In this document: positions 1-64,000 of the stretch, piece after piece
Layout: every line of letters begins with the position of its first letter
Position numbering within the stretch: position 1 is the first letter of the stretch
Assembly: GCF_023617305.1 (NCBI RefSeq)
Contig: NZ_CP081485.1
Coordinates: forward strand, 672,501 to 736,500
DNA length: 64,000 bases
Reading direction: 5' to 3'
Source: Methanobrevibacter sp. TLL-48-HuF1
Lineage (GTDB): Archaea; Methanobacteriota; Methanobacteria; Methanobacteriales; Methanobacteriaceae
Made by a program: the position numbers and the translations under genes
The notes under the pieces: model-generated
What the model was told of the DNA's origin: nothing
The model's database searches: none
Seen by the model: the letters and a program-made list of their open reading frames with translations, nothing else

Positions 1-495
1 TTTTGATTTCAAGTTTTTCAAATCATCAGGCAATACAGCTGTATCATTCAGCTTCTTTAAAATATCCATATCTCTTAAGATTAAGTCAGATTTTGTTATA
101 ATATGTACCGGATATTTAAACCTTAGAAATATCTTTAAAATTTCCCGGGTTAATTCCAATTCCTTTTCTATTTCCATATATGGATCAGATGCCGAACCTA
201 AATTCAAAAATGCTCTTTCGTGATTTCTGGATAATTTCTTTAATTTATTATAAACCAAATCACAGGCATTGGATTTTACATAATAGCTATTGGTTTTCTT
301 TGCATATTTGCTTCCATTTATATAACAGTATACACAGTCAAATGAGCATCCCATATAGGGATTAATAGTATAATCTTCCAAAAAGAGATTAAAATTTCTT
401 TTCCCTTTTCGTTTATTGAAAATTGAATTTACTTTTTTATTTTCGAATCCGTATTTTTTCAGGATTATATCATCACTATTAGCAAAGTTTTTAAT
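1..495 (-). CDS. SplB-like radical SAM protein, C-terminal part outside the window
   Basis: The minus-strand frame is open to the window edge (about 165 codons visible). It encodes INPYMGCSFDCVYCY, a radical SAM cluster motif (C-x3-C-x2-C), then GSASDPYMEIE and VHIITKSDLILRDMDIL. This order is typical of the spore-photoproduct-lyase-like family (COG1533), whose members bind a 4Fe-4S cluster and cleave S-adenosylmethionine; the substrate is unknown. The start is odd. An in-frame TAA lies at 508-510, and no ATG, GTG or TTG occurs before the conserved region. A ribosome-binding-like AAGGTG at 504-509 precedes in-frame ATA (498) and ATT (495). I place the start at ATT as a guess. It is divergent from the RaSEA gene with a short shared promoter region. 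Confidence 0.75.
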   Translation of the reverse strand, partial: MKNFANSDDIILKKYGFENKKVNSIFNKRKGKRNFNLFLEDYTINPYMGCSFDCVYCYINGSKYAKKTNSYYVKSNACDLVYNKLKKLSRNHERAFLNLGSASDPYMEIEKELELTREILKIFLRFKYPVHIITKSDLILRDMDILKKLNDTAVLPDDLKNLKSK

Positions 496-545
496 TATAT
501 CAACACCTTAAATATTAATATTAATTTTATTATAAGGTATATATA

Positions 546-1628
546 ATGGAGATTGAAAACTTAACTAAAGAAATTAGAGCTAGGGCATTTGAGAGAAAAG
601 ATCCGAAAACACCTAATCAGGTAGCTGCTAGCTGGTATAATGATGATTTAACTTATGACGGAGTTGCAAAAACCCTGTTTATTATTTTACCTACTCCAGG
701 ATGTTCCTGGGCAATAGGTGACAGCGGAGGATGTACAATGTGCAGCTATGTTTCAGACTGCACACTGGAATCGATTGACAGCGAAACTATAGTAACTATA
801 TTCAAAGAGCACCTTAACCGTTTTCCTATTAACGAAGAAGATAAGATAACCGTTAAATTATTTGCTTCAGGAAGTTTTTTAAATCCTCGTGAACTTCCAA
901 AAGATGCCCGTGATGAAATTTTAAATATTTTAATGGATTTAGGTAATGTTCATGAAATTGTAGTTGAATCAAGAGCAGAATATGTTAAGGAAGAATACAT
1001 TGATGAAATAACAGATATTATCGGAGATACTTTATTTGAAATTAGTATGGGTTTAGAAACTTCCAATGATTATACCAGACTTAAAAAAATAAATAAAGGA
1101 TTCACTCTTGATGATTTCAACAAAGCAGTTTCATTAATTCAAAAATTAAACAGCAAAAAAGGTTATAATCTTAAATCCAAAGCATATATTTTTGTAAAAC
1201 CTATTCTTTTAAATGAAAAAGAAGCTATTGATGAAGCTATTGAAACTGCAAGATACTGTGCCGACCATAATGTTGACAGAGTGTCCTTTTGTCCGGCTAC
1301 AATACATGGAGGAACTTTAATTGAAAGAATGTGGAGAAAAGGAGCATATCAGCCACCATGGATTTGGAGCTGTATTGAAATTATAAATACTGTACGTAAA
1401 GAGTTAAATATTCCTGCATTACTTGACACTTCAGGTTTCGGTTCAAGACGTGGTCCTTACAATTGTAAAAAATGCAATAAAGATTTAAAACACATGATAA
1501 TAGCCAATAACTTAACACAAACTCCAATTGACTATGACTGTGATTGTAAAAACAAATGGCTGGCTGAAGTTAATAATGCAGATATGAATAAATCAGCTGT
1601 ACCTGTAAAACATCTCCCATTATATTAA
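546..1628 (+). CDS. raSEA: Archaeosine biosynthesis radical SAM protein RaSEA
   Basis: This 360-residue protein resembles the RaSEA family (TIGR01210). RaSEA works with the lysine transferase ArcS to convert the lysine adduct of preQ0 at position 15 of tRNA into archaeosine. The N-terminal third holds PGCSWAIGDSGGCTMCSY, the cluster-binding cysteines, and GLETSNDYTRLKKINKG resembles the family's SAM-binding part. Near the C-terminus CKKCNKD and DCDCKNKW form probable zinc ligands. Length is normal for the family. It starts at ATG 546 behind a short AT-rich leader and stands alone, so no operon partner is visible. The family call is from recognition, not from a search. Confidence 0.8.
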   Translation: MEIENLTKEIRARAFERKDPKTPNQVAASWYNDDLTYDGVAKTLFIILPTPGCSWAIGDSGGCTMCSYVSDCTLESIDSETIVTIFKEHLNRFPINEEDKITVKLFASGSFLNPRELPKDARDEILNILMDLGNVHEIVVESRAEYVKEEYIDEITDIIGDTLFEISMGLETSNDYTRLKKINKGFTLDDFNKAVSLIQKLNSKKGYNLKSKAYIFVKPILLNEKEAIDEAIETARYCADHNVDRVSFCPATIHGGTLIERMWRKGAYQPPWIWSCIEIINTVRKELNIPALLDTSGFGSRRGPYNCKKCNKDLKHMIIANNLTQTPIDYDCDCKNKWLAEVNNADMNKSAVPVKHLPLY

Positions 1629-1642
1629 AAAAAGTGTTTTTT

Positions 1643-1665
1643 TCTGATATGATAAAAGTATCAGA
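1643..1665. terminator. Hairpin between convergent genes
   Basis: TCTGATA (1643-1649) and TATCAGA (1659-1665) form a 7-bp stem with a 9-nt loop. T-rich sequence lies on both sides. It sits between the converging RaSEA and membrane-protein genes, so it could end transcripts from both. Confidence 0.5.
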
Positions 1666-1666
1666 T

Positions 1667-2959
1667 TTAATTTTTATTTTTAAATTCCAATAGTTTATTA
1701 ATCAGCAGATAATCCAAAATCACCATTATAAACAGATAATTCAGATATATTCTATCATCACTTGTTAATGAAGGTGTAAAACCTGAAATAATCACAGATC
1801 CGAAACCCAGCACCAATAGTGCAAATATAAAATAACCCAATTCTTTATTGTTTTTATAAATCATATAAACTGAATATAACGGCACCAATGCAATTATAAG
1901 ATAGAGAACACCGCAGCTTATCATTCTTATAAATCCTAAACTTAATAAACCGTATTTCAGATTAGTCAAATCAAAATAGCTATAGACATCACTGAAATTT
2001 GCAAATCCTGCTGCTGCAAAAAACAATACAATCAAAGCAGGAATAAAAGTAAGCAGCATTATTTTCCTTTTATCAGATATCAGATAACTATAAACCGCAA
2101 GTAAAGCAAGGAAAATTACTGAAAATATGTCTTTTGCCATTAAAATCCAGCTGAAGAAATAATTAATTCCTACATCCAGTTTATTTATAATATTGAAGTT
2201 GGAATAATCTGGAAATCCAAGTTTAGTAACTACATTTACCCTGTTTACATTTCCCGGACAGCAGAAATCATAAATGAAATTCAAAACTATTAAACCTACA
2301 AATAAATAAATCACCTTCGGAATTTCAATCTTTTTATACAGACAGTAACCTATAACAAATACATATGCTCCACCAACCATTGCCAGTAACTGTTCAGAGC
2401 TGACAGCTTCCATTAATGTGACAATTAAAATCAGATATAGTGCTATTTTTTTAAATTTAGACAAATCCCTATTTTTAAATACATATTCTTTCAGCAAATA
2501 AAAATGCAGCAATATAAAACAAATTGGCCATATGTAATTTGTTGTAGTTGCTAACCATCCTGCAGATTCCAAAATCTTAGAAAAAGATATTATGAATAAA
2601 CCTACAAAAAAGCAAGCCAGACAATTATAAAAGAAGCTTTTTTCATCATCATTAACCAGTAATTTACTTAACAGTATAGCAATAGCTACAAAAATAACTG
2701 AATCCACTATTCTCCAAATTTCTGCAGGAACAGATACCAATATACCTACATCAAATTCTATAAGAGACCTTGAACTCCAAGTTGCATACCTGTAGCTTAA
2801 AAATCCGTCTTTAGTTAATGACCATAAAGGATGCTTTGAAACTATTGTTTGGAAAGTAGGATAATCTGCAGTAACTACTGCTAATTTCCAATGATAACAC
2901 AACAAAATCATTAAAAATATCAAAAAAGGAATATACTTAATATATTTTTTAAAATTCAT
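1667..2959 (-). CDS. Multi-pass membrane protein, DUF6056-like
   Basis: This is a 430-residue, strongly hydrophobic protein with about ten or more predicted membrane segments beginning at residue 10. The stretch RYATWSSRSLIEF after the first segment and the overall layout resemble DUF6056 proteins, which are related in shape to GT-C glycosyltransferases of cell envelopes. No catalytic residues can be assigned with confidence. It is a single gene, convergent with RaSEA and divergent from the DUF308 gene. Envelope glycan or lipid-linked sugar work is a guess. Confidence 0.6.
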   Translation of the reverse strand: MNFKKYIKYIPFLIFLMILLCYHWKLAVVTADYPTFQTIVSKHPLWSLTKDGFLSYRYATWSSRSLIEFDVGILVSVPAEIWRIVDSVIFVAIAILLSKLLVNDDEKSFFYNCLACFFVGLFIISFSKILESAGWLATTTNYIWPICFILLHFYLLKEYVFKNRDLSKFKKIALYLILIVTLMEAVSSEQLLAMVGGAYVFVIGYCLYKKIEIPKVIYLFVGLIVLNFIYDFCCPGNVNRVNVVTKLGFPDYSNFNIINKLDVGINYFFSWILMAKDIFSVIFLALLAVYSYLISDKRKIMLLTFIPALIVLFFAAAGFANFSDVYSYFDLTNLKYGLLSLGFIRMISCGVLYLIIALVPLYSVYMIYKNNKELGYFIFALLVLGFGSVIISGFTPSLTSDDRIYLNYLFIMVILDYLLINKLLEFKNKN

Positions 2960-3096
2960 ATCACTATTTCCGGCTAAATCAATAATTATTAATATTATCC
3001 AAACAGTATGATAAAATTTTGCATGGATAATTTTAACTACTTTAAAGAAAAAATATATGAATATATAAAATATTAAAATTAATACGGAGGAAAAAG

Positions 3097-3579
3097 ATGA
3101 AAAATAAATTTGTTAGTTTACTGGCTATCATTTTAGGAATAATAATCATCGCATTTCCAATGATTGGTGTTATTGGAACTAGTTCCTTAATAGGTTTATC
3201 TGTTCTTTTAATCTCTATTTATCTGCTTGTTGTAGGAGTAGCTATTATAGATTATAATAAATCCGGAGCAATTATCGATTTAATTTTAGGAATTATGCTA
3301 TTATTCTTAAGTCTTGGTTTAATATTCAATCCTAATCTATTTGCATTTCTTGCAGAAATTTCACTTTATCTTGCAGGAATTGTACTGATTATTGTGGGAG
3401 TTGTTGCTTTAGTTAACAACCGTCATGCAAGATTCGGATTTTATATAGGTATAAGCGGAATAATATTAGGTTTAGTTTACATAATCATTGGTACTTATGT
3501 TGCAGATCCTATTATTTTAGGTACTTTAATCGGATTATGGTTAGTAATAACCGGTGTTTTAAAAATTATAGATGGTTAA
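3097..3579 (+). CDS. DUF308 family membrane protein
   Basis: This 160-residue protein consists almost entirely of six hydrophobic segments separated by short glycine-containing turns (for example GIIIIAFPMIGV and GISGIILGLVYIIIG). This matches the DUF308/HdeD family of small integral membrane proteins. The start ATG follows GGAGG at 3086-3090. The family includes the E. coli acid-resistance protein HdeD, but the archaeal role is unknown. It may be co-transcribed with the nucleotidyltransferase 20 bp downstream. Confidence 0.65.
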   Translation: MKNKFVSLLAIILGIIIIAFPMIGVIGTSSLIGLSVLLISIYLLVVGVAIIDYNKSGAIIDLILGIMLLFLSLGLIFNPNLFAFLAEISLYLAGIVLIIVGVVALVNNRHARFGFYIGISGIILGLVYIIIGTYVADPIILGTLIGLWLVITGVLKIIDG

Positions 3580-3600
3580 TCCCCATCCACTTTTTCTTTT

Positions 3601-4884
3601 TTGGTGTTGAAATTGATAGCTATTAGTGCAGACTTTGACCCTGTACACAAAGGTCATGAAAAATTAATTAAAGAAGCAAAAAAACTAGCTGATGAAAAGC
3701 AAAAAAAGCTAGTAGTATATTTAAATAAAGGATACAGTGCTAATCACGGCCCATTTTTTGTAAATTTTGAAGCCAGGCGAGATATGGCTTTAGCTCTTGG
3801 GGCAGATAAAGTAAAATCATTTGAAGGACTTCATCACAGACTTGTTTTATCTTATAGTGTTCCAATCAGATTAAATAAAATGTATGAAGATGGTGCTACT
3901 GATTATATTACATCAGCACATATTTCACTTGATGAAATTAAAAACAAAGCTCAAAAATTTGTTAAAGAGAGAAATTTCGTTGGAATGCCTAAAAATTATC
4001 CCAACAGAAATGAAATACGCTGGTATGCATTAAATGAATTTCTGGGATCTCCTTTAGAATATCATGTGATTCCTGAGTTTAACAAAGAAAAATATTCCGG
4101 AAGAAAAATCAGAAAATCTATTTTAGATAATGATATGGTAATTCCTAAAGAAACCAGAAAATTACTTCCAAAAACAACTATTGACATTCTTGAAGATGAA
4201 ATAGCTGCAGGCAGAATTCCCGGCCAGCGCAATTGGGCTGAAATTTATAAAAGAATGAATACATATTCAAGAGGAAATCTTGAAAAGATAGCTTACCTGA
4301 ACGGGAACACCATAAATGAAATAATTAAAAGAAGAGTTTACAGAGATCCCGAGTCAATTTGGGCAGTATTTAGAAGAGCTAATTACGGACCTGTTATGAC
4401 AAGACTGGCTGTAAGTGCTATTGAAGAAGAAGTCACTAAAAAAGAAGTAATGGACCTGATGAAAAGTTATGAAGCAAAAGGCGTTATTCCTGAAGGTCAG
4501 AAAGTTCAAAAAGTAATTGACAGAGCATGGTATGTTGCAAGTGAGGGTGAAAAAGGAGTAAATGCTAAAACAGCCAATGAAACCTTTAGAAGCAAAAATA
4601 TTAAAGTTGATAATCCTCCTTTAAATATTCATGCCGGTTTAAATTTAACTAAATTCGAAACTAAAATTATTTCAGAAGGACTGAATGCTGATTTATATAT
4701 TGATAAAGACAATAAAATTTCAGTTCAGCTAAAAGCAGACGGTAAAAAGATTAAAACCAATTTAAGATTACCTGCAAAAGAAGTGACTTACCTCAGATAC
4801 ATTATGGATTCAAACTTTATCCCGACAAGTGCCAGCATCAGAAAGGATAAAAAAGGATATAAAGTTGATATAACTATTGGCTAA
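3601..4884 (+). CDS. HIGH-type nucleotidyltransferase (COG1323-like)
   Basis: The N-terminus ISADFDPVHKGHEKLI contains the HxGH motif of cytidylyl/adenylyltransferase-like enzymes, and the central GRKIRKSILD resembles the second nucleotide-binding motif. The whole protein (up to 427 residues) resembles COG1323, the group that includes bacterial TmcAL/YlbM, which modifies elongator tRNA-Met. The archaeal substrate is unknown. The start is uncertain: TTG at 3601 and 3607 are possible, but GGTG at 3603-3606 is best spaced for TTG at 3613, which would begin the protein at IAISADFD. The 3' end overlaps the convergent gene by 11 bp. Confidence 0.6.
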   Translation: MVLKLIAISADFDPVHKGHEKLIKEAKKLADEKQKKLVVYLNKGYSANHGPFFVNFEARRDMALALGADKVKSFEGLHHRLVLSYSVPIRLNKMYEDGATDYITSAHISLDEIKNKAQKFVKERNFVGMPKNYPNRNEIRWYALNEFLGSPLEYHVIPEFNKEKYSGRKIRKSILDNDMVIPKETRKLLPKTTIDILEDEIAAGRIPGQRNWAEIYKRMNTYSRGNLEKIAYLNGNTINEIIKRRVYRDPESIWAVFRRANYGPVMTRLAVSAIEEEVTKKEVMDLMKSYEAKGVIPEGQKVQKVIDRAWYVASEGEKGVNAKTANETFRSKNIKVDNPPLNIHAGLNLTKFETKIISEGLNADLYIDKDNKISVQLKADGKKIKTNLRLPAKEVTYLRYIMDSNFIPTSASIRKDKKGYKVDITIG

Positions 4885-5608
4885 GCTTTTTAAAAGAAGC
4901 TTTAACCATTGTTAAATCATGATTTTCAAAATAACCAATAATCTGTTCTAATTCTTCCGCCTTTCTTTTTTTAGCATTTTTTGTATTGTTAATTCTTGAC
5001 AAAGCCTTTTTTTTAAAATCATTGCCTTCAGTTAAAGTTAAAATATCAAAAAATTCATCTTTCAAATCTAAATTTTCAGCTATTTCCAAGCTTTCCATTA
5101 AAACAGCTGAAAGAGACTTTGTATACATACTTCTAAGTAATTTCAGCTTAGATACATCACCGGGATTTTCACTAATTTTGTGAACTTCCAAAAAATCATC
5201 CAGAAAATCCAGCTTTTCCAAGTTTTTTCCGGACAAATACAATACAGGATTTGGAGCATCTATTTTTCCGATAATTGCTCCGTCTACAAAATTATCCACA
5301 TATTCATTGATTTTTAAAGTTGTTTTAGGAGAAATATTATTTAAATCTATGTAAATCCCTTTAGAATATTTTCCATATTCAGCAGCTATGTCCAGTGCCT
5401 GACTGGGACTATTAGCAGAAATTAAAATGTCTGAAAAAGCAGCTACCTCTTTAAAAGTATCTAAAATTTCCACATCTGACTTTTTCATATTTTCAATGGT
5501 ATTTTCTGACCTGTTTTGGGCAGATGTTAAAAAAGTAATATTTTCAGAGTCAATCAATCCTGTTAAGTTTTTAGCTACCTTTCCAAAACCTATAAATCCT
5601 ATTTTCAC
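4874..5608 (-). CDS. NAD(P)-binding dehydrogenase with DUF1932-type C-terminal domain
   Basis: The protein has 244 residues. It opens with MKIGFIGFGKVAKNL, a Rossmann GxGxxA-type nucleotide-binding loop of 6-phosphogluconate-dehydrogenase-like enzymes. The C-terminal helical half (LKLLRSMYTKSLSAVLMESLEIAE) resembles DUF1932. Members are putative beta-hydroxyacid or phosphogluconate-like dehydrogenases; the substrate cannot be named. The start is GTG at 5608, overlapping the TGA of the upstream ccdA-like gene, so the two are translationally coupled. Confidence 0.65.
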   Translation of the reverse strand: MKIGFIGFGKVAKNLTGLIDSENITFLTSAQNRSENTIENMKKSDVEILDTFKEVAAFSDILISANSPSQALDIAAEYGKYSKGIYIDLNNISPKTTLKINEYVDNFVDGAIIGKIDAPNPVLYLSGKNLEKLDFLDDFLEVHKISENPGDVSKLKLLRSMYTKSLSAVLMESLEIAENLDLKDEFFDILTLTEGNDFKKKALSRINNTKNAKKRKAEELEQIIGYFENHDLTMVKASFKKLSQ

Positions 5609-6216
5609 AAAATTCCTCCAAGAGCAGTTATTAACATGTAAACAGCCCCAATTATAATTAATACTGCAAATATTTTCTGAATATATTCAGTTTTTTTAGC
5701 AAACCTTGAGATATCAATGTTAGAAATTATATATCCCAAGATTAATAATGTTAATCCGAAACCAATGCAATACAAAAGAATGTTGAATGCTACAAATACT
5801 GGATTTCCTGAACTTACAAGCAATGTTAAAAGTGAAATCAGATAACCGCTGTAACATGGTGCCCATGATAAAGAAGTTAGAAATCCTAAAATAAATGCAT
5901 TATCTCTGCTTTTATAAGTTAATGCTGGAAACTTGCAGGAACAGGAAGTTAATAAAAATCCTCCAATTAAAAGCAGGAAAAATGCAGATATAACTCGAAT
6001 ATAATTTAAGTATTTATAAATAGCTATTGTAAAATATACTGTTGCAAATAGTATAACTATAAAAATAGCAAATAAACCTAAAACAAATGAAATGATCTCT
6101 GTATTCTTTCTTTTTTTTAAATTAAATCCTATAAAAATAGGTAAAACGGGTAAAATACAGGGAGATAAAATTGAAATTACTCCTGTAATAAAAGAAACCG
6201 CCAGAACAATTTCCAC
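5605..6216 (-). CDS. CcdA/DsbD-type thiol electron transporter
   Basis: This 203-residue protein has six hydrophobic segments. The first holds SPCILPVLPIFIG and the fourth SWAPCYSGYLISLL, the paired Cys-Pro/Pro-Cys membrane motifs of CcdA and the central domain of DsbD. Such proteins pass electrons from cytoplasmic thioredoxin across the membrane to exported thiol proteins. The start is GTG at 6216 behind GAGGGG. The gene upstream in the operon encodes a membrane-anchored thioredoxin, its expected partner. Confidence 0.8.
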   Translation of the reverse strand: MEIVLAVSFITGVISILSPCILPVLPIFIGFNLKKRKNTEIISFVLGLFAIFIVILFATVYFTIAIYKYLNYIRVISAFFLLLIGGFLLTSCSCKFPALTYKSRDNAFILGFLTSLSWAPCYSGYLISLLTLLVSSGNPVFVAFNILLYCIGFGLTLLILGYIISNIDISRFAKKTEYIQKIFAVLIIIGAVYMLITALGGIL

Positions 6217-6225
6217 AATATCCCC

Positions 6226-6666
6226 TCAAATCATGTTTATTAAATCTTTCGGACCATAATAACCTTCAATAGACTTTAATTCATTACCTTCACTGTCTAA
6301 AATAAGCATAGTAGGTGTTGAATAAACATTATACTTACCAGCTATTTCAGGATTGTCATTAACATTAATTATAACAACTACATAACTTTCATTAAGCTTA
6401 TCCATAATTTGTGCATCATTCAGGGTGTTCTGCCTTAACTGATGACAATAAGTACAGGTATCTGATTCAAAAACAGCAAAAACTTCTTTATCACTAGTTT
6501 TAGCTTTTTGAAGTGCTTCAGACAAAGTTCCTGCAGTATCAATAATGTTAAACTCTGATTCGGAAGCTTCTTCTTTTTCAAAATCCCCATTAATTGAAAA
6601 CCATCCACTTAATGCAATAATGACAAGTATTATGAAAATAATGAAATATAAACTACATTTTTTCAT
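6226..6666 (-). CDS. Membrane-anchored thioredoxin-like protein
   Basis: An N-terminal hydrophobic anchor (about residues 4-24 from MKKCSLYF) is followed by a thioredoxin fold with FESDTCTYCHQLRQNTL (CxxC redox pair CTYC) and YNVYSTPTMLILDSEG, the cis-proline loop. It probably acts outside the membrane, reduced by the adjacent CcdA-like protein. A longer frame exists from TTG 6690, but ATG 6666 gives a normal signal anchor. Little ribosome-binding sequence is visible at either start. Length without the anchor (about 120 residues) fits the family. Confidence 0.8.
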   Translation of the reverse strand: MKKCSLYFIIFIILVIIALSGWFSINGDFEKEEASESEFNIIDTAGTLSEALQKAKTSDKEVFAVFESDTCTYCHQLRQNTLNDAQIMDKLNESYVVVIINVNDNPEIAGKYNVYSTPTMLILDSEGNELKSIEGYYGPKDLINMI

Positions 6667-6695
6667 GAATATATTATAATAAATTATCAAATATA

Positions 6696-7562
6696 TTAGT
6701 TTCTATTTTTTAAAAGCAACATATCATGTAAGTTTACACCAATATCTTTTGAAATTGTTGTACATTTTGAGCATAATAAAAAGAAAACTTCCTTAGATGA
6801 CAAATCTATTTCAGTTAGCCCCTCATAATTTCCCATTCCTTTAGAAATTATAAAATCATGAGATGAAAAAATTTCTCTAAATTCCTCTGAAATTTCACTG
6901 TCCACATATCCGACAGTTCCAGCACCTATTTCAACAATTTCTCCAAATTCATCTAATCCAACATTGACTGCATCTTCCATACATGCATCATTTATAATTG
7001 GTCTGGATTTGACAGCTATTGTAATATCCAAGTCGTACTGCTTCATTTTAGAAAGTAAAAGTTTGTCAAATACAATTTCACCAGTATTATCCACTAAATA
7101 CAATACTTTATCATATTTTTTTAAGGCATTTTCAAACTCGCCAATATCTTTAACAGCCAAATCTCTTTCTAAAGCAGAACTTATTAAACTTCCAACATCA
7201 GTATCTATAGTAAATGCTCCAAAATCCAGAATATTTCCTATAATAGCTATTTTAACATAGTTTTCCAAACTGTTATTCTTTTTGAGAACTTCCTTAACTG
7301 TCGGCAAATATTTTAAAGCTATCTGATTACCTGCAATTTTTTCTTTAATATACGGATCTTCACAGCCTGTTTTTTCCTGAATCATGTTATGAATAACTGA
7401 ACCTGTTTTATTTGAATTGGTTGTTTTATAGAAATTAGAACTTAAAAATGTGAAAATGTCATTCATAAGTTCTATTTTAAGGTCCTCATCATCACTAGCC
7501 AAATCCATAGCCTCTTTTGCCTGTCTTAAAAAACATGCACCACATTCATAGTTGATTTTCAC
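6696..7562 (-). CDS. DUF89/ARMT1-like damage-control phosphatase
   Basis: The protein has 288 residues. The N-terminus YECGACFLRQAKEAMDLA carries the CxxC of archaeal DUF89 proteins. YLVDNTGEIVFDKLLL (about residue 155) is the DN..GE metal-site signature, and SKGMGNYEGL is the second conserved motif. DUF89 proteins are metal-dependent phosphatases that remove damaged or excess sugar phosphates. The start is GTG at 7562, directly after the TAA of the ubiquitin-like gene, so it is coupled to the tRNA-thiolation genes. Why a damage-control phosphatase is paired with sulfur transfer is unclear. Confidence 0.75.
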   Translation of the reverse strand: MKINYECGACFLRQAKEAMDLASDDEDLKIELMNDIFTFLSSNFYKTTNSNKTGSVIHNMIQEKTGCEDPYIKEKIAGNQIALKYLPTVKEVLKKNNSLENYVKIAIIGNILDFGAFTIDTDVGSLISSALERDLAVKDIGEFENALKKYDKVLYLVDNTGEIVFDKLLLSKMKQYDLDITIAVKSRPIINDACMEDAVNVGLDEFGEIVEIGAGTVGYVDSEISEEFREIFSSHDFIISKGMGNYEGLTEIDLSSKEVFFLLCSKCTTISKDIGVNLHDMLLLKNRN

Positions 7563-7766
7563 TTAACCACCATAAATAATTTGAACTAACTGTATTTCAT
7601 CATCATCTCGGATTTCACTTTCTTCAATAACCAAGTCCCCGTTCTGTTTTGGAACAATAGTTTGTGAAGATAACTCCAAATCATTTAATAAATCTTTAAT
7701 TGTGTAATTTTCTTTTGGTATTTCCCTTTTCTCATCAATATCTTTAAATTTTAATGTGAATGTCAT
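7563..7766 (-). CDS. Ubiquitin-like sulfur carrier (MoaD/ThiS/SAMP type)
   Basis: This is a 67-residue beta-grasp protein ending in IIYGG, the C-terminal Gly-Gly that E1-like enzymes adenylate and thiocarboxylate. The order of hydrophobic strands, then EIQLVQIIYGG, matches MoaD, ThiS and archaeal SAMPs. It lies 4 bp downstream of the NcsA-like thiolase gene. This suggests it donates sulfur for tRNA 2-thiouridine formation; a role as a protein modifier is also possible. No E1 gene is adjacent, although the ThiF-like HcgE is encoded elsewhere in the window. Confidence 0.8.
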   Translation of the reverse strand: MTFTLKFKDIDEKREIPKENYTIKDLLNDLELSSQTIVPKQNGDLVIEESEIRDDDEIQLVQIIYGG

Positions 7767-7770
7767 ATTA

Positions 7771-8688
7771 TCACTTTCCCAATTCCTCTAAAAATGTACA
7801 TGCCTTACATAATCTGTTGGCTGAAGGTTCACCACACCTTTCACACCTTGACTGAGGATAAGTTTTTTTAAAACCGTCACCAATAACTTCCTTAATCTTA
7901 TCATATCCCCTAAGTGTTGAATATTTTATTGTAGGATGTTTTTCAGAAAGTTTATTTATCAAATCTGAAACTTCGCCTCTAAATGACTGCTGTGCATAAG
8001 GACAGCTGTCAAAATGAACTTCCAGTTCTTTTGCAACTACATACAAACCTATTTCCCTTTCCGGAATTTCACGTAAAGGTTTAATTTTAACTGTGAATTC
8101 TTTAGCTTTTGAAGATGTTTTAGCACCTAACTTAGTTAAATTATCAGTGTTTCCCTCAAGATAATTCATCATAATAGCCTGAACTTCATCATCCAAATTA
8201 TGACCGGTAGCTATTTTAGTAGCTCCCATTTCACGGGCAGCCTTATTTATTATAGTTCTTCTGAAAACGCCACAGTAACTGCAGGATCCAATATGATTCT
8301 CTTTTTGCATTATCTCATCTAATGTTATACCATATTCCTTTTTAAGAGAAACTACTTTATGTTCAATACCTAAACGTTTCGCATGACGGGTAGCTATGTC
8401 CACACCTTCCTGACGATAGTTATCAATTCCTTCATCAACAGTTACTGCACAGATGTCTATAATATTTCTTTTACGGAAACTGTTCAAGATTTCCAAAGTT
8501 GTTACACTGTCTTTACCTCCTGAAAGTGCAACTAAAACTTTGTCTCCCTTATCCAATAATTTTTCCTTTTTAACTGTTTTAATAACTTTTTTTTCAATTG
8601 ATTCAATAAAACAATCCTTACATAAATATTGACCGGATTGGTGTTTTTTAATAATAACCTGCGAATTACCGCATTTACTGCACTGCAT
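7771..8688 (-). CDS. ncsA: tRNA 2-thiolation enzyme, TtuA/Ncs6 family
   Basis: The protein has 305 residues. An N-terminal zinc finger (CSKCGN and CKDC) is followed by [13 protein letters not shown], the SGGxDS PP-loop that activates tRNA with ATP. The active-site pair is CSYCGVFRR with the later conserved Cys in [15 protein letters not shown]-terminal zinc finger is [16 protein letters not shown]. This is the complete TtuA/NcsA/Ncs6 architecture, in which a 4Fe-4S cluster handles sulfur for 2-thiouridine in tRNA. It is the first gene of a tight cluster with the sulfur carrier and DUF89. Confidence 0.85.
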
Positions 8689-8696
8689 AACTACAC

Positions 8697-9854
8697 CTAC
8701 ATTTGCTCTACAAATTGAGCTAATTGATTTAAAGTATTTACTTCAAATATATGGGCACCTGCATCTTCATATAATGAAACACAACTATCTACAATATCCC
8801 ATTTATTTCTGTCTTCAGGATTTAATATTACAACTTTTTTAGAATTTTTAACCATTTCACCAACTAAATCTACACTGGCCGGAACACCTTTTACTTTAGG
8901 TCCTGCCCAATCTCTGCAATCAGACAGTATAATAACATAAGACTTGTTATTTAACTTAGCCAAATCCATAAATTTCTCAAATGAAGTATACATATTAGAT
9001 GTTCCGTGAACCATTGCATTTTTAAGTCTCATATCTTTAACTTTTGTAAATGCATCAATTAAATACTCTTCTTTTAAAGCTTTAGTTGTTTCAATAACCT
9101 TATTATCAAATTCAAAAGTTCTTGAATTTTTAAATGCACTTTGAGCTGAAAACATCAACATGAAAAACCAGCTGCTGATCCATTCACAGGACCCGCTGAT
9201 ATCATTTAGAAACAAATGTTCATTTTTGTGAGGACGTGGTTTAGCCTTAATCAGTTCAAAAGGAACACCACCATATTTCATATTTACTCTTATGGTTCTT
9301 CTAATGTCTATTCTATTTGAACTTGTCTGGATTTTCCTTCTTGAACGTTTATTAGCTATTTTCCTACCTAATCTTTGACAGATTTCAAGCATTCTTGGAT
9401 CGAATTTGTTAAGTTTTGTCAAATCCTTATTTAATAATTCCCCGTCTCTTTCAAGTTTTTGAACTTCATCAAGTAAAGGCTGGCCTGATAACTGTTTCAG
9501 TTTTTCATTATTGATTTTTTCTTTCTTGAGTTTGGTGGAAACATTACCCTGTTTTTTAATAATATACTTATTGGATTTAGGTCCTGTTCCTTTGTAAGCT
9601 TTACCTCTCTGTTCGGCATCAAGAACCTCTTTTTTTCGGGCTTCTTTTTTGAAAACATTTTCAAAAATCTTGTTAAACTTAGGAATATCATACTTATCTT
9701 TAACATAAATTGCTCTTAAGGCTGTTTTTAAAAGATTTCTATCATTTTCGCCCAAATCCTGATAAACTTGAGCAGCTGAGTGTGTACTCCTAATACTGAC
9801 AGGTAAACCTACTTCTCTTAACTGATGAGACAATTCTGCAACTTTATCAATCAT
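8697..9854 (-). CDS. VWA-domain protein, CoxE-like
   Basis: This 385-residue protein has a basic helical N-terminal half and a C-terminal von Willebrand A domain. [11 protein letters not shown] (about residue 215) is the DxSGS MIDAS metal site, and [11 protein letters not shown] supplies the later acidic residue. CoxE-like VWA proteins work with MoxR AAA+ ATPases as chaperones that insert metals or assemble complexes. The gene follows a MoxR gene 13 bp upstream and precedes ncsA by 8 bp. The client is unknown. Confidence 0.75.
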
Positions 9855-9867
9855 AATATCATTACAA

Positions 9868-10725
9868 TTAATATTTCTTATGAATTACGTCTTTTAAAAC
9901 TCTTTTTTTATCACTTTCAGTTTTAATAGCAACACCAATACTATCCTCTAAAGATTTATTGAAATTTTTAGTACCTAAACTGGAAACTGATCTAACCCAA
10001 TCTACAGTTCCCCTTACAGACGGTTTTTTCATTAAATTAAGATTACGTATCTCATGCACTATTTTAACTATTTTTGAAACTGTTTCATTCTCAGCTTCAG
10101 GAAGTCTTGATTTAACAATTTCAATTTCACGTTCAACTGAAGGATATGGAATATATAAGAATAAACATCTGTCCTTAGTTTCATCAAGTAAAGACCTTTG
10201 AGAGTTGGAAGTTAAAATAACAATTAAATCATTTGCTAACTGGAATGTTCCTAAATCATTTATAGTTATTTCTTTTTCACCTAATGCCTGAAGTAAAAAA
10301 CTTTCAACTTCCTCATCTGCTTTATCAATTTCATCAATAAGTAAAACAGAATCCTTTTCATTTAAAAAAGCATTTAATAAAGGACGTCTTATAAAGAATT
10401 CTTCATGAAATATTTTTTCTTCATTATCAGACTCGTTTTTAGCTGCTTCAAGGTGAAGCAATTGTTTTTGATAATTCCATTCTCCAACAATTTGTTCAAA
10501 AGTAATACCTTCATAACACTGAATCCTAAAGAAATCCATGTCAAAAGCACTGGCTATTACTTTAGCTAACTGTGTTTTTCCAACACCTGGAGGTCCTTCA
10601 ATAAGCATTGGTTTTCCAAGTAAAAAAGATAAATATAATGTTGTTGAAATCTCGTTATCCGGGACATAATTTTCATTTAAAAGAATTTTGTCAATTTTTT
10701 TAACAGATAAATCGTCAATTTGCAC
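9868..10725 (-). CDS. MoxR-family AAA+ ATPase
   Basis: The protein is about 285 residues. Walker A is [13 protein letters not shown] (about residue 45), Walker B is [12 protein letters not shown] and sensor 1 is [10 protein letters not shown], in MoxR order. It should power remodelling of a client complex together with the adjacent VWA protein. The frame opens at TTG 10731, but AAGGT in the leader is better spaced for GTG at 10725. A divergent short promoter region lies upstream. Confidence 0.8.
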
Positions 10726-10815
10726 AATCAAACCTTCTTTATTTTATATATAATTACAAGTATTAATGATGCATTTATTTAAAAGTTTTGAAATAATAGA
10801 TAATGAGGTTGAATT

Positions 10816-11064
10816 ATGAAAACAGAAAATGCAATTATTATAACATTAATCATGATTATTATAGTTGCTACTGGAATTTTTACACTTGGAAACATTAACA
10901 TACATACCGACTCTGGAAGTGATAATTCAGAAATTTCTTACGACAGTTCCAATTCTATTGATTCCGGTGGCTCCAGTCAAATTGAAGAACCATCCCAAGC
11001 AGCTGGTGAAAGTGAAGATAGTGGAGAAAGTGTTCAGGAAAGTGCAGATAGTGAATCCAATTAA
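10816..11064 (+). CDS. Small membrane-anchored Ser/Glu-rich protein
   Basis: This 82-residue protein has one hydrophobic segment (about residues 5-25) followed by a low-complexity tail rich in Ser, Asp, Glu and Gly. It is probably anchored in the membrane with the acidic tail outside. A GAGGTTG ribosome-binding site precedes ATG 10816. No family is recognised. Its 3' end overlaps the convergent DHPS-like gene by 4 bp. Confidence 0.55.
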   Translation: MKTENAIIITLIMIIIVATGIFTLGNINIHTDSGSDNSEISYDSSNSIDSGGSSQIEEPSQAAGESEDSGESVQESADSESN

Positions 11065-12665
11065 GTTTTGAATTCATCAGGATTTTTAAATAAATCAAAA
11101 TCCTGAACATATTCCTTTCCAGTAATCATGGCTATTTGTGCTTTTTGAAGCTCACTTCCCAAATATGCAGCATGCTCCATTCTTGTTACAAGTTTTTTAT
11201 CTATTATTTCTTCATAAATTTCTTTTGCAGTATCTCCAACAATCACCAAATCAGCTTTGTTCTTTTTAAAATGTGTAGCTATAATTCTGCTGGCTTTAAC
11301 TGTAGTTCCATAATCAACACTGATTTTAAAGCTCCCTGCCTTGTCTCTTACAAATTTCATAGGTTTAGTCTGTTTAACTTCCGGAACTCCATCAGTTTCA
11401 GTTTCAATAATATCCAGTCGTTTATGTTTATCTTTAAATGCAACAAGGTTAATTCCCAAATCCTTTGGAATAGAACCTCTATGCTTAGCTAAAAACATCA
11501 TTTTAGATGCAGTTGATAATTCATAAACACTGCCTCTTGTTTTTCCGCTTTCTTCTGGAGTAAATAATATACTTACACCTAATTCCATCCCTATTCCTGC
11601 AAGCAGAACATTGACTCCTCCAGAGTCTGCATCCATCAGTTCAGTAACATTTCCAACTCCGAAAAACATTGGTGCTTTATTTATTTTATGAAATTCGAAA
11701 CAGGCCATAATTGATTCAACAATACTGCTGCTGTTTACAGGGTCCAAAATTAAATCTGCAACATAATCAATGCCTTTTGTATCTTCAATTAGCTGTTTCA
11801 TTGCATCAACTCTTTCTTCAGGAGTTTTTGGAGTGAAACCTTCTGAAAAATTAGTTGGAAGCAAAACAGCCGGAGTATTAGTTTCTTTTAAAATATCAAG
11901 TACTTTAGAATTATTTCCCAAATCCAAACTTAATACCAAATCAATACCATGTTTTGCAGCTGCTTCAATTTCTTTTGCATTTAATGTATCAATACTTAAT
12001 GGCCTATCTCCAACAATTGGCCTTAATGTATCAATCAATTCCGGAACTTTATCTGAAAAATCTTCACCTGCTGCCATACCAATATCAATCATATCAGCTC
12101 CTGAATCAACAAAATACTGACATTTATGAATTAAAGCTTCTTTTGATAAAAATGGGGCGTTAGCTATTTCAGACAATACTCTCATTGGAAAATCTTCACC
12201 TACCGGGAGATTTCCAACCAGAATATTATTAGGTTTTTCCAATAATTTTTCAATGGTTTTTTCATCATTTTCAAAATCATCAATGAATTTTAAAGCTTCT
12301 TTTCTTTTTTCCTCTTCAATTAGTTTATCTGCAGGTTTATCTTCAGACAATTCAATTTGATCAATTAAATTTAAAACCATAGCCAAATCAGCTCCGTCAG
12401 TTGAACCTTTAAAAGTAGGAATTCCCAATTCTTTTGTTATTTCCCTGGTTCCTTTCTTTATTAAACCTGGAACTAAAATCATATCAATTTCATCTAACTG
12501 ATTAGCAAAATGAGTTTTTATTTCATTAATAATAATTCTAGGAGTTAAAAATGCAGCTACCTGTGTATTATCAGCTATATGAATTATAACCTCAACATTA
12601 GCATTAGCTACAACATTTTTAATTAAAGGATATGCTAAATTTCCAGTAATAATTAAAACTTTCAT
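11061..12665 (-). CDS. Dihydropteroate synthase-like protein (TIGR00284 type)
   Basis: This protein of about 534 residues has an N-terminal extension ([19 protein letters not shown]) and a central TIM-barrel resembling dihydropteroate synthase: [29 protein letters not shown] and [14 protein letters not shown]. In methanogens this family is linked to the pterin steps of tetrahydromethanopterin biosynthesis. The C-terminal 130 residues, after the barrel, are of unknown function. The start is taken as ATG 12665, with GGTGGGGGAG just upstream; the longer frame to GTG 12677 would use the binding site itself as codons. It is divergent from the por operon. Confidence 0.75.
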
Positions 12666-12801
12666 AAACTCCCCCACCTATTCATAATATTAATAGTTAT
12701 ATGACTATTTAATTATTATAAGTAACTACAAAACAAAGCAATATACATCATTTAGCAACATAAATAATATAAAATATTAACTAAAAAACGATTATGAAAT
12801 C

Positions 12802-12866
12802 TATAATGATTATCCATGATAAACTTTATATATTTTGTAATTTATAATGATTATACATGATAAACT
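12802..12866 (+). promoter_or_regulatory. por promoter flanked by a duplicated operator-like element
   Basis: A 24-bp element (core ATAATGATTAT followed by CATGATAAACT) occurs at 12802-12825 and again at 12843-12866 with one mismatch. A TTTATATAT promoter box lies between them at 12825-12833. The first copy abuts the promoter and the second covers the expected transcription start. The two copies are 41 bp apart, about four helical turns. Each contains small inverted repeats (ATAAT-G-ATTAT, and TTATC-N3-GATAA in the first copy). This is probably the binding site of an unknown regulator of the por operon. Confidence 0.55.
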
Positions 12867-12880
12867 ATGGAGGAGACTAA

Positions 12881-13405
12881 ATGATTGAAATTCGTTTTCA
12901 CGGACGTGGTGGACAAGGGTCCGTAACTGCTGCTGAGATTTTGGCAAAAGCTGCTTTTAAAGATGGTAAATATGTTCAATCTTTCCCTTTCTTTGGAGTT
13001 GAACGTAGGGGAGCACCAGTAATGGCTTTTACCAGAATTGATGACAAACCAATTGACATAAGATACCAAGTATACAATCCAGACTATGTATTAGTTCTTG
13101 ATGATGGATTAATGAATGTGGTGGATGTATTTTCTGGAATAAAAGAAAATACTGAAGTAATTATCAATATTGCTGAAGAATTTAAAGGATCTGGTGAACA
13201 TCCAGTTCACAGCATTGATGCAACAGGAATTGCATTAGATTTATTAGGCCGCAATATTGTTAACACAATTATCTTAGGATACTTTGCTAAAAAAACTCAC
13301 GTTGTAAGTATCGAATCACTTATTGAAGTAATTAAAGAAACATTCCCTGGAAAAGTTGGGGAATTAAATGCAGAAGCTACAAAAAAAGCTTATGACATGG
13401 GATAA
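12881..13405 (+). CDS. porC: Pyruvate:ferredoxin oxidoreductase gamma subunit
   Basis: This 174-residue protein begins [18 protein letters not shown], the glycine-rich signature of 2-oxoacid oxidoreductase gamma subunits, and continues with [13 protein letters not shown]. The complex makes or oxidises acetyl-CoA + CO2 + reduced ferredoxin from pyruvate + CoA; in methanogens it mainly runs toward pyruvate for biosynthesis. The start follows GGAGGAGA. It is the first gene of the por operon. Confidence 0.92.
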
Positions 13406-13430
13406 AACATAAGGAGAAGGTGAATTAAAA

Positions 13431-13673
13431 ATGGTAGCTATCGGATGTGTAATAAAAACACCTGGAAGTAGTAAAAATAACAAAACTGGAAGTTGGAGAA
13501 CTTTTAAACCTGTTTTAGATAAAGAAAAATGTATCGATTGTGACAATTGTATTATTTTCTGTCCGGACTCCAGTGTAAATAAACAACATGACATTAATTA
13601 CGATTACTGTAAAGGATGCGGAATTTGCGCATATGAATGTCCTTCAGATGCAATCGAAATGATTAAAGAATAG
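13431..13673 (+). CDS. porD: Pyruvate:ferredoxin oxidoreductase delta subunit
   Basis: This is an 80-residue 2[4Fe-4S] ferredoxin-like subunit. It has [13 protein letters not shown] and [13 protein letters not shown], two standard C-x2-C-x2-C-x3-C motifs. It relays electrons from the thiamine site of PorB to external ferredoxin. It lies between porC and porA with a good AAGGAG binding site. Confidence 0.92.
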
Positions 13674-13684
13674 GGAGTGAAGAA

Positions 13685-14830
13685 ATGACAAAAGAAGTTA
13701 TGACAGCAAATAAAGCAGTTGCAGAAGCTGTAAGATTAGCTAAACCACAAGTTATTCCTGTTTATCCAATTACACCGCAAACAACAATTTCAGAATACCT
13801 TGCACAATATGTTGCAGATGAAAAAATTGATGCAAAATATGTGAAAGTGGAATCTGAACACAGTGCAATCAGTGCATCTGTCGGAGCAAGTAGTGCTGGA
13901 GTAAGAGTATTTACTGCAACATCTTCACAAGGATTAATGTTAATGCATGAAATATTATTTGCAGCAGCAGGTATGAGAACTCCAATCGTATTGGCTGATG
14001 CAAATAGGGCAATATCTGCACCATTAAATATCTGGAATGATCAACAAGATTCAATTGCACAAAGAGATGCAGGATGGTTGCAAATTTATGTTGAAAGTGC
14101 ACAGGAAGCTTTAGATACTACATTAATGGCATATAAAATTTCTGAAAACTATGATGTTTTACTTCCATCAATGGTATGTTTAGATGGATTTATTTTAACC
14201 CATACTGTAGAACCTGTAGAAATTCCAACTCAGGAAGATGCAGATAAATTCTTACCTCCATATGTTCCAAAACATGCTTTCTTGGATCCTAATGAACCAA
14301 TGTCTATAGGTACATTAGCTGATCCTGATTACTATCTTGAAGCAAGACATGATATGCAAGTAGCTATGGAAAAATCAATTCCAGTTATTGAAGAAACCTG
14401 CAAAGAATTTGCCGAAATATTTGGCAGAGAGTATGGTCTTATTGACACTTATAAAACAGACGATGCAGACATCATTTTCGTGGCTATGGGTTCAATGTGC
14501 AGTACTTTAAGAGTTATGATTGATGAATTAAGAAACAAAGGTGAAAAAGTAGGTTTGCTTAAAGTTAGAGCTTACAGACCATTCCCTGTTGAAGCTATTG
14601 ATGAAGCTGTTAAAAATGCTTCAAAATTAGCAGTTCTTGATAAAAATGTAACATTCGGAATTGGTGGTGCTCTTTACACTGATATTAAAGCAAAAATCCA
14701 TAAAGAAGCATACGGATTTATTATTGGTTTAGGTGGAAGAGACATTACTCCAGAATCAATCTTGGAAGTTTATGAAAAAACAAAAAATCCAGAAAAAGAA
14801 GTTACCTGGATAGGACTTAAGGAGGAATAA
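13685..14830 (+). CDS. porA: Pyruvate:ferredoxin oxidoreductase alpha subunit
   Basis: This 381-residue protein has [18 protein letters not shown] near the N-terminus, the conserved YPITP motif that binds pyruvate. [18 protein letters not shown] and the C-terminal domain II ([17 protein letters not shown]) follow the family order. It forms the catalytic core with PorB. The start ATG lies behind GGGAGTGA and the gene ends 2 bp before porB. Confidence 0.93.
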
Positions 14831-14832
14831 AA

Positions 14833-15699
14833 ATGGAGATATCTGATAAAGAATATTTAGCACCAGGACACAGAGGATGTGCAGGATGTGGAGCTTCCAT
14901 TGGAGTTAGATTAGCTCTTAATGCATTAGGAAAAAACACTGTAGCTATTTCAGCTACTGGTTGTCTTGAAGTAATGACCTCTCCTTATCCAGAAACTGCT
15001 TGGGAAATTCCATGGATGCATGTAGCTTTCGAAAATGCTGGAGCAGTTGCATCTGGAGTAGAAAGCGCTTTAAGAATTCAAGGAAAAGATGACATTAATG
15101 TTATTGCTTTCGGAGGAGATGGAGGTACTGTAGATATTGGTTTGCAATCATTATCCGGAGCAATGGAAAGAGGTCACAACTTAACTTACATCTGTTACGA
15201 TAACGAAGCATATATGAACACAGGTATCCAAAGAAGTGGTGCAACACCTTATGGTGCAAGTACTACAACTTCACCAAAAGGAAGCGGAAGTTTCGGAGAA
15301 GACAAACCTAAAAAAGACATGCCAATGATAATGGCGGCACATGGAATCCCATATGTGGCTACTGCATCTATTGCATATCCTGAAGACTTTGTCAATAAAG
15401 TTAAAAAAGCAGCTGCAATCAAAGGTCCTGCATACATACATTTACACCAACCATGTACTACAGGATGGGGATTTGCTTCAGAAAAAACCATTGAAATGGG
15501 AAGATTAGCTGTTGAAACCGGATCATGGATTTTATATGAAGTTGAAAATGGTGAATTTAACATCACTTACAGACCTGAAGAAAGAAAACCTGTAAAAGAA
15601 TATTTAGCTCCTCAAAAAAGATTCAAACATCTTGATGATGAACACATAGACAAAATACAAAAATATGTTGATAAATCCTGCGAAGAATTAGGTTTATAA
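14833..15699 (+). CDS. porB: Pyruvate:ferredoxin oxidoreductase beta subunit
   Basis: This is the 288-residue thiamine-pyrophosphate subunit. [13 protein letters not shown] carries the cluster cysteines, and [18 protein letters not shown] followed by [11 protein letters not shown] is the GDG...N thiamine-binding motif. It pairs with PorA. The length and the lack of extra domains are normal for the four-subunit archaeal enzyme. Confidence 0.93.
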
Positions 15700-15712
15700 A
15701 GGGGGAATAATA

Positions 15713-16216
15713 GTGGAAAAAATATTTGTAAATAGAGATGCATGTGATGGATGTAACAATTGTGTAAACATGTGTGCATCTATTCACTCTGCTCCTAGAA
15801 TTAAAATTATAGAGCATGATTCCGCATATTATTCCTTAGTTTGTCAACATTGCGAAAATGCACCTTGTGTAAAAATTTGTCCGACAAATGCAATGACTAC
15901 AAAAGGTGTTAAAACTGAAGATTGTATCGGATGTGGCTTATGCAGTATTGTTTGTCCGTTTGGTGCAATTACTATTGCAGAAAGTGTAGCTGAAAAATGT
16001 GACCTCTGTGCAGATAGAGAAGAAGGTCCTGCTTGTGTAAAAGCATGTACCAAAAGAGCTATTTCAGTTATTGATCCTGCAAAAATCAAAATTAAAAATC
16101 AGGAAAAATATCTTGCAAAACTTGCTGGAGAATATGATATTGGAAGCACATCCAACCGCAGTTTTGTACACTTCATCACAAGTGCTGCAAGAGCAAGATT
16201 AGCTCTTGATGAATAA
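15713..16216 (+). CDS. porE: Por-associated polyferredoxin PorE
   Basis: This 167-residue iron-sulfur protein has at least four cysteine clusters: CDGCNNCVNMC, CQHCENAPCVKICP, CIGCGLCSIVCP and CDLCADREEGPACVKAC. This resembles HycB/DMSO-reductase-type electron-transfer subunits and the PorE seen downstream of porCDAB in Methanococcus and Methanobacteriales. In Methanococcus maripaludis PorE and PorF are reported to support pyruvate oxidoreductase activity. The start is GTG at 15713 behind GGGGGAAT. Confidence 0.85.
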   Translation: MEKIFVNRDACDGCNNCVNMCASIHSAPRIKIIEHDSAYYSLVCQHCENAPCVKICPTNAMTTKGVKTEDCIGCGLCSIVCPFGAITIAESVAEKCDLCADREEGPACVKACTKRAISVIDPAKIKIKNQEKYLAKLAGEYDIGSTSNRSFVHFITSAARARLALDE

Positions 16217-16229
16217 ATAAGGAAAAAAC

Positions 16230-16475
16230 ATGGCTGGAGAACTTCATGCAAATTGTATAAACTGTGGAAAATGTCAACATCCTATGGATGTTGATGATAT
16301 TTCCTTATTTTGCATGGAATGTGCTCCTAATGAAGCTCCTTGTTTAAAAGTTTGTCCTGAAAAAGCAATAGAAATCATTGGAGGGGCAATTACTTTAAAT
16401 AAAAATAAATGCAATAAATGCGGAGAATGTACAAAAGTATGTCCTTTAGGCATTTTAGATGCAATTATAAAATAG
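16230..16475 (+). CDS. porF: Por-associated ferredoxin PorF
   Basis: This 81-residue protein has about twelve cysteines. They include CINCGKCQHP, CMECAPNEAPCLKVCP and CNKCGECTKVCP, giving at least two 4Fe-4S sites. It is the last gene of the por operon, 13 bp after porE, and is probably an electron donor or acceptor for the Por complex. A T-rich stretch follows the stop codon and may end the transcript. Confidence 0.8.
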   Translation: MAGELHANCINCGKCQHPMDVDDISLFCMECAPNEAPCLKVCPEKAIEIIGGAITLNKNKCNKCGECTKVCPLGILDAIIK

Positions 16476-16565
16476 CTGTTTTTTAAAAAAATTTATTAAA
16501 GCTTAAAATATAAAATTATAATTAACTTTTCTTTTTATAAAAAAATATTAAATAAGGTTTTTATT

Positions 16566-17411
16566 TTGATTACACAAGACATGATAAAAGATGCTGTTTA
16601 TGAACTTTACAAAAAAGCAGTAATCGTTTTAGGAAATGATGTGAAAAAAGCACTAGAAGATGCTCTTAAAGTAGAAGATAATGAACTTGCAAGGTTAAAT
16701 ATTGAAGCTATCTTAAAGAATATTGAACTTGCTGAAGAAAAACAAATTCCAATGTGTCAAGATACAGGTTTGCCAGTAGTTTTTGTCAAATTAGGAAATG
16801 TTGAAGTTGAAAATTTAAGAGCAGGAATTGAAGAAGGAATTAAAAAAGCTACAAAAGAAATTCCAATTAGGCCAAATATTGTAGATCCTTTAACAAGAGA
16901 AAATACAAACATCAATGTTGGATCATACATCCCTCCAATAGATATTGAGTTAATAGATGAAGATTATCTCGAAATAACAATTTTACCTAAAGGATTTGGC
17001 TCAGAAAACAATAATGCTATGAAAATGGCTCTTCCAGCTGAAGGAATTCAGGGCATAAAAGATTTTGTAGTTGAATCTGTCCTAAAAGCAAAAGGAAAAC
17101 CTTGCCCCCCAACAGTAATAGGGGTCGGAATTGGAGGAACCTCTGATTTATGTTTAAAATTAGGTAAAAAAGCACTTCTCGGAGAAGTTGGTAAAAGAAA
17201 TCCTGATCCGGAAATAGCTAAACTAGAATTAGAAATTCTTGAAGAAATCAATAATTCCGGAATCGGTCCGATGGGTCTTGGGGGTAAAACAACAACATTA
17301 GATGTTAAAATTCTAAAAGCCCATACACATACTGCAGGACTGCCTATTGGTGTTTGTGTGCAATGCTGGGCAGACAGACATGCGACAACTAAAATTTATG
17401 ATAAAAAATAA
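16566..17411 (+). CDS. fumA: Class I fumarate hydratase, alpha (N-terminal) subunit
   Basis: This 281-residue protein carries the class I fumarase/tartrate dehydratase N-terminal domain: [50 protein letters not shown] and GIGGTSDLC. Cysteines in MCQDTG, DLCLKLG and CVQCW are candidates for the labile 4Fe-4S cluster. It hydrates fumarate to malate in the incomplete reductive TCA pathway of methanogens. The start is TTG at 16566, with AAGG about 8 nt upstream. The beta subunit gene is not in this window. Confidence 0.88.
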
Positions 17412-17418
17412 AAATAAG

Positions 17419-17441
17419 ATTGATTATTTAAAATAATCAAT
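17419..17441. terminator. Bidirectional terminator hairpin
   Basis: ATTGATTATT (17419-17428) and AATAATCAAT (17432-17441) form a perfect 10-bp stem with a 3-nt loop. It lies between convergent fumA and phoU, with T-rich sequence beyond on the fumA side. Confidence 0.55.
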
Positions 17442-18137
17442 TTATTGTTCTTCTTTTTTTAATTTCTCAATACGAGGTCTTTTATGAGTATTGATGAAAA
17501 TAACTCTTTCTCCAATATTAACTACCCTATCAGCTATTCTTTCCAGATACCTTGCAATGAAAATAATATTAACTATTTCTAATGCATCCTGGGTTTTTTC
17601 AGTTAATAATTCAGTAGTGTGGGATAATATAATATCAAATAAATCATCTACTTTATCATCATCACTAGCTAACTCTCTTGCAACGTCCATATCCTGATTA
17701 CAAAAAGATCCAAATCCTCTAGTTAACATGATTTGAACATAATCAGCCATGTACTCCAAGTCCCTCATTATTTTATTTGAAACTTTCATTCCTTCAATAG
17801 TAGCTGCTGATTCTGCAATATTTCTACATAAATAAGCTATTCTTTTTACATGAGAAATAACTCTAATTGATGATTCAATATACATTAAATCTGTAGCTAA
17901 TGGTTGTTCCATAGCTATAAATCTAATACAACTCCTTTCAATTTCATGACCGCAGATATCTAATTCTTTAGCTTTTTCAACAACCTCTGCAGCTTTTTCT
18001 TCATCAAAGTTAGATAATAGAGATGTTGCTTTTCTATGTAACTCTAATGTGTCATTACAATAATTTCTAAGATTTTTCTTAATTGATTCCATCCTTTCTT
18101 CAAATACATAAGTAGGATATTCCTTATTCTCCATCAA
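17442..18137 (-). CDS. phoU: Phosphate transport regulator PhoU
   Basis: This 231-residue all-helical protein has two PhoU repeats. It shows the ER.AD and ERIADRVVNIGERVIF signatures typical of the family, whose acidic residues bind metal. PhoU restrains the Pst transporter and phosphate signalling. It is the last gene of the pst operon, 6 bp after pstB. Size is close to E. coli PhoU. Confidence 0.88.
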   Translation of the reverse strand: MMENKEYPTYVFEERMESIKKNLRNYCNDTLELHRKATSLLSNFDEEKAAEVVEKAKELDICGHEIERSCIRFIAMEQPLATDLMYIESSIRVISHVKRIAYLCRNIAESAATIEGMKVSNKIMRDLEYMADYVQIMLTRGFGSFCNQDMDVARELASDDDKVDDLFDIILSHTTELLTEKTQDALEIVNIIFIARYLERIADRVVNIGERVIFINTHKRPRIEKLKKEEQ

Positions 18138-18143
18138 ATCACC

Positions 18144-18893
18144 TTAACCAAATCTTCCAGTAATATATTCTTCTGTTTTTTCCTCTTTTGGATTTACAAA
18201 TAGTTTATCTGTTAAACCACTTTCAATTATTTCTCCGTTTAAGAAGAAAGAAGTGTATTTAGATACCCTTGTAGCCTGTTGCATATTATGTGTAACCATA
18301 ACAATAGTATACTTTTCTTTAAGTTTATGGATTAAATTCTCAATTTTCAATGTGGAAATTGGGTCTAATGCAGAACAGGGTTCATCCATTAAAATTACTT
18401 CCGGACTAACAGCAATTGTACGTGCTATACATAATCTTTGTTGCTGACCACCGGATAATCCCATTGCAGACTTATCCAATTTATCTTTAACTTCATCCCA
18501 GATAGCTGCTGATTTTAGACTTTCTTCAACTACCTGAGCAATATAATCCTCATCTTCTTCTCCATGAATTCTTAATCCATATGCAACATTATCAAATATA
18601 GATTTTGGAAATGGATTTGGCTTTTGGAAAACCATACCTACTTTTTTTCTTAAATCAACAACATCTACAGAATCATCATAAACATCTACACCATCCAGGT
18701 AAATATTACCATCATGACTAAATGTTGGAATTAAGTCATTCATACGGTTAATTGTCCTGATGAATGTAGATTTACCACAACCTGAAGGTCCAATAAGTGC
18801 AGTAACAGAATTCTCCGGAACATCCATATTTACATTTTTTAAAATTTGAACATCCTCAAAGAATGTGTTTAAATTTCTAACTTCCAATTTCAT
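18144..18893 (-). CDS. pstB: Phosphate ABC transporter ATP-binding protein
   Basis: This 249-residue ATPase has Walker [13 protein letters not shown], signature [16 protein letters not shown] and Walker [25 protein letters not shown] and the [12 protein letters not shown] stretch are typical of PstB. It powers the PstCA channel from the cytoplasmic side. Confidence 0.93.
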
Positions 18894-18896
18894 TAT

Positions 18897-19745
18897 TTAT
18901 TTCCCCATAATTTTCTTTTGATATCTCTCAACAATTAAATTAGTTGCAACAGTTAATATTAATACAATAATTACCAGTACTGCAGCGGTTCCATATGCAT
19001 TCTGGAGTGAAACACCTTCAGTAGCTAATACATACAAATGAAGCGGCAAAGGCCTACCTGGATCAAATATAGATATAGGTACTGTTAATGCAGATCCTAC
19101 AGCATACATAACTGCAGCTGCTTCAGAAATAGCCCTAGTCATAGCTAAAATAACACCAGTAATTATTCCAGGTAATGCTGCAGGCAATATAACTGAATAG
19201 ATAACCTGCCATTTTGTAGCACCTAATCCGTAACTTCCTTCTTTATAGGAATTTGGAATGGATGTTAAGGTAACTTCAGCAACTTGGAAAATAGTTGGAA
19301 TAGCCATTAATGCTAAAACTAATCCTCCAGATAATATACACCAGCCTAATTTCAGGAACACAACAAAAAATGCTAAACCAAATAAACCAAATACAATAGA
19401 TGGAATTGAAGCTAATGTTTCTGATCCGAAGCGGATAAATTTGATAATTTTTTGGTTTGATGCATATTCTGACATGTAAATAGCTGCACCAACACCTAAC
19501 GGAGTAGCTATTACTGCAGCAATGAAAACTACATATATACTTGAAATAATCATAGGGAATATTCCGCCTTCTCTTCCGGCATCAATCGGACCTGAGAATA
19601 AAAACTCAAAATTAATAACCGGAATTCCTTTAACAAGAATATAACCTAATATGATAATTAATATAAGTAATGTAACAACACCAGATAATACAAATACACC
19701 ATTCATTATTTTCTGGGAAGTCTTAGGAGAGCAAAAACTCTTCAT
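18897..19745 (-). CDS. pstA: Phosphate ABC transporter permease PstA
   Basis: This 282-residue protein has about six membrane segments. The permease loop [27 protein letters not shown], shown here in part, carries the EAA-type contact to PstB. The last codons overlap nothing downstream, while its start overlaps the end of pstC by 4 bp, so the pair is coupled. Confidence 0.92.
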
Positions 19746-20620
19746 TCAATCCCCTCCGCACCAATACCATATTTATTTTGAACATAATTTGCTACTAATA
19801 ATAAAGCTGCGATTATAATAAATAATACAACAGCAGTACCGAATAATGCATTATAATGTAATCCGGTTGCATAACCCATTTCCAATGCAATATTTGTTGT
19901 AAGTGTCCTAACCGGAGCAAATATTGATCCTGGAACTTGAGCAACATTACCTGCCACCATAATTACAGCCAAAGTCTCACCAATCGCCCTTCCAATACCA
20001 AGAATGATTGCGGTAATTATTCCTGGCAATGCAGATGGGAAAATTATATGACGAATTGTTTGCCAATGAGTAGATCCAAGACCTAATGCGGCTTCTCTAT
20101 ACTCACCAGGAACTGCTTTAATTGCATCCTGGGAAACTGATATGATTGTTGGTAATATCATGACAGATAAAATTAAAGCAGCTGTAAATACACTAAATCC
20201 GGTACCTCCAAAATTTTGACGTACAATAGGCACTAAAACTGTTAAACCAAAAAATCCATAAACTACTGAAGGAATTCCAGATAATGTTTGGATAACCGGT
20301 TTTAAAAACAATTTTATTTTATCAGGAGCTATTTCTTCCATAAATATAGCACATAATAAAGATAATGGAACAGCTATCACCAATGAAAGTAAAGTTACAA
20401 ATATTGAACCTATAATCATTGGGAAAACACCAAATTGACCATCATTAGGAGCCCAGTTACTGCCTGTTAAAAAATGGAAAAATCCATATGACTGAAATGC
20501 AGGAATTGCCTCACTAACAATAAATGCCAATATAACAAAAATAACAAAAATGGAAAAGATTGCTGTTATAAACAATCCTTTCTCAATAAAAAATTCACTA
20601 AAGTTTTTAGTTTCCATCAA
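19742..20620 (-). CDS. pstC: Phosphate ABC transporter permease PstC
   Basis: This 292-residue protein has six membrane segments and the loop [18 protein letters not shown], the EAA coupling motif. [18 protein letters not shown] is a PstC hallmark. It forms the channel with PstA and lies 12 bp after pstS. Confidence 0.92.
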
Positions 20621-20632
20621 ACCACTATGAAT

Positions 20633-21442
20633 CTATTTTGAAGTCTTAATAATTTTTTCATCAGCTAATACTTTACCACCATCATCACTTAATACCCAAT
20701 CGATGAAGTTTTTGGTCTCGCCAGTAGGTTCACCATTGGTTAAGAATAAGAATGGTCTTTGAAGTTCGTATGAACCATCTGCAATAGTAGCATCAGACGG
20801 TGCAACTCCATTTACATTAACTGCTTTAATATCATCACTAATATGAGCATAAGATACAAAACCAATTGCATTAGGATCTTGGGAAACAGATTGTTTTACT
20901 GCTTCAGTAGAACTTTGAACAACAGCATCATCTTTAATTTTGCTGTCACCCATAACAATACTTTCAAATGCATCTAAAGTACCTGAACCTTCTTCACGTG
21001 TGATGACATTTATTTTTCCATCACTTCCACCTACTTGATTCCAGTTGGTAATGTTACCAGAGAAAATTCCTTGAAGCTGTTCATCGGATAAATCTGAAAC
21101 TTGGTTTTGAGGATTGATTGCAATTACAATTCCGTCTTTTCCTAATTCATATTGTTTTAAGGAACTGTTATTGTCTAAAGCTTTTGAACACATACCAATA
21201 TCAGCAGATCCATCTTCAGCACTTTTGATACCTACACTAGATCCTCCACCTTGCACATTGATTTGAGCATCAGGGTGTGATTCTTTATAAACTTCTACTA
21301 ACTTTTCAGCAACAGGTTGAACTGAGGTTGATCCTGCCACTTGAACTTTTGATGATCCTGCATCTGCAGAAATAATCAAAGCACCTGCAATTATAACAAT
21401 AATTGCTATAATACCAATTAAATATTTATTTTTCTTTTTCAT
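20633..21442 (-). CDS. pstS: Phosphate-binding protein PstS
   Basis: This protein of about 269 residues has an N-terminal hydrophobic anchor or signal and the substrate loops AGSTSVQPVAEKL, GGGSSVGIKSA and REEGSGTLDAFES that grip phosphate. The start is taken as ATG 21442 behind TGAGGAGA; the longer frame from GTG 21454 would translate the binding site. It is the first gene of the pst operon. Confidence 0.92.
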   Translation of the reverse strand: MKKKNKYLIGIIAIIVIIAGALIISADAGSSKVQVAGSTSVQPVAEKLVEVYKESHPDAQINVQGGGSSVGIKSAEDGSADIGMCSKALDNNSSLKQYELGKDGIVIAINPQNQVSDLSDEQLQGIFSGNITNWNQVGGSDGKINVITREEGSGTLDAFESIVMGDSKIKDDAVVQSSTEAVKQSVSQDPNAIGFVSYAHISDDIKAVNVNGVAPSDATIADGSYELQRPFLFLTNGEPTGETKNFIDWVLSDDGGKVLADEKIIKTSK

Positions 21443-21475
21443 TTTTCTCCTCACATAACTGTTTTAACAAAGCCA

Positions 21476-21578
21476 TATATAAATGTTGCTTTTTGTGAAT
21501 AAATGTTCCCAATTAGTGAAATTAAGGTCTTAGAAGACTGTATTTTTTATGAAATAAAATTCTCAAAAAGTGAATAAA
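21476..21578 (-). promoter_or_regulatory. pst promoter with GTGAA repeats
   Basis: A minus-strand TTTATATAT box lies at 21476-21484. Upstream of it (higher coordinates) are GTGAATAAA at 21495-21503, GTGAAATTA at 21516-21524 and GTGAATAAA at 21570-21578, read on the + strand. The first two are 21 bp apart, two helical turns. These are candidate phosphate-responsive sites; no such motif is known to me for this genus. Confidence 0.4.
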
Positions 21579-21605
21579 AATAGAAAAATAAAAAAAATAA
21601 TGAGA

Positions 21606-22487
21606 TTACCTAAATGTGCGGGGAGTGGTAGATCTAGGTATATTCTTATGGAATTCAATAGCTACATCAATAATTTCTATAGAAATGTCCCCTATTCTTT
21701 CAAAGGCTTTAACAACCCTAAATAAGTACATGAAATAATTAGAACGTTCTTTTTCATCAAATGAATTTTCAGCCATTTGAGTAGCTATTATATTAATGGA
21801 TTTGTTTTGAAGCATATGCATAGATTCTTCAAAATCCATAATATCTTCTTTAAGATTAGTTTTTCCTTCTAAAAATGCAAGCATAGCTGATCTGATCATC
21901 TTTTGAGCAGTTTTATACATTTTCTTTAAATTTTTAAGAATAGTTTCATCAACTTCATAAACATCTTCAATTACGAACTTTGCAATATGCCCGCAATAAT
22001 CACCTATACGCTCCAAATCATAAGCCACTTCATTATAAAGCATGGATTTTGATAATTCAGAATGCTGATTAATACTAACAATAGTTTCAACAGATGTTCT
22101 TACTTTTTCAACCATATTATTAGTAGTATAATCCATTTCTAAAGCAGCATTAGCTTTATTTTCATCATATTCATAAACAGCATCAAATGACTCCTGTAAT
22201 TGAGATTGAACATGTTTAGCCATGTTAGACAACATATCATTAACTAAAACATATCCTGAATCATTACTTGGAGCATAATCTCCAAAAGATTCTGCTAACT
22301 TTTCGTATACTTTTAAATCAACCATGTATGCTCTTTTAACAGTTCCATCTTTTACAAGAGGCTGAAGTAGCTGAGTAACATAACGGCGTGTTATCCCCAG
22401 TTTTTCAGCTATTTCATCTTGAGTAGCGGGGTTTTCATATAAGATACAATCCAAAATATCTTTCAATGTTTTATTTTTTTTACTCAT
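21606..22487 (-). CDS. PhoU-domain regulator with N-terminal winged helix
   Basis: This 293-residue protein starts with a helix-turn-helix (NPATQDEIAEKLGITRRYVTQLLQPLV, quoted in part by sense: residues 20-45). It continues with two PhoU-like helical repeats (YDLERIGDYCGHIAKFV and FERIGDISIEIIDVAI). A PhoU sensor fused to a DNA-binding domain suggests a phosphate-responsive transcription regulator, well placed to control the pst operon that starts 164 bp downstream of its stop. It is co-directional with the membrane-protein gene upstream. Confidence 0.8.
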   Translation of the reverse strand: MSKKNKTLKDILDCILYENPATQDEIAEKLGITRRYVTQLLQPLVKDGTVKRAYMVDLKVYEKLAESFGDYAPSNDSGYVLVNDMLSNMAKHVQSQLQESFDAVYEYDENKANAALEMDYTTNNMVEKVRTSVETIVSINQHSELSKSMLYNEVAYDLERIGDYCGHIAKFVIEDVYEVDETILKNLKKMYKTAQKMIRSAMLAFLEGKTNLKEDIMDFEESMHMLQNKSINIIATQMAENSFDEKERSNYFMYLFRVVKAFERIGDISIEIIDVAIEFHKNIPRSTTPRTFR

Positions 22488-22492
22488 ACTAT

Positions 22493-23299
22493 CTACTTTT
22501 TATAGTCATCTAAAAACTCATTAGTTTCAAATTGAATGTTTTCAGAAGATTTGTTTATTTGATTTCGTCTAACTTTATGTGTTACTGGTTTTTCCCTATA
22601 ACCATGCTCCCTATAACTACTATCCCTTGAAGATACATTCCTTCTGTTTTGATGAATTTGTATTAACTTAAGGTCGTCCAAATTTTGTTGACTAACTGGA
22701 CGTTTTTTAATTTCGCTTTTAGCTTCTTTAGCAGACATTAAAATCTTATAAATTACTGAGGATAATAATATAAATGCAATTAAAGCTATTGGGAAACCAA
22801 AATAATGGAATATATAATATAACACTAAAAATCCACTATCACAGAAACCTTTAGCTAAAAATATCAATCCAATAAATGCAATTAAACCTCCATGAGATTT
22901 TTTAATAAAATCGGGTTTTAATACAAATGGATAAACACTCATAGCTAACAAAGAGAAACCTAAAACTCTATATAAATTATTATCTGCAACATTTTGAAGA
23001 GATAAATACACATTTAAAAATGTTGACGGTAAAAATCCCATTTCAGACAACATAGCAAAAATTAACAATAGCTGAATTAATGCCATAACAATTAATGGAA
23101 ATGAATATGCTATTTCCCACTCAAAATTAGCTTTAAGCTTTGCATTATCAACCGGTTTTTGCAATGCTTCTGAAAGCACATTGTAAAGTACGGAAGACAA
23201 TACAGAACCAATAATAGTCCCCGCAACTCCAAGCACTGCAGTAGTAATAGCTACAAATGCTGAAATAAAAGCCACTAAAATAATTTTTGAATGATTCAA
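22493..23299 (-). CDS. Membrane protein of unknown function beside the phosphate regulator
   Basis: This 268-residue protein has about five or six hydrophobic segments in residues 5-180. A hydrophilic basic tail rich in Arg, Ser and His (YREHGYREKPVTHKVRRN) probably lies in the cytoplasm. It ends 5 bp before the HTH-PhoU gene and is probably co-transcribed with it. No family is recognised; a Yip1-like layout is possible. Confidence 0.5.
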   Translation of the reverse strand: MNHSKIILVAFISAFVAITTAVLGVAGTIIGSVLSSVLYNVLSEALQKPVDNAKLKANFEWEIAYSFPLIVMALIQLLLIFAMLSEMGFLPSTFLNVYLSLQNVADNNLYRVLGFSLLAMSVYPFVLKPDFIKKSHGGLIAFIGLIFLAKGFCDSGFLVLYYIFHYFGFPIALIAFILLSSVIYKILMSAKEAKSEIKKRPVSQQNLDDLKLIQIHQNRRNVSSRDSSYREHGYREKPVTHKVRRNQINKSSENIQFETNEFLDDYKK

Positions 23300-23397
23300 A
23301 TTTTCACCTTCATTATATTTAATATAATTAAAAAAATGTAATAAACATTTTTATCACTTATTACATTTTATTATTTAATTAATTTATAAGTTTAGGT

Positions 23398-24900
23398 TTA
23401 TACAATATTAAATGCATTTGGGACTTTATTTAAAATTTTATTACTAATGCCGGGAACTGTTGAAGATATAATAGAACTGTCTGCTTGATTGGCACTATTT
23501 ACATCACCATCTCCAGGAATAATAGTTGCATCTAATGCATCCTGTAAATTCTCAACAGTCATGCGTTGAACCCATGGGTCTGCATCAGAGATAATAATTT
23601 CATCAACTTGCTTATCTAATTCATTAGCTATTACCCAGGAAAGGAACCTTCCACCAAGCAATGCTACACTATTTCCATTAACAGAATTTACAATATCATT
23701 TAAATCATTTTTTAAAGTAAGATTTTTATACATTTTTGAATTAATTAAAGTAGCCCAATGTGCATCCCCAACAGTATATGCACCAATCTTTTTTGGATAA
23801 ATATAATCTCTTCCAGCTATTTTAATAGCTGTTGTAAGAGGTATTAAATCTTCTTTTAAAACCGGGACCTGAACATTAGGATTATGGACTTCTTCCTTCA
23901 TTATTTGCATTATTCTTGGAAGACCAAATTTACCTCTTCTTGCAGTTCCAGGCTCATAACCACACATATATCCATGATGATTTTTTGGAAAACCAGTTAT
24001 AATAACATTCAGACCTGATCTGAGGCCTACTCTACATTCCCTTTCATAAGCACCATTAGTACCTACAACTTTACCTGGACATAATATTCTTGAAGCTGCA
24101 ACTGCTTTTGCAAATGCTTCAACAGGATTTTTAGCAGCATTATATGGTCCTCCTTCAAGTACAAAAACATCCGCACCTATTTCAATAGCTTTTTCAAAAC
24201 CGGTAATGAGATCATCATAACCATCACCAATAAACATGATGGCTTCAAGGCCTCTCTGATATTTTTTAGCCAAGTCGGCTATATCAACTGCTTCTCTGTA
24301 AGGTGCTGCATGACCTTCACCAGTTTGCTCACTAGTTAAATTAATAGCTACTGAAGAGGATAATTTTACCCATTCTTCCTTATCTGAAGATTCTGCTTTT
24401 TCCTTATCAATTAATCTTTCATGAATTCTGTCTCTCGGACATTCAGTATAAACCGGTCCTTTATTATAACATTCACCACCACATCCTACAATATTTTGTG
24501 GAAGTCTCATAGGTCCGTTTTCACCAAAATGATCTAAATCAAGTGGAACATCAACACTATCATATACCTTCCTCATTACTTCAATGCCACGCATCCCATG
24601 TTTTTCAGCAATATCTGCAAATGCATATGCACAAATATGAATAGGCAATCCCAACATATCTGATAAACGGCAGTTTCCAAGTAATTCCATTAATTCCAAG
24701 TCAGATGCACATGTTCCAACAACAGCTTCAGTTAAATCACAGCCTAATGGAAATCTTTTAAATTTCATTCCCAATTTCATTGTGTCCTCTAAAGACAATT
24801 CAGAAATTGCATCAACAACTTCAACTACATTTTTATCCATTTTAGATAATTCAATAGCTGCATCGTCATCAACAATAGCTTCTTTAATTAAATCATACAT
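23398..24900 (-). CDS. hmdC: [Fe]-hydrogenase cofactor biosynthesis protein HmdC (HcgG)
   Basis: The protein has 500 residues. It matches the HmdC family (TIGR03958) that co-occurs with hmd. Recognisable stretches are FKRFPLGCDLTEAVVGTC, NIVGCGGECYNKGPVYTECPRDR and NHHGYMCGYEPGTARRG, rich in conserved cysteines that may bind an iron-sulfur cluster or iron. Equating HmdC with HcgG is from memory. It is thought to act in assembly of the guanylylpyridinol iron cofactor, but its reaction is not settled. It is divergent from hmd across a 509-bp intergenic region. Confidence 0.82.
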   Translation of the reverse strand: MYDLIKEAIVDDDAAIELSKMDKNVVEVVDAISELSLEDTMKLGMKFKRFPLGCDLTEAVVGTCASDLELMELLGNCRLSDMLGLPIHICAYAFADIAEKHGMRGIEVMRKVYDSVDVPLDLDHFGENGPMRLPQNIVGCGGECYNKGPVYTECPRDRIHERLIDKEKAESSDKEEWVKLSSSVAINLTSEQTGEGHAAPYREAVDIADLAKKYQRGLEAIMFIGDGYDDLITGFEKAIEIGADVFVLEGGPYNAAKNPVEAFAKAVAASRILCPGKVVGTNGAYERECRVGLRSGLNVIITGFPKNHHGYMCGYEPGTARRGKFGLPRIMQIMKEEVHNPNVQVPVLKEDLIPLTTAIKIAGRDYIYPKKIGAYTVGDAHWATLINSKMYKNLTLKNDLNDIVNSVNGNSVALLGGRFLSWVIANELDKQVDEIIISDADPWVQRMTVENLQDALDATIIPGDGDVNSANQADSSIISSTVPGISNKILNKVPNAFNIV

Positions 24901-25185
24901 TTGATTACAACCTCTAAATTTAATTAAATATATTATATGAACATATCAAATAAATAAATTTTGTTTTATAAGTTAAGAACAATTTATTCCCAATAGCTAA
25001 AAATATCCTAACTTAAGTACGATAATAAGTTTTTAAAAATCGTATATAAAAAAACAAGCTATAACGAATAGAATTATAATAGCAATACTTAAAAAAAGGC
25101 CAAAATAACTTAAAAAAATCAAAAGTAATACAAAAATAAAAAAACGAAAATATAAGTTAATACTACTAAAAAAACAGATATAAAA

Positions 25186-25303
25186 ACTTATATATTGTAA
25201 AGATATAATAATTTAATTGTTACTACAACTGCTGAATTCAGCGAAAATTATTTAAAAATTAGAATAGATGTTTGCTAACAAACATGAAGTTCTTTTATAT
25301 AAT
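25186..25303 (+). promoter_or_regulatory. hmd upstream region: candidate promoters and leader hairpins
   Basis: The 509 bp between hmdC and hmd (24901-25409) is AT-rich and without genes. TATA-like boxes on the hmd strand lie at about 25186-25194 and 25292-25303. Between them are the palindrome GCTGAATTCAGC (25231-25242) and a perfect hairpin ATGTTTG/CAAACAT (25268-25274 with 25279-25285). If the first promoter is used, these would sit in a leader of about 200 nt; if the second is used, they are upstream DNA sites. Confidence 0.4.
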
Positions 25304-25409
25304 TAATAGGGAGATTATTAAGGCACATTTTAAATAATTATTATGTAGTAAATGTTTTTTAAGAAACTTAAAAAATAAAATGTATATATGTTTTAAAGGA
25401 GACAAAATA

Positions 25410-26423
25410 ATGAAAGTAGCAATTTTAGGTGCAGGATGTTACAGAACTCATGCTGCAAGTGGTATTACAAACTTTACAAGAGCTTGTGAAGTTGCAGAAG
25501 AAACCGGAAAAGAAAAAATCGCAATGACTCACTCTACTATCGAAATGGGTGCAGAATTATTACACCTTGCTGGAGTAGACGAAGTAGTTGTATCTGACCC
25601 TGTATTTGACAACGACTTTACTGTAGTAGATGACTTCGATTTCCAAGAAGTAATTGCAGCACACAAAGCTGGTAAAGCAGAAGATGTAATGCCTGACATC
25701 AGAGCAAAAGTAAATGAGTTAGCTGAATCCCTCCCTACACCACCTAAAGCAGCTATACACTTCGTAGATCCTGAAGATTTAGGAATGAAAACCATGAACG
25801 ATGATGCAGCAGCAGTAGCTGACGCTGACTGGGTAATGACCTGGTTACCAGAAGGTGGAATGCAAAAACCTATCATCGAAAAATTCGCAGGAGAACTCAA
25901 AGAAGGAGCTATCCTCACTCACGCATGTACCATTCCTACCACCGAATTCAAAAAAATATTCGACGAATGTGGAGCAAACGTAAACGTAGCTTCATACCAC
26001 CCAGGTGCTGTACCTGAAATGAAAGGTCAAGCATACATCGGTGAAGGATATGCTGATGAAGCATCCATCAAAACTTTATTAGAATTAGGTGAAAAAGCAA
26101 GAGGATCTGCATTCACATTACCTGCAAACTTATTAGGTCCTGTATGTGATATGTGTTCCGCTGTAACTGCAATTACTTACGCAGGTATCTTAGCTTACAG
26201 AGACACTGTAACTCAAATTTTAGGTGCACCTGCTGGATTTGCACAAATGATGGCTAACGAAGCTTTAACCCAAGTTACTGCTTTAATGCAAGATGAAGGT
26301 ATTGACAAAATGGATGAAGCTTTAAACCCTGGTGCATTACTCGGTACTGCTGACTCAATGAACTTCGGTCCATTAGCAGAAATCGTACCTACTGTTTTAG
26401 AAAACTTAGAAAAAAGAAGCTAA
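25410..26423 (+). CDS. hmd: 5,10-methenyltetrahydromethanopterin hydrogenase, [Fe]-hydrogenase
   Basis: This 337-residue enzyme reversibly reduces methenyl-H4MPT with H2 to methylene-H4MPT using the FeGP cofactor. The N-terminus MKVAILGAGCYRTHAASG is the nucleotide-binding loop and includes catalytic His14. ILTHACTIPTTEF holds Cys173, equivalent to the iron-ligating Cys176 of Methanocaldococcus. The start is ATG 25410 with AAAGGAGA ahead; a longer frame to 25380 lacks a binding site. Codon choice is visibly more biased (many GAA, GTA, AAC and TTC codons) than in neighbours, as expected for a highly expressed gene. Confidence 0.95.
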   Translation: MKVAILGAGCYRTHAASGITNFTRACEVAEETGKEKIAMTHSTIEMGAELLHLAGVDEVVVSDPVFDNDFTVVDDFDFQEVIAAHKAGKAEDVMPDIRAKVNELAESLPTPPKAAIHFVDPEDLGMKTMNDDAAAVADADWVMTWLPEGGMQKPIIEKFAGELKEGAILTHACTIPTTEFKKIFDECGANVNVASYHPGAVPEMKGQAYIGEGYADEASIKTLLELGEKARGSAFTLPANLLGPVCDMCSAVTAITYAGILAYRDTVTQILGAPAGFAQMMANEALTQVTALMQDEGIDKMDEALNPGALLGTADSMNFGPLAEIVPTVLENLEKRS

Positions 26424-26435
26424 GTGAAACACTTA

Positions 26436-26480
26436 AAATAAGTTCATGTTGATTTTATATCAACATATGAAACTTATTTT
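26436..26480 (+). terminator. Strong terminator hairpin after hmd
   Basis: A long imperfect inverted repeat (AAATAAGTT..ATGTTGAT paired with ATCAACAT..AACTTATTT) closes on a 5-nt loop at about 26454-26458 and runs into a T tract. It lies 12 bp after the hmd stop, so hmd is probably transcribed apart from hcgA. Confidence 0.65.
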
Positions 26481-26573
26481 TTAATAATTGAGTCAAATTA
26501 GCTATTAAAAAATAAGTTTACTATTTTTATACGGATTTTTATTATATTAATATTCTCAACCGAGGGTTCGAAA

Positions 26574-27572
26574 TTGATTGATGAAATTTTAAAAAAGGCT
26601 GTAAATAATAAAAAAATAAGTGATGAAGAATTTCTTCAATTATTAAAAATAAATAAAGAAGAAGACTTGAAAAAATTATGCGAAACTGCTGTCGCTATCA
26701 GAAACAAACATTCAAAACTAATTAAATTGACATCAACAGTACATATTACAAATAAATGTACCATTCAACCAAGATGCAAATATTGCGGATTTGCACCAAA
26801 AACCTCTAGCGAAGGATATTATGATTCTTTTTATAAAACAGATGAAGAAATACTTAAAGCTGCAATATCCATTGAAGAAGCAGGAATCCCTAGAGTAAGC
26901 TGCTCTGGAGGTTACGGTTACAAAGGCAAACAAGCAGTTAATGCAACAGAAATTGTTAAAAGCAATACTTCTTTAGAGATTTTAGTAAATGTTGGAGGAG
27001 ATTTAACTGAAAAATCAATTAACCAACTAGCTGATTTAAATGCAGATACTGTATGTTGTAATTTGGAAACCATTAATGAAGATGTTTTTAACTTTGTAAA
27101 ACCTGGAGAAACCTTAAAAGACAGAATTGAAACCTGTCAAAGAGTTAGTGATGCCGGAATTGAACTTTCATCAGGATTATTAATTGGACTTGGAGAATCT
27201 CTGGAAGACAGAATAGCTCACTTACGTTATTTAAATAATTTTGAAACACTTGGGGAAATTCCAATAATGGGATTTAACCCATATAAAGATACTCCAATGG
27301 CAAATCATCCACCTTCCCCACTGGAAGAACAGTTGAAAATTATTGCAGTAGTACGTATAATGTATCCTGAGATAAGGATTACAGTACCTACTCCAACTAT
27401 CGGTCCTAAAAATGTGGAATATTCTTTAAATGCTGGAGCTAATAATTTAGCTACCGTGATAGCTGATAATTATCCATTAGAAGTAAAAGGTGTAGGATCC
27501 CCTATTTGCGGAAACTATGATGATGTGGTTTTTGTTATAAATAAATTAGGATTAACACCACAAAGAATTTGA
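26574..27572 (+). CDS. hcgA: Radical SAM enzyme HcgA (HmdB) for FeGP cofactor
   Basis: This 332-residue protein is a BioB/ThiH-like radical SAM enzyme. Its cluster motif is CTIQPRCKYC, the C-x5-C-x2-C spacing characteristic of HmdB instead of the usual C-x3-C-x2-C. GGYGYKG and GLLIGLGESLEDR follow. It is thought to help build the pyridinol ring of the [Fe]-hydrogenase cofactor. It starts at TTG 26574 and opens a tight operon hcgABCDEF. Confidence 0.9.
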   Translation: MIDEILKKAVNNKKISDEEFLQLLKINKEEDLKKLCETAVAIRNKHSKLIKLTSTVHITNKCTIQPRCKYCGFAPKTSSEGYYDSFYKTDEEILKAAISIEEAGIPRVSCSGGYGYKGKQAVNATEIVKSNTSLEILVNVGGDLTEKSINQLADLNADTVCCNLETINEDVFNFVKPGETLKDRIETCQRVSDAGIELSSGLLIGLGESLEDRIAHLRYLNNFETLGEIPIMGFNPYKDTPMANHPPSPLEEQLKIIAVVRIMYPEIRITVPTPTIGPKNVEYSLNAGANNLATVIADNYPLEVKGVGSPICGNYDDVVFVINKLGLTPQRI

Positions 27573-27581
27573 GGCTAAACT

Positions 27582-28061
27582 ATGGCTTTTGAAGAGATGA
27601 TTAAAAAGGCATTAGACGAATCCAGAAATAACTGCCGTTTAGGAGATACTTTAGAGGAAGTACAGGAAATTCAAAACTATATTAAAAATGCTGAAAAGAT
27701 TTATATTCCAAACAAAAATGGAATTAAAGTTGATGTTTTAAATAAAGTTTTAAGAGAATATAATTTACCTGTCGCCAAAATACTCAAAATAAACACCAAT
27801 GAAGCAGACAGCAATCGCAGCCCTGCTTTTGCAAAAGCTATTATGGCATTGGATGTGTGTGATGCTGATTTAATAATAGCAAGAGGTCGTTTAGGATTGC
27901 CAGGTTCAGGATCACTTTTACTTTTTGTAGATAACAAAGGAAGAATACTGACCTGCGGAACATCCCCCTCTCATGCAATTAGTCAAAAAACTCTTGAAGA
28001 TGCTGTGTATGAAGAAGCAAATGAGGCTCTGCAAAAAATCGGATTTAAAAAAGAAGGCTAA
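27582..28061 (+). CDS. hcgB: FeGP cofactor guanylyltransferase HcgB
   Basis: This 159-residue protein matches HcgB, which joins GMP from GTP to the pyridinol precursor. Conserved stretches are DADLIIARGRLGLPGSGSLL and ILTCGTSPSHAIS. Length agrees with the family. It sits 9 bp after hcgA and 3 bp before hcgC. Confidence 0.88.
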   Translation: MAFEEMIKKALDESRNNCRLGDTLEEVQEIQNYIKNAEKIYIPNKNGIKVDVLNKVLREYNLPVAKILKINTNEADSNRSPAFAKAIMALDVCDADLIIARGRLGLPGSGSLLLFVDNKGRILTCGTSPSHAISQKTLEDAVYEEANEALQKIGFKKEG

Positions 28062-28064
28062 AAT

Positions 28065-28850
28065 ATGGATGTTGACACAGGAATAACTTCTGAAGTTTTT
28101 ACTATAAAATCTGAAACCAGACTAATAGATATTTTTAATAATATAATTAACAAAAAATCTGAAGCTTGTCTAAATTATATTGATAATTTGAATTTAGATA
28201 AAAACACTAAAATTGTTGTTGTGGGAACTTATTTTACTGGAATGGGAATTGTCAAAAAATTAAGCGAAAAATACAACAATATTCTGCTAATTGATATTTA
28301 TCCTCACTTAAAAGAATTATTGGACACAAATATTGGTGGAAATTATAAAAACAGTATAAATTTTTCAACAGATCTGGAGCTGATTAAATCTGGAGATGTG
28401 GTTATTGACACTACAGGTTTTGGAGGATTAAATGTTGAACAGTCATCTGAAATTAATGCTGAAGTATTTTTAATAGAAGACCCAGTAGCTGAAGATAATG
28501 ATAGCTTACTTAAAGATAAAAACAATATTCATGAAAGAATAAATTCAGTTAATTCATCAAATAAAGCTATCCTAAAAACTAAAGGAATAAATACTAAAAC
28601 ATCAGGAACAATGACTTTAACTATTGGTGTTTTGACAAATGCATTACAGGAATCCCAAAAAAAAGAAGGTGTTCTTTATAGTGCCTGCGAAATGGGCTTT
28701 TTTGAAGAGGTTATTTTCAAAGAAAAAAATATTCCAAAGTTTGTCGAATTAGTTAGCAAAAATGCTATGAAAATATCAACTATCAACCCCTTCAGCTGTG
28801 ATGATTTAATAAAAACACAATTAGATAAAATTGAATCTAAAATGATTTAA
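28065..28850 (+). CDS. hcgC: FeGP pyridinol methyltransferase HcgC
   Basis: This 261-residue protein has a central Rossmann-type segment (KIVVVGTYFTGMGIVKKL, then NILLIDIYP). It matches HcgC, which methylates C3 of the pyridinol using S-adenosylmethionine. Its SAM site differs from classical methyltransferases, which agrees with the lack of a GxGxG motif. It is followed immediately by hcgD with TAA and ATG adjacent. Confidence 0.85.
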   Translation: MDVDTGITSEVFTIKSETRLIDIFNNIINKKSEACLNYIDNLNLDKNTKIVVVGTYFTGMGIVKKLSEKYNNILLIDIYPHLKELLDTNIGGNYKNSINFSTDLELIKSGDVVIDTTGFGGLNVEQSSEINAEVFLIEDPVAEDNDSLLKDKNNIHERINSVNSSNKAILKTKGINTKTSGTMTLTIGVLTNALQESQKKEGVLYSACEMGFFEEVIFKEKNIPKFVELVSKNAMKISTINPFSCDDLIKTQLDKIESKMI

Positions 28851-29546
28851 ATGAAACTTAAAGAAATTATTGAGTTTATAGATGAGAATATACCTAAAAA
28901 TCTGGCTTTGAAAAATGATGAAATAGGTTTTAGAAAAGAATATGATTTGAATCAGAATATAAACTCCATTGAAATATTTATGGATTTATATCCTGAATTT
29001 GATACTCAAAAAGCAGATACTTTAATTCTAACTCATCATCCACCATTATTCAATCCGAAAACACCAACTTACACAATTCATTCAAATTGGGACATTATTA
29101 ATGGAGGAGCTAATGAAGCACTAGCTGAAACATTAAAATTAGATGTTATATCACCATTTGACAAAACTACAAATATTGGAAGAATCTGCAAAACAGACAA
29201 AACATTTGGTAAATTTGAAAAAGATATTTCAGATAGTTTTAAAGAAATCAGAATTGTAAATAAACCTCCCAACAACAAAAAACTTAATAAAATTGGAATA
29301 ATTTCAGGCTTCGGTCTTAAAAATCCAGAGTATGTCACATTAGCCAAGAAATTAAATTTAGATTTACTGATATCTGGAGATTTAACTCAGGAAAGTGCAA
29401 TTTTAGCTAAAAACTTGGATATTGCTTTAATTGACCTGGGCCATCACAGCAGCGAAGTTCCCGGATTATACAAATTAGAAGAATTGTTAAAACCGCTTAA
29501 TGTTAAATGTGAAGTTGTTAATATAAATCCCTGGGAAAATATATAA
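28851..29546 (+). CDS. hcgD: NIF3-like protein HcgD
   Basis: The 231-residue protein shows the NIF3 dinuclear metal motif: LILTHHPPLF near residue 60 and DLGHHSSEVPG near residue 197. HcgD binds iron and is proposed to deliver it to the FeGP cofactor. It begins on the codon after the hcgC stop. A 48-bp gap follows before hcgE. Confidence 0.88.
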   Translation: MKLKEIIEFIDENIPKNLALKNDEIGFRKEYDLNQNINSIEIFMDLYPEFDTQKADTLILTHHPPLFNPKTPTYTIHSNWDIINGGANEALAETLKLDVISPFDKTTNIGRICKTDKTFGKFEKDISDSFKEIRIVNKPPNNKKLNKIGIISGFGLKNPEYVTLAKKLNLDLLISGDLTQESAILAKNLDIALIDLGHHSSEVPGLYKLEELLKPLNVKCEVVNINPWENI

Positions 29547-29594
29547 AATATAATTAGAATAACAATAGTTATACAAAATCTGGAGAATATTGAA

Positions 29595-30233
29595 ATGATA
29601 CAGGAAATAGAAAATTCAAGAATTCCAAAAGGCAGAATAGACTTAATTGGATTTGGAAGATTAGGATTAAGAGTTGGAATCCATTTAATACAAGTACACA
29701 GAGGCGGGCCAAAAGAAATTGGAGTTTTTGATGGGCAAAAGATAGATGGTGGAGATATTATTTTTACAATGAAAGGTGCAAAAGTCGGAGAATATAAATC
29801 AGATTTCCTAAATAAATTATGCACCCATAATGAAAGCTTTAGAAAAATCATCAGCGTTTGTGAAGACATTACTCCAGATAATCTGGATTTAATTAAAGGA
29901 GATGTAGTTGCAATACAGATAGCTGGCGGAAATACAATACCAATTGCTGCTAAAATTATAAAACATGCACAAAAAAGGGGTGCTAAAACAATAAGCACTG
30001 CCGGAATATTTGGATTTGGAGATGAAACTGTGGAAGTAAGAGATATTTCAGAATTTGAAGACAACCCTGCAGTAGATGAGCTTAGAAAAGAAGGAATAAC
30101 CGAAAACCATCTAATTGTTACTACAAATAAATTGTTAAGAGACAAAGAGCCAATTACTCCATATACATTAGATGAAGTTGCAAAACAGATAACAAAAACT
30201 TCTTTAAAATTATTGAAGGATTCATATGATTAA
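29595..30233 (+). CDS. hcgE: ThiF/E1-like adenylyltransferase HcgE
   Basis: This 212-residue E1-like protein has a nucleotide-binding loop (IDLIGFGRLGLRVGIHL) and the ThiF-type QKIDGGDIIFTMKGAKVG. HcgE adenylates the carboxyl group of the guanylylpyridinol with ATP. It has no catalytic cysteine module typical of true E1 enzymes. It overlaps hcgF by 8 bp. Confidence 0.88.
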   Translation: MIQEIENSRIPKGRIDLIGFGRLGLRVGIHLIQVHRGGPKEIGVFDGQKIDGGDIIFTMKGAKVGEYKSDFLNKLCTHNESFRKIISVCEDITPDNLDLIKGDVVAIQIAGGNTIPIAAKIIKHAQKRGAKTISTAGIFGFGDETVEVRDISEFEDNPAVDELRKEGITENHLIVTTNKLLRDKEPITPYTLDEVAKQITKTSLKLLKDSYD

Positions 30234-30786
30234 AATAGCTACAGCAGAATGTTTCACGCATGGAAAAATAGGCAGAGAACTTCATGCAATAGCTCAGGGA
30301 TACACAGGTAATTTTGGGAGAGATTACATTGAAAATCCTGAAAGCTACGGAAATTTTAACTACAATGAACTTAGTGTAACATGCAGTCTTTTTATACCAA
30401 CTATTGAAGCTGTAAAAAGTGTTCTGCAAATTGAAAATCCTCCGGAACCTACAACATTAATTAAAGGAATCAAATGCTACAATGAAGCGGAAGATAAAAA
30501 GGTCAGCAAAATTATGGCTGAAGCTGTAAAAAAAATAACTGATTGTGATATAGCTATTGGAACTACTGCAGGAATCGGAAGAGGTGGAATAGCTATTGTA
30601 ACTAATGATTATACAATTATAACAACCAGTGATATTGCTAGTGATTTAAGAGAAAACAACAGCGAAGAATTATTCCAAAGACAGGAAAATGGAATTGAAA
30701 AATGTGTAAAAATCCTTTTATTTCTTCTAAATGATGATTTTGATTCTATTGAATCTATGAATAATATAAAAATTATAGAAAAATAA
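30226..30786 (+). CDS. hcgF: FeGP cofactor thioester-forming protein HcgF
   Basis: This 186-residue protein begins IKIATAECFTHGKIGRELHA. Cys9 is the residue reported in HcgF to form a thioester with the activated guanylylpyridinol. TTAGIGRGGIAI is a further conserved turn. It ends the hcg operon, and a T-rich stretch follows before the two tRNA genes on the other strand. Confidence 0.88.
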   Translation: MIKIATAECFTHGKIGRELHAIAQGYTGNFGRDYIENPESYGNFNYNELSVTCSLFIPTIEAVKSVLQIENPPEPTTLIKGIKCYNEAEDKKVSKIMAEAVKKITDCDIAIGTTAGIGRGGIAIVTNDYTIITTSDIASDLRENNSEELFQRQENGIEKCVKILLFLLNDDFDSIESMNNIKIIEK

Positions 30787-30837
30787 ATTATCAAAACTTT
30801 TTTTATAAAATTAATTAAGAAAAATAGTTTTTAAAGA

Positions 30838-30910
30838 AGCCTTAGGGGGGATTCGAACCCCCGACTTCCACCTTACCAAGGTGGCGCTCTACCGGCTGAG
30901 CCACTAAGGC
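30838..30910 (-). tRNA. tRNA-Thr (GGU anticodon)
   Basis: The minus strand folds into a cloverleaf. The acceptor stem is GCCTTAG/CTAAGGC, the D-arm GCTCAGCCGGTAGAGC, the anticodon stem CCACC/GGTGG with loop TTGGTAA, and the T-arm carries GGGGGTTCGAATCCCCC. The anticodon GGT reads ACC and ACU. The discriminator base is U, as in archaeal tRNA-Thr. CCA is not encoded. Confidence 0.95.
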
Positions 30911-30943
30911 AAAATCGAGAAAAAATACAGTTTTAAAGAATAG

Positions 30944-31026
<83 letters not shown>

Positions 31027-31201
31027 ATATGATTTACATACAATATAAGATTGTATCTAATACTATATAAATGTTATGTTTCAGTCATTAAATTAAACAA
31101 ACATAACTAAAAGTACATAGAAAAGATATATTAATATTGAGTTAATTAAATATATAAATATTACGGTTTTATAATATTAAATTAAAAAATTGGTGTTTAC
31201 C

Positions 31202-31369
31202 TTGAAAATCGATAATGAAGAATGCGGAGTTTGTGAAGACTGCATAGACGTATGTCCTGAAGAAGCTATCATAAAAAAAGCATTTAAAGTTGAAATTAAT
31301 GAAAATAAATGTGACGACTGTGGAGAATGTGTAGACATTTGTCCAGTAGGTGCTATTTTTGATGAATAA
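31202..31369 (+). CDS. Short 2[4Fe-4S] ferredoxin
   Basis: A 55-residue protein is encoded from TTG 31202 (GGTG at 31192-31195, 6-nt spacing) to TAA 31369. Its two motifs are CGVCEDCIDVCPE and CDDCGECVDICPV, a minimal clostridial-type ferredoxin with many acidic residues. The TATA-like sequence about 50 bp upstream suggests its own promoter. It may be co-transcribed with the downstream envelope genes only by position; the functions look unrelated. Confidence 0.85.
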   Translation: MKIDNEECGVCEDCIDVCPEEAIIKKAFKVEINENKCDDCGECVDICPVGAIFDE

Positions 31370-31386
31370 CCAAGGATTTTGAGATT

Positions 31387-32175
31387 ATGAAAAAAGGAAT
31401 ATTAAATAAACTTACAATTGTTGACTACATTATAATTATCGCAGTAATATGTGCAATTGTTTTTGCATTTATCCATATTACTACTGATGATTCAGATGAT
31501 GTAAAAACATCTTCATATGACTCATCTACAATGAATAAAATAGTTGAAAATTATTTGAAATTATATATGGAAGGAAATATAGTAGAAACAACTGTCAGCG
31601 GATATAATGCAAGTACTGGAGAATCAGTTGAATTACATGGAAATATAACATGGATTGATGATGATAAAGGATCAAATGTCAAAGTATTAATCAATTCAAA
31701 TGGAAAAGAATACCTAGCAGGATTATACAAAGATATTCCTAATGCAGACATTTATATAGATACTATTTCTCTTGAGAGTGACGGAAATAAATTTAACAAT
31801 TTAACAGAAGTAACAATTAATCCGGAAAATATTACTTCATTAAGTGATTTAATTTCAGGAATTGACAACAATACCGATTATGAAATTACAACTACGGTAT
31901 CAGTTGATGAATTAAGTACAATAGATTATCAAGATTTATCTAACAACCTTTATTCACATGATAAAAGAATATCCCTAAAAGGATCAAATACCGGATTATA
32001 CAACCAATTAATTATAACTAGAGCAACTAGCGAAGAAATAAATCTTGCAGACAATATTTTAAGAAATTTTGATGGTAAAACAAGCCCAATAACAATTAGA
32101 ATTTATGACTGCAGTGAACAAGACTTAAAAACTATTGAAAATAACTATAATGTTACAAATATCAAAACATTTTAA
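31387..32175 (+). CDS. Membrane-anchored DUF4330-like protein
   Basis: This 262-residue protein has one N-terminal membrane segment after LNKLTIVDYIIIIAVICAIV, a layout and wording similar to DUF4330 proteins. A Ser/Thr/Asp-rich linker and beta-rich exported part follow. There is no enzymatic motif. It lies 12 bp before an oligosaccharide-polymerase gene, so a cell-surface role is likely. Confidence 0.55.
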   Translation: MKKGILNKLTIVDYIIIIAVICAIVFAFIHITTDDSDDVKTSSYDSSTMNKIVENYLKLYMEGNIVETTVSGYNASTGESVELHGNITWIDDDKGSNVKVLINSNGKEYLAGLYKDIPNADIYIDTISLESDGNKFNNLTEVTINPENITSLSDLISGIDNNTDYEITTTVSVDELSTIDYQDLSNNLYSHDKRISLKGSNTGLYNQLIITRATSEEINLADNILRNFDGKTSPITIRIYDCSEQDLKTIENNYNVTNIKTF

Positions 32176-32187
32176 GATGTGTAGCTT

Positions 32188-33474
32188 ATGAGCTTAATAT
32201 ATGCAAAATTAACATCAATTGTAAATAAAATATCACAGCTGTTTCATGAATCCCTTTTATTTACAATTATTTTTTCAATTTTAAATTATTTTGAAAAAGC
32301 ATGGGTCAATAGCTATTTTAAAGGACTTTATCCTGATGAAAACTTTTTAGGATTTATTAAAAAAAATAAAATATTAAATTCACAAGTATTTAATCCTCTG
32401 ATTGTACTTATTGTATTTGGAGTCTTTTTAATATTGTCTATAAATGCTGTTTCAGCTAGTTTAGCTATTACACTAGCTATTGCATTTATTGCATTTTTTA
32501 TAGGCTCTGCAATATTGCCAAGATACTTCTTAAATAAAGACTTCAAAAAACCGGCAATCCAATTTAAAAGTGAAGATTTGTATTCAATCGGATTCTGCCT
32601 TGTTTTAATAAGTATATTATTCTTTTTTGTAAGTGTAGCGTCAGTTGGCGGAATTCCAATTCTTAAAACCTCTTTAAGATATCAGTTAAAACCTTTATTT
32701 ACAATGCCGGTGTTTTTAATAATTCCAGGAGTCTGTATACTGGCAAGTGTTTATTTAAAAAAATTTCAGGAAAACAAAATCACCCGTTCACAGACAAGAT
32801 TTAGATTCCTGATTTTGATAGTCATCAGCAGTGTGTTTTTATTGGCTTTAGGTTACAGGACACCACTACTTGCAGTATTACTTATCATGATAATTATGGG
32901 TTACTACGGAAATATCTTAGCTGTGTGGGAAGTTGTGGTAGGTGCCTTAATTGGTGTATGTGCAATTATAGGAATTGGTTATTTCCGATCAGTTGAAGAA
33001 TATACTATCACTTCAGCTACCAATCCTTTTTACACATTAGAAAGCAGGGCTGATTTTACATTAAATGTATTGAACCTCCTTGATTTTATTGGAGGAAACT
33101 TTGGAGTAACACATGGAAATGTACTGGCCAGTTCCATACCCGGAAGTGACCTTGGACCAAGAATGATGATTGGAAAATTAATAGCCTGGAGAACAGAAGT
33201 TACTGTAACACCAACATTAATTGGACAAATGGTAATTGACTTCGGTAAAGTCGGAGTAGCTGTTGAAATGTGCGGACTTGGATTTATTTTAGGTATTGGA
33301 TATAAAATAATGAAAAAAACCAATGACTTTGCATACACTGGACTCTACAGTTTACTTTTAACATATTCAATTTTAGGTGTTGAAACAGGAATATTAGATA
33401 TTCAGGTTTTATTATACTTTGCAGTAGCTATTTTTATTTATTTGGCATTTATTATTAAATCAGATAAATGCTAA
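32188..33474 (+). CDS. Oligosaccharide repeat unit polymerase-like membrane protein
   Basis: The 428-residue protein has about ten membrane segments with a large central loop. Family-like features are LGYRTPLLAVLLI and a loop with TLESRADFTLNVL. It resembles Wzy-type (O-antigen/exopolysaccharide) polymerases of archaea, which join lipid-linked sugar repeats on the outside of the membrane. No glycosyltransferases are adjacent, so the product polymer is unknown. Confidence 0.65.
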   Translation: MSLIYAKLTSIVNKISQLFHESLLFTIIFSILNYFEKAWVNSYFKGLYPDENFLGFIKKNKILNSQVFNPLIVLIVFGVFLILSINAVSASLAITLAIAFIAFFIGSAILPRYFLNKDFKKPAIQFKSEDLYSIGFCLVLISILFFFVSVASVGGIPILKTSLRYQLKPLFTMPVFLIIPGVCILASVYLKKFQENKITRSQTRFRFLILIVISSVFLLALGYRTPLLAVLLIMIIMGYYGNILAVWEVVVGALIGVCAIIGIGYFRSVEEYTITSATNPFYTLESRADFTLNVLNLLDFIGGNFGVTHGNVLASSIPGSDLGPRMMIGKLIAWRTEVTVTPTLIGQMVIDFGKVGVAVEMCGLGFILGIGYKIMKKTNDFAYTGLYSLLLTYSILGVETGILDIQVLLYFAVAIFIYLAFIIKSDKC

Positions 33475-33570
33475 TCCCACTATTTTTTAATAAAAATCTT
33501 TATATACTAAATGTTTTTTAATATTATATACTATTTTATGAAAAAATCCCCAATTATTGGAGGTTTTGGT

Positions 33571-34554
33571 ATGTCTTTAGAAAACATAAACAATAAAATA
33601 CAATTTAACAAAGAAAACCTGAAAACAATATACTTGGCAGGAGGCTGTTTTTGGGGTGTTGAAACCTATATATCACGAATATTGGGAGTATATAAAACAG
33701 AAGTCGGATATGCAAACGGGAACACAAAAAATCCAACTTATGAAGAAGTGTGCAACTTTGATACAAAACATGCAGAATGCGTAAAAGTGATTTACTCACC
33801 AGATTTCATATCCCTAAAAGAGTTATTGGAAGAATTTTTTAAAATAATAGATCCGACTGCAATTAATCGACAAGGCCCAGATATAGGAACACAGTACAGA
33901 ACAGGAATTTATTACACAGATATTGCAGATAAGCAAATAGCTGAAATGTTTATTGAAGAAAAACAGTTAAACTATTCCAAAAAAATAGTTGTTGAAGTAA
34001 TGCCTTTAACTTATTTTTATCCCGCAGAAACCTACCATCAGAAATATTTGGAAAAAAATCCTAATGGCTACTGCCATATTGATTTAAGCAAACTTCCGGC
34101 AATTGATGAATCTTTAGAAAAATTAAAAATAAAGGAAAATATCAAAAAGTTGGATTATATTGAATATGAAGTTACACAAAACAGTGCTACTGAACTTCCA
34201 TTTAGCGGAAAATACAATGATTTTAATAAAAAAGGATTGTATGTCGATATTGTAAGTGGTGAAGCATTATTTACTTCCCTAGACAAATTCAACTCAGGAT
34301 GTGGTTGGCCTTCTTTTTCAAAACCTCTATTAAAAAACAACATTAAAGAAATAAAAGACACCAGTCACAATATGATTAGAACAGAAGTGAAAAGTAAAAA
34401 AGCAGATTCTCATTTAGGCCATGTATTTAATGACGGACCCTCAGAATTGGGAGGCATGAGATACTGCATCAATTCTGCAGCTTTAAAATTCATAGCTTTT
34501 GAATATTTGGAAAAAGAAGGTTATGGAGAATATATCAAATATTTTGAAAAGTAA
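33571..34554 (+). CDS. msrAB: Bifunctional methionine sulfoxide reductase MsrA-MsrB
   Basis: The protein has 327 residues. Residues 15-170 are MsrA, with [12 protein letters not shown] (catalytic Cys in GCFWG). Residues 190-320 are MsrB, with [18 protein letters not shown] and [10 protein letters not shown] (catalytic Cys). The MsrB zinc cysteines are absent ([13 protein letters not shown] where zinc forms have CxxC), as in fused bacterial enzymes. The start is ATG 33571 with GGAGG just upstream; the frame reaches back to 33511 without support. This domain fusion is common in Firmicutes and suggests acquisition from gut bacteria. Confidence 0.9.
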
Positions 34555-34559
34555 ATTAA

Positions 34560-34774
34560 GTATTACTTTTATCAAAAAATAATATAAAATAGTAATACTT
34601 TAATAACCTTTATATAAGACAATTCTCCATAATTATATATGGTATCATGATAAAAACAACTACAAAAAGGTTATTTCTTGAATAAGTAGAGAATACATGA
34701 TATTTTAATAAATCAATACAAATAAACCAATTAAAGTAATACTTTTCTATAATTTCTTTAAAAAAAAGTATTAC
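34560..34774 (+). promoter_or_regulatory. cbi promoter with two inverted-repeat pairs
   Basis: GTATTAC (34560-34566) and GTAATAC (34592-34598) form an inverted repeat with a 25-bp gap. GTAATAC (34736-34742) and GTATTAC (34768-34774) form a second one with the arms in opposite order and the same 25-bp gap. A TATA box (TTTATATAA, about 34609-34617) lies just after the first pair. The second pair lies in the leader, ending 27 bp before the cbiM start. The arms share the flanks AAAGTAATACTT. A metal regulator such as NikR is a candidate, not shown. Confidence 0.5.
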
Positions 34775-34801
34775 TCAATATAGGAAAATGGAGGAAAAAA
34801 T

Positions 34802-35443
34802 ATGCATATACCTGATGGATTTATACCATGGACACAATGTGCAATATACTATGTTATTTTAATTGTAGCTCTTTATTTTGCAACAAAATGGGCTAAAAAG
34901 AACCTTGATGACAAACATGTCCCACTTATGGCAATACTTGCTGCGGGAATCTTTGCAATCATGTCTATGAATATGCCAATACCATTCGGAACCAGCGGAC
35001 ACATGGTTGGTGGATGCTTAGTGGCATTAGTATTCTGTGCTCCGGAAGCTGCAGTTTTAGTATTTACTATAGTATTGCTTATACAGGCATTAATTTACGG
35101 TGATGGCGGACTTACTGCCCTTGGAACCAATGTATTGAACATGGGGATAATTGGAGGATGTGTTGGATTATACACATTTAAAGGATTAAAAAATACAATC
35201 GGAAAATACCCTGCAGTTGGAGTTGCTGCATGGTTAGCAACTGTAGTAGCTGCAGCAGCAGCTGCTGTTGAACTCGCAATAGCTGGAACATTCCCACTTA
35301 CTTTAGGAATCTACTCAATGGTATTATACCATGTGTTTATAGGAATTATCGAAGCTGTTTTAACTGTAATTGTAATAATGGCTTTAGAAAAATACAGACC
35401 GGATTTACTTATGTGGAACAAACAATCACAAGGGGGAAAATAA
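34802..35443 (+). CDS. cbiM: Cobalt/nickel ECF transporter substrate-binding protein CbiM
   Basis: This 213-residue membrane protein starts MHIPDGFIPW, the N-terminal metal-coordinating motif of CbiM/NikM (Met1 amine and His2). NMPIPFGTSGHMVGGCL supplies the further metal-site histidine. It captures Co2+ (or Ni2+) for the transporter. GGAGG precedes the start. Cobalt for cobamides and nickel for methyl-CoM reductase and hydrogenases are both needed; the sequence does not decide between them. Confidence 0.9.
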   Translation: MHIPDGFIPWTQCAIYYVILIVALYFATKWAKKNLDDKHVPLMAILAAGIFAIMSMNMPIPFGTSGHMVGGCLVALVFCAPEAAVLVFTIVLLIQALIYGDGGLTALGTNVLNMGIIGGCVGLYTFKGLKNTIGKYPAVGVAAWLATVVAAAAAAVELAIAGTFPLTLGIYSMVLYHVFIGIIEAVLTVIVIMALEKYRPDLLMWNKQSQGGK

Positions 35444-35749
35444 ATGAATCTTAGTAAAAAAGACGGATACTTAATAATTGTAGCAGTTATTATCTGTATT
35501 ATAATTAGCTGTTTATCCCCATTTATTGCCTCTGGAAACCCAGATGGTCTTGAAAAATCTGCAGAAGATGCTGGATTAGCTGAAGACTATGGTGTTGACG
35601 GATTAAATGAAATTTACTCATCCCCATTCCCAGACTACACTTTTGAACCATTAGGATCACTTGGTGAAATTGGAGTCCTCATTTTAGGTGCTGTAATATG
35701 CCTTGCAGGAGGATTTATTGTTGGAAAAATTATAGAAAAAAGAGGTTAA
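35444..35749 (+). CDS. cbiN: Cobalt transporter subunit CbiN
   Basis: This 101-residue protein has two membrane segments flanking an external acidic loop (SAEDAGLAEDYGVDG and SPFPDYTFEPLG) in the order typical of CbiN. CbiN helps load the metal onto CbiM. The presence of CbiN, not NikL, slightly favours cobalt. It begins on the base after cbiM ends. Confidence 0.88.
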   Translation: MNLSKKDGYLIIVAVIICIIISCLSPFIASGNPDGLEKSAEDAGLAEDYGVDGLNEIYSSPFPDYTFEPLGSLGEIGVLILGAVICLAGGFIVGKIIEKRG

Positions 35750-35811
35750 ATTTATAACTTCTTTTTTTCATATTTTTTACTATATTTTAGAAATTTTTTG
35801 GAGATTAATAA

Positions 35812-36642
35812 TTGGCAGACATTACTCAAACACTTAAGTTAGATGATATTGCATCAGGAGATAGCATAATTCATAACTTAAATGGACCTGTAAAACTAAT
35901 TTCAGCAATTATAATCATTGTTTTTACTGTTTTCTCACAGCAGATTATTGTTCCAATAATAATGGAAATATTTTTACTGCTTATTTTATATTTATCAAAA
36001 GTGTCTATAAAAGATGCATTTAAAAGAATAGTATTATTGCTGCCTTTTGGTGGAGCTATCATAATATTTCAACCATTTATCCATCCCGGAAATGTACTTT
36101 GGGCATATTCATGGATACAAATAACTGATGCCGGGCTAAACTGGGCGATTTTATTATTCGGAAGACTGATTACATCACTTACAGCTATCGTACTTTTATC
36201 TTCTACAAGTCCGATGCAGGAAATTGTGGCATCATTTAGAAAATTAAAAATGCCAAAAGAGTTAGCTATGATTTTAAGTATTACAGTAAGATTTTTATTT
36301 GTATTTATTGATGAATTAACAACTATCAGAAATGCTCAAAAATCCAGAAACTTTAATATTCATTCCAAGTTAGTTCCTTACAGATGGATAGTAAGGCAAG
36401 TTGGCTATACAATAGCTATGATGTTTTTAAAATCTTATGAACAGGGAGAAAGAGTTCATAAAAGCATGATCAGCCGTGGATTTTCAGATACTTCCCAGCT
36501 ATTCAATGAAAAAACACAGCTTGAAAAATCAGATTACATTTATTTAATTTCCATAATAACCCTCATGATTGTTATTGAAGTTATATTATACAAGTACACA
36601 AATCAGTTAGGTTATTTAGGAATGAAACTTACAATTAATTAA
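35812..36642 (+). CDS. cbiQ: ECF transporter transmembrane protein CbiQ
   Basis: This 276-residue protein has about five membrane segments and the T-component coupling helices ending in FRKLKMPKELAMILSITVRF and an Arg-Gly pair (MISRGFSD), the ARG-type motif that contacts the ATPase. It starts at TTG 35812 behind GGAG. A 62-bp gap separates it from cbiN. Confidence 0.88.
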   Translation: MADITQTLKLDDIASGDSIIHNLNGPVKLISAIIIIVFTVFSQQIIVPIIMEIFLLLILYLSKVSIKDAFKRIVLLLPFGGAIIIFQPFIHPGNVLWAYSWIQITDAGLNWAILLFGRLITSLTAIVLLSSTSPMQEIVASFRKLKMPKELAMILSITVRFLFVFIDELTTIRNAQKSRNFNIHSKLVPYRWIVRQVGYTIAMMFLKSYEQGERVHKSMISRGFSDTSQLFNEKTQLEKSDYIYLISIITLMIVIEVILYKYTNQLGYLGMKLTIN

Positions 36643-36657
36643 AATTAGGAAAATAAC

Positions 36658-37503
36658 ATGACAAATATACAATTATCAACTGAAAACTTAAGTTTCACAT
36701 ACCCTGACGGTACACAGGCTTTAAAAAATATCAATATCGAAATTGAAAAAGGAGAAAAAGTAGCTATTATCGGACCTAACGGTGCAGGAAAATCAACACT
36801 TTTCTCACACTTCAACGGTTTGACAGAGCCTACCTCAGGATGTGTTAAAATAGAAGGAAAAGCTATCTCTTTTGAGAAGGATGAACTGCTTAAAGTTAGA
36901 CAAAAAGTTGGAATTGTATTTCAAGACCCAAATGACCAGCTGTTTGCACCAACAGTTAAAGAAGACATTGCTTTCGGACCTATGAATTTAGGTTTAAGCT
37001 ACGACGAAGTGGAAAAACGTGTTGAAGATGCACTGAAAATGGTTGGAATGGAAAATTATGAAAACAAAACCCCTCACCATTTAAGTGGAGGACAGCAAAA
37101 AAGAATAGCTATTGCCGGAATAATAGCTATGAAACCTGAAATAATGATTTTAGATGAACCGACAGCGGGACTTGACCCTGATGGAGTAGAAAAAGTTCTG
37201 AATATCATGAATCAGCTTAATAAAGAAGGAATGACCTTAATCATTTCATCTCATGATATAGATATGATCAGCAAATATGCAGATAAAATATTTATTCTTT
37301 ATAATGGTGAGATAATTGAATCCGGAAATAAAAACCAAATATTTTCAAATAAAGAATTATTAAAAAAAGCTCATTTAAGAACACCGATAACAACAGAAAT
37401 ACTGTATAATTTAAAAGAATCCGGTTTAAATGTTAATACCGAAAAAATAAGCGTTGCAGACACGTGTGCAGAAATTATAAAAGCTAAACAAATTAATGAG
37501 TAG
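36658..37503 (+). CDS. cbiO: ECF transporter ATP-binding protein CbiO
   Basis: This 281-residue ATPase has Walker A GPNGAGKSTLFSHFNG, Q-loop FQDPNDQLFAPTVKEDI, signature LSGGQQKRIAIAG and Walker B MILDEPTAGLDPDG. The FQDPNDQLF wording is typical of ECF/CbiO ATPases. It ends the cbi operon and overlaps the convergent zinc-ribbon gene by 11 bp. Confidence 0.9.
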   Translation: MTNIQLSTENLSFTYPDGTQALKNINIEIEKGEKVAIIGPNGAGKSTLFSHFNGLTEPTSGCVKIEGKAISFEKDELLKVRQKVGIVFQDPNDQLFAPTVKEDIAFGPMNLGLSYDEVEKRVEDALKMVGMENYENKTPHHLSGGQQKRIAIAGIIAMKPEIMILDEPTAGLDPDGVEKVLNIMNQLNKEGMTLIISSHDIDMISKYADKIFILYNGEIIESGNKNQIFSNKELLKKAHLRTPITTEILYNLKESGLNVNTEKISVADTCAEIIKAKQINE

Positions 37504-37693
37504 CTTTTTTTCTATTTTTAATTTTATCTTTAAGTTTTATAATAAAATCAAATTCTTCATCCAGTTCTGGTGAGTTACCAAATCCACAATTAGGGCAATG
37601 AACAGATTGACATCCGTGTTTTCCACAACCAGAGCAGCCCCTGTTGGGAACATTATTTTCGTCAAATTCATATCCGCACATTCTACATTTCAT
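37493..37693 (-). CDS. Zinc-ribbon protein downstream of feoA
   Basis: A 66-residue protein has MKCRMCGYEF, GCSGCGKHGCQSVHC and CPNCGFG, eight or more cysteines and a histidine in ribbon-like spacing, then an acidic-to-basic tail. A role in iron or zinc handling is suggested only by position after feoA (35-bp gap). The start is taken as ATG 37693 because GGATGA is well spaced for it; an extra in-frame ATG at 37702 overlaps that site. Confidence 0.7.
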   Translation of the reverse strand: MKCRMCGYEFDENNVPNRGCSGCGKHGCQSVHCPNCGFGNSPELDEEFDFIIKLKDKIKNRKKATH

Positions 37694-37728
37694 AAAAATC
37701 ATCCAGAAAAAAATAAAAATTAAAGGGT

Positions 37729-37959
37729 TTATTCTACTATGATGTTTTTAGCTTCTTCTTTACGAAGACAAACATCATATCCTTTAATTTTGAATTCAAT
37801 AGGATCGCCTAAAGGTGCAACTTTTTGGATTTTAATTTTTGAACCTCTAACGAATCCCATACCTAATAAATGTCTTTTTAAATCAGTGTTTCCACCATCA
37901 TTATATTTTACAATAGTTACTTCGTCACCAGCGTTCACATCTAATAAAGATTTTACCAT
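37729..37959 (-). CDS. feoA: Ferrous iron transport protein A
   Basis: This 76-residue SH3-like protein (VNAGDEVTIVKYN, HLLGMGFVRGSKIKIQ, APLGDPIEFKIKGYDVCLRKEEA) is a standard FeoA. It is proposed to modulate the FeoB G-domain in the cytoplasm. GGAGTTGAT precedes the ATG. It has its own promoter with metal boxes, so it is not simply a second gene of the feoB transcript. Confidence 0.92.
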   Translation of the reverse strand: MVKSLLDVNAGDEVTIVKYNDGGNTDLKRHLLGMGFVRGSKIKIQKVAPLGDPIEFKIKGYDVCLRKEEAKNIIVE

Positions 37960-37990
37960 TTTATCAACTCCATGACATATCTATAAAAAT

Positions 37991-38086
37991 TTAGGCTTAC
38001 CTAAAATAAAGTTTTTTAGTTATACCTAATTAAAATCTAATCTAATATTTAGAAAAAATAGTATATAAATATTTAGGTAATCCAAA
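37991..38086 (-). promoter_or_regulatory. feoA promoter with three DtxR-type boxes
   Basis: Boxes lie at 37991-38004 (TTAGGCTTACCTAA), 38016-38029 (TTAGTTATACCTAA) and 38073-38086 (TTAGGTAATCCAAA on the + strand). A minus-strand TTTATATA box is at 38062-38069. The upstream box begins 17 bp before the TATA box and the nearer downstream box 40 bp after it, so operators flank the promoter. This fits repression by an iron-loaded DtxR/IdeR-family protein. Confidence 0.7.
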
Positions 38087-38100
38087 AATAATATAAAAAA

Positions 38101-38184
38101 TTATTTGGAAGGAGATTTTCCTCCCACTTTTTTATTTTTAGGGATCCTGATACCCCTAATACCACTTTTACTACGCAAAATCAT
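38101..38184 (-). CDS. Candidate 25-27-residue basic peptide after feoB
   Basis: Directly after the feoB stop (38188-38190), the minus strand has GGTGAT and then an open frame from ATG 38184 or TTG 38178 to TAA 38101. It encodes a peptide rich in Lys, Arg, Gly and Ser. TTG 38178 is better spaced from the binding site. It resembles no family I know. The same DNA can form a weak GGAG/CTCC hairpin, so it may be only the 3' end of feoB. Confidence is low. Confidence 0.3.
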   Translation of the reverse strand: MILRSKSGIRGIRIPKNKKVGGKSPSK

Positions 38185-38187
38185 CAC

Positions 38188-40203
38188 CTAAGCAAAACCC
38201 AGTAACAAACCGCCTTGATATATTATAAGTGCTACAATATAACCGGTTGCTAATGTGATAACAGACATAGTTAACGGCCATTTCCAACTGTTGGTTTCCT
38301 GTTTGATTGTACCGATAGCCGCGAAACAAGGAACATACAGCAGTACAAATGCCATAAATGCATATGCTGAAAGCGGAGTGAACAATTGATGAACAGCTGC
38401 ATCAATACCCGAACCCTCTTCTTCTACACCGAACAGTGAACTGAATGTAGATACAACAACCTCCTTAGCAACTAAACCAAATAAGATTGCTACAGCTGGT
38501 TGCCATTCTCCGAAACCAAGAGGAGCGAAAATTGGTGCTATTGCAGTACCTATTTGACCAATTGCACTTTCCTGAGATCCGTATTCAACACCAAATGGTA
38601 CACTACTTAAAACCCATACAATAATGGATGCTGCAAGAATAATAGTTCCTGCTTTTCTAAGGAATCCTTTAGTTTTATCCCATGTATGTAATAATACACC
38701 TTTTAAGGATGGGACTTTATATGTTGGAAGTTCCATAACAAATGGGGAAGACATTCCTTTAAACATAGTTCTTTTAAGAATAGCTGCAACAATAAGTGCA
38801 ACAACGATTCCCAATAAATAAATTGAGAATAATACCTGACCCTGATTTGCAGCGAAAAATGCTGAAATTAATAATGCATATACCGGTAATCTTGCAGTAC
38901 ATGACATGAATGGAACAAGCATCATGGAAAGTAAACGATCAGATTCGTTTTCCATTGTTCTGGTAGCCATAATTGCTGGAACACCACAACCAAATCCTAA
39001 AATCATAGGAATAAAAGATTTACCATGAAGACCAACTAATTTATGCATAACTCTATCCATAACAAAAGCAGCTCTAGCTAAGTAACCGCTGTCTTCTAGA
39101 ATACTTATGAATAAAAACATAATGATAATAATTGGTAAAAAGGTTAATACTCCACCTACTCCTCCAATAATACCGTCAACAATAAAAGATGAAAGTACTG
39201 AATCACCTAATACTCCGCCAATTGCTTCACCTAATAAACCAAAACCTTCATCAATCAGATCTTGGAAAGGCGCTCCAATTGTAAAAGTAAGCTGGAACAT
39301 AATATACATAATAACTAAAAATATAGGAATTCCTAAAATTCTGTTAGTTAAATATTTATCAATCTTATCAGATACTGTTGGTTTTTCCACAGCAGGTTTA
39401 CTTACTGCTTCATTCATAAGTCCATCAATAAATGCATATCTCGCATTAGCTATTACTTCTTCTGCACTTTCATTATAAATATCTGCTAAGTGTGCAGCTA
39501 CTTTATCAGTTTCTCTCAATATTTGAGAAGCATTTTTAGATTTTTGAACTTTTTCTATTACAATAGCATCCTTTTCCAATAATTTTATTGCTGTCCACAT
39601 TGCTGGAACGTCAGTTAAATTACTATCTTTTTCAATTAATGATTGAAGATCTCCTAAATGTTCTTTTAATTCAGGGCCATAAACCAATTTTTGAGTGGTA
39701 TCAATATGTTTATTAGCTACTTTTTTAACTGTAGACAATAACTCATCAAAACCATCTTTATTTTTAGCATTAATTTCAACAACAGGGAAACCTAATAACT
39801 CAGCCATTAATTTAATATCAATAATATGTTCTTTTTTCTTTGCAAAATCATTCATATTAAGAGCCATTACTAAGTTTGCACCTAATTCCATCATTTGAAC
39901 AGTCAGATACAAATTACGTTCTAAATTAGCAGCATCTACCACATTAACAATCACATCAGAATCATCATCTACAATGAAATCCCTTGAAACGATTTCTTCA
40001 ATAGAATGAGCACTTAATGCATAATTACCAGGTAAATCAACAACATCAAAGCGAGTAGCATCATAATCAAAATGACCTTCTGCCCTTTCAACAGTTTTAC
40101 CAGGCCAGTTACCTACATGCTGATGCATACCTGTTAATTGATTGAATACTGTAGTTTTACCCACATTCGGGTTTCCTGCTAATCCTACAATACATTCTTT
40201 CAT
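38188..40203 (-). CDS. feoB: Ferrous iron transporter FeoB
   Basis: This 671-residue protein starts with a G-domain: [16 protein letters not shown] (G1), [15 protein letters not shown] (G3) and [10 protein letters not shown] (G4, NxxD). A helical GDI-like linker follows, then a membrane part of about eight segments with the two gate regions ([15 protein letters not shown] and [16 protein letters not shown]). It imports Fe2+ across the cytoplasmic membrane. TAGGAGAATGG precedes the ATG. The length is normal. Confidence 0.95.
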
Positions 40204-40280
40204 TAACCATTCTCCTATTTTTGTTAGAACGAATTTTTATTAAAAATTCTATTTTATATTAATTAAATAAAAATTTAAAT

Positions 40281-40411
40281 TTAGGCATACCTAAATTTAA
40301 GTTTAAAAATTTATTATAATTTATCAAATATTTGCAACTTAAAAATAAGGCTTGCCTAAACCTACACTTAACTTTTGTTTTAATGCTATTTAAATGTTTA
40401 GGTAAGCCAAA
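40281..40411 (-). promoter_or_regulatory. feoB upstream DtxR-type boxes
   Basis: Boxes lie at 40281-40294 (TTAGGCATACCTAA, inside a longer AAATTTAGG..CCTAAATTT palindrome), 40346-40359 (TAAGGCTTGCCTAA) and 40398-40411 (TTAGGTAAGCCAAA). AT-rich TATA-like sequence for the minus strand lies between the first two (about 40308-40330). The first two therefore flank the probable feoB promoter. Confidence 0.65.
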
Positions 40412-40431
40412 AATATCGAAGAATTTATATA
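40398..40431 (+). promoter_or_regulatory. Orphan + strand promoter head of the iron-box array
   Basis: Box 40398-40411 is followed after 26 bp (start to start) by TTTATATACTAT (TATA box 40424-40431). These are the same elements that head the four downstream units. There is no box at the usual +42 position; the next box (40480) is 56 bp on. The transcript body is missing, because unit 1 begins here. It may be a degenerate or truncated fifth unit. Confidence 0.4.
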
Positions 40432-40479
40432 CTATCCAATAACAATAGTTATATTAATTATTAAAAGTAAGTAAAAAGT

Positions 40480-40807
40480 TTAGGCGTACCTAAAAAAATA
40501 GGAAGCTTTATATACCACAACAACTAACCTAATACATAGTGGTGTAAAATTAGGCACACCTAAATTAATAGGATCCCTAAATTACAACTACTTAAAAAAA
40601 CACATTATTAGTCAAATAATAAAACTCCAAAATTATATTATATTAAATTGGTTTTCACAATTTTCTAATTTAATATAAAAAAACATGGAAACAACACTGC
40701 CAAGTTTCCATGGCAAAAAAACACAGGGTGTTTAAAAAAACATGAATTCTTAGATTTAAACACCAATTATCTCTTTTTAAAAAACAATTAAATTTTATCT
40801 GAAAATT
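40480..40807 (+). ncRNA. Iron-box unit 1: promoter plus candidate structured small RNA
   Basis: Box TTAGGCGTACCTAA (40480-40493), TTTATATA (40507-40514) and box TTAGGCACACCTAA (40550-40563) form the promoter. Transcription should begin near 40535. The body has three hairpins: a 12-bp AT stem (40638-40649 with 40667-40678), CATGGAAAC/GTTTCCATG (40684-40692 with 40704-40712) and GGTGTTTAAA/TTTAAACACC (40727-40736 with 40755-40764). A CTCTTTTT tract at 40771-40778 follows. The RNA would be about 240 nt. The only ORF, 16 codons at the second hairpin, has no ribosome binding site. Confidence 0.55.
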
Positions 40808-41133
40808 TTAGGTATACCTAAAAAAATAGGAAGCTTTATATACCACAACAACTAACCTAATACATAGTGGTGTAAAATTAGGCACACCTAAACTTATAGG
40901 ATCCCTAAATTACAACTACTTAAAAAAACACATTATTAGTCAAATAATAAAACTCCAAAATTATATTATATTAAATTGGTTTTCACAATTTTCTAATTTA
41001 ATATAAAAAACATGGAAACAACACTGCCAAGTTTCCATGGCAAAAAAACACAGGGTGTTTAAAAAACATGAATTCTTAGATTTAAACACCAATTATCTCT
41101 TTTTAAAAAACAATTAATTTTTATCTGAAAATT
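40808..41133 (+). ncRNA. Iron-box unit 2: near-identical copy of unit 1
   Basis: Boxes at 40808-40821 (TTAGGTATACCTAA) and 40878-40891 (TTAGGCACACCTAA) flank TTTATATA at 40835-40842, with the same 27- and 43-bp spacings as unit 1. The body has the same three hairpins (first stem 40966-40977 with 40995-41006) and ends at a T tract at about 41097-41104. By eye only about eight differences separate it from unit 1 over 326 bp, mostly in A-run length and the box centre, which points to a recent tandem duplication. Confidence 0.55.
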
Positions 41134-41432
41134 TTAGGCATGCCTAAAAAAATGAAAACCTTTATATACTATCACGAACTACAGTATAAATGGTGATTGA
41201 AATTAGGCATGCCTAAATTTATTGGGATCTTAATTTAAAATTACCTATATCAGTCAAAATAAAATGAATATGGTCTCCAAATAGATATTAAATTAAAACA
41301 ATCCACTCCCTAATTTAATATTTTACCTCCATATTATTTTCCTCAAATTAGGTGTTTAAAATCGGACAAACATCAATTTAAACACCTACTTCTCTCTTTT
41401 TAAAAAATTAATTTTATTTTTATATATGAATT
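41134..41432 (+). ncRNA. Iron-box unit 3: diverged copy with conserved structure
   Basis: Boxes TTAGGCATGCCTAA (41134-41147 and 41203-41216) flank TTTATATA (41161-41168). The primary sequence differs from units 1-2, but the structure is kept. An 11-bp ATATTAAATTA/TAATTTAATAT stem (41285-41295 with 41311-41321) is enclosed by AATATGG/CCATATT. A 12-bp TAGGTGTTTAAA/TTTAAACACCTA stem (41349-41360 with 41377-41388) precedes CTCTCTTTTT. Compensated changes in stems suggest a folded RNA is under selection. Size is about 210 nt. Confidence 0.5.
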
Positions 41433-41738
41433 TTTGGTAAACCTAAAAAAATAAAAACATTTATATACTATCATGAACTACAGTATAACTGGTGATGAAA
41501 ATTAGGTATACCTAAAAATATCTAATTTGAAATTACTAATGTGTTGTTGGTTTAAAACCATATTACTACACTCCGATTGTTATTAAATTAGTTTATACTC
41601 TCTTTCTCTAATTTAATAAAAAGCATATAACTACTCTCACGAAATTAAATATGTATTATCATATTTAATTTCACCTATCAAATAAAATATTTATTTTTAA
41701 GATTAAACAGAATAATCAAAGTATATGGAGATGATCTT
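41433..41738 (+). ncRNA. Iron-box unit 4: structured leader of a small Cys-rich gene
   Basis: Boxes TTTGGTAAACCTAA (41433-41446) and TTAGGTATACCTAA (41502-41515) flank TTTATATA (41460-41467). The body has TGGTTT-A-AAACCA (41548-41560), TTATTAAATTAG/CTAATTTAATAA (41580-41591 with 41608-41619) and a perfect 13-bp hairpin (41641-41653 with 41660-41672). No clear T tract follows, and the transcript could read on into the ribosome binding site and small gene at 41739. It could be a leader or a separate RNA. Confidence 0.45.
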
Positions 41739-41852
41739 ATGGGTGTAAGACCAAGTTGTTGCGAAGCACCAAAAGAAGAAACAAGCAAAGTAAAAAAGAA
41801 TATTAAAAAAGTATTTAATTTCTTCTTCGGATGCTGCAAAAATAAAAAATAA
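41739..41852 (+). CDS. 37-residue Cys-Cys peptide behind an iron-box promoter
   Basis: ATG 41739 is preceded by GGAGATGATC (41727-41736), an almost perfect match to the archaeal anti-Shine-Dalgarno. The peptide has a CC pair near each end (RPSCCEAP and FFGCCKNKK). Between them is a lysine-rich helix with an amphipathic VFNFFF stretch. Four cysteines in two adjacent pairs could bind metal or be lipidated or disulfide-linked. I recognise no family. Its place after iron-box unit 4 suggests expression under iron limitation. Confidence 0.65.
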   Translation: MGVRPSCCEAPKEETSKVKKNIKKVFNFFFGCCKNKK

Positions 41853-42076
41853 ACAATTATAAAAATTATTTAATTTTATTATAAACTTTTTTTAAAATAT
41901 TTCAAAAACTAAACAAAACCATTATTTAATAGCATTATTTTAATAGAACTAATACAATAAAGGCTTTTTTTAAAAAAAATATAAACAATAAACATGATAA
42001 AAACAGAATAAACATTTAAGTATAATGAAAAGGATAAATAAATTACAATATTAATAAAATTTTAAGTAGGCGTAAT

Positions 42077-42793
42077 ATGAGAAGAAGAAAAAAATTGATT
42101 ATCGCCATTTTACTTGTTATTCTAATTGGATTAATATCAGTAATTGCCGGTGCATTATTCTTACCACAGGACAATGAATTAGCTCAAGGTTCAAAGAATA
42201 TACTTGTATGTGCAATTGATGAAAGTGAACCAAGACCTGGAATGGGTGCTTGTGATATGGCATTTATTGTATCACTACAAGATGGTGAACTTGTCAATTA
42301 TACTGAAATATATCCTCATGGAATGACTCACCCTAATGCTTCAGAGCCACAAGAAGCTCAAGAACAAGGAGCTGGCGAAAAATTGTTACTTCATGATTCC
42401 TTCTGGGATAATGACACTAAAAAATCAATGCAACTAGCAAAAGAAATTGTAGAATACAATACTAGTGAAAATATTGATGCTGTTGTAGCTGTTAACAGTG
42501 AAGCATTAGATGCAATATTGAAAAGTGCTGGAACATTAGATGTTAATGGTACTCAAATGAATGCAAGTGGTATTGACCTAATAAGAGAAGAACAATATAA
42601 TGGTGGGCAAACTAGAGGAGCTGCAGTAATGGATATTGTAAAAGCTGCAGGTCACGCAGCAAGCGACCCTATTAAAAAAGCAGAAATGATTAATGCTGCT
42701 TTAGACCAATATTCAAAAGGAAATATTGTAATGGAACCTCAAGGAGCATTTGTAGGTTTACTTGCTTCCAAAGGAATTAATAATTTAATATAA
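42077..42793 (+). CDS. DUF4012-like exported protein
   Basis: This 238-residue protein has a basic N-terminus and one membrane segment (residues 8-30), then an exported domain. NILVCAIDESEPRPGMGACDMAFIVSL resembles the DUF4012 opening, and VVAVNSEALDAILKSAG the LytR-like fold of that family. The function is unknown, perhaps cell-wall related. The 224 bp upstream (41853-42076) is AT-rich; I see only weak promoter-like sequence there. Confidence 0.65.
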   Translation: MRRRKKLIIAILLVILIGLISVIAGALFLPQDNELAQGSKNILVCAIDESEPRPGMGACDMAFIVSLQDGELVNYTEIYPHGMTHPNASEPQEAQEQGAGEKLLLHDSFWDNDTKKSMQLAKEIVEYNTSENIDAVVAVNSEALDAILKSAGTLDVNGTQMNASGIDLIREEQYNGGQTRGAAVMDIVKAAGHAASDPIKKAEMINAALDQYSKGNIVMEPQGAFVGLLASKGINNLI

Positions 42794-42875
42794 TGGAAAT
42801 TACTTTCATTATATCCTTATTTTTTAAAATTTAAACAAAATTAAATAGCATATTTTCAATTTTTATAAGAAAACT

Positions 42876-43012
42876 TTATATATAATGTAAACTAATTTTT
42901 ACATATGTAATGTATATATTACATATTTTATTTTTTAAAATCCTGAATTTTAAATCAAAATTACAGCAGGTATCACTTCCTACCTGCCACATATGTAAAA
43001 TATATATTACAT
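42876..43012 (+). promoter_or_regulatory. ABC operon promoter with duplicated 24-bp element
   Basis: A TTTATATATAATG promoter-like box is at about 42876-42888. A 24-bp element containing ATGTAAT-N6-ATTACAT occurs at 42901-42924 and, with two mismatches, at 42989-43012. Between them is a GCAGGTA-N8-TACCTGC inverted repeat (42966-42987). The first copy covers the expected transcription start. This is a probable operator for an unidentified repressor of the downstream ABC genes. Confidence 0.45.
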
Positions 43013-43072
43013 TTACAAGTTATAAAATAGCTAATAACAAAGACCCTACTGCTATTACAAAAAGGTAATACT

Positions 43073-44017
43073 ATGACAGAATACATTATAGAAACAAAAA
43101 ACCTAACAAAACGCTTTGGAAAAGATATTGCAGTTAATTCAATTAATATGAAAATTGAAAGGGGGAAAATATATGGATTACTTGGCAGAAATGGAGCTGG
43201 AAAAACTACAACTATGTGCATGCTTCTAAATCTGTCAGAACCAACATCAGGTGAAATTAAGCTTTTTGGAGAAGACTACAAAAAACACCAAAAAGAAAAT
43301 TACTCCAAAACAGGATCCATAATTGAAACTCCAGGATTTTACGAAAACCTCAATGCAGTTGAAAATTTAAAGATAATAGCTAAATTAAGAGGCAATTACA
43401 ACAGAAAAACAATAGATGAAGTTCTGAATCTTGTCTGTTTATATGATGCAAAATATAAAAAATTTAAAGACTTTTCTTTAGGCATGAAACAAAGATTGGG
43501 AATAGCTGCAGCTATAATGCACAGTCCTGATTTGTTGATTTTAGATGAACCTATAAACGGACTGGATCCCGTTGGAATTAAAGAAATAAGATCCCTTTTA
43601 AAAACATTGGCGAATGACTACGGAACAACAATTCTTATTTCCAGCCACATCCTAAGTGAAATTGAACATATTGCCGATGTTATCGGCGTTATGGACCATG
43701 GAAATCTCATTGAAGAACTGTCTAAAAAAGAACTGGAAAACAGATTAAATAAGTATGTTGATTTTGAAGTTTCAGACATTCAGCTAGCTTCAGAAATTCT
43801 TAAACAAACAGGATTTAGAGAAAACATTGATTTTGCAGTTACAAAAACTCCAGAAAATACTCTTTTAATCCGTTTAATTAGTCATTTGGATGCAAGAGAT
43901 GAAATTAATGAAAAGTTTGTTAAATCCGGGATTAAAGTATCAAAATTAATATTATGTGAAGAAAACCTGGAAGAATTCTTTACAAGACTCATAGGCAATG
44001 ATGTACGTTTTTCATAG
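43073..44017 (+). CDS. ABC transporter ATP-binding protein, BcrA-like
   Basis: The 314-residue ATPase has Walker A GRNGAGKTTTMCMLL, the Q-loop region GSIIETPGFYENL, signature FSLGMKQRLGIAAA and Walker B LLILDEPINGLDPVG. The IIETPGFY stretch is typical of bacitracin/lantibiotic-type exporters. The C-terminal 90 residues are the usual extension. It probably forms a complex with the two permeases downstream, possibly for antimicrobial peptide resistance. Confidence 0.82.
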   Translation: MTEYIIETKNLTKRFGKDIAVNSINMKIERGKIYGLLGRNGAGKTTTMCMLLNLSEPTSGEIKLFGEDYKKHQKENYSKTGSIIETPGFYENLNAVENLKIIAKLRGNYNRKTIDEVLNLVCLYDAKYKKFKDFSLGMKQRLGIAAAIMHSPDLLILDEPINGLDPVGIKEIRSLLKTLANDYGTTILISSHILSEIEHIADVIGVMDHGNLIEELSKKELENRLNKYVDFEVSDIQLASEILKQTGFRENIDFAVTKTPENTLLIRLISHLDARDEINEKFVKSGIKVSKLILCEENLEEFFTRLIGNDVRFS

Positions 44018-44026
44018 GTGATTATT

Positions 44027-44749
44027 ATGATGACATTTATTCAAAGTGAACTTATAAAACTTAAACATTCAAAAATATTCCTGCTGACTGTTCTTGGAGC
44101 ACTTACATTTCCGTTCCTGCTTTATTTAAGTTTAATCAGCGGAACTGCTGACGGATTCGAAAGTATGCTTCGGGCATGTAATCAGTTTACAGGATCAATG
44201 TTTAATATTGTTCTTTTTGCAATTGTAGTTTCATACATATTTGGAAGGGAATACACAGAACATACCTTAAAAACAATGATGACAATTCCCATATCCCGTG
44301 GAAAATTCATTTTAGGAAAATATCTGATGTTTTTCATATGGACGATGATTTTAGTAGCTATTACATTCTTATCCACATGTATCTTCGGATATCTTGGTGG
44401 AGTCAACCATATAACACTAACAGGAGCTATTGGATGCTGTAAAGAAATATTTATTACAAATATTTTGTTATTTTTAAGTTTCACCCCATTTGTGTTTTTA
44501 TCATTGATTGTGCCGAACATGGTAGCTGCAATGGTTACAGGGGCTGCATTCAGCATTGGAAATCTCATGATTTCTTCAACCAAGTATGCTCCCTATTTTC
44601 CCTGGAGCAGTTCATATCTAATCGGAGCAAATGAAATAGCCAACTATTCCTGCAGCACAGCAACTTCACTAGCTATTATATTAGCAGCATCTGCAGCAGG
44701 AGCAATAATTTCATACATCTACTTTACAAAAAAGGATGTTTACATTTAA
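44027..44749 (+). CDS. ABC-2 type permease, copy 1
   Basis: This protein of about 240 residues has six membrane segments. It opens with QSELIKLKHSKIFLLTVLGAL and ends in STATSLAIIL...YIYFTKKDVYI, shared with copy 2. FGREYTEHTLKTMMTIPISR is the ABC-2/BcrB-like coupling region. The start is one of two adjacent ATGs (44027/44030) after AGGTGAT. A 12-bp hairpin (44731-44742 with 44747-44758) overlaps its stop codon. Confidence 0.8.
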   Translation: MMTFIQSELIKLKHSKIFLLTVLGALTFPFLLYLSLISGTADGFESMLRACNQFTGSMFNIVLFAIVVSYIFGREYTEHTLKTMMTIPISRGKFILGKYLMFFIWTMILVAITFLSTCIFGYLGGVNHITLTGAIGCCKEIFITNILLFLSFTPFVFLSLIVPNMVAAMVTGAAFSIGNLMISSTKYAPYFPWSSSYLIGANEIANYSCSTATSLAIILAASAAGAIISYIYFTKKDVYI

Positions 44750-44774
44750 ACATCCTTTAACAGAGGTTTTTACA

Positions 44775-45497
44775 ATGATAACACTTATTCAGACAGAATT
44801 TATAAAACTGAAACATTCAAAAATATTCCTGCTGACCGTTCTTGGAGCACTTAGCATTCCTGCTTTACTCTATATTGCTCTTCTTACAGGAGAATATGCA
44901 ACATTTCAGGGTCTGCTTGACTATTGTGCCACTTATGCATGTGCACTGTTTTATATAATCATATTTACAATTATTATAGCTTATCTTTTTGGTAGAGAAT
45001 ACACGGAACATACTTTAAAAACAGTATTAACTGCTCCACTATCTAAAACAAAACTGCTGTTTGGAAAATATCTGATGTTTTTCATATGGACATTTATAAT
45101 CACTACAATTACATTTACAGGCACTGTACTTGCTGCATACTTCGGCGGAATTTCAGATATTACACTGTCTGCTGGATTAAATAGCTATAAGGAAATGTTA
45201 ATTTCAGTGTTTTTACTCTGTTTAAGCTTTTCTCCATTTGTATTTCTTTCACTGATTATGCCAAATATGGTTTTTTCAATGGTTACAGGTGCTATATTCA
45301 GTATTATAAACTTATTTGTTTATTCAACCAAATATACTCCATATATTCCATGGTGCAGTCCTTATCTGATCGGATCAAATGAAATATCCAACTATTCCTG
45401 CAGCACAGCAACTTCACTAGCTATAATACTGGCCACATTTGCAATCGGAATGACAATTTCATATATCTACTTTACAAAAAAGGATGTTTACCTATAA
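44775..45497 (+). CDS. ABC-2 type permease, copy 2
   Basis: This 240-residue protein has the same layout as copy 1 and is clearly its tandem paralogue: ELIKLKHSKIFLL versus EFIKLKHSKIFLL, FGREYTEHTLKT in both, and near-identical C-termini. It differs most in the extracellular loops. The start is ATG 44775 behind AGAGG. A matching hairpin (45482-45490 with 45495-45503) follows, here with a T tract, ending the operon. Confidence 0.8.
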   Translation: MITLIQTEFIKLKHSKIFLLTVLGALSIPALLYIALLTGEYATFQGLLDYCATYACALFYIIIFTIIIAYLFGREYTEHTLKTVLTAPLSKTKLLFGKYLMFFIWTFIITTITFTGTVLAAYFGGISDITLSAGLNSYKEMLISVFLLCLSFSPFVFLSLIMPNMVFSMVTGAIFSIINLFVYSTKYTPYIPWCSPYLIGSNEISNYSCSTATSLAIILATFAIGMTISYIYFTKKDVYL

Positions 45498-45505
45498 ACA
45501 TCCCT

Positions 45506-46423
45506 TTAAATTTTTGGCTCCATTTTTTTAATGAACAAAGCCATGAAAACTACAATCAACGGGAAAAAGAACATATACATTATGAGTACCATTTCTCCAG
45601 ATACAATATCCCCCACAACTGTTGATGCTGCCATTAACATGATTAAAATTATAACAGGAGCCAGAATAGCCACAAAAGTATAAATCAGAATAAAACCATT
45701 TAATTTTTGAGAGTATTCTTTTAGTTTAATCTGCATATCAAATGAAATATCTTCAGCAATCACATTTAAGCTGCCGGCTAAATTTCCGCCAACTCTCAAA
45801 GTTCCTACAATCTGATGAACTGCTCTTGACAAACCCTCTGATGATACTCTGCACGACATTCCCATCAATGCATCTTCACTTGATTTACCATATTTGATTT
45901 CTTTTAAAACTCTTTTAAACTCCCCTGAAAGAGATCCGTAATTTGCCATAGATACAGTAAGCAATGTATCATGCAATCCTTTTCCTGCCTTTAGTTCAGT
46001 TGCCATATGCCTTAAAGCATAAGGCAATTCAAAATTCAAATCATCATATTTATGTTTCTGACTGATTTTTGGAAAATACAGCATAAAAATATAAATCATA
46101 ACCATTAACGTTAAATAAATTCCTGCAATTTCAAATTCTGCAGTTATAAACAATATGAAAAATATTAAAACCCCAATAGCTATTGCTTTTTTTCTTAAAA
46201 AATATTTCAAGAATACTTTTCGTGATTTATTTAACAGTTTATTCTGGGATTCTTTTTGTTTTTTGACTTCAGTGAAATTAATTTTAGCAAATAATTTGGG
46301 ATTTAACTCTTTTTTTACCTTATTTCTTTTAGGAAGTTTTATATTTTTAAAATTGAAATTTTTAAAAAAGTTAAAAATATCTAAAAACACATCAGCTACA
46401 ATTATAAAGAAATTGCCAAACAC
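45506..46423 (-). CDS. Type II secretion F / TadC-like membrane protein
   Basis: The 305-residue protein has membrane segments near residues 75-125 and at the C-terminus, with a cytoplasmic T2SSF domain between (ELKAGKGLHDTLLTVSMANYGSLSGEF and VGGNLAGSLNVIAEDIS). It is the platform protein for a type IV pilus-like or archaellum-like machine. It follows its ATPase gene by 4 bp. No pilin or prepilin peptidase gene is near. Confidence 0.78.
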   Translation of the reverse strand: MFGNFFIIVADVFLDIFNFFKNFNFKNIKLPKRNKVKKELNPKLFAKINFTEVKKQKESQNKLLNKSRKVFLKYFLRKKAIAIGVLIFFILFITAEFEIAGIYLTLMVMIYIFMLYFPKISQKHKYDDLNFELPYALRHMATELKAGKGLHDTLLTVSMANYGSLSGEFKRVLKEIKYGKSSEDALMGMSCRVSSEGLSRAVHQIVGTLRVGGNLAGSLNVIAEDISFDMQIKLKEYSQKLNGFILIYTFVAILAPVIILIMLMAASTVVGDIVSGEMVLIMYMFFFPLIVVFMALFIKKMEPKI

Positions 46424-46427
46424 ATTA

Positions 46428-47897
46428 TCACTGTCCAGTCAATAAAATTCTATTTAAAACCTTTTGAGAGTCCAGATAATACATCTCCAGAACAGTACTG
46501 ACATCTCTGATTGAACGGATATTCTGATTAACCATATGCTGCAAAACAATTTCACGGTTTTTGATTTCTTCATGAAGACTGTTTAAGGAATTTCCACTGA
46601 CTTTAGCTATTTCAGCCAATGTTTTACTGGCAATTCCCACATTTTTAATTGTATCACTTTGAGGATCCCATTCAAAAATTTTGTTTAATTGAACTACACC
46701 TTCCTCTATTCCAGACACTTCAGCAACTTCACTTATTCTTCTAAATGACACCCCATCCGGTTTATAAATTCTGTTCTGCATTATTATAAAATCAATAGCT
46801 GAAATCATAATATTCGGAACAGACATTGGAGCATTTGTTAATCTTGTGATTGTTTCTCTTGCATCATTTGAATGAAGTGTTCCAAATCCGGAATGTCCTG
46901 TATTTAGTGCTGTAAAAAGTGTAATTGCTTCACTTCCTCTAACTTCACCAACGATTATTCTGTCTGGCCTTTGTCTTAGTGAGTTTTTAACCAGGTCATT
47001 CATTGTTAATTCACCTTTGTTTTCAACATTTGGAGGTCTTGTTTCCATTCTAATAACATGTTCATGAGGTATTTGAAGCTCCAGAGTGTCTTCAATTGTA
47101 ATTATCCGCTCTTTCGGATTTATAAATGAAGATAATGCATTTAATGTTGTGGTTTTTCCTGAACTGGTTCCCCCTGATATTATTGCATTAGCTGATTTTA
47201 CTCCCAAACCGTCAAAACACAGCCAGAAAAATGCTGCAAGTTCAACTGAAATTGTTTTTGAGTTTATTAAATCAATTATAGTTAACGGATCTCTTTTAAA
47301 TTTACGTATAGTCATTGACGGACCGTCTGCTGAAATTGGAGGAATTGTTGCATTAACTCTTGAACCGTCCAACAGGCGACCATCTAAAATTGGTGATTCC
47401 TGGTCTATTCTGCGATTTATCTGTCTGGCTATGGAATCAATCAGGTTCATCAGCTCATCAGCATCTTTAAAGAGAATATTCGTTTTCATCATACCATATT
47501 CCCTATGATAAACAAAAACCGGCTTATTTATACCTATTACCATAATCTCTTCAAGATTATCATCACGAATTAACGGGTCAATTTCACCATAACCTACAAG
47601 ATCCTGAAACAGCTTTCTTGCTAAGTTGTCTAAATATTCATTTGAAATGTCATTATTTTGAGAGTTGTTTGCCAACTTTGCAAATAAAAAGTTCTTAATA
47701 TCATTCAATAGCTTGTCTTCATTTACCTGAAGAGATTCATCAGATGATATAGCTAAATCAACTAAATTTTCACGAAGTTCACTTAAAAGAAGTTTTTCTT
47801 CAGAAGAGTATTTTTGTTTAAAAACATTATATTGTGGTACAACATCAAAATTGCCCCCAATACTGCCAAATTGCTTTTTAATTATATTATTGTTCAT
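46428..47897 (-). CDS. Type II/IV secretion ATPase, CpaF/TadA-like
   Basis: This 489-residue ATPase has Walker [18 protein letters not shown], the Asp box [24 protein letters not shown] (His box region) and [15 protein letters not shown] (Walker B). [20 protein letters not shown] is the standard N-terminal signature. It drives pilus-like assembly or secretion with the adjacent TadC-like protein. Confidence 0.85.
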
Positions 47898-48009
47898 ATT
47901 TACAACCTAAAACGATTTTAAATCTATTTTAGACATTAGTAATACTAATTAATAAATTTTTTATTACTTTCCAAATAATAATTACATACTAACATCAATA
48001 TACAAGAAT

Positions 48010-48963
48010 ATGACACAAAACTGCTTCTGTGGAAAAAACTGTATTACAACAAAAGAAAACATAGCTGACAAAATAGCTGATTTAAACCCATGTGAAAAGT
48101 GTGAAGACATTACAATAAAAAAATTCAGTCCAATAAATGAATTAATTGACTTCAATAAGCTTGATTCAGATTATAAAAAATGCGAATGCGGAAAAAGGCC
48201 TATTGACATTGTAATGAGCCATATTCTAAAAATAATGATTGAAGAGGAAATAGTTCCTCAAAATGCAACATTAAGAAGGCACAGCCCGATTCCACTTCCA
48301 AGCTTTTATTATTCAACACAGATGGCACAGTTTATAGGCAAGGATTCAGTAATTTTAATCCACCCTGATTTCAATAAAAAAGTTGCCGAAAGATTAAACA
48401 ATGAAGTAGATGAAGTAAAAGGAGTTTTAAAAGGAAATCCTCAAGAAGTAAACGGCATGATAAACAAAGATTCCCCTATAAAAAACTTTGAATTACTCTC
48501 CGGCTGTGATAAGCGTTCAGATGTTATGAGAACACTTATTAAAAATGAGGCCGAACTGGAAAAAATAATTATAAACAAAAATCAGCACCAGCACCATATT
48601 GAAGTAGCACCAACAACAGAAGAAAAGCTGATTAAGCTTCACAATTACCTGGAAAACAGCAATATCAAAAAAGGAATAGCTATTGATGGAATGTGCGGTA
48701 ACGGATCAATTGGAATCTATTTGCTCAAATACGGATTTGAAAAAGTAATATTCAATGATATTTACAGCGAAGCTATTGAAAATCTGAAATTTAATCTTGA
48801 AGTTAATGAAATACTCGGAAATTATGAAATTTACAATAAAGCATTTGAAGATTTGGAAGTTGAAAAATGTGATTTGTGTGTAATTGACAGCTATCCCCAG
48901 ACAGATATTGAAGAAATTATCAAAAAAGCCGAGAAAATAGCTGACAATGTATTAATAATCTAA
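48010..48963 (+). CDS. SAM-dependent methyltransferase with Cys-rich N-terminus
   Basis: In this 317-residue protein the first 65 residues contain nine or so cysteines (NCFCGKNC, CEKCED, KKCECGKRP), a probable zinc or cluster-binding part. The C-terminal third is a class I methyltransferase: AIDGMCGNGSIGIYLL (motif I), VIFNDIYSEAIENL (motif II) and DLCVIDSYPQTD (motif IV-like). The substrate is unknown, and the DSYP in place of the common NPPY argues against N-methylation of bases. Its stop overlaps the convergent TctA gene. Confidence 0.65.
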   Translation: MTQNCFCGKNCITTKENIADKIADLNPCEKCEDITIKKFSPINELIDFNKLDSDYKKCECGKRPIDIVMSHILKIMIEEEIVPQNATLRRHSPIPLPSFYYSTQMAQFIGKDSVILIHPDFNKKVAERLNNEVDEVKGVLKGNPQEVNGMINKDSPIKNFELLSGCDKRSDVMRTLIKNEAELEKIIINKNQHQHHIEVAPTTEEKLIKLHNYLENSNIKKGIAIDGMCGNGSIGIYLLKYGFEKVIFNDIYSEAIENLKFNLEVNEILGNYEIYNKAFEDLEVEKCDLCVIDSYPQTDIEEIIKKAEKIADNVLII

Positions 48964-50213
48964 ATAAACATTTGCATATAAATTACAATAGCTGGAATTA
49001 TTAAAACTCCCATCAGATGAGATTTTCCAACTCCAATATAATGAGGCAGCATTCCAAGAGCAGTTGATGTAATTAAAGCCAGCACCATATAAAAAATCGG
49101 GGCTTTATAATATAATGTGAAAATGTATAAAATCCCAATTTGTAAAATAATCACAGCTACTGATAATTTACGATAATCAACTCCACCCATTAACTTTGAA
49201 AAAGAATCACCTAATTTTAAACATAGAACCAAAGATATTGAAACTGCTATTAATGATGCAAAAATAAAGATCATCAGATGGTTAATGGACATGTCTGAAA
49301 TTAAATAAGACATATAAACTGCAATGCCGCTTCTGGGATTTCCAATTATATAAATTGCCATTAAAGAAAAAAGACAATCTGAAATATTCAAACCTGAAGT
49401 AGCCAGTAAAAAATTAACTGTATCATCTTCAGAATTATCATTTGTACCGCTGGCTGCCTGAGCTATTACAGTTCCCTGAGCAGGACCGAAACCCGGAAGG
49501 AATCCCAAAATAGCTCCTGTAATTCCTCCGGCAAAAATGCTTTTAAATTTATTTAAATCTATGTTTAGCTCATAAAAATTGTTCTGATGAGGAATAGTTG
49601 AATTATCATTTAAACTAAATAAAATAGTACTTATTCCAAATAATCCTGAAAAAATACACATCAAGGAAACACCTGATGAAATTGGAGTCTGAAAAATAGT
49701 CCATCCCAAAATTCCTGAAAGTAAAAACAGGAGTAATGACCATGCAAAGTCTCTTTTTGAGTTCGTAAGTGCATAAGTTAAATAAACTGAAGCTGAGAGC
49801 AGAATAATCCAAGTGTATGGCTTTGTAAGCTCATGTAAAAAAGGCAAGGTTATTGCAAAAACAGGCATCATCAAAATTGTAATTACAATTGCCCCAAATC
49901 CCCCAATAGCCACTATTCTTATAACTTCCTTTGACCTTCCCTGCAAAACCATTCTATGGCCGGGAAGAACAGATGTTGCAGTTCCTTCCTGTGGAACTCC
50001 TAAAAGCATTGAAGGTACAAATTCAGTTAATGCATGAGCTACAGACATTGATACCATTAAAACACATAAAAATTCCGGAGATAGAAACCCTAAAAGAAAT
50101 GTAGATGATGCAAACAGTATTGCGCCGGCAGTATTGACATGAATCCCCGGAATCATTCCAGTTAAAGTTCCAATTGAAATTCCTATAAAACAAGCAAATA
50201 CTAATTCTAACAT
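48960..50213 (-). CDS. TctA-like permease (DUF112)
   Basis: This 417-residue membrane protein has about ten segments. It carries the two TctA signatures, GTLTGMIPGIHVNTAGAI at the N-terminus and GAILGFLPGFGPAQGTVIA in the middle, plus LLGVPQEGTATSVLPGHRM. It is shorter than bacterial TctA (about 500 residues), and no TctB or binding protein is adjacent, as is usual for archaeal homologues. The substrate is unknown. Confidence 0.78.
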   Translation of the reverse strand: MLELVFACFIGISIGTLTGMIPGIHVNTAGAILFASSTFLLGFLSPEFLCVLMVSMSVAHALTEFVPSMLLGVPQEGTATSVLPGHRMVLQGRSKEVIRIVAIGGFGAIVITILMMPVFAITLPFLHELTKPYTWIILLSASVYLTYALTNSKRDFAWSLLLFLLSGILGWTIFQTPISSGVSLMCIFSGLFGISTILFSLNDNSTIPHQNNFYELNIDLNKFKSIFAGGITGAILGFLPGFGPAQGTVIAQAASGTNDNSEDDTVNFLLATSGLNISDCLFSLMAIYIIGNPRSGIAVYMSYLISDMSINHLMIFIFASLIAVSISLVLCLKLGDSFSKLMGGVDYRKLSVAVIILQIGILYIFTLYYKAPIFYMVLALITSTALGMLPHYIGVGKSHLMGVLIIPAIVIYMQMFI

Positions 50214-50305
50214 AGCTATTGATTAAACTAACTATAATTTATACTTTGTTTAATTCAAATGAGAATATTTAGCTAGTTTTAAAAAAATGCTTCAAAAAAA
50301 GAATA

Positions 50306-50779
50306 TTAATATTTGAAATTATCAACATTTTGTCTGTCAAATTCCAATGCCTTTAAAGCTAATCTCTCTAATGTTACAAGCAGCTCTCCCCTAGACATTT
50401 CTATTTCATTTGCAATTTCATTTTCCCATTCTGCTTCTTTATCACGGAAAAATTTACCCCATACTCTTCCTTTTTCAGTGAGGTCAATTTTATAAGCTCT
50501 TTTATTTTCTTCAGTATAAGTTCTGGTCAGAATTCCCTTTTCTTCAAGTTCACCAAATGCCCTTGAAACTCCAGACCTGTCCATAAAACAGGCTGTTGCA
50601 ATATCTGACTGGGTTGAACTATCATTATAAAAGATATGCATCAGCATATAATACTGATTTTTATTAATATCAAATTCTTTGAGATACTGATTAATAAAAA
50701 TATCATGGAAAGAATGCAGGCTTATTATATGACAAATCATATGGGGACTTAATCTAATAAGATCATCTGTTGTATACAT
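50306..50779 (-). CDS. MarR-family transcription regulator
   Basis: This 157-residue protein has a winged helix: NQYYMLMHIFYNDSSTQSDIATACFMDRSGVSRAF is condensed here as residues 40-75, followed by the wing LEEKGILTRTYTEENKRAYKIDL. The ends form dimer helices. It may control the TctA gene 92 bp downstream and itself, since an operator-like repeat sits at its own promoter. Confidence 0.82.
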   Translation of the reverse strand: MYTTDDLIRLSPHMICHIISLHSFHDIFINQYLKEFDINKNQYYMLMHIFYNDSSTQSDIATACFMDRSGVSRAFGELEEKGILTRTYTEENKRAYKIDLTEKGRVWGKFFRDKEAEWENEIANEIEMSRGELLVTLERLALKALEFDRQNVDNFKY

Positions 50780-50870
50780 TGAAAAACACCATTAAAATTT
50801 ATAAAAAACCATATATAACCTATTGAAACTAATCAATAATTATTAACTGGTTTAATTTTTTTGAAAAATA

Positions 50871-50896
50871 ATATATAAATGTTGTTATGTACAACA
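50871..50896 (-). promoter_or_regulatory. marR promoter with inverted repeat
   Basis: GTTGT-TATGT-ACAAC (50881-50895) is an inverted repeat immediately upstream of a minus-strand TTTATATAT box (50871-50879). The position overlaps the TFB recognition element, so a bound repressor would block transcription. Autoregulation by the MarR protein is likely. Confidence 0.5.
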
Positions 50897-50937
50897 ATAA
50901 TTTGCAAATATAAAAAAAAGTAAATTAAAAAGAAGAT

Positions 50938-51207
50938 TTACATTAATCTTCTAGTATCAGTAATTTCTACACTAGCTACATCAGCTAATTGTGCCATAGC
51001 TTCTTCAGTAGATTCTGTTCCACCTTCACCATCTTCAATAATGAAAATGAGGTTTAATGCAACTAAACCAAATGCAATTGGTTCTTCTTCAATTTTGTGG
51101 AATTCTGCTTCAGCAGGCATAGCTGCTTGAATAGCTACTTTTAAAGCTTCTAAATCTACATCAGGACTTTCTGGCATGATTTTTAAAGTTGCTACAACTT
51201 CACCCAT
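50938..51207 (-). CDS. ef1B: Translation elongation factor 1-beta
   Basis: This 89-residue protein (EVVATLKIMPESPDVDLEAL, then the C-terminal FGLVALNLIFIIEDGEGGTE) is archaeal aEF-1beta, the GDP/GTP exchange factor for aEF-1alpha. The start is ATG 51207 behind GGAGG; TTG 51210 is also in frame. It ends the mfnE/zinc-ribbon operon. Confidence 0.92.
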   Translation of the reverse strand: MGEVVATLKIMPESPDVDLEALKVAIQAAMPAEAEFHKIEEEPIAFGLVALNLIFIIEDGEGGTESTEEAMAQLADVASVEITDTRRLM

Positions 51208-51231
51208 CAATATTCCTCCATTAATAAGTAT

Positions 51232-51393
51232 TTATGGTCCTTCAAAACCACATTCACATTTATAAGCATGACCGAAAGTACGGCATTTTTCACATCTTGC
51301 TATTTTTGCTCCACAAACAGGACATTCAAATTCAACGAAAGGTCCGGTTAATGGAATTTCTTGTTTACATGAAATACATTCTACTTCTTTCAT
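51232..51393 (-). CDS. Small zinc-ribbon RNA-binding-type protein (HVO_2753-like)
   Basis: A 53-residue protein is encoded from ATG 51393 (AGGTGAT just upstream) to TAA 51232. Four paired motifs, CISC, CPVC, CEKC and CEC, make two zinc ribbons in the order typical of the archaeal family that includes HVO_2753. It lies between mfnE and aEF-1beta, which supports a translation-linked role. The start codon abuts the mfnE stop. Confidence 0.85.
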   Translation of the reverse strand: MKEVECISCKQEIPLTGPFVEFECPVCGAKIARCEKCRTFGHAYKCECGFEGP

Positions 51394-52053
51394 CTAATCA
51401 CCTATTATTTGTGTGTAATCGAAATTATAATTATCTATATTATCATCAATAAGAGATAACACCCGTTCAGGGTACTTTCCATTTACAACAAAACAATCAG
51501 CCCCGAATTTAAGTAAAAGAGAAGGCAACATTAAGTCTATTGATGTTTCATCAAAAGTCAGTAGTTTTTTTGCATCAATGACATTAATAAATTCCGAACC
51601 TTCTTCATTAGGTTCTCGGGTATATATACCATTTACATTTGTTACTATTAAAAGCTTTGCATTTAAAGAGTGTGCAACATAAGCTGCAATTGAATCGGAA
51701 GTTACATCCCATGAACATTCAAAAGGATCTTCTTTTTCTAAAAATTCAGAAACACTGAAAATAGGAGTAAATCCCTTATCTGAAATTTCTTCAGCTTCAT
51801 CAATAGTATATGCCAATTTTGTAGAGTTTACCTTATCATTGACTAATTTAGATAAAATATCCATACATTCAATCGCAGTATTATGACTAGTTTCATCAGA
51901 AAAATGATAGTATGAATCATATTTTCTTATCAAATTAGCAAATTCTCCCCCACCTAAAATAATTAAAGAATTTGTATTTTCCAGTTTTTTAGCCAGAGTT
52001 ATTGCATCTTTTGGAAATAAACTTCCCCCAATTTTAACAACTTGTTTGATAAT
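51394..52053 (-). CDS. mfnE: Amino acid kinase family, methanofuran biosynthesis kinase MfnE
   Basis: The frame encodes about 219 residues. KQVVKIGGSLFPKDAI (residues 3-18) is the phosphate-binding KxGGS of amino acid kinases, SLIILGGGEFANLI is the second glycine loop, and VTSDSIAAYVAHSL and KLLIVTNVNGIY follow. MfnE phosphorylates aminomethylfuran phosphate. Its neighbour aEF-1beta is also adjacent in Methanocaldococcus. No ATG, GTG or TTG precedes the KxGGS motif: the frame is closed by TAG at 52066-52068, and the only plausible starts are ATC or ATT at 52051-52056. TTG 51933 would remove the active-site loop. Confidence 0.75.
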   Translation of the reverse strand: MIKQVVKIGGSLFPKDAITLAKKLENTNSLIILGGGEFANLIRKYDSYYHFSDETSHNTAIECMDILSKLVNDKVNSTKLAYTIDEAEEISDKGFTPIFSVSEFLEKEDPFECSWDVTSDSIAAYVAHSLNAKLLIVTNVNGIYTREPNEEGSEFINVIDAKKLLTFDETSIDLMLPSLLLKFGADCFVVNGKYPERVLSLIDDNIDNYNFDYTQIIGD

Positions 52054-52117
52054 GATATCCCCAACCTAATTTACTATGTGTTTAATTAAAAATAGCTATC
52101 ATTAAATTAAATGAAAC

Positions 52118-52456
52118 TCACAAAAGTTTTAAATCCCCAGTTATCTTGTCCATTATTTCATCCTCATCAGGCCCAATACCCAAAACTGTTGTAGTTGATG
52201 TAGGTAACTGAGTCCTTCCAGCATCAACTACCAGATAATTGGAAACATTGTTTTTATCCGCTTCTTTTTTAAGGTTCAGCAATTCTTCTAAAGAATCAAC
52301 TTTACAAACAACCTTAGCATAACCATCTGTTTCCCATTTTTTAATTATTTTAGAATCTGTTTTTTTATAGGAACCTATAGAACCATGACAGCATTGAGCT
52401 GCAATTTTTCCTTTCCCCATTTTTAAATCTCTTCTTACAACCATCACCTGTTTCAT
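52118..52456 (-). CDS. pth2: Peptidyl-tRNA hydrolase, archaeal type
   Basis: This protein of about 112 residues has KQVMVVRRDLKMGKGKIAAQ, CCHGSIGSY and VVDAGRTQLPTSTTTVLGIGP, the complete Pth2 signature. It frees peptides from stalled peptidyl-tRNA. ATG 52456 gives the usual N-terminus; GTG 52462 is possible. Ribosome-binding sequence is weak, so the mRNA may be leaderless or nearly so. Confidence 0.93.
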   Translation of the reverse strand: MKQVMVVRRDLKMGKGKIAAQCCHGSIGSYKKTDSKIIKKWETDGYAKVVCKVDSLEELLNLKKEADKNNVSNYLVVDAGRTQLPTSTTTVLGIGPDEDEIMDKITGDLKLL

Positions 52457-52581
52457 ACACACATTTTTCTATGTGTCTATTTAAATAATTTTAGCTTCAA
52501 TAAAGTATAATACCTATAATGTTTATATAGATTATTACTATTTTAAGTGAAAAAAATTTACTTAAATAAGGAGGTGTACTT

Positions 52582-52944
52582 ATGAATAAAAAAGTTATTG
52601 TAATAATAATTGCGATTTGTATAATAGCTGCATTTACAATACCTGCATTTATTTCAGAAAATGACTCCTCAAAAACAGATGACAAAAGCGATTTTAAAAT
52701 CAAGATTGAAAGTGGCGGAACATGGAGACTTGACCTTATAGTTGACGGACATCATTCACTTATAGAAGGAAACGGTTCCAGAACAATCAACCTGGGAAAG
52801 ATAGATTCTGCAAGTATAACATTTAATCAATATAGAGGCGGACCTTCCACAATTTCATTATTGGACGGAGATGATACTGTTATAAATAGAGGAAGAGCTC
52901 CTAACGAAGGGTTTGCAACTGTGTACTTTTATCATAAAGCTTAA
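52582..52944 (+). CDS. Small secreted protein of unknown function
   Basis: This 120-residue protein has an N-terminal hydrophobic anchor or signal (residues 3-24). A beta-rich domain follows (GGTWRLDLIVDGHHSLIEGNG, ITFNQYRGGPSTISLLDG). The exported part contains no cysteine. AGGAGGTG precedes the ATG. It resembles domains seen in methanogen surface proteins, but I recognise no family. Confidence 0.6.
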   Translation: MNKKVIVIIIAICIIAAFTIPAFISENDSSKTDDKSDFKIKIESGGTWRLDLIVDGHHSLIEGNGSRTINLGKIDSASITFNQYRGGPSTISLLDGDDTVINRGRAPNEGFATVYFYHKA

Positions 52945-52945
52945 A

Positions 52946-52965
52946 ATGGAAGTTTAACCTTCCAT
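52946..52965 (+). terminator. Terminator hairpin
   Basis: ATGGAAG and CTTCCAT form a 7-bp stem with a 6-nt loop two bases after the stop codon of the secreted-protein gene. A TTTTTT tract follows at 52971-52976. Confidence 0.6.
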
Positions 52966-53094
52966 AACTATTTTTTAAAATTTTAATTTAAAACTTAAAT
53001 AATATATGACCAAATCCTTTAAAAATGAAAAAAAACTAATATAAAAATACTATTAATTTTTATTTTTATTATTATTTAATTAAAGGAGATATAA

Positions 53095-54873
53095 ATGAGT
53101 CGTATTTCTATATTAGACAAAGACAAATGTCAACCCAAGAAATGTAATTTTGTTTGTATTGATTACTGCCCAGGAGTTAGAATGGATGAAGATACTATCA
53201 TCATTGATGAAAACACTAACAAGCCATTAATTTCTGAAGAATTATGTGAAGGATGTGGTATTTGTACAAACAGATGTCCATTTGATGCTATTTCAATTAT
53301 TAACTTGCCTGAAGCTATAGGAGAACCAATTCATAGATTCGGACAAAACCAATTTGAATTATTCGGACTCCCCAGTTTAACTGAAGGCAGCGTATTAGGT
53401 TTGCTTGGTCCAAATGGAATCGGTAAGTCAACAATAATGAACATACTATCTGGAACTTTAATTCCAAACTTAGGAGATTATGAAAACCCCCAGAATAATT
53501 GGGATAAAGTAATTGAACATTATAAAGGTTCAGCTCTTCAAAACTACTTTACAAAATTAGCTGCTGGAGAAATAAAAGCTATTTTAAAACCTCAAATGGT
53601 AGATCAGCTTCCCAAAGTTGTAAAAGGAAAAGTAAGTGATTTGCTTACAAACGTTGATGAAAGAGGAAAATTAGATTATGTTTGTGATGAATTAGATCTT
53701 CATAATGTTTTAGACCGTGAAATGAAAAACTTAAGTGGTGGGGAACTCCAAAGAGTAGCTATAGCTGCAACTGTTTTAAGAGAAGGAGACTTCTATTACT
53801 TCGATGAACCTACATCATGGCTGGATGTTTCACAAAGATTAAATGCAGTAAAAGTAATTCGTTCACTTGCCCAAGACGGTAAAAGTGTTTTAGTTATTGA
53901 ACACGATCTAGCTACTTTAGATGCATTATCTGACAATATACATGTTTTATTTGGTGAACCTGGAGGATATGGTGTTGTATCAGGTAGAAAAGGTGTTAGA
54001 ATTGGAATTAATGCATACATAAATGGATTTTTAGCTGAAGAAAATGTAAGAATAAGAAAAAACCCTATTGAATTTACAATCAGACCACCAACTCCCGAAG
54101 ATGAAGGGGAGTCATTATCCAGCTATTCCGATTTAAGTAAGGATTATGGAGGGTTTAAGTTAACTGCAGATGCTGGAGAAATTTTCCATGACGAAATTGT
54201 AACTGCATTCGGTTCAAACGGTATCGGAAAAACCACATTTGCCAAAATGCTGGCTGGAGTGGAAGAACCAACAAGTGGAGAAGTAGATACAGAAGTTACA
54301 ATAGCATACAAACCACAATATATAGTTTCTGATTTTGAAGGAACTGTCAGCGACTTTTTATACATGAATGCACCAAGTTTCGGAAGCAATATCTTTAAAA
54401 GTGAGATTATGGATCCTTTTAAATTAGAAGATATGCTTGAAAAGGAAGTTAAAAAGTTAAGTGGAGGAGAACTTCAAAGACTTGCAATAGCTGCAACACT
54501 TTCAAAAGATGCTGAAATTTATCTTTTCGATGAACCTACTGCATTTTTAGATGTAGAACAAAGACTGATAGCTGCAAGAGTCATTAGAAAGATGGTAGAA
54601 AGCAGAAATGCAGCATCACTTATTGTAGACCACGATATTGTATTTATCGATTATATATCAGACAGGGCAATGGTATTTAACGGTACTCCGGGTTTAGAAG
54701 GACATGCATCCAAACCAACAGATTTAAGAAGTTCCATGAACGAATTTTTAGGAAATCTGAATATTACATTCAGAAGAGATAAAGAAACAAAAAGACCAAG
54801 AGTCAATAAATTAGACAGCTATCTTGATCGTGAACAAAAAGAAAAAGGAGAATATTACTACTTATCAGATTAA
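53095..54873 (+). CDS. abcE1: ABCE1/Rli1 ribosome-recycling ATPase
   Basis: The protein has 592 residues. The N-terminal iron-sulfur domain has [15 protein letters not shown] and [13 protein letters not shown], two 4Fe-4S clusters. Two ABC domains follow. The first has [28 protein letters not shown] and [12 protein letters not shown]; the second [25 protein letters not shown] and [11 protein letters not shown]. It splits ribosomes after termination together with aRF1. It is complete and standard, starting behind GGAGAT. Confidence 0.96.
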
Positions 54874-55247
54874 ATATTCTCCAATTCTTTTAAAATATAA
54901 TCTTTTAAAGCCTTAACGGCTTTTTCACCATCATCATCTAACCTGACTGAATCATTAGGATTCAAATCATTTTCTTTGACAACTGACTCAGCATCAATAT
55001 TCCTCATTATATCAATGTCTTTTTCTTTTAGAATAGTTGAAACACAATCATCCGTACATCCTGTTATTGATACTACTTTTGCACCTTCCAGAATAGGACT
55101 GCATTGATTTGGTTGTGCAGAATATTCAGTTATGCATGCTGCAACAATATTTTCATTATCCAGAGCTAATTCCACCGTAGCAGCTCTTACTACCAAACCA
55201 AGGGGACTTAATCCACTACATGACACTAATGCTATTTTATCACTCAT
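54870..55247 (-). CDS. DGC-domain putative zinc-binding protein
   Basis: This protein of about 125 residues begins [20 protein letters not shown] and contains [20 protein letters not shown]. Conserved cysteines in these places match the DGC (PF08859) family of putative metal-binding proteins. The start is ATG 55247 after GAGGTTGAT. Its 3' end overlaps abcE1 by 4 bp, and it is coupled to the iron-sulfur gene upstream. Confidence 0.68.
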
Positions 55248-55252
55248 AATAA

Positions 55253-56008
55253 TCAACCTCTCTTTTTAGCTACTCTTTTATCATATTTTTGCTTTATTTT
55301 AATATAACCTTTTTTATAAAATGGACAAACCAGCATACACTGACTGCATCCTTCCCTATGAGCAGTGCAAACTTTTTTCAGTACCAGCTCATTTTCATCA
55401 AATGCATTTTCAGGGCATTTTCTGATACATTTTCCGCAGGTTTTACAAAATTCTCCAACCCAGCACATGTCATTTTCTTTTTTGAAAGGCAAATTTTCAA
55501 TTGATGTGTGAATCATAAAAAATCCGATATTTAAACCCTCTTTAAAAAGACACATATTGCTTCTTGTAATAACCGCATCATTTGACTGCATAGCTATTGC
55601 CCTTAAACTGATTTCATCATCTAACGGATTAAGCAACTCTGCAGCAAATCCTTTTTTCCTTAAAAAATCAGCAAACCCATACATCTTACGGCCGATTTCC
55701 TGAAATTCATCATCTGTAAGTTTACATTTTAGTTTTGAGGGTTCCATTTCCAAAATTTCAGGAGACATCAGATATTTAAAAATAATAACATTGTCAAAAT
55801 CAATATTCCATTCTTCCCTAAATTCATCACTTAATTTAGAATAGCTAATGCCTGCACAATTATTTTCAATAGCTAAGTTTTCCAAATCTTTTAAAATAGA
55901 ATTATCAATTTGGGTTTTGGGATTTGCAGGATTTGAAACTTTATAAAAATCAGGTAGCGGATGATGATATTTAAATCTAAAATCTTCATCCGTAATTTCG
56001 AAACACAT
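55253..56008 (-). CDS. QueG-like 4Fe-4S protein
   Basis: In this 251-residue protein the C-terminal third carries CKTCGKCIRKCPENAF and CSQCMLVCPFYKKGY, two 4Fe-4S motifs. The upstream part has RSNMCLFKEGLNIGFFMIHTSIE, reminiscent of epoxyqueuosine reductase and reductive-dehalogenase-like proteins. There is no clear cobalamin motif. The reaction is unknown. It lies between the aminotransferase and DGC genes in one operon with very short gaps. Confidence 0.65.
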   Translation of the reverse strand: MCFEITDEDFRFKYHHPLPDFYKVSNPANPKTQIDNSILKDLENLAIENNCAGISYSKLSDEFREEWNIDFDNVIIFKYLMSPEILEMEPSKLKCKLTDDEFQEIGRKMYGFADFLRKKGFAAELLNPLDDEISLRAIAMQSNDAVITRSNMCLFKEGLNIGFFMIHTSIENLPFKKENDMCWVGEFCKTCGKCIRKCPENAFDENELVLKKVCTAHREGCSQCMLVCPFYKKGYIKIKQKYDKRVAKKRG

Positions 56009-56010
56009 AA

Positions 56011-57198
56011 TTATTTCCTTAATGCTTCAACAGCTTTAGGGAATTCTTCACAGAATACTTTTACTTGCTCCTCAGGAATGGAATAACTTATACGTAAATA
56101 ATTATCACCAAATAAATTACTGGTGTATTCTCCTTCCCTTGTGAATATTTTTCTTTTAAGTAAGTAATTTGACATGTCTTTTGGACTTATACCTGCACCA
56201 GATAAATCAATTGCCATCATATTAGCTTCAGACGGATAAACCGGTAAAAATACACCATCAATCTCATCAACAACTTCCTTAATTAATTTTTGATTATTGA
56301 AAGTGATTGATTTTATTTTATCTTCCCATTCGCTTTTGGATTTTAAACCGGCAATTGCGCCATACTGAGCAATTATATTAACTCCCAAATCATTGACAAC
56401 AGCATTTTTTAAAACATCAATGATATCTGAAGTTGAAACAACTGCTCCAATCCTAACACCAGCCATTCCAAATATTTTTGAAAAGCTGTAAATAGTCAAT
56501 GTTTGTTCAGGAGCATAATTTGCAGCCAGATAATGATTTCTTGCAAAATCCTTGTAGGTTACATCATCTAAAAGATAAATATCATTTTCAATAGCTATTT
56601 CAGCAAACTCTTTTATTTCTTCTTCAGTATAACCTGAACCTAACGGATTTAACGGATCGATTAAAACTACCATTTTGGTGTTTTCATCCATATTTTCACG
56701 AAGAAGTTCAGGAGTTAATTTATAACCGCATTCCTCATTATAAACAGGCACATACCTTACTTCACCTGCAAATCTGTTTGCAAAGTTTCCGATAATTAAA
56801 TAACCCGGATCAGACATGACTACATTATCCTGCGGTCCCAATAATGCCTGCATACAAAGGTATAATGATTCAGTAGCTCCGGCAGTTAATAAAATATCTG
56901 AATTTTCAAAACCTAAATCATCTAAAATTAATTGCTTAAGCTCTGAAAATCCTTCTGGAGGAGGATATTTACAGTATTCTTTAGCTTTAGCGCAACTAGC
57001 CATAGCATCAGCTATAATATCACCATGCAAATGATTTGTGTTTTGACCCATCCAAATCATATCTTTATCCATGAATACATCTTCAAAAAAATCATTTGAA
57101 GAATCATATCCTTCAGGGGGAACTCTTACAACCTTTTCAAATTTCTTTTTAGGATGTTTTATACTGTCTTCCCCATGACTGCTTAAATTATTTTTCAT
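56011..57198 (-). CDS. PLP-dependent class I/II aminotransferase
   Basis: This protein of about 395 residues has SDILLTAGATESLYLCMQAL (cofactor phosphate loop), IDPLNPLGSGYTEEE, YLLDDVTYKDFA and TIYSFSKIFGMAGVRIG, where the Lys of SFSK binds pyridoxal phosphate. The fold is that of histidinol-phosphate and aspartate-type aminotransferases; the substrate is not evident. The start is taken as ATG 57198 with GTGAT upstream, since the frame to 57225 has no support. Confidence 0.8.
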   Translation of the reverse strand: MKNNLSSHGEDSIKHPKKKFEKVVRVPPEGYDSSNDFFEDVFMDKDMIWMGQNTNHLHGDIIADAMASCAKAKEYCKYPPPEGFSELKQLILDDLGFENSDILLTAGATESLYLCMQALLGPQDNVVMSDPGYLIIGNFANRFAGEVRYVPVYNEECGYKLTPELLRENMDENTKMVVLIDPLNPLGSGYTEEEIKEFAEIAIENDIYLLDDVTYKDFARNHYLAANYAPEQTLTIYSFSKIFGMAGVRIGAVVSTSDIIDVLKNAVVNDLGVNIIAQYGAIAGLKSKSEWEDKIKSITFNNQKLIKEVVDEIDGVFLPVYPSEANMMAIDLSGAGISPKDMSNYLLKRKIFTREGEYTSNLFGDNYLRISYSIPEEQVKVFCEEFPKAVEALRK

Positions 57199-57263
57199 AA
57201 AAATCACATAACAATAAAATTCCAAAGTAATTATTTATTTTAAGTTATTTATAAAATTAATGT

Positions 57264-57968
57264 TTAAATAATTCCTCTTTCCACTATTTTAAAAGTAACC
57301 TGTTTACCTTCACCAATACTTCTATGTCTTTTTAAAGTAGCTATTCTTTTATTGAACTCTTCATTTCGCTCCAGTTGAATTATGGTTTTGCTCCAGTACT
57401 GTAAAATAGTTCCACCAACTGCTTTAACAGCATCCTTGTTATCATCATCAAAAGAGCTGTAAATTTGATTAGTCAATACAACTGCAACATCATAATTACG
57501 AGCTATTTTAGCTAAAATACCCATCTGTTTACCTAATTCCTTATTAAGCCTTGAAGATTTCATATCATCAACACGATAAAGAGCAACAGCAGAATCCAAA
57601 ACACATAAATCAACATCATCATGATGTTTTCTAATCCAAAGCTCAATAGTTTTAAGATTTTCATTTTGCTCTAAAAATGAAGTCGGTTCAAAAACAATAA
57701 TATTATTAACTATTTTGGAAAAATCTTCCCCAGCTATTTGTTTAATCCTGTTAATTGAAATTCCACCTTCAGTATCAACATAAACAACTTTTTTACCCTG
57801 TTTAGCTACATTAACTGCCAATACTAAAGCAATATTACTTTTACCAGATCCTGGTGGTCCGAATATTTGAGTAATAGTTCCTTTTTCCACACCACCATTT
57901 AATAAATTATCAATGGCAGAATTAGTTGGGATTTTATGATTATCCTCAAAATTAGCTAAGACTTTCAT
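57264..57968 (-). CDS. radB: RadB recombinase paralogue
   Basis: This 234-residue RecA-fold protein lacks the N-terminal HhH domain of RadA. Walker A is GPPGSGKSNIALVLA, Walker B is DVDLCVLDSAVALYR, and VVLTNQIYSSFD and GGTILQYWSKTIIQLER are RecA-core motifs. RadB is a non-catalytic helper of RadA in homologous recombination in euryarchaea. Confidence 0.93.
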   Translation of the reverse strand: MKVLANFEDNHKIPTNSAIDNLLNGGVEKGTITQIFGPPGSGKSNIALVLAVNVAKQGKKVVYVDTEGGISINRIKQIAGEDFSKIVNNIIVFEPTSFLEQNENLKTIELWIRKHHDDVDLCVLDSAVALYRVDDMKSSRLNKELGKQMGILAKIARNYDVAVVLTNQIYSSFDDDNKDAVKAVGGTILQYWSKTIIQLERNEEFNKRIATLKRHRSIGEGKQVTFKIVERGII

Positions 57969-58007
57969 AATATATTATTTGGTTATACAAAGTATATATT
58001 TTTAAGC

Positions 58008-58589
58008 TTACCTTTTAACAAAAACAGGTTCCTCACCAGTCAAATCAATAATTGTTGATGGATTTCCAGATTTTAAAGGACCAACATCAATAATCAAATC
58101 AACCTCACAGCCCAATTGTTTTAATATTTCTTCAGGAGTGTCTAATGTATCTTTATTTGACAGATTAGCGCTGGTAGTCGTTATCGGAAAAATTTTAGCT
58201 AAGCTACATGCAATCTCACTTTTAGGAACACGAACGCCAACATTAACAGACCCGCTGGTTAAATGTCTTGGAACAATTTTTGACTTTTTTAAAATAAATG
58301 TATAAGGTCCAGGCAAGTATTTATCTATAAAATTAAGCTGATTCAGAGAAGCCTTAGAAACTAAAGGAATTGCATCTTTAGAAGAAACTAAAAGAGAAAC
58401 TGGTTTTAAATAGCTTCTTTTTTTAATATTATAAACTTTTTTAACCGCTTTTCTATTGAAAATATTAGCTCCCAAACCGTAAACAGTATCTGTAGGATAT
58501 AAAATAACCCCACCGTCAGCTAAAACTTTTACAGCTTCATCAATAACCTTTTTATCTACTTCATTCTGATTAGTTTTTAATATTTTCAT
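58008..58589 (-). CDS. sua5: L-threonylcarbamoyladenylate synthase (Sua5/YrdC)
   Basis: The 193-residue protein has GGVILYPTDTVYGLGANIFN, KKRSYLKPVSLLVSS (KxR..KP loop), PGPYTFILKKS and TTSANLSNKDT. These are the YrdC-domain motifs that bind threonine, ATP and bicarbonate to make the t6A precursor. It lacks the extra C-terminal Sua5 domain, so it is the short YrdC form. Confidence 0.9.
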   Translation of the reverse strand: MKILKTNQNEVDKKVIDEAVKVLADGGVILYPTDTVYGLGANIFNRKAVKKVYNIKKRSYLKPVSLLVSSKDAIPLVSKASLNQLNFIDKYLPGPYTFILKKSKIVPRHLTSGSVNVGVRVPKSEIACSLAKIFPITTTSANLSNKDTLDTPEEILKQLGCEVDLIIDVGPLKSGNPSTIIDLTGEEPVFVKR

Positions 58590-58648
58590 TAGATTACCTT
58601 AATATTTTATGAACAATTATATATGAGTAAAATCTTTATATATAAATT

Positions 58649-59215
58649 ATGCTTGAAAGTCTACGTCCTTTTTTAACAAAAATATTAAATCCACTAGCTA
58701 AACATTTAAATATAAATCCGAATGTCGTAACAGTAATTTCCCCATTTATTGCAATAATTGCTGCTTACGGATTTGCCAATCATTTACTGATTATTGGAAC
58801 ATTGGCTATTTTACTAAGTGGATTTTTAGATGTTGTAGATGGTGCAGTAGCCAGATATCACAACAGAACCTCTAAATTTGGAGCATTTCTTGATTCAACA
58901 ATGGACAGATTTGCAGATGCAATAATTTACATTGGAATAATCTTCGGAGGTTATTGCGATTGGTTTATTGGTGCCTTAGCTATACATTCAGCTATTACAG
59001 TCAGTTATGTTAGAGCTAGAGCAGAGTCTCAGGGAGTTGAATGTAAAGTTGGAATAGCTGAAAGAGCAGTTCGTATGATAATACTAATGATTGGAGCGAT
59101 TATCGGATATTTAACAAGCCCAATTTACTTTACATACACAATAATGATTTTAGTAATATTATCTTACATTACAGTAGGACAAAGAATATATCACGTATGG
59201 AGGCAGCTTAAATGA
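58649..59215 (+). CDS. Archaetidylinositol phosphate synthase-like CDP-alcohol transferase
   Basis: This 188-residue membrane enzyme has GFLDVVDGAVARYHNRTSKF and then FLDSTMDRFAD, the complete D-x2-DG-x2-AR...G-x3-D-x3-D catalytic motif, and about six membrane helices. It probably joins CDP-archaeol to inositol phosphate. A TTATATA box at 58617-58623 lies at the right distance for transcription to begin almost at the ATG, so the mRNA may be leaderless. It is coupled to the DUF357 gene (4-bp overlap). Confidence 0.85.
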   Translation: MLESLRPFLTKILNPLAKHLNINPNVVTVISPFIAIIAAYGFANHLLIIGTLAILLSGFLDVVDGAVARYHNRTSKFGAFLDSTMDRFADAIIYIGIIFGGYCDWFIGALAIHSAITVSYVRARAESQGVECKVGIAERAVRMIILMIGAIIGYLTSPIYFTYTIMILVILSYITVGQRIYHVWRQLK

Positions 59216-59457
59216 ATGATTTGGAAAGTGCAGAAAAAATAAGTATTGACATCAAGAAATTAGAACGCAATCTGAAACAGGTTGAAGACATAAACTTTGA
59301 AGGAAAGGAAAAAGAAGTTTATGACCGAGCTGTTGATTATATGAACGATTCAAAATATTATCTTGAAAAGAAAAAAGATATGCGTACAGCATTTGGATGT
59401 ATTGAATATAGTCACGGATTATTAGATGCTCTTCGGATGATTCATGGTTTAATTTAA
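59212..59457 (+). CDS. DUF357 small helical protein
   Basis: This 81-residue, highly charged helical protein (VYDRAVDYMNDSKYYLEKKK, then FGCIEYSHGLLDALRMIHG) matches DUF357, an archaeal family of unknown function often encoded beside lipid or nucleotide enzymes. The start overlaps the end of the lipid synthase gene. Confidence 0.8.
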   Translation: MNDLESAEKISIDIKKLERNLKQVEDINFEGKEKEVYDRAVDYMNDSKYYLEKKKDMRTAFGCIEYSHGLLDALRMIHGLI

Positions 59458-59612
59458 AAGTATTTCTCCAAAACTGATTTAAATAAACAGAATTAACAAT
59501 TATTTTGAAAAGCATATTATGGTTGTATTTTTAAAGTAGCTAATTGAATATAAGTTCATATAGTTCTAAATGGAAATACACATTTAACTTCAAGAGTATG
59601 AAAATACAATAT

Positions 59613-59708
59613 CCAACAATATGTAATGCAAAATACAATACATAATGCAAAATACAATGCCCAACAATATGTAATGCAAAATACAATACATAATGCAAAA
59701 TACAATAG
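59613..59708. repeat. 48-bp tandem repeat, two copies
   Basis: Two adjacent copies (59613-59660 and 59661-59708) differ only at the last bases. Each holds two shorter repeats of TAATGCAAAATACAAT, so that 16-mer occurs four times. A partial copy (AAAATACAATATCCAACAAT) starts the block. It lies in the 299-bp gap (59458-59756) after the DUF357 gene and before the fbp 3' end. No gene is visible there. Confidence 0.8.
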
Positions 59709-59756
59709 CTATAAAAAAAAGTAAAAAAAGCAGAGATTAATTAAAATCTCTTAAAT

Positions 59757-60851
59757 TTATTCCATATCTTCGAATCTGTCTTCGAGTTTTGCCATTACAC
59801 CAGGTAATGAAGTATATTCCATTTCTTCAGCAGGTAATCTGTGAGGTTCAAATGGACCGTGTCTTCTGATGTAGGTAGCAATTCTTGCAGATTCTTCCCT
59901 AGTAGGATCAAATGCAGGGTCATCAAATAAGTCAACAGGACCGATTAATTTAGCATCTGATACTTGGAAACCTAAACCAATTACTCTAGGTGGTCCGTCA
60001 AATCTAATTGGGTTTGCATCTTGTTCAGATACAGGCATCATAGGACCGTTGTGGGAACCTCTCATCCATCCACTTACCATGTGAGGGAATGCAAATGGTT
60101 CTACACATTCACCATTAGCTGGGAAACCTGATTGTGCTCTTACAATAGCTGCAGGGTCATCTTTACCAACATATTCACCAGCCATTAAGTTTAATCTTTC
60201 AGTACTGATAGCTGCTGCGATTTCTCCATTTTTCTTCCATACTCTTTTAATTACGTATCTTCCAGTGGAACCAATTAATGCAAGTAAATCGTACATTTCT
60301 TCAGGACAGTTTAAGATAACTTTTCTGTGTTCAATTACATCAAATACTTCAAATTTGAATCCGTCGTGTAAACTTGGGTCAATAACAAGACCTGCAGTAT
60401 TAAATGGATCTGCAAACATTTTAAAAATAGGTAAGTTAAATGCACCAGGTTCGGTTTTGTCACAGCAGTATACTAAAACAGGGTCACTTGGCCTTTCTTT
60501 AAATTCCATTTCAGCAACACCTGGACCCATACCTTTAATATTTCCAGAAAAAGTATCAGACAATAAATCCTGACCTGCACCATATAATTTTAATTCACGT
60601 GCTCTTTCAGTAGCTTTCATAAAAGCATTGTAAGCAGTTTTGTGAACTTCTTCGTTTTCTTCCCCATTTCTATGAGTCATAATTAAGTCAATGTCGTCTC
60701 CACAACGGGAGATATAATAATCAGTTAAAATACCTGTATCCAAAGCTTCTGCTAAAACTTCATCACAAATATCCATTAAATCTGGGTGTGCAACACAATG
60801 TCCAGACACACTTCCAATATCAGCTTTAATTACACTAACAGTTGTTTTCAT
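59757..60851 (-). CDS. fbp: Fructose-1,6-bisphosphate aldolase/phosphatase
   Basis: This 364-residue protein begins TTVSVIKADIGSVSGHCVAHP with the metal-binding acidic and histidine residues. CGDDIDLIMTH, DTFSGNIKGMGPGVAEMEF and FDDPAFDPTREESARIATYI follow in family order. It is the bifunctional gluconeogenic enzyme that makes fructose 6-phosphate from triose phosphates. The family-typical Lys and Tyr of the aldolase site lie in the C-terminal half. It is a single gene with AGGTG upstream of the ATG. Confidence 0.94.
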   Translation of the reverse strand: MKTTVSVIKADIGSVSGHCVAHPDLMDICDEVLAEALDTGILTDYYISRCGDDIDLIMTHRNGEENEEVHKTAYNAFMKATERARELKLYGAGQDLLSDTFSGNIKGMGPGVAEMEFKERPSDPVLVYCCDKTEPGAFNLPIFKMFADPFNTAGLVIDPSLHDGFKFEVFDVIEHRKVILNCPEEMYDLLALIGSTGRYVIKRVWKKNGEIAAAISTERLNLMAGEYVGKDDPAAIVRAQSGFPANGECVEPFAFPHMVSGWMRGSHNGPMMPVSEQDANPIRFDGPPRVIGLGFQVSDAKLIGPVDLFDDPAFDPTREESARIATYIRRHGPFEPHRLPAEEMEYTSLPGVMAKLEDRFEDME

Positions 60852-61002
60852 TTAAACACCTCAAAATTGTATATTCTAAAGTTTAGTAGAAAATAAAAAG
60901 TTAAGCAACTAGCTTAAAAAATTATTTAATATACATTCATATTTTTAGATTGTATACTATTTAATAATTATGTTTCAAAACGAGTTAAAAAAAGAAAAAA
61001 AG

Positions 61003-61029
61003 TTAAGAAGTTAGATTTTAACTTCTTAA
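61003..61029 (-). terminator. Terminator of the adhesin-like gene
   Basis: TTAAGAAGTTA and TAACTTCTTAA form an 11-bp stem with a 5-nt loop that contains the stop codon region of the adhesin-like gene. On the minus strand it is followed by a run of seven T residues. Confidence 0.6.
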
Positions 61030-64000
61030 GCTGAAATTGTTATTTTATTTGATGCCCAGCAGTTATCATACGTTGATGTTATGATATATTCACCAGCCAT
61101 TAATCTGATGTTTAAGCTAGCTACACCATTAGCATTGGTTGTTTTATGATAGAAAACACCGTTTACATTAAAGGTTATGTTTGCACCAGCTAAAGCTTTA
61201 CCTTGACCATCAACAAGAGTAGCATTAAATGTGCTGCCGTCAAGATACTTCATGGAGAGATCTTGTGCAGTTAATCTTGGTAAAACAGTTATGTTGTTAG
61301 CTCTTTCTTCACCGGTTGCCGGGTTGTAAGCTGTTATAACATATGATTTTGGATCTAATCTGATGCCTAAACTAGCTGTACCGTTTTCATCAGTTACGCG
61401 AGTGTAGAACACACCATTAATGTTGAATTTTACAGTTGTGTTTGCTAATGCTTTTCCGTTACTGTCTAAGAATTTAGCTACATATTTTGTTCCGTTACAG
61501 AAGTATAATGTAGTGTCATTTCCTAATACAGTGTTTTTAACTGTTACTGTTGCATTAGCTGTTGCTTTATCATAATCTTTGGTTCCGTTAAATACAGCAT
61601 TTACTTTGTATTCGTTAGGAACTAATCCGATACCCATGGAAGCTGTACCGTTTTTATCAGTTGTTTTAGCATAAACTTTGCCGTTTACTGTGAAGTAAAC
61701 AGTTGCGTTAGCTATTGGGTTTCCAAATGCGTCAACAAGTTTAGCTGTGAGATTTTGAGAACCGCTGAAGTATTTTACAACATCCTCCATTGTTAAGGTG
61801 GTTTTAGTGTTTTTATTAACTGTTATTGTTCCGTTAACTATCATGGAGTCGTATTTAGCATCTCCTGTGTAGAAGGTTACTACTTTGTAGGTTCCTTCAT
61901 CTAAACCAGGAATAATAACTTTAGCAGTGCCGTTAGTGACTGTTCCTTTGTAATCTGTACCGTTTATTGTTACAACTACACTACCGATTCCGTCTTTAGG
62001 AACAGTAACAGTAATTGTAGCATTTTCACCTTTAATAATATCTGCAATATCAACAGTCATATTATAATCAGACACTTTAGAAACAGTAAATTTAGTAGAA
62101 TTCTCCATAGGCATGTATGTATCATCACCATTGTAGAATACACTTACACTGTAAGTTCCATTAGCTAAATTAGGGACAGTTACACTAGCTACACCATATT
62201 TAACTATAGCAGTGTAATTTTTACCATTAACGTTTACAGTTACATTTCCAGTAGCATCTTCAGGCAATGCAACACTAATTACAGCATCATCACCTACTTT
62301 AATGTCTTTAACATCAACATCCATAGATGAAATAACTAATTTGGAAACAGCAAATGTTGCATTAGCTTGGCTAGCTAAGTATTTATCATTGCCATTAAAT
62401 TTAGCAACAACATCATAAGAACCAGCAGCTAAATTATAAACAGTTAAAGTACCTTTACCGTCAACAATAGCAACATTATAAATTGCATTACCGACAGTAA
62501 CAGTAGCTACACCAGAAGTTATTTCAGGAACAGCAATACCAATAACTGCATTTTCACCAACTTTAATGTCATCCACACTAACAGCAGTAGTGGAAGCTAA
62601 TTTAGATACACTAAATGTAGCATTAGCCATACTAGCTAAATACATATCAGTTTCAGCAAACTTAGCAACAACATCATAAGAACCACTAGCTAAACCAGAA
62701 ACAGTTAAATATCCTTTACCATCAACAACAGCAACAGTGTAAGATTTACCACCAACAGTAACAGTAACTACTCCTAAATCAACATTAGGAACAGCAATAC
62801 CAATAACAGCATCATCACCAGCATTAATATCACTAACAGTGACAACAGTTGCAGAAGCTAATTTAGATACACTAAATGTAGCATTAGCTTGGCTAGCTAA
62901 ATACATATCAGTTTCAGCAAACTTAGCAACAACATCATAAGAACCACTAGCTAAACCAGAAACAGTTAAAATACCTTTACCATCAACAACAGCAACACTA
63001 TAAATTGCATCACCAACAGTAACACTAACTACACCAGAAGCAATACCCGGAACAGCTATGTTAATAACTGCATTTTCACCAACTTTAATGTCATCCACAC
63101 TAACATCAACTGCAGAAGCTAATTTAGATACACTAAATGTAGCATTAGCCATACTAGCTAAATACACATCAGTTTCAGCAAACTTAGCAACAACATCATA
63201 AGAACCACTAGCTAAACCAGAAACAGTTAAAGATCCTTTACCATCAACAACAGCAACACTATAAATTGCATCACCAACAGTAACACTAACTACTCCTAAA
63301 TCAACATTAGGAACAGCAATACCAATAACAGCATCATCACCAACTTTAATGTCTTTAACATCAACATCCATAGATGAAATAACTAATTTGGAAACAGCAA
63401 ATGTAGCATTAGCTTGGCTAGCTAAATACATATCAGTTTCAGCAAACTTAGCAACAACATCATAAGAACCAGCAGCTAAACCAGAAACAGTTAAAGTACC
63501 TTTACCGTCAACAATAGCAACATTATAAATTGCATTACCGACAGTAACAGTAGCTACACCAGAAGTTATTTCAGGAACAGCAATACCAATAACTGCATTT
63601 TCACCAACTTTAATGTCATCCACACTAACAGCAGTAGTGGAAGCTAATTTAGATACACTAAATGTAGCATTAGCCATACTAGCTAAATACATATCAGTTT
63701 CAGCAAACTTAGCAACAACATCATAAGAACCACTAGCTAAACCAGAAACAGTTAAAGATCCTTTACCATCAACAACAGCAACAGTGTAAGATTTACCACC
63801 AACAGTAACAGTAACTACTCCTAAATCAACATTAGGAACAGCAATACCAATAACTGCATTTTCACCAACTTTAATGTCATCCACACTAACAGCAGTAGTG
63901 GAAGCTAATTTAGATACTTTAAATGTAGCATTAGCCTCACTAGCTAAATACATATCAGTTTCAGCAAACTTAGCAACAACATCATAAGAACCAGCAGCTA
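61026..64000 (-). CDS. Adhesin-like surface protein, C-terminal part (5' end outside the window)
   Basis: The frame is open to the right edge; at least 990 residues are visible. It is built of beta-sandwich (Ig-like) repeats. Seven near-identical 87-residue units end in YLAS.ANATFSVSKL. Two more diverged units follow, then three units of another type (NGTASLGIRL, ITFNVNGVFYHKTT). The protein ends SNKITISA with no sortase motif or membrane anchor, so attachment must come from the missing N-terminal part or from non-covalent binding. Methanobrevibacter adhesin-like proteins of this kind contact gut bacteria or host glycans. Confidence 0.85.
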   Translation of the reverse strand, partial: AAGSYDVVAKFAETDMYLASEANATFKVSKLASTTAVSVDDIKVGENAVIGIAVPNVDLGVVTVTVGGKSYTVAVVDGKGSLTVSGLASGSYDVVAKFAETDMYLASMANATFSVSKLASTTAVSVDDIKVGENAVIGIAVPEITSGVATVTVGNAIYNVAIVDGKGTLTVSGLAAGSYDVVAKFAETDMYLASQANATFAVSKLVISSMDVDVKDIKVGDDAVIGIAVPNVDLGVVSVTVGDAIYSVAVVDGKGSLTVSGLASGSYDVVAKFAETDVYLASMANATFSVSKLASAVDVSVDDIKVGENAVINIAVPGIASGVVSVTVGDAIYSVAVVDGKGILTVSGLASGSYDVVAKFAETDMYLASQANATFSVSKLASATVVTVSDINAGDDAVIGIAVPNVDLGVVTVTVGGKSYTVAVVDGKGYLTVSGLASGSYDVVAKFAETDMYLASMANATFSVSKLASTTAVSVDDIKVGENAVIGIAVPEITSGVATVTVGNAIYNVAIVDGKGTLTVYNLAAGSYDVVAKFNGNDKYLASQANATFAVSKLVISSMDVDVKDIKVGDDAVISVALPEDATGNVTVNVNGKNYTAIVKYGVASVTVPNLANGTYSVSVFYNGDDTYMPMENSTKFTVSKVSDYNMTVDIADIIKGENATITVTVPKDGIGSVVVTINGTDYKGTVTNGTAKVIIPGLDEGTYKVVTFYTGDAKYDSMIVNGTITVNKNTKTTLTMEDVVKYFSGSQNLTAKLVDAFGNPIANATVYFTVNGKVYAKTTDKNGTASMGIGLVPNEYKVNAVFNGTKDYDKATANATVTVKNTVLGNDTTLYFCNGTKYVAKFLDSNGKALANTTVKFNINGVFYTRVTDENGTASLGIRLDPKSYVITAYNPATGEERANNITVLPRLTAQDLSMKYLDGSTFNATLVDGQGKALAGANITFNVNGVFYHKTTNANGVASLNIRLMAGEYIITSTYDNCWASNKITISA
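62300..64000. repeat. 261-bp coding repeats with a 1.05-kb higher-order duplication
   Basis: The DNA repeats about every 261 bp. The stretch encoding SVDDIKVGENAVIGIAVP occurs at about 62530-62590, 63570-63640 and 63840-63900. Units with EITSG centres at about 62510 and 63560 are nearly identical and 1047 bp apart (four units), and their neighbours match too. This indicates a block duplication of about four units, not only single-unit copying. Confidence 0.75.

Follow-up and report, generated by a model that had tools for sequence, protein, structure and literature searches.

A candidate iron-sparing small RNA family with DtxR-type promoters in the archaeal genus Methanobrevibacter

We describe a genus-wide family of small RNAs in the archaeon Methanobrevibacter, members of which are arrayed in tandem next to feoB. 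The family is real, it is very probably iron-controlled, and it probably serves to spare iron. On balance, we read it as a DtxR-repressed archaeal iron-sparing family that is likely to resemble the bacterial IsrR and FsrA in function and not by homology. Computation establishes the family, its structure, promoter, terminator, copy number and distribution, and C-rich motifs that are predicted to be unpaired.

The array and the class A RNA family

The window, the whole stretch of 64,000 nt that was analysed, covers positions 672501-736500 of the 1.95 Mb single-contig genome of Methanobrevibacter sp. TLL-48-HuF1 (G000). Four units occupy the gap upstream of feoB and the DNA to the right of it, with starts near 40536, 40864, 41190 and 41488 (Table 1) and start-to-start distances of 328, 326 and 299 bp in a direct-repeat search. 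In every unit, a TATA box stands between two DtxR/IdeR-type palindromes, and a hairpin-rich body runs to a U tract that terminates it.

An earlier note on this DNA had proposed a four-unit box-TATA-box array here with nearly identical units 1 and 2. Both points hold, as the window has 9 exact TTAGGN4CCTAA sites vs 0.04 expected from shuffles, and the two units share 98% identity over 209 nt. Its reading of the units as one family stands for units 1-3, which are all class A although unit 3 is diverged (its ortholog at L012 1928-2080, found by the covariance model, scores 29.8 bits), and fails for unit 4, a different RNA class. Nor is the array the whole system, as this genome has a further, isolated class A copy 74 kb off, which bears the same promoter (L009 2220-2520).

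Table 1. Features of the array, with the second RNA family and the fdhA start regions (window positions unless a locus is named)
Feature	Position	Strand	Remarks
feoA	37729-37959	-	own two-box promoter near 38069; Pfam
feoB	38188-40203	-	divergent from array; Pfam FeoB domains
feoB, further boxes	40281-40294, 40346-40359
feoB promoter TTTAAATA	40387-40411	-	box TTTGGCTTACCTAA upstream
Unit 1 upstream DtxR-type box TTAGGCGTACCTAA	40480-40493	+	same position in 55/55 copies
Unit 1 TATA box	40507-40514	+
Unit 1 class A small RNA	40536-40778	+	start placed from TATA, end at U tract; 88 bits against covariance model
Unit 1 downstream DtxR-type box	40550-40563	+	about +15 of transcript, inside 5' hairpin HP0
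Unit 1 hairpins HP0; HP1; HP2; HP3; terminator	40538-40592; 40605-40622; 40638-40678; 40684-40712; 40727-40764	+
Unit 1 single-stranded seed CTCCAAA	40625-40631	+	invariant in alignment A1; predicted unpaired
Unit 2 upstream box	40808-40821	+
Unit 2 class A small RNA	40864-41104	+	92 bits
Unit 2 downstream box	40878-40891	+
Unit 2 seed; terminator hairpin	40953-40959; 41054-41090	+
Unit 3 upstream box	41134-41147	+
Unit 3 diverged class A small RNA	41190-41401	+
Unit 3 downstream box	41203-41216	+
Unit 3 seed TCTCCAAATA; terminator	41275-41281; 41349-41388	+
Unit 4 upstream box TTTGGTAAACCTAA	41433-41446	+
Unit 4 class B RNA	41488-41700	+	CTCCGATT at 41571-41578, CU-rich loops, stem 41641-41672
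Unit 4 downstream box	41502-41515	+
Small ORF, 37 aa, Cys/Lys-rich	41739-41852	+	strong Shine-Dalgarno (GGAGATGATCTTATG)
Second family, own member	L349 (G000:C1:1590400-1592500), around 480-713	-
Second family, other members	L330, L331, L342, L343, L344, L348, L354, L355 (two), L359, L367
fdhA start regions	L318, L322-L324, L326, L335, L357, L361, L363-L366, L368-L370, L372

Class A genes run in the order of box 1, TATA and box 2, the last enclosed by the 5' hairpin HP0. After HP1 comes a single-stranded CAAUCUCCAAAAU in most copies, with an invariant core CUCCAAA and the form AAACUCCAAAAUU in units 1 and 2. HP2 bears a near-invariant CACAAUUUU loop (e.g. window 40656-40664) and HP3 a UCUGCC loop. 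HP4, GGUGUUUA..UAAACACC, often has an CUCUCCUCC loop and is followed by UCUCUUUUU; other species have a C-rich loop in the terminator that units 1 and 2 lack. A U tract follows the terminator hairpin in nearly all of 55 copies, and several similar C-rich loop motifs occur per RNA (CUCCAAAA, UGCCAAAA and CUCCUCC).

The fold is conserved at the level of base pairs. Over 57 distinct sequences, pairing is maintained in 95.8% of pair cells, and both-sided changes occur in 19/33 pairs, vs 7.8 in shuffles and at most 6 in slid controls; this alignment was fitted to the model, and a MAFFT alignment also gives 9 pairs vs 4.3. One-sided HP2 changes are from A-U to G-U or from U-A to U-G and therefore fit the plus strand only. 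Against shuffles, the fold z is -5.4 for unit 1, -4.7 for unit 3, -5.9 for unit 4 and -7.3 for the remote copy. The C-rich cores have a predicted mean unpaired probability of 0.94-0.98, and the seed 0.94 over 49 copies.

A protein-coding gene was considered and rejected, since the longest ORF has a median of 12 aa and no ORF is conserved. Class A is thus a non-coding RNA with conserved secondary structure. The proposal of the earlier note that the units encode small RNAs is strongly supported by the genus-wide presence, the compensatory changes, the fixed promoter and terminator and the lack of a conserved ORF.

BLASTN with unit 2 finds relatives in 62/67 genomes of the genus. The search with a covariance model that the earlier note had suggested was done with R1, built from an alignment of 31 class A copies, and it likewise matches 62/67 Methanobrevibacter genomes, among them 36/37 of the high-quality ones, commonly with 2-5 copies per genome. 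Outside the genus, R1 matches none of 72 genomes, which represent 16 other genera in the same family, and an exact-pattern scan of ~85,000 named species genomes returns 24 stretches, every one titled Methanobrevibacter. Four of the five genus genomes without an R1 match are only 66-83% complete, and the fifth (G029, 95%) may truly be without class A RNA. Rfam gives no match at E<=1 over the array of the window, and none over the L009, L012 and second-family loci.

In relatives, class A genes are found divergent from feoB, ~9 kb from feoB beside a class B unit, beside rubrerythrin, beside gatD/gatE and beside a glutathione-peroxidase/thioredoxin-reductase pair (names read from sequences). The presence at feoB elsewhere answers the earlier note, which had named absence of the structure at feoB in all related genomes as telling against its proposal. 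Three copies in a row stand beside rubrerythrin in both G016 and G004, and therefore tandem arrays recur in several species. The repeated conserved contexts (feoB, rubrerythrin and gatDE) argue against class A as a mobile, MITE-like element. A cis-acting riboswitch or leader would always share a transcript with one gene class and stand upstream of it, but the neighbours of class A are many different genes, often convergent or divergent, and the RNA has its own terminator.

In L009 (1496-2089), degraded collagen-like repeats and a DNA methyltransferase-like gene lie beside the remote copy, and G058 has a copy between collagen-like and restriction-system-like genes (L106). At 62336-64000 of the window, a 261-bp tandem repeat of 6.4 copies probably encodes part of an adhesin-like repeat protein whose gene runs past the end of the window.

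Predicted targets and the proposed mechanism

In the mechanism that we propose, each unit would stand alone as a gene and yield a non-coding RNA of ~210-245 nt. When loaded with Fe(II), a DtxR/IdeR-type repressor would bind both palindromes bracketing the TATA box and block transcription; when iron runs short, it would leave the units and, with them, feoA and feoB. The class A RNA would end at an intrinsic terminator, the hairpin GGTGTTTA..TAAACACC with its U tract, and would expose C-rich stretches, chiefly the seed and then the UCUGCC and CUCUCCUCC loops. These would pair with the ribosome-binding sites (RBSs) of mRNAs for iron-rich proteins, so that less is translated and iron is spared. 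Extra copies would add to the amount of RNA and bring variation to the seed flanks. The best-supported targets would be fwdF, for the formylmethanofuran dehydrogenase polyferredoxin, and fdhA, for formate dehydrogenase.

We infer the pairing in vivo and its effect on translation from complementarity at RBSs. The seed complement AATTTTGGAGATTG, searched in six genomes, lies at the RBS of fwdF in 6/6, hypC in 2, fdhA in 1 and a biotin-ligase-like gene in 1. A 305-aa RBS match in G007 and G063 was rejected as an iron gene, as it looks like a biotin ligase from its sequence. A gapped RBS pattern over 15 genomes has two recurrent genes, fwdF and fdhA. The complement TTTTGGAGATT is at the fwdF RBS in 46/46 sequences from RNA-bearing genomes (45 exact and one with a single mismatch), and at the fdhA RBS in 13/15 genomes scanned plus one more, where the upstream flanks vary freely.

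The fwdF product is a polyferredoxin with 8 x [4Fe-4S] (NCBIfam FwdF, cluster motifs counted). However, its site also encodes the C-terminus of the upstream gene's product (..IKILEI stop), occurs in relatives without class A RNA and is older than that RNA, and we therefore reject its conservation as a sign of co-evolution.

Target rankings, all resting on genome samples of ~400 kb, are mixed. Fe-S genes of the own genome sample, G000, pair better with the seed (p = 0.0025), but flank-shuffled seeds that keep CUCC separate them almost as well (p = 0.15), so we discount this enrichment as mostly Shine-Dalgarno strength. The best four of 428 genes in G007 are those for ferredoxin, fwdF, fdhA and hypC. 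Its top ten hold 3 Fe proteins vs 0.44 for flank-shuffled seeds (0 of 150 shuffles), a figure that omits the regions holding fwdF, fdhA and hypC, which had been chosen knowingly. Replication at fixed spacing in G003 with a motif-defined Fe set is not significant (p = 0.17, and 0.6 without fdhA); HdrB-like and Ehb-like genes in its top list were noticed after the fact and not counted. Hence, targeting of iron-protein RBSs by the class A seed is plausible and specific in part. The complementarity to fwdF, fdhA, hypC and ferredoxin supports the suggested iron-sparing role, with mixed statistics.

A second, unrelated RNA family has 12 members in 11 genomes, the own genome included (G000:C1:1590964). 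It has a TATA promoter without DtxR boxes, an invariant CATTTTATAATCTCCAAAA and a terminator hairpin GGAAGTAG..CTACTTCC followed by a C-rich, T-rich stretch, and no Rfam match at the loci searched. Its members were found by CATTTTATAATCTCCAAAA itself, so the 19-nt identity was selected for; independent evidence comes from the promoter, 5' region and terminator shared around it. CATTTTATAATCTCCAAAA complements the RBS, start codon and second codon of fdhA over 20-25 nt, a better match than that of the class A seed. The 20-nt start region of fdhA, ATTTTGGAGATTATAAAATG, is near-invariant among variable upstream flanks, the own genome having TATTTGGAGATTATAAAATG. A 12-nt part, AATCTCCAAAAT, is common to the second family and most class A RNAs, which suggests convergence of both families on fdhA.

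Alternatively, the iron-regulated RNAs could act by binding a protein, as sponge or scaffold, with the C-rich loops and the HP2 loop as protein sites. The similar C-rich loops repeated within each class A RNA would suit this, as would target statistics that are not significant in 2/3 genomes. The near-invariant HP2 loop would suit it too: across six genomes, no perfect complement of CACAAUUUU was found elsewhere, apart from a place at G003:C1:676764, and the exact complements are, where this could be told, antisense to class A RNAs themselves. This part of the RNA is therefore unexplained by pairing with mRNA, and may be a protein site or an RNA-RNA contact. Nevertheless, the seed flanks in G007, beyond CUCC, match iron-protein RBSs better than shuffled controls do, and the unrelated second family carries the same 12 nt within its fdhA antisense. 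We thus consider protein binding unlikely as the main action, and prefer pairing with mRNA.

Class B, the operator boxes and their repressor

Unit 4 has the same promoter as units 1-3 and a different but conserved body. This class B body, with CTCCGATTRTTA, CU-rich loops and a stem GAAATTAAATATG..CATATTTAATTTC, recurs in other species. Behind it, a Cys/Lys-rich ORF of ~37 aa occurs in the own species and in L012, L014, L016, L023 and L067; its product in the window (..CCEAPKEE..KKVFNFFFGCC..) has no Pfam match. Unit 4 may be an RNA in its own right or else a transcript with two functions, and could serve as an mRNA leader as well.

Extended to the whole array, the leader idea takes the units as tandem promoters and leaders of this ORF, for cis control of a small iron-stress protein. 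Unit 4 does run towards the ORF, and related ORFs stand behind class B in the species just named. Units 1-3, however, each end at a terminator of their own, no such ORF accompanies class A copies elsewhere, and class B occurs without it in L028, L041, L046, L057 and L060, which makes this account improbable. Separate RNA genes remain our reading of units 1-3.

In the four units, TATA boxes TTTATATA lie at 40507, 40835, 41161 and 41460, and 40424 may be the place of a fifth. Box, 12-14 nt, TATA, 33-37 nt and box are in register in 55/55 copies checked, and this register lies outside R1, which contains neither boxes nor TATA, although a BLAST query that included the boxes was the first to pick up about half of the 55 copies, the rest coming from R1 alone. 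TTAGG-type inverted repeats at promoters, as in DtxR/IdeR operators, are thus a constant of the units.

The genome encodes a complete DtxR-type protein with HTH, dimerisation and FeoA domains (L071 982-1692), and feoA, feoB and a DUF6110 gene carry the same boxes as the units. Proteomic work supports iron control through DtxR and Feo in methanogens (PMC8516115). Together, the box type, the feoA and feoB boxes and the DtxR protein make control of the units by a DtxR-type iron repressor a well-supported inference, in which this DtxR protein would be the repressor and the units would respond to iron. The DUF6110 gene, for a small protein (L010 1537-1797; G000:C1:413 kb), has two exact boxes around a TATA-like element and is therefore probably in the same iron regulon.

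The boxes are concentrated at the array. Seven of the 9 exact window boxes fall within 40480-41515 (~1 kb), those at 40281 and 37991 belong to feoB and feoA, and two near-exact boxes, at 41433-41446 and 40398-40411, make up the rest. Genome-wide there are 16 exact boxes, of which the feoB gap and array account for 8, with others at the feoA promoter, at the remote unit copy and on both sides of the DUF6110 element. Such clustering would suit a repressor sink, i.e., a feo-linked operator cluster titrating DtxR with the RNAs as by-products. A DNA sink, however, needs none of the compensatory pairs, unpaired motifs and terminators kept in 62 genomes, and solitary class A copies lie far from feo, so that we give this idea very little credence. 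Equally little is left for boxes that answer to manganese or another metal, with RNAs sparing or tuning that metal: the DtxR family includes MntR and the metal is not readable from sequence alone, but the boxes are of the TTAGG IdeR/DtxR type and stand at feoA and feoB, and the repressor has an FeoA-like C-terminal domain.

A fuller picture can be drawn only tentatively, and we hold it to be somewhat doubtful as a whole. A genus-wide, multi-copy network of DtxR-controlled small RNAs would shut the translation of formylmethanofuran and formate dehydrogenases, the entry enzymes of methanogenesis with the highest iron demand, when iron is short, class B would be a dual-function RNA encoding a small basic Cys helper protein, and the second family would have converged independently on the fdhA RBS.

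Comparison with known systems

Methanogens are unusually rich in Fe-S proteins. Iron-sparing small RNAs are known from several bacterial groups, each arisen separately. In the open-licence papers searched, we found no description of an archaeal iron-sparing small RNA or of such an array. If our reading is true, class A is the first archaeal counterpart of the bacterial iron-saving RNAs, compact, genus-specific and in nearly every species. The predicted targets act at the first steps by which formate and CO2 are turned into methane, and therefore iron supply in gut and rumen would, if so, be tied to methane output by an RNA switch. Archaeal small RNA research gains two families with concrete predicted mRNA targets, one supported by covariation and the other strongly conserved.

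RyhB of E. coli and PrrF of Pseudomonas have the iron-sparing logic in common with class A, and no sequence or structural relation is expected. Both depend on Fur and Hfq, and the PrrF genes occur in tandem. Among methanogens, sRNA162 of Methanosarcina mazei acts in trans on mRNA; it belongs to another genus and is not described there as iron-controlled (PMC3510493).

FsrA of Bacillus subtilis is 84 nt long and Fur-controlled, and is accompanied by iron-regulated small basic Fbp proteins (PMC7430163). The 37-aa Lys-rich protein behind class B in some species recalls this pairing, with no sequence relation, and an Fbp-like chaperone role for it is only an analogy.

A close parallel is IsrR of Staphylococcus, an iron-repressor-controlled RNA of 174 nt with two operator boxes, three stem-loops and an intrinsic terminator, whose conserved single-stranded C-rich regions are aimed at Shine-Dalgarno sequences, which is conserved through one genus and whose targets include the formate dehydrogenase mRNA fdhA (PMC9410917). 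Class A resembles it in the two boxes, similar size, stem-loops with an intrinsic terminator, exposed C-rich regions, genus-wide presence and formate dehydrogenase among the predicted targets. IsrR, a bacterial RNA under Fur, is described as a single gene (PMC9410917), whereas class A has an archaeal TATA promoter, DtxR-type boxes, several copies with tandem arrays and a different sequence, one that matches no Rfam family at the loci searched.
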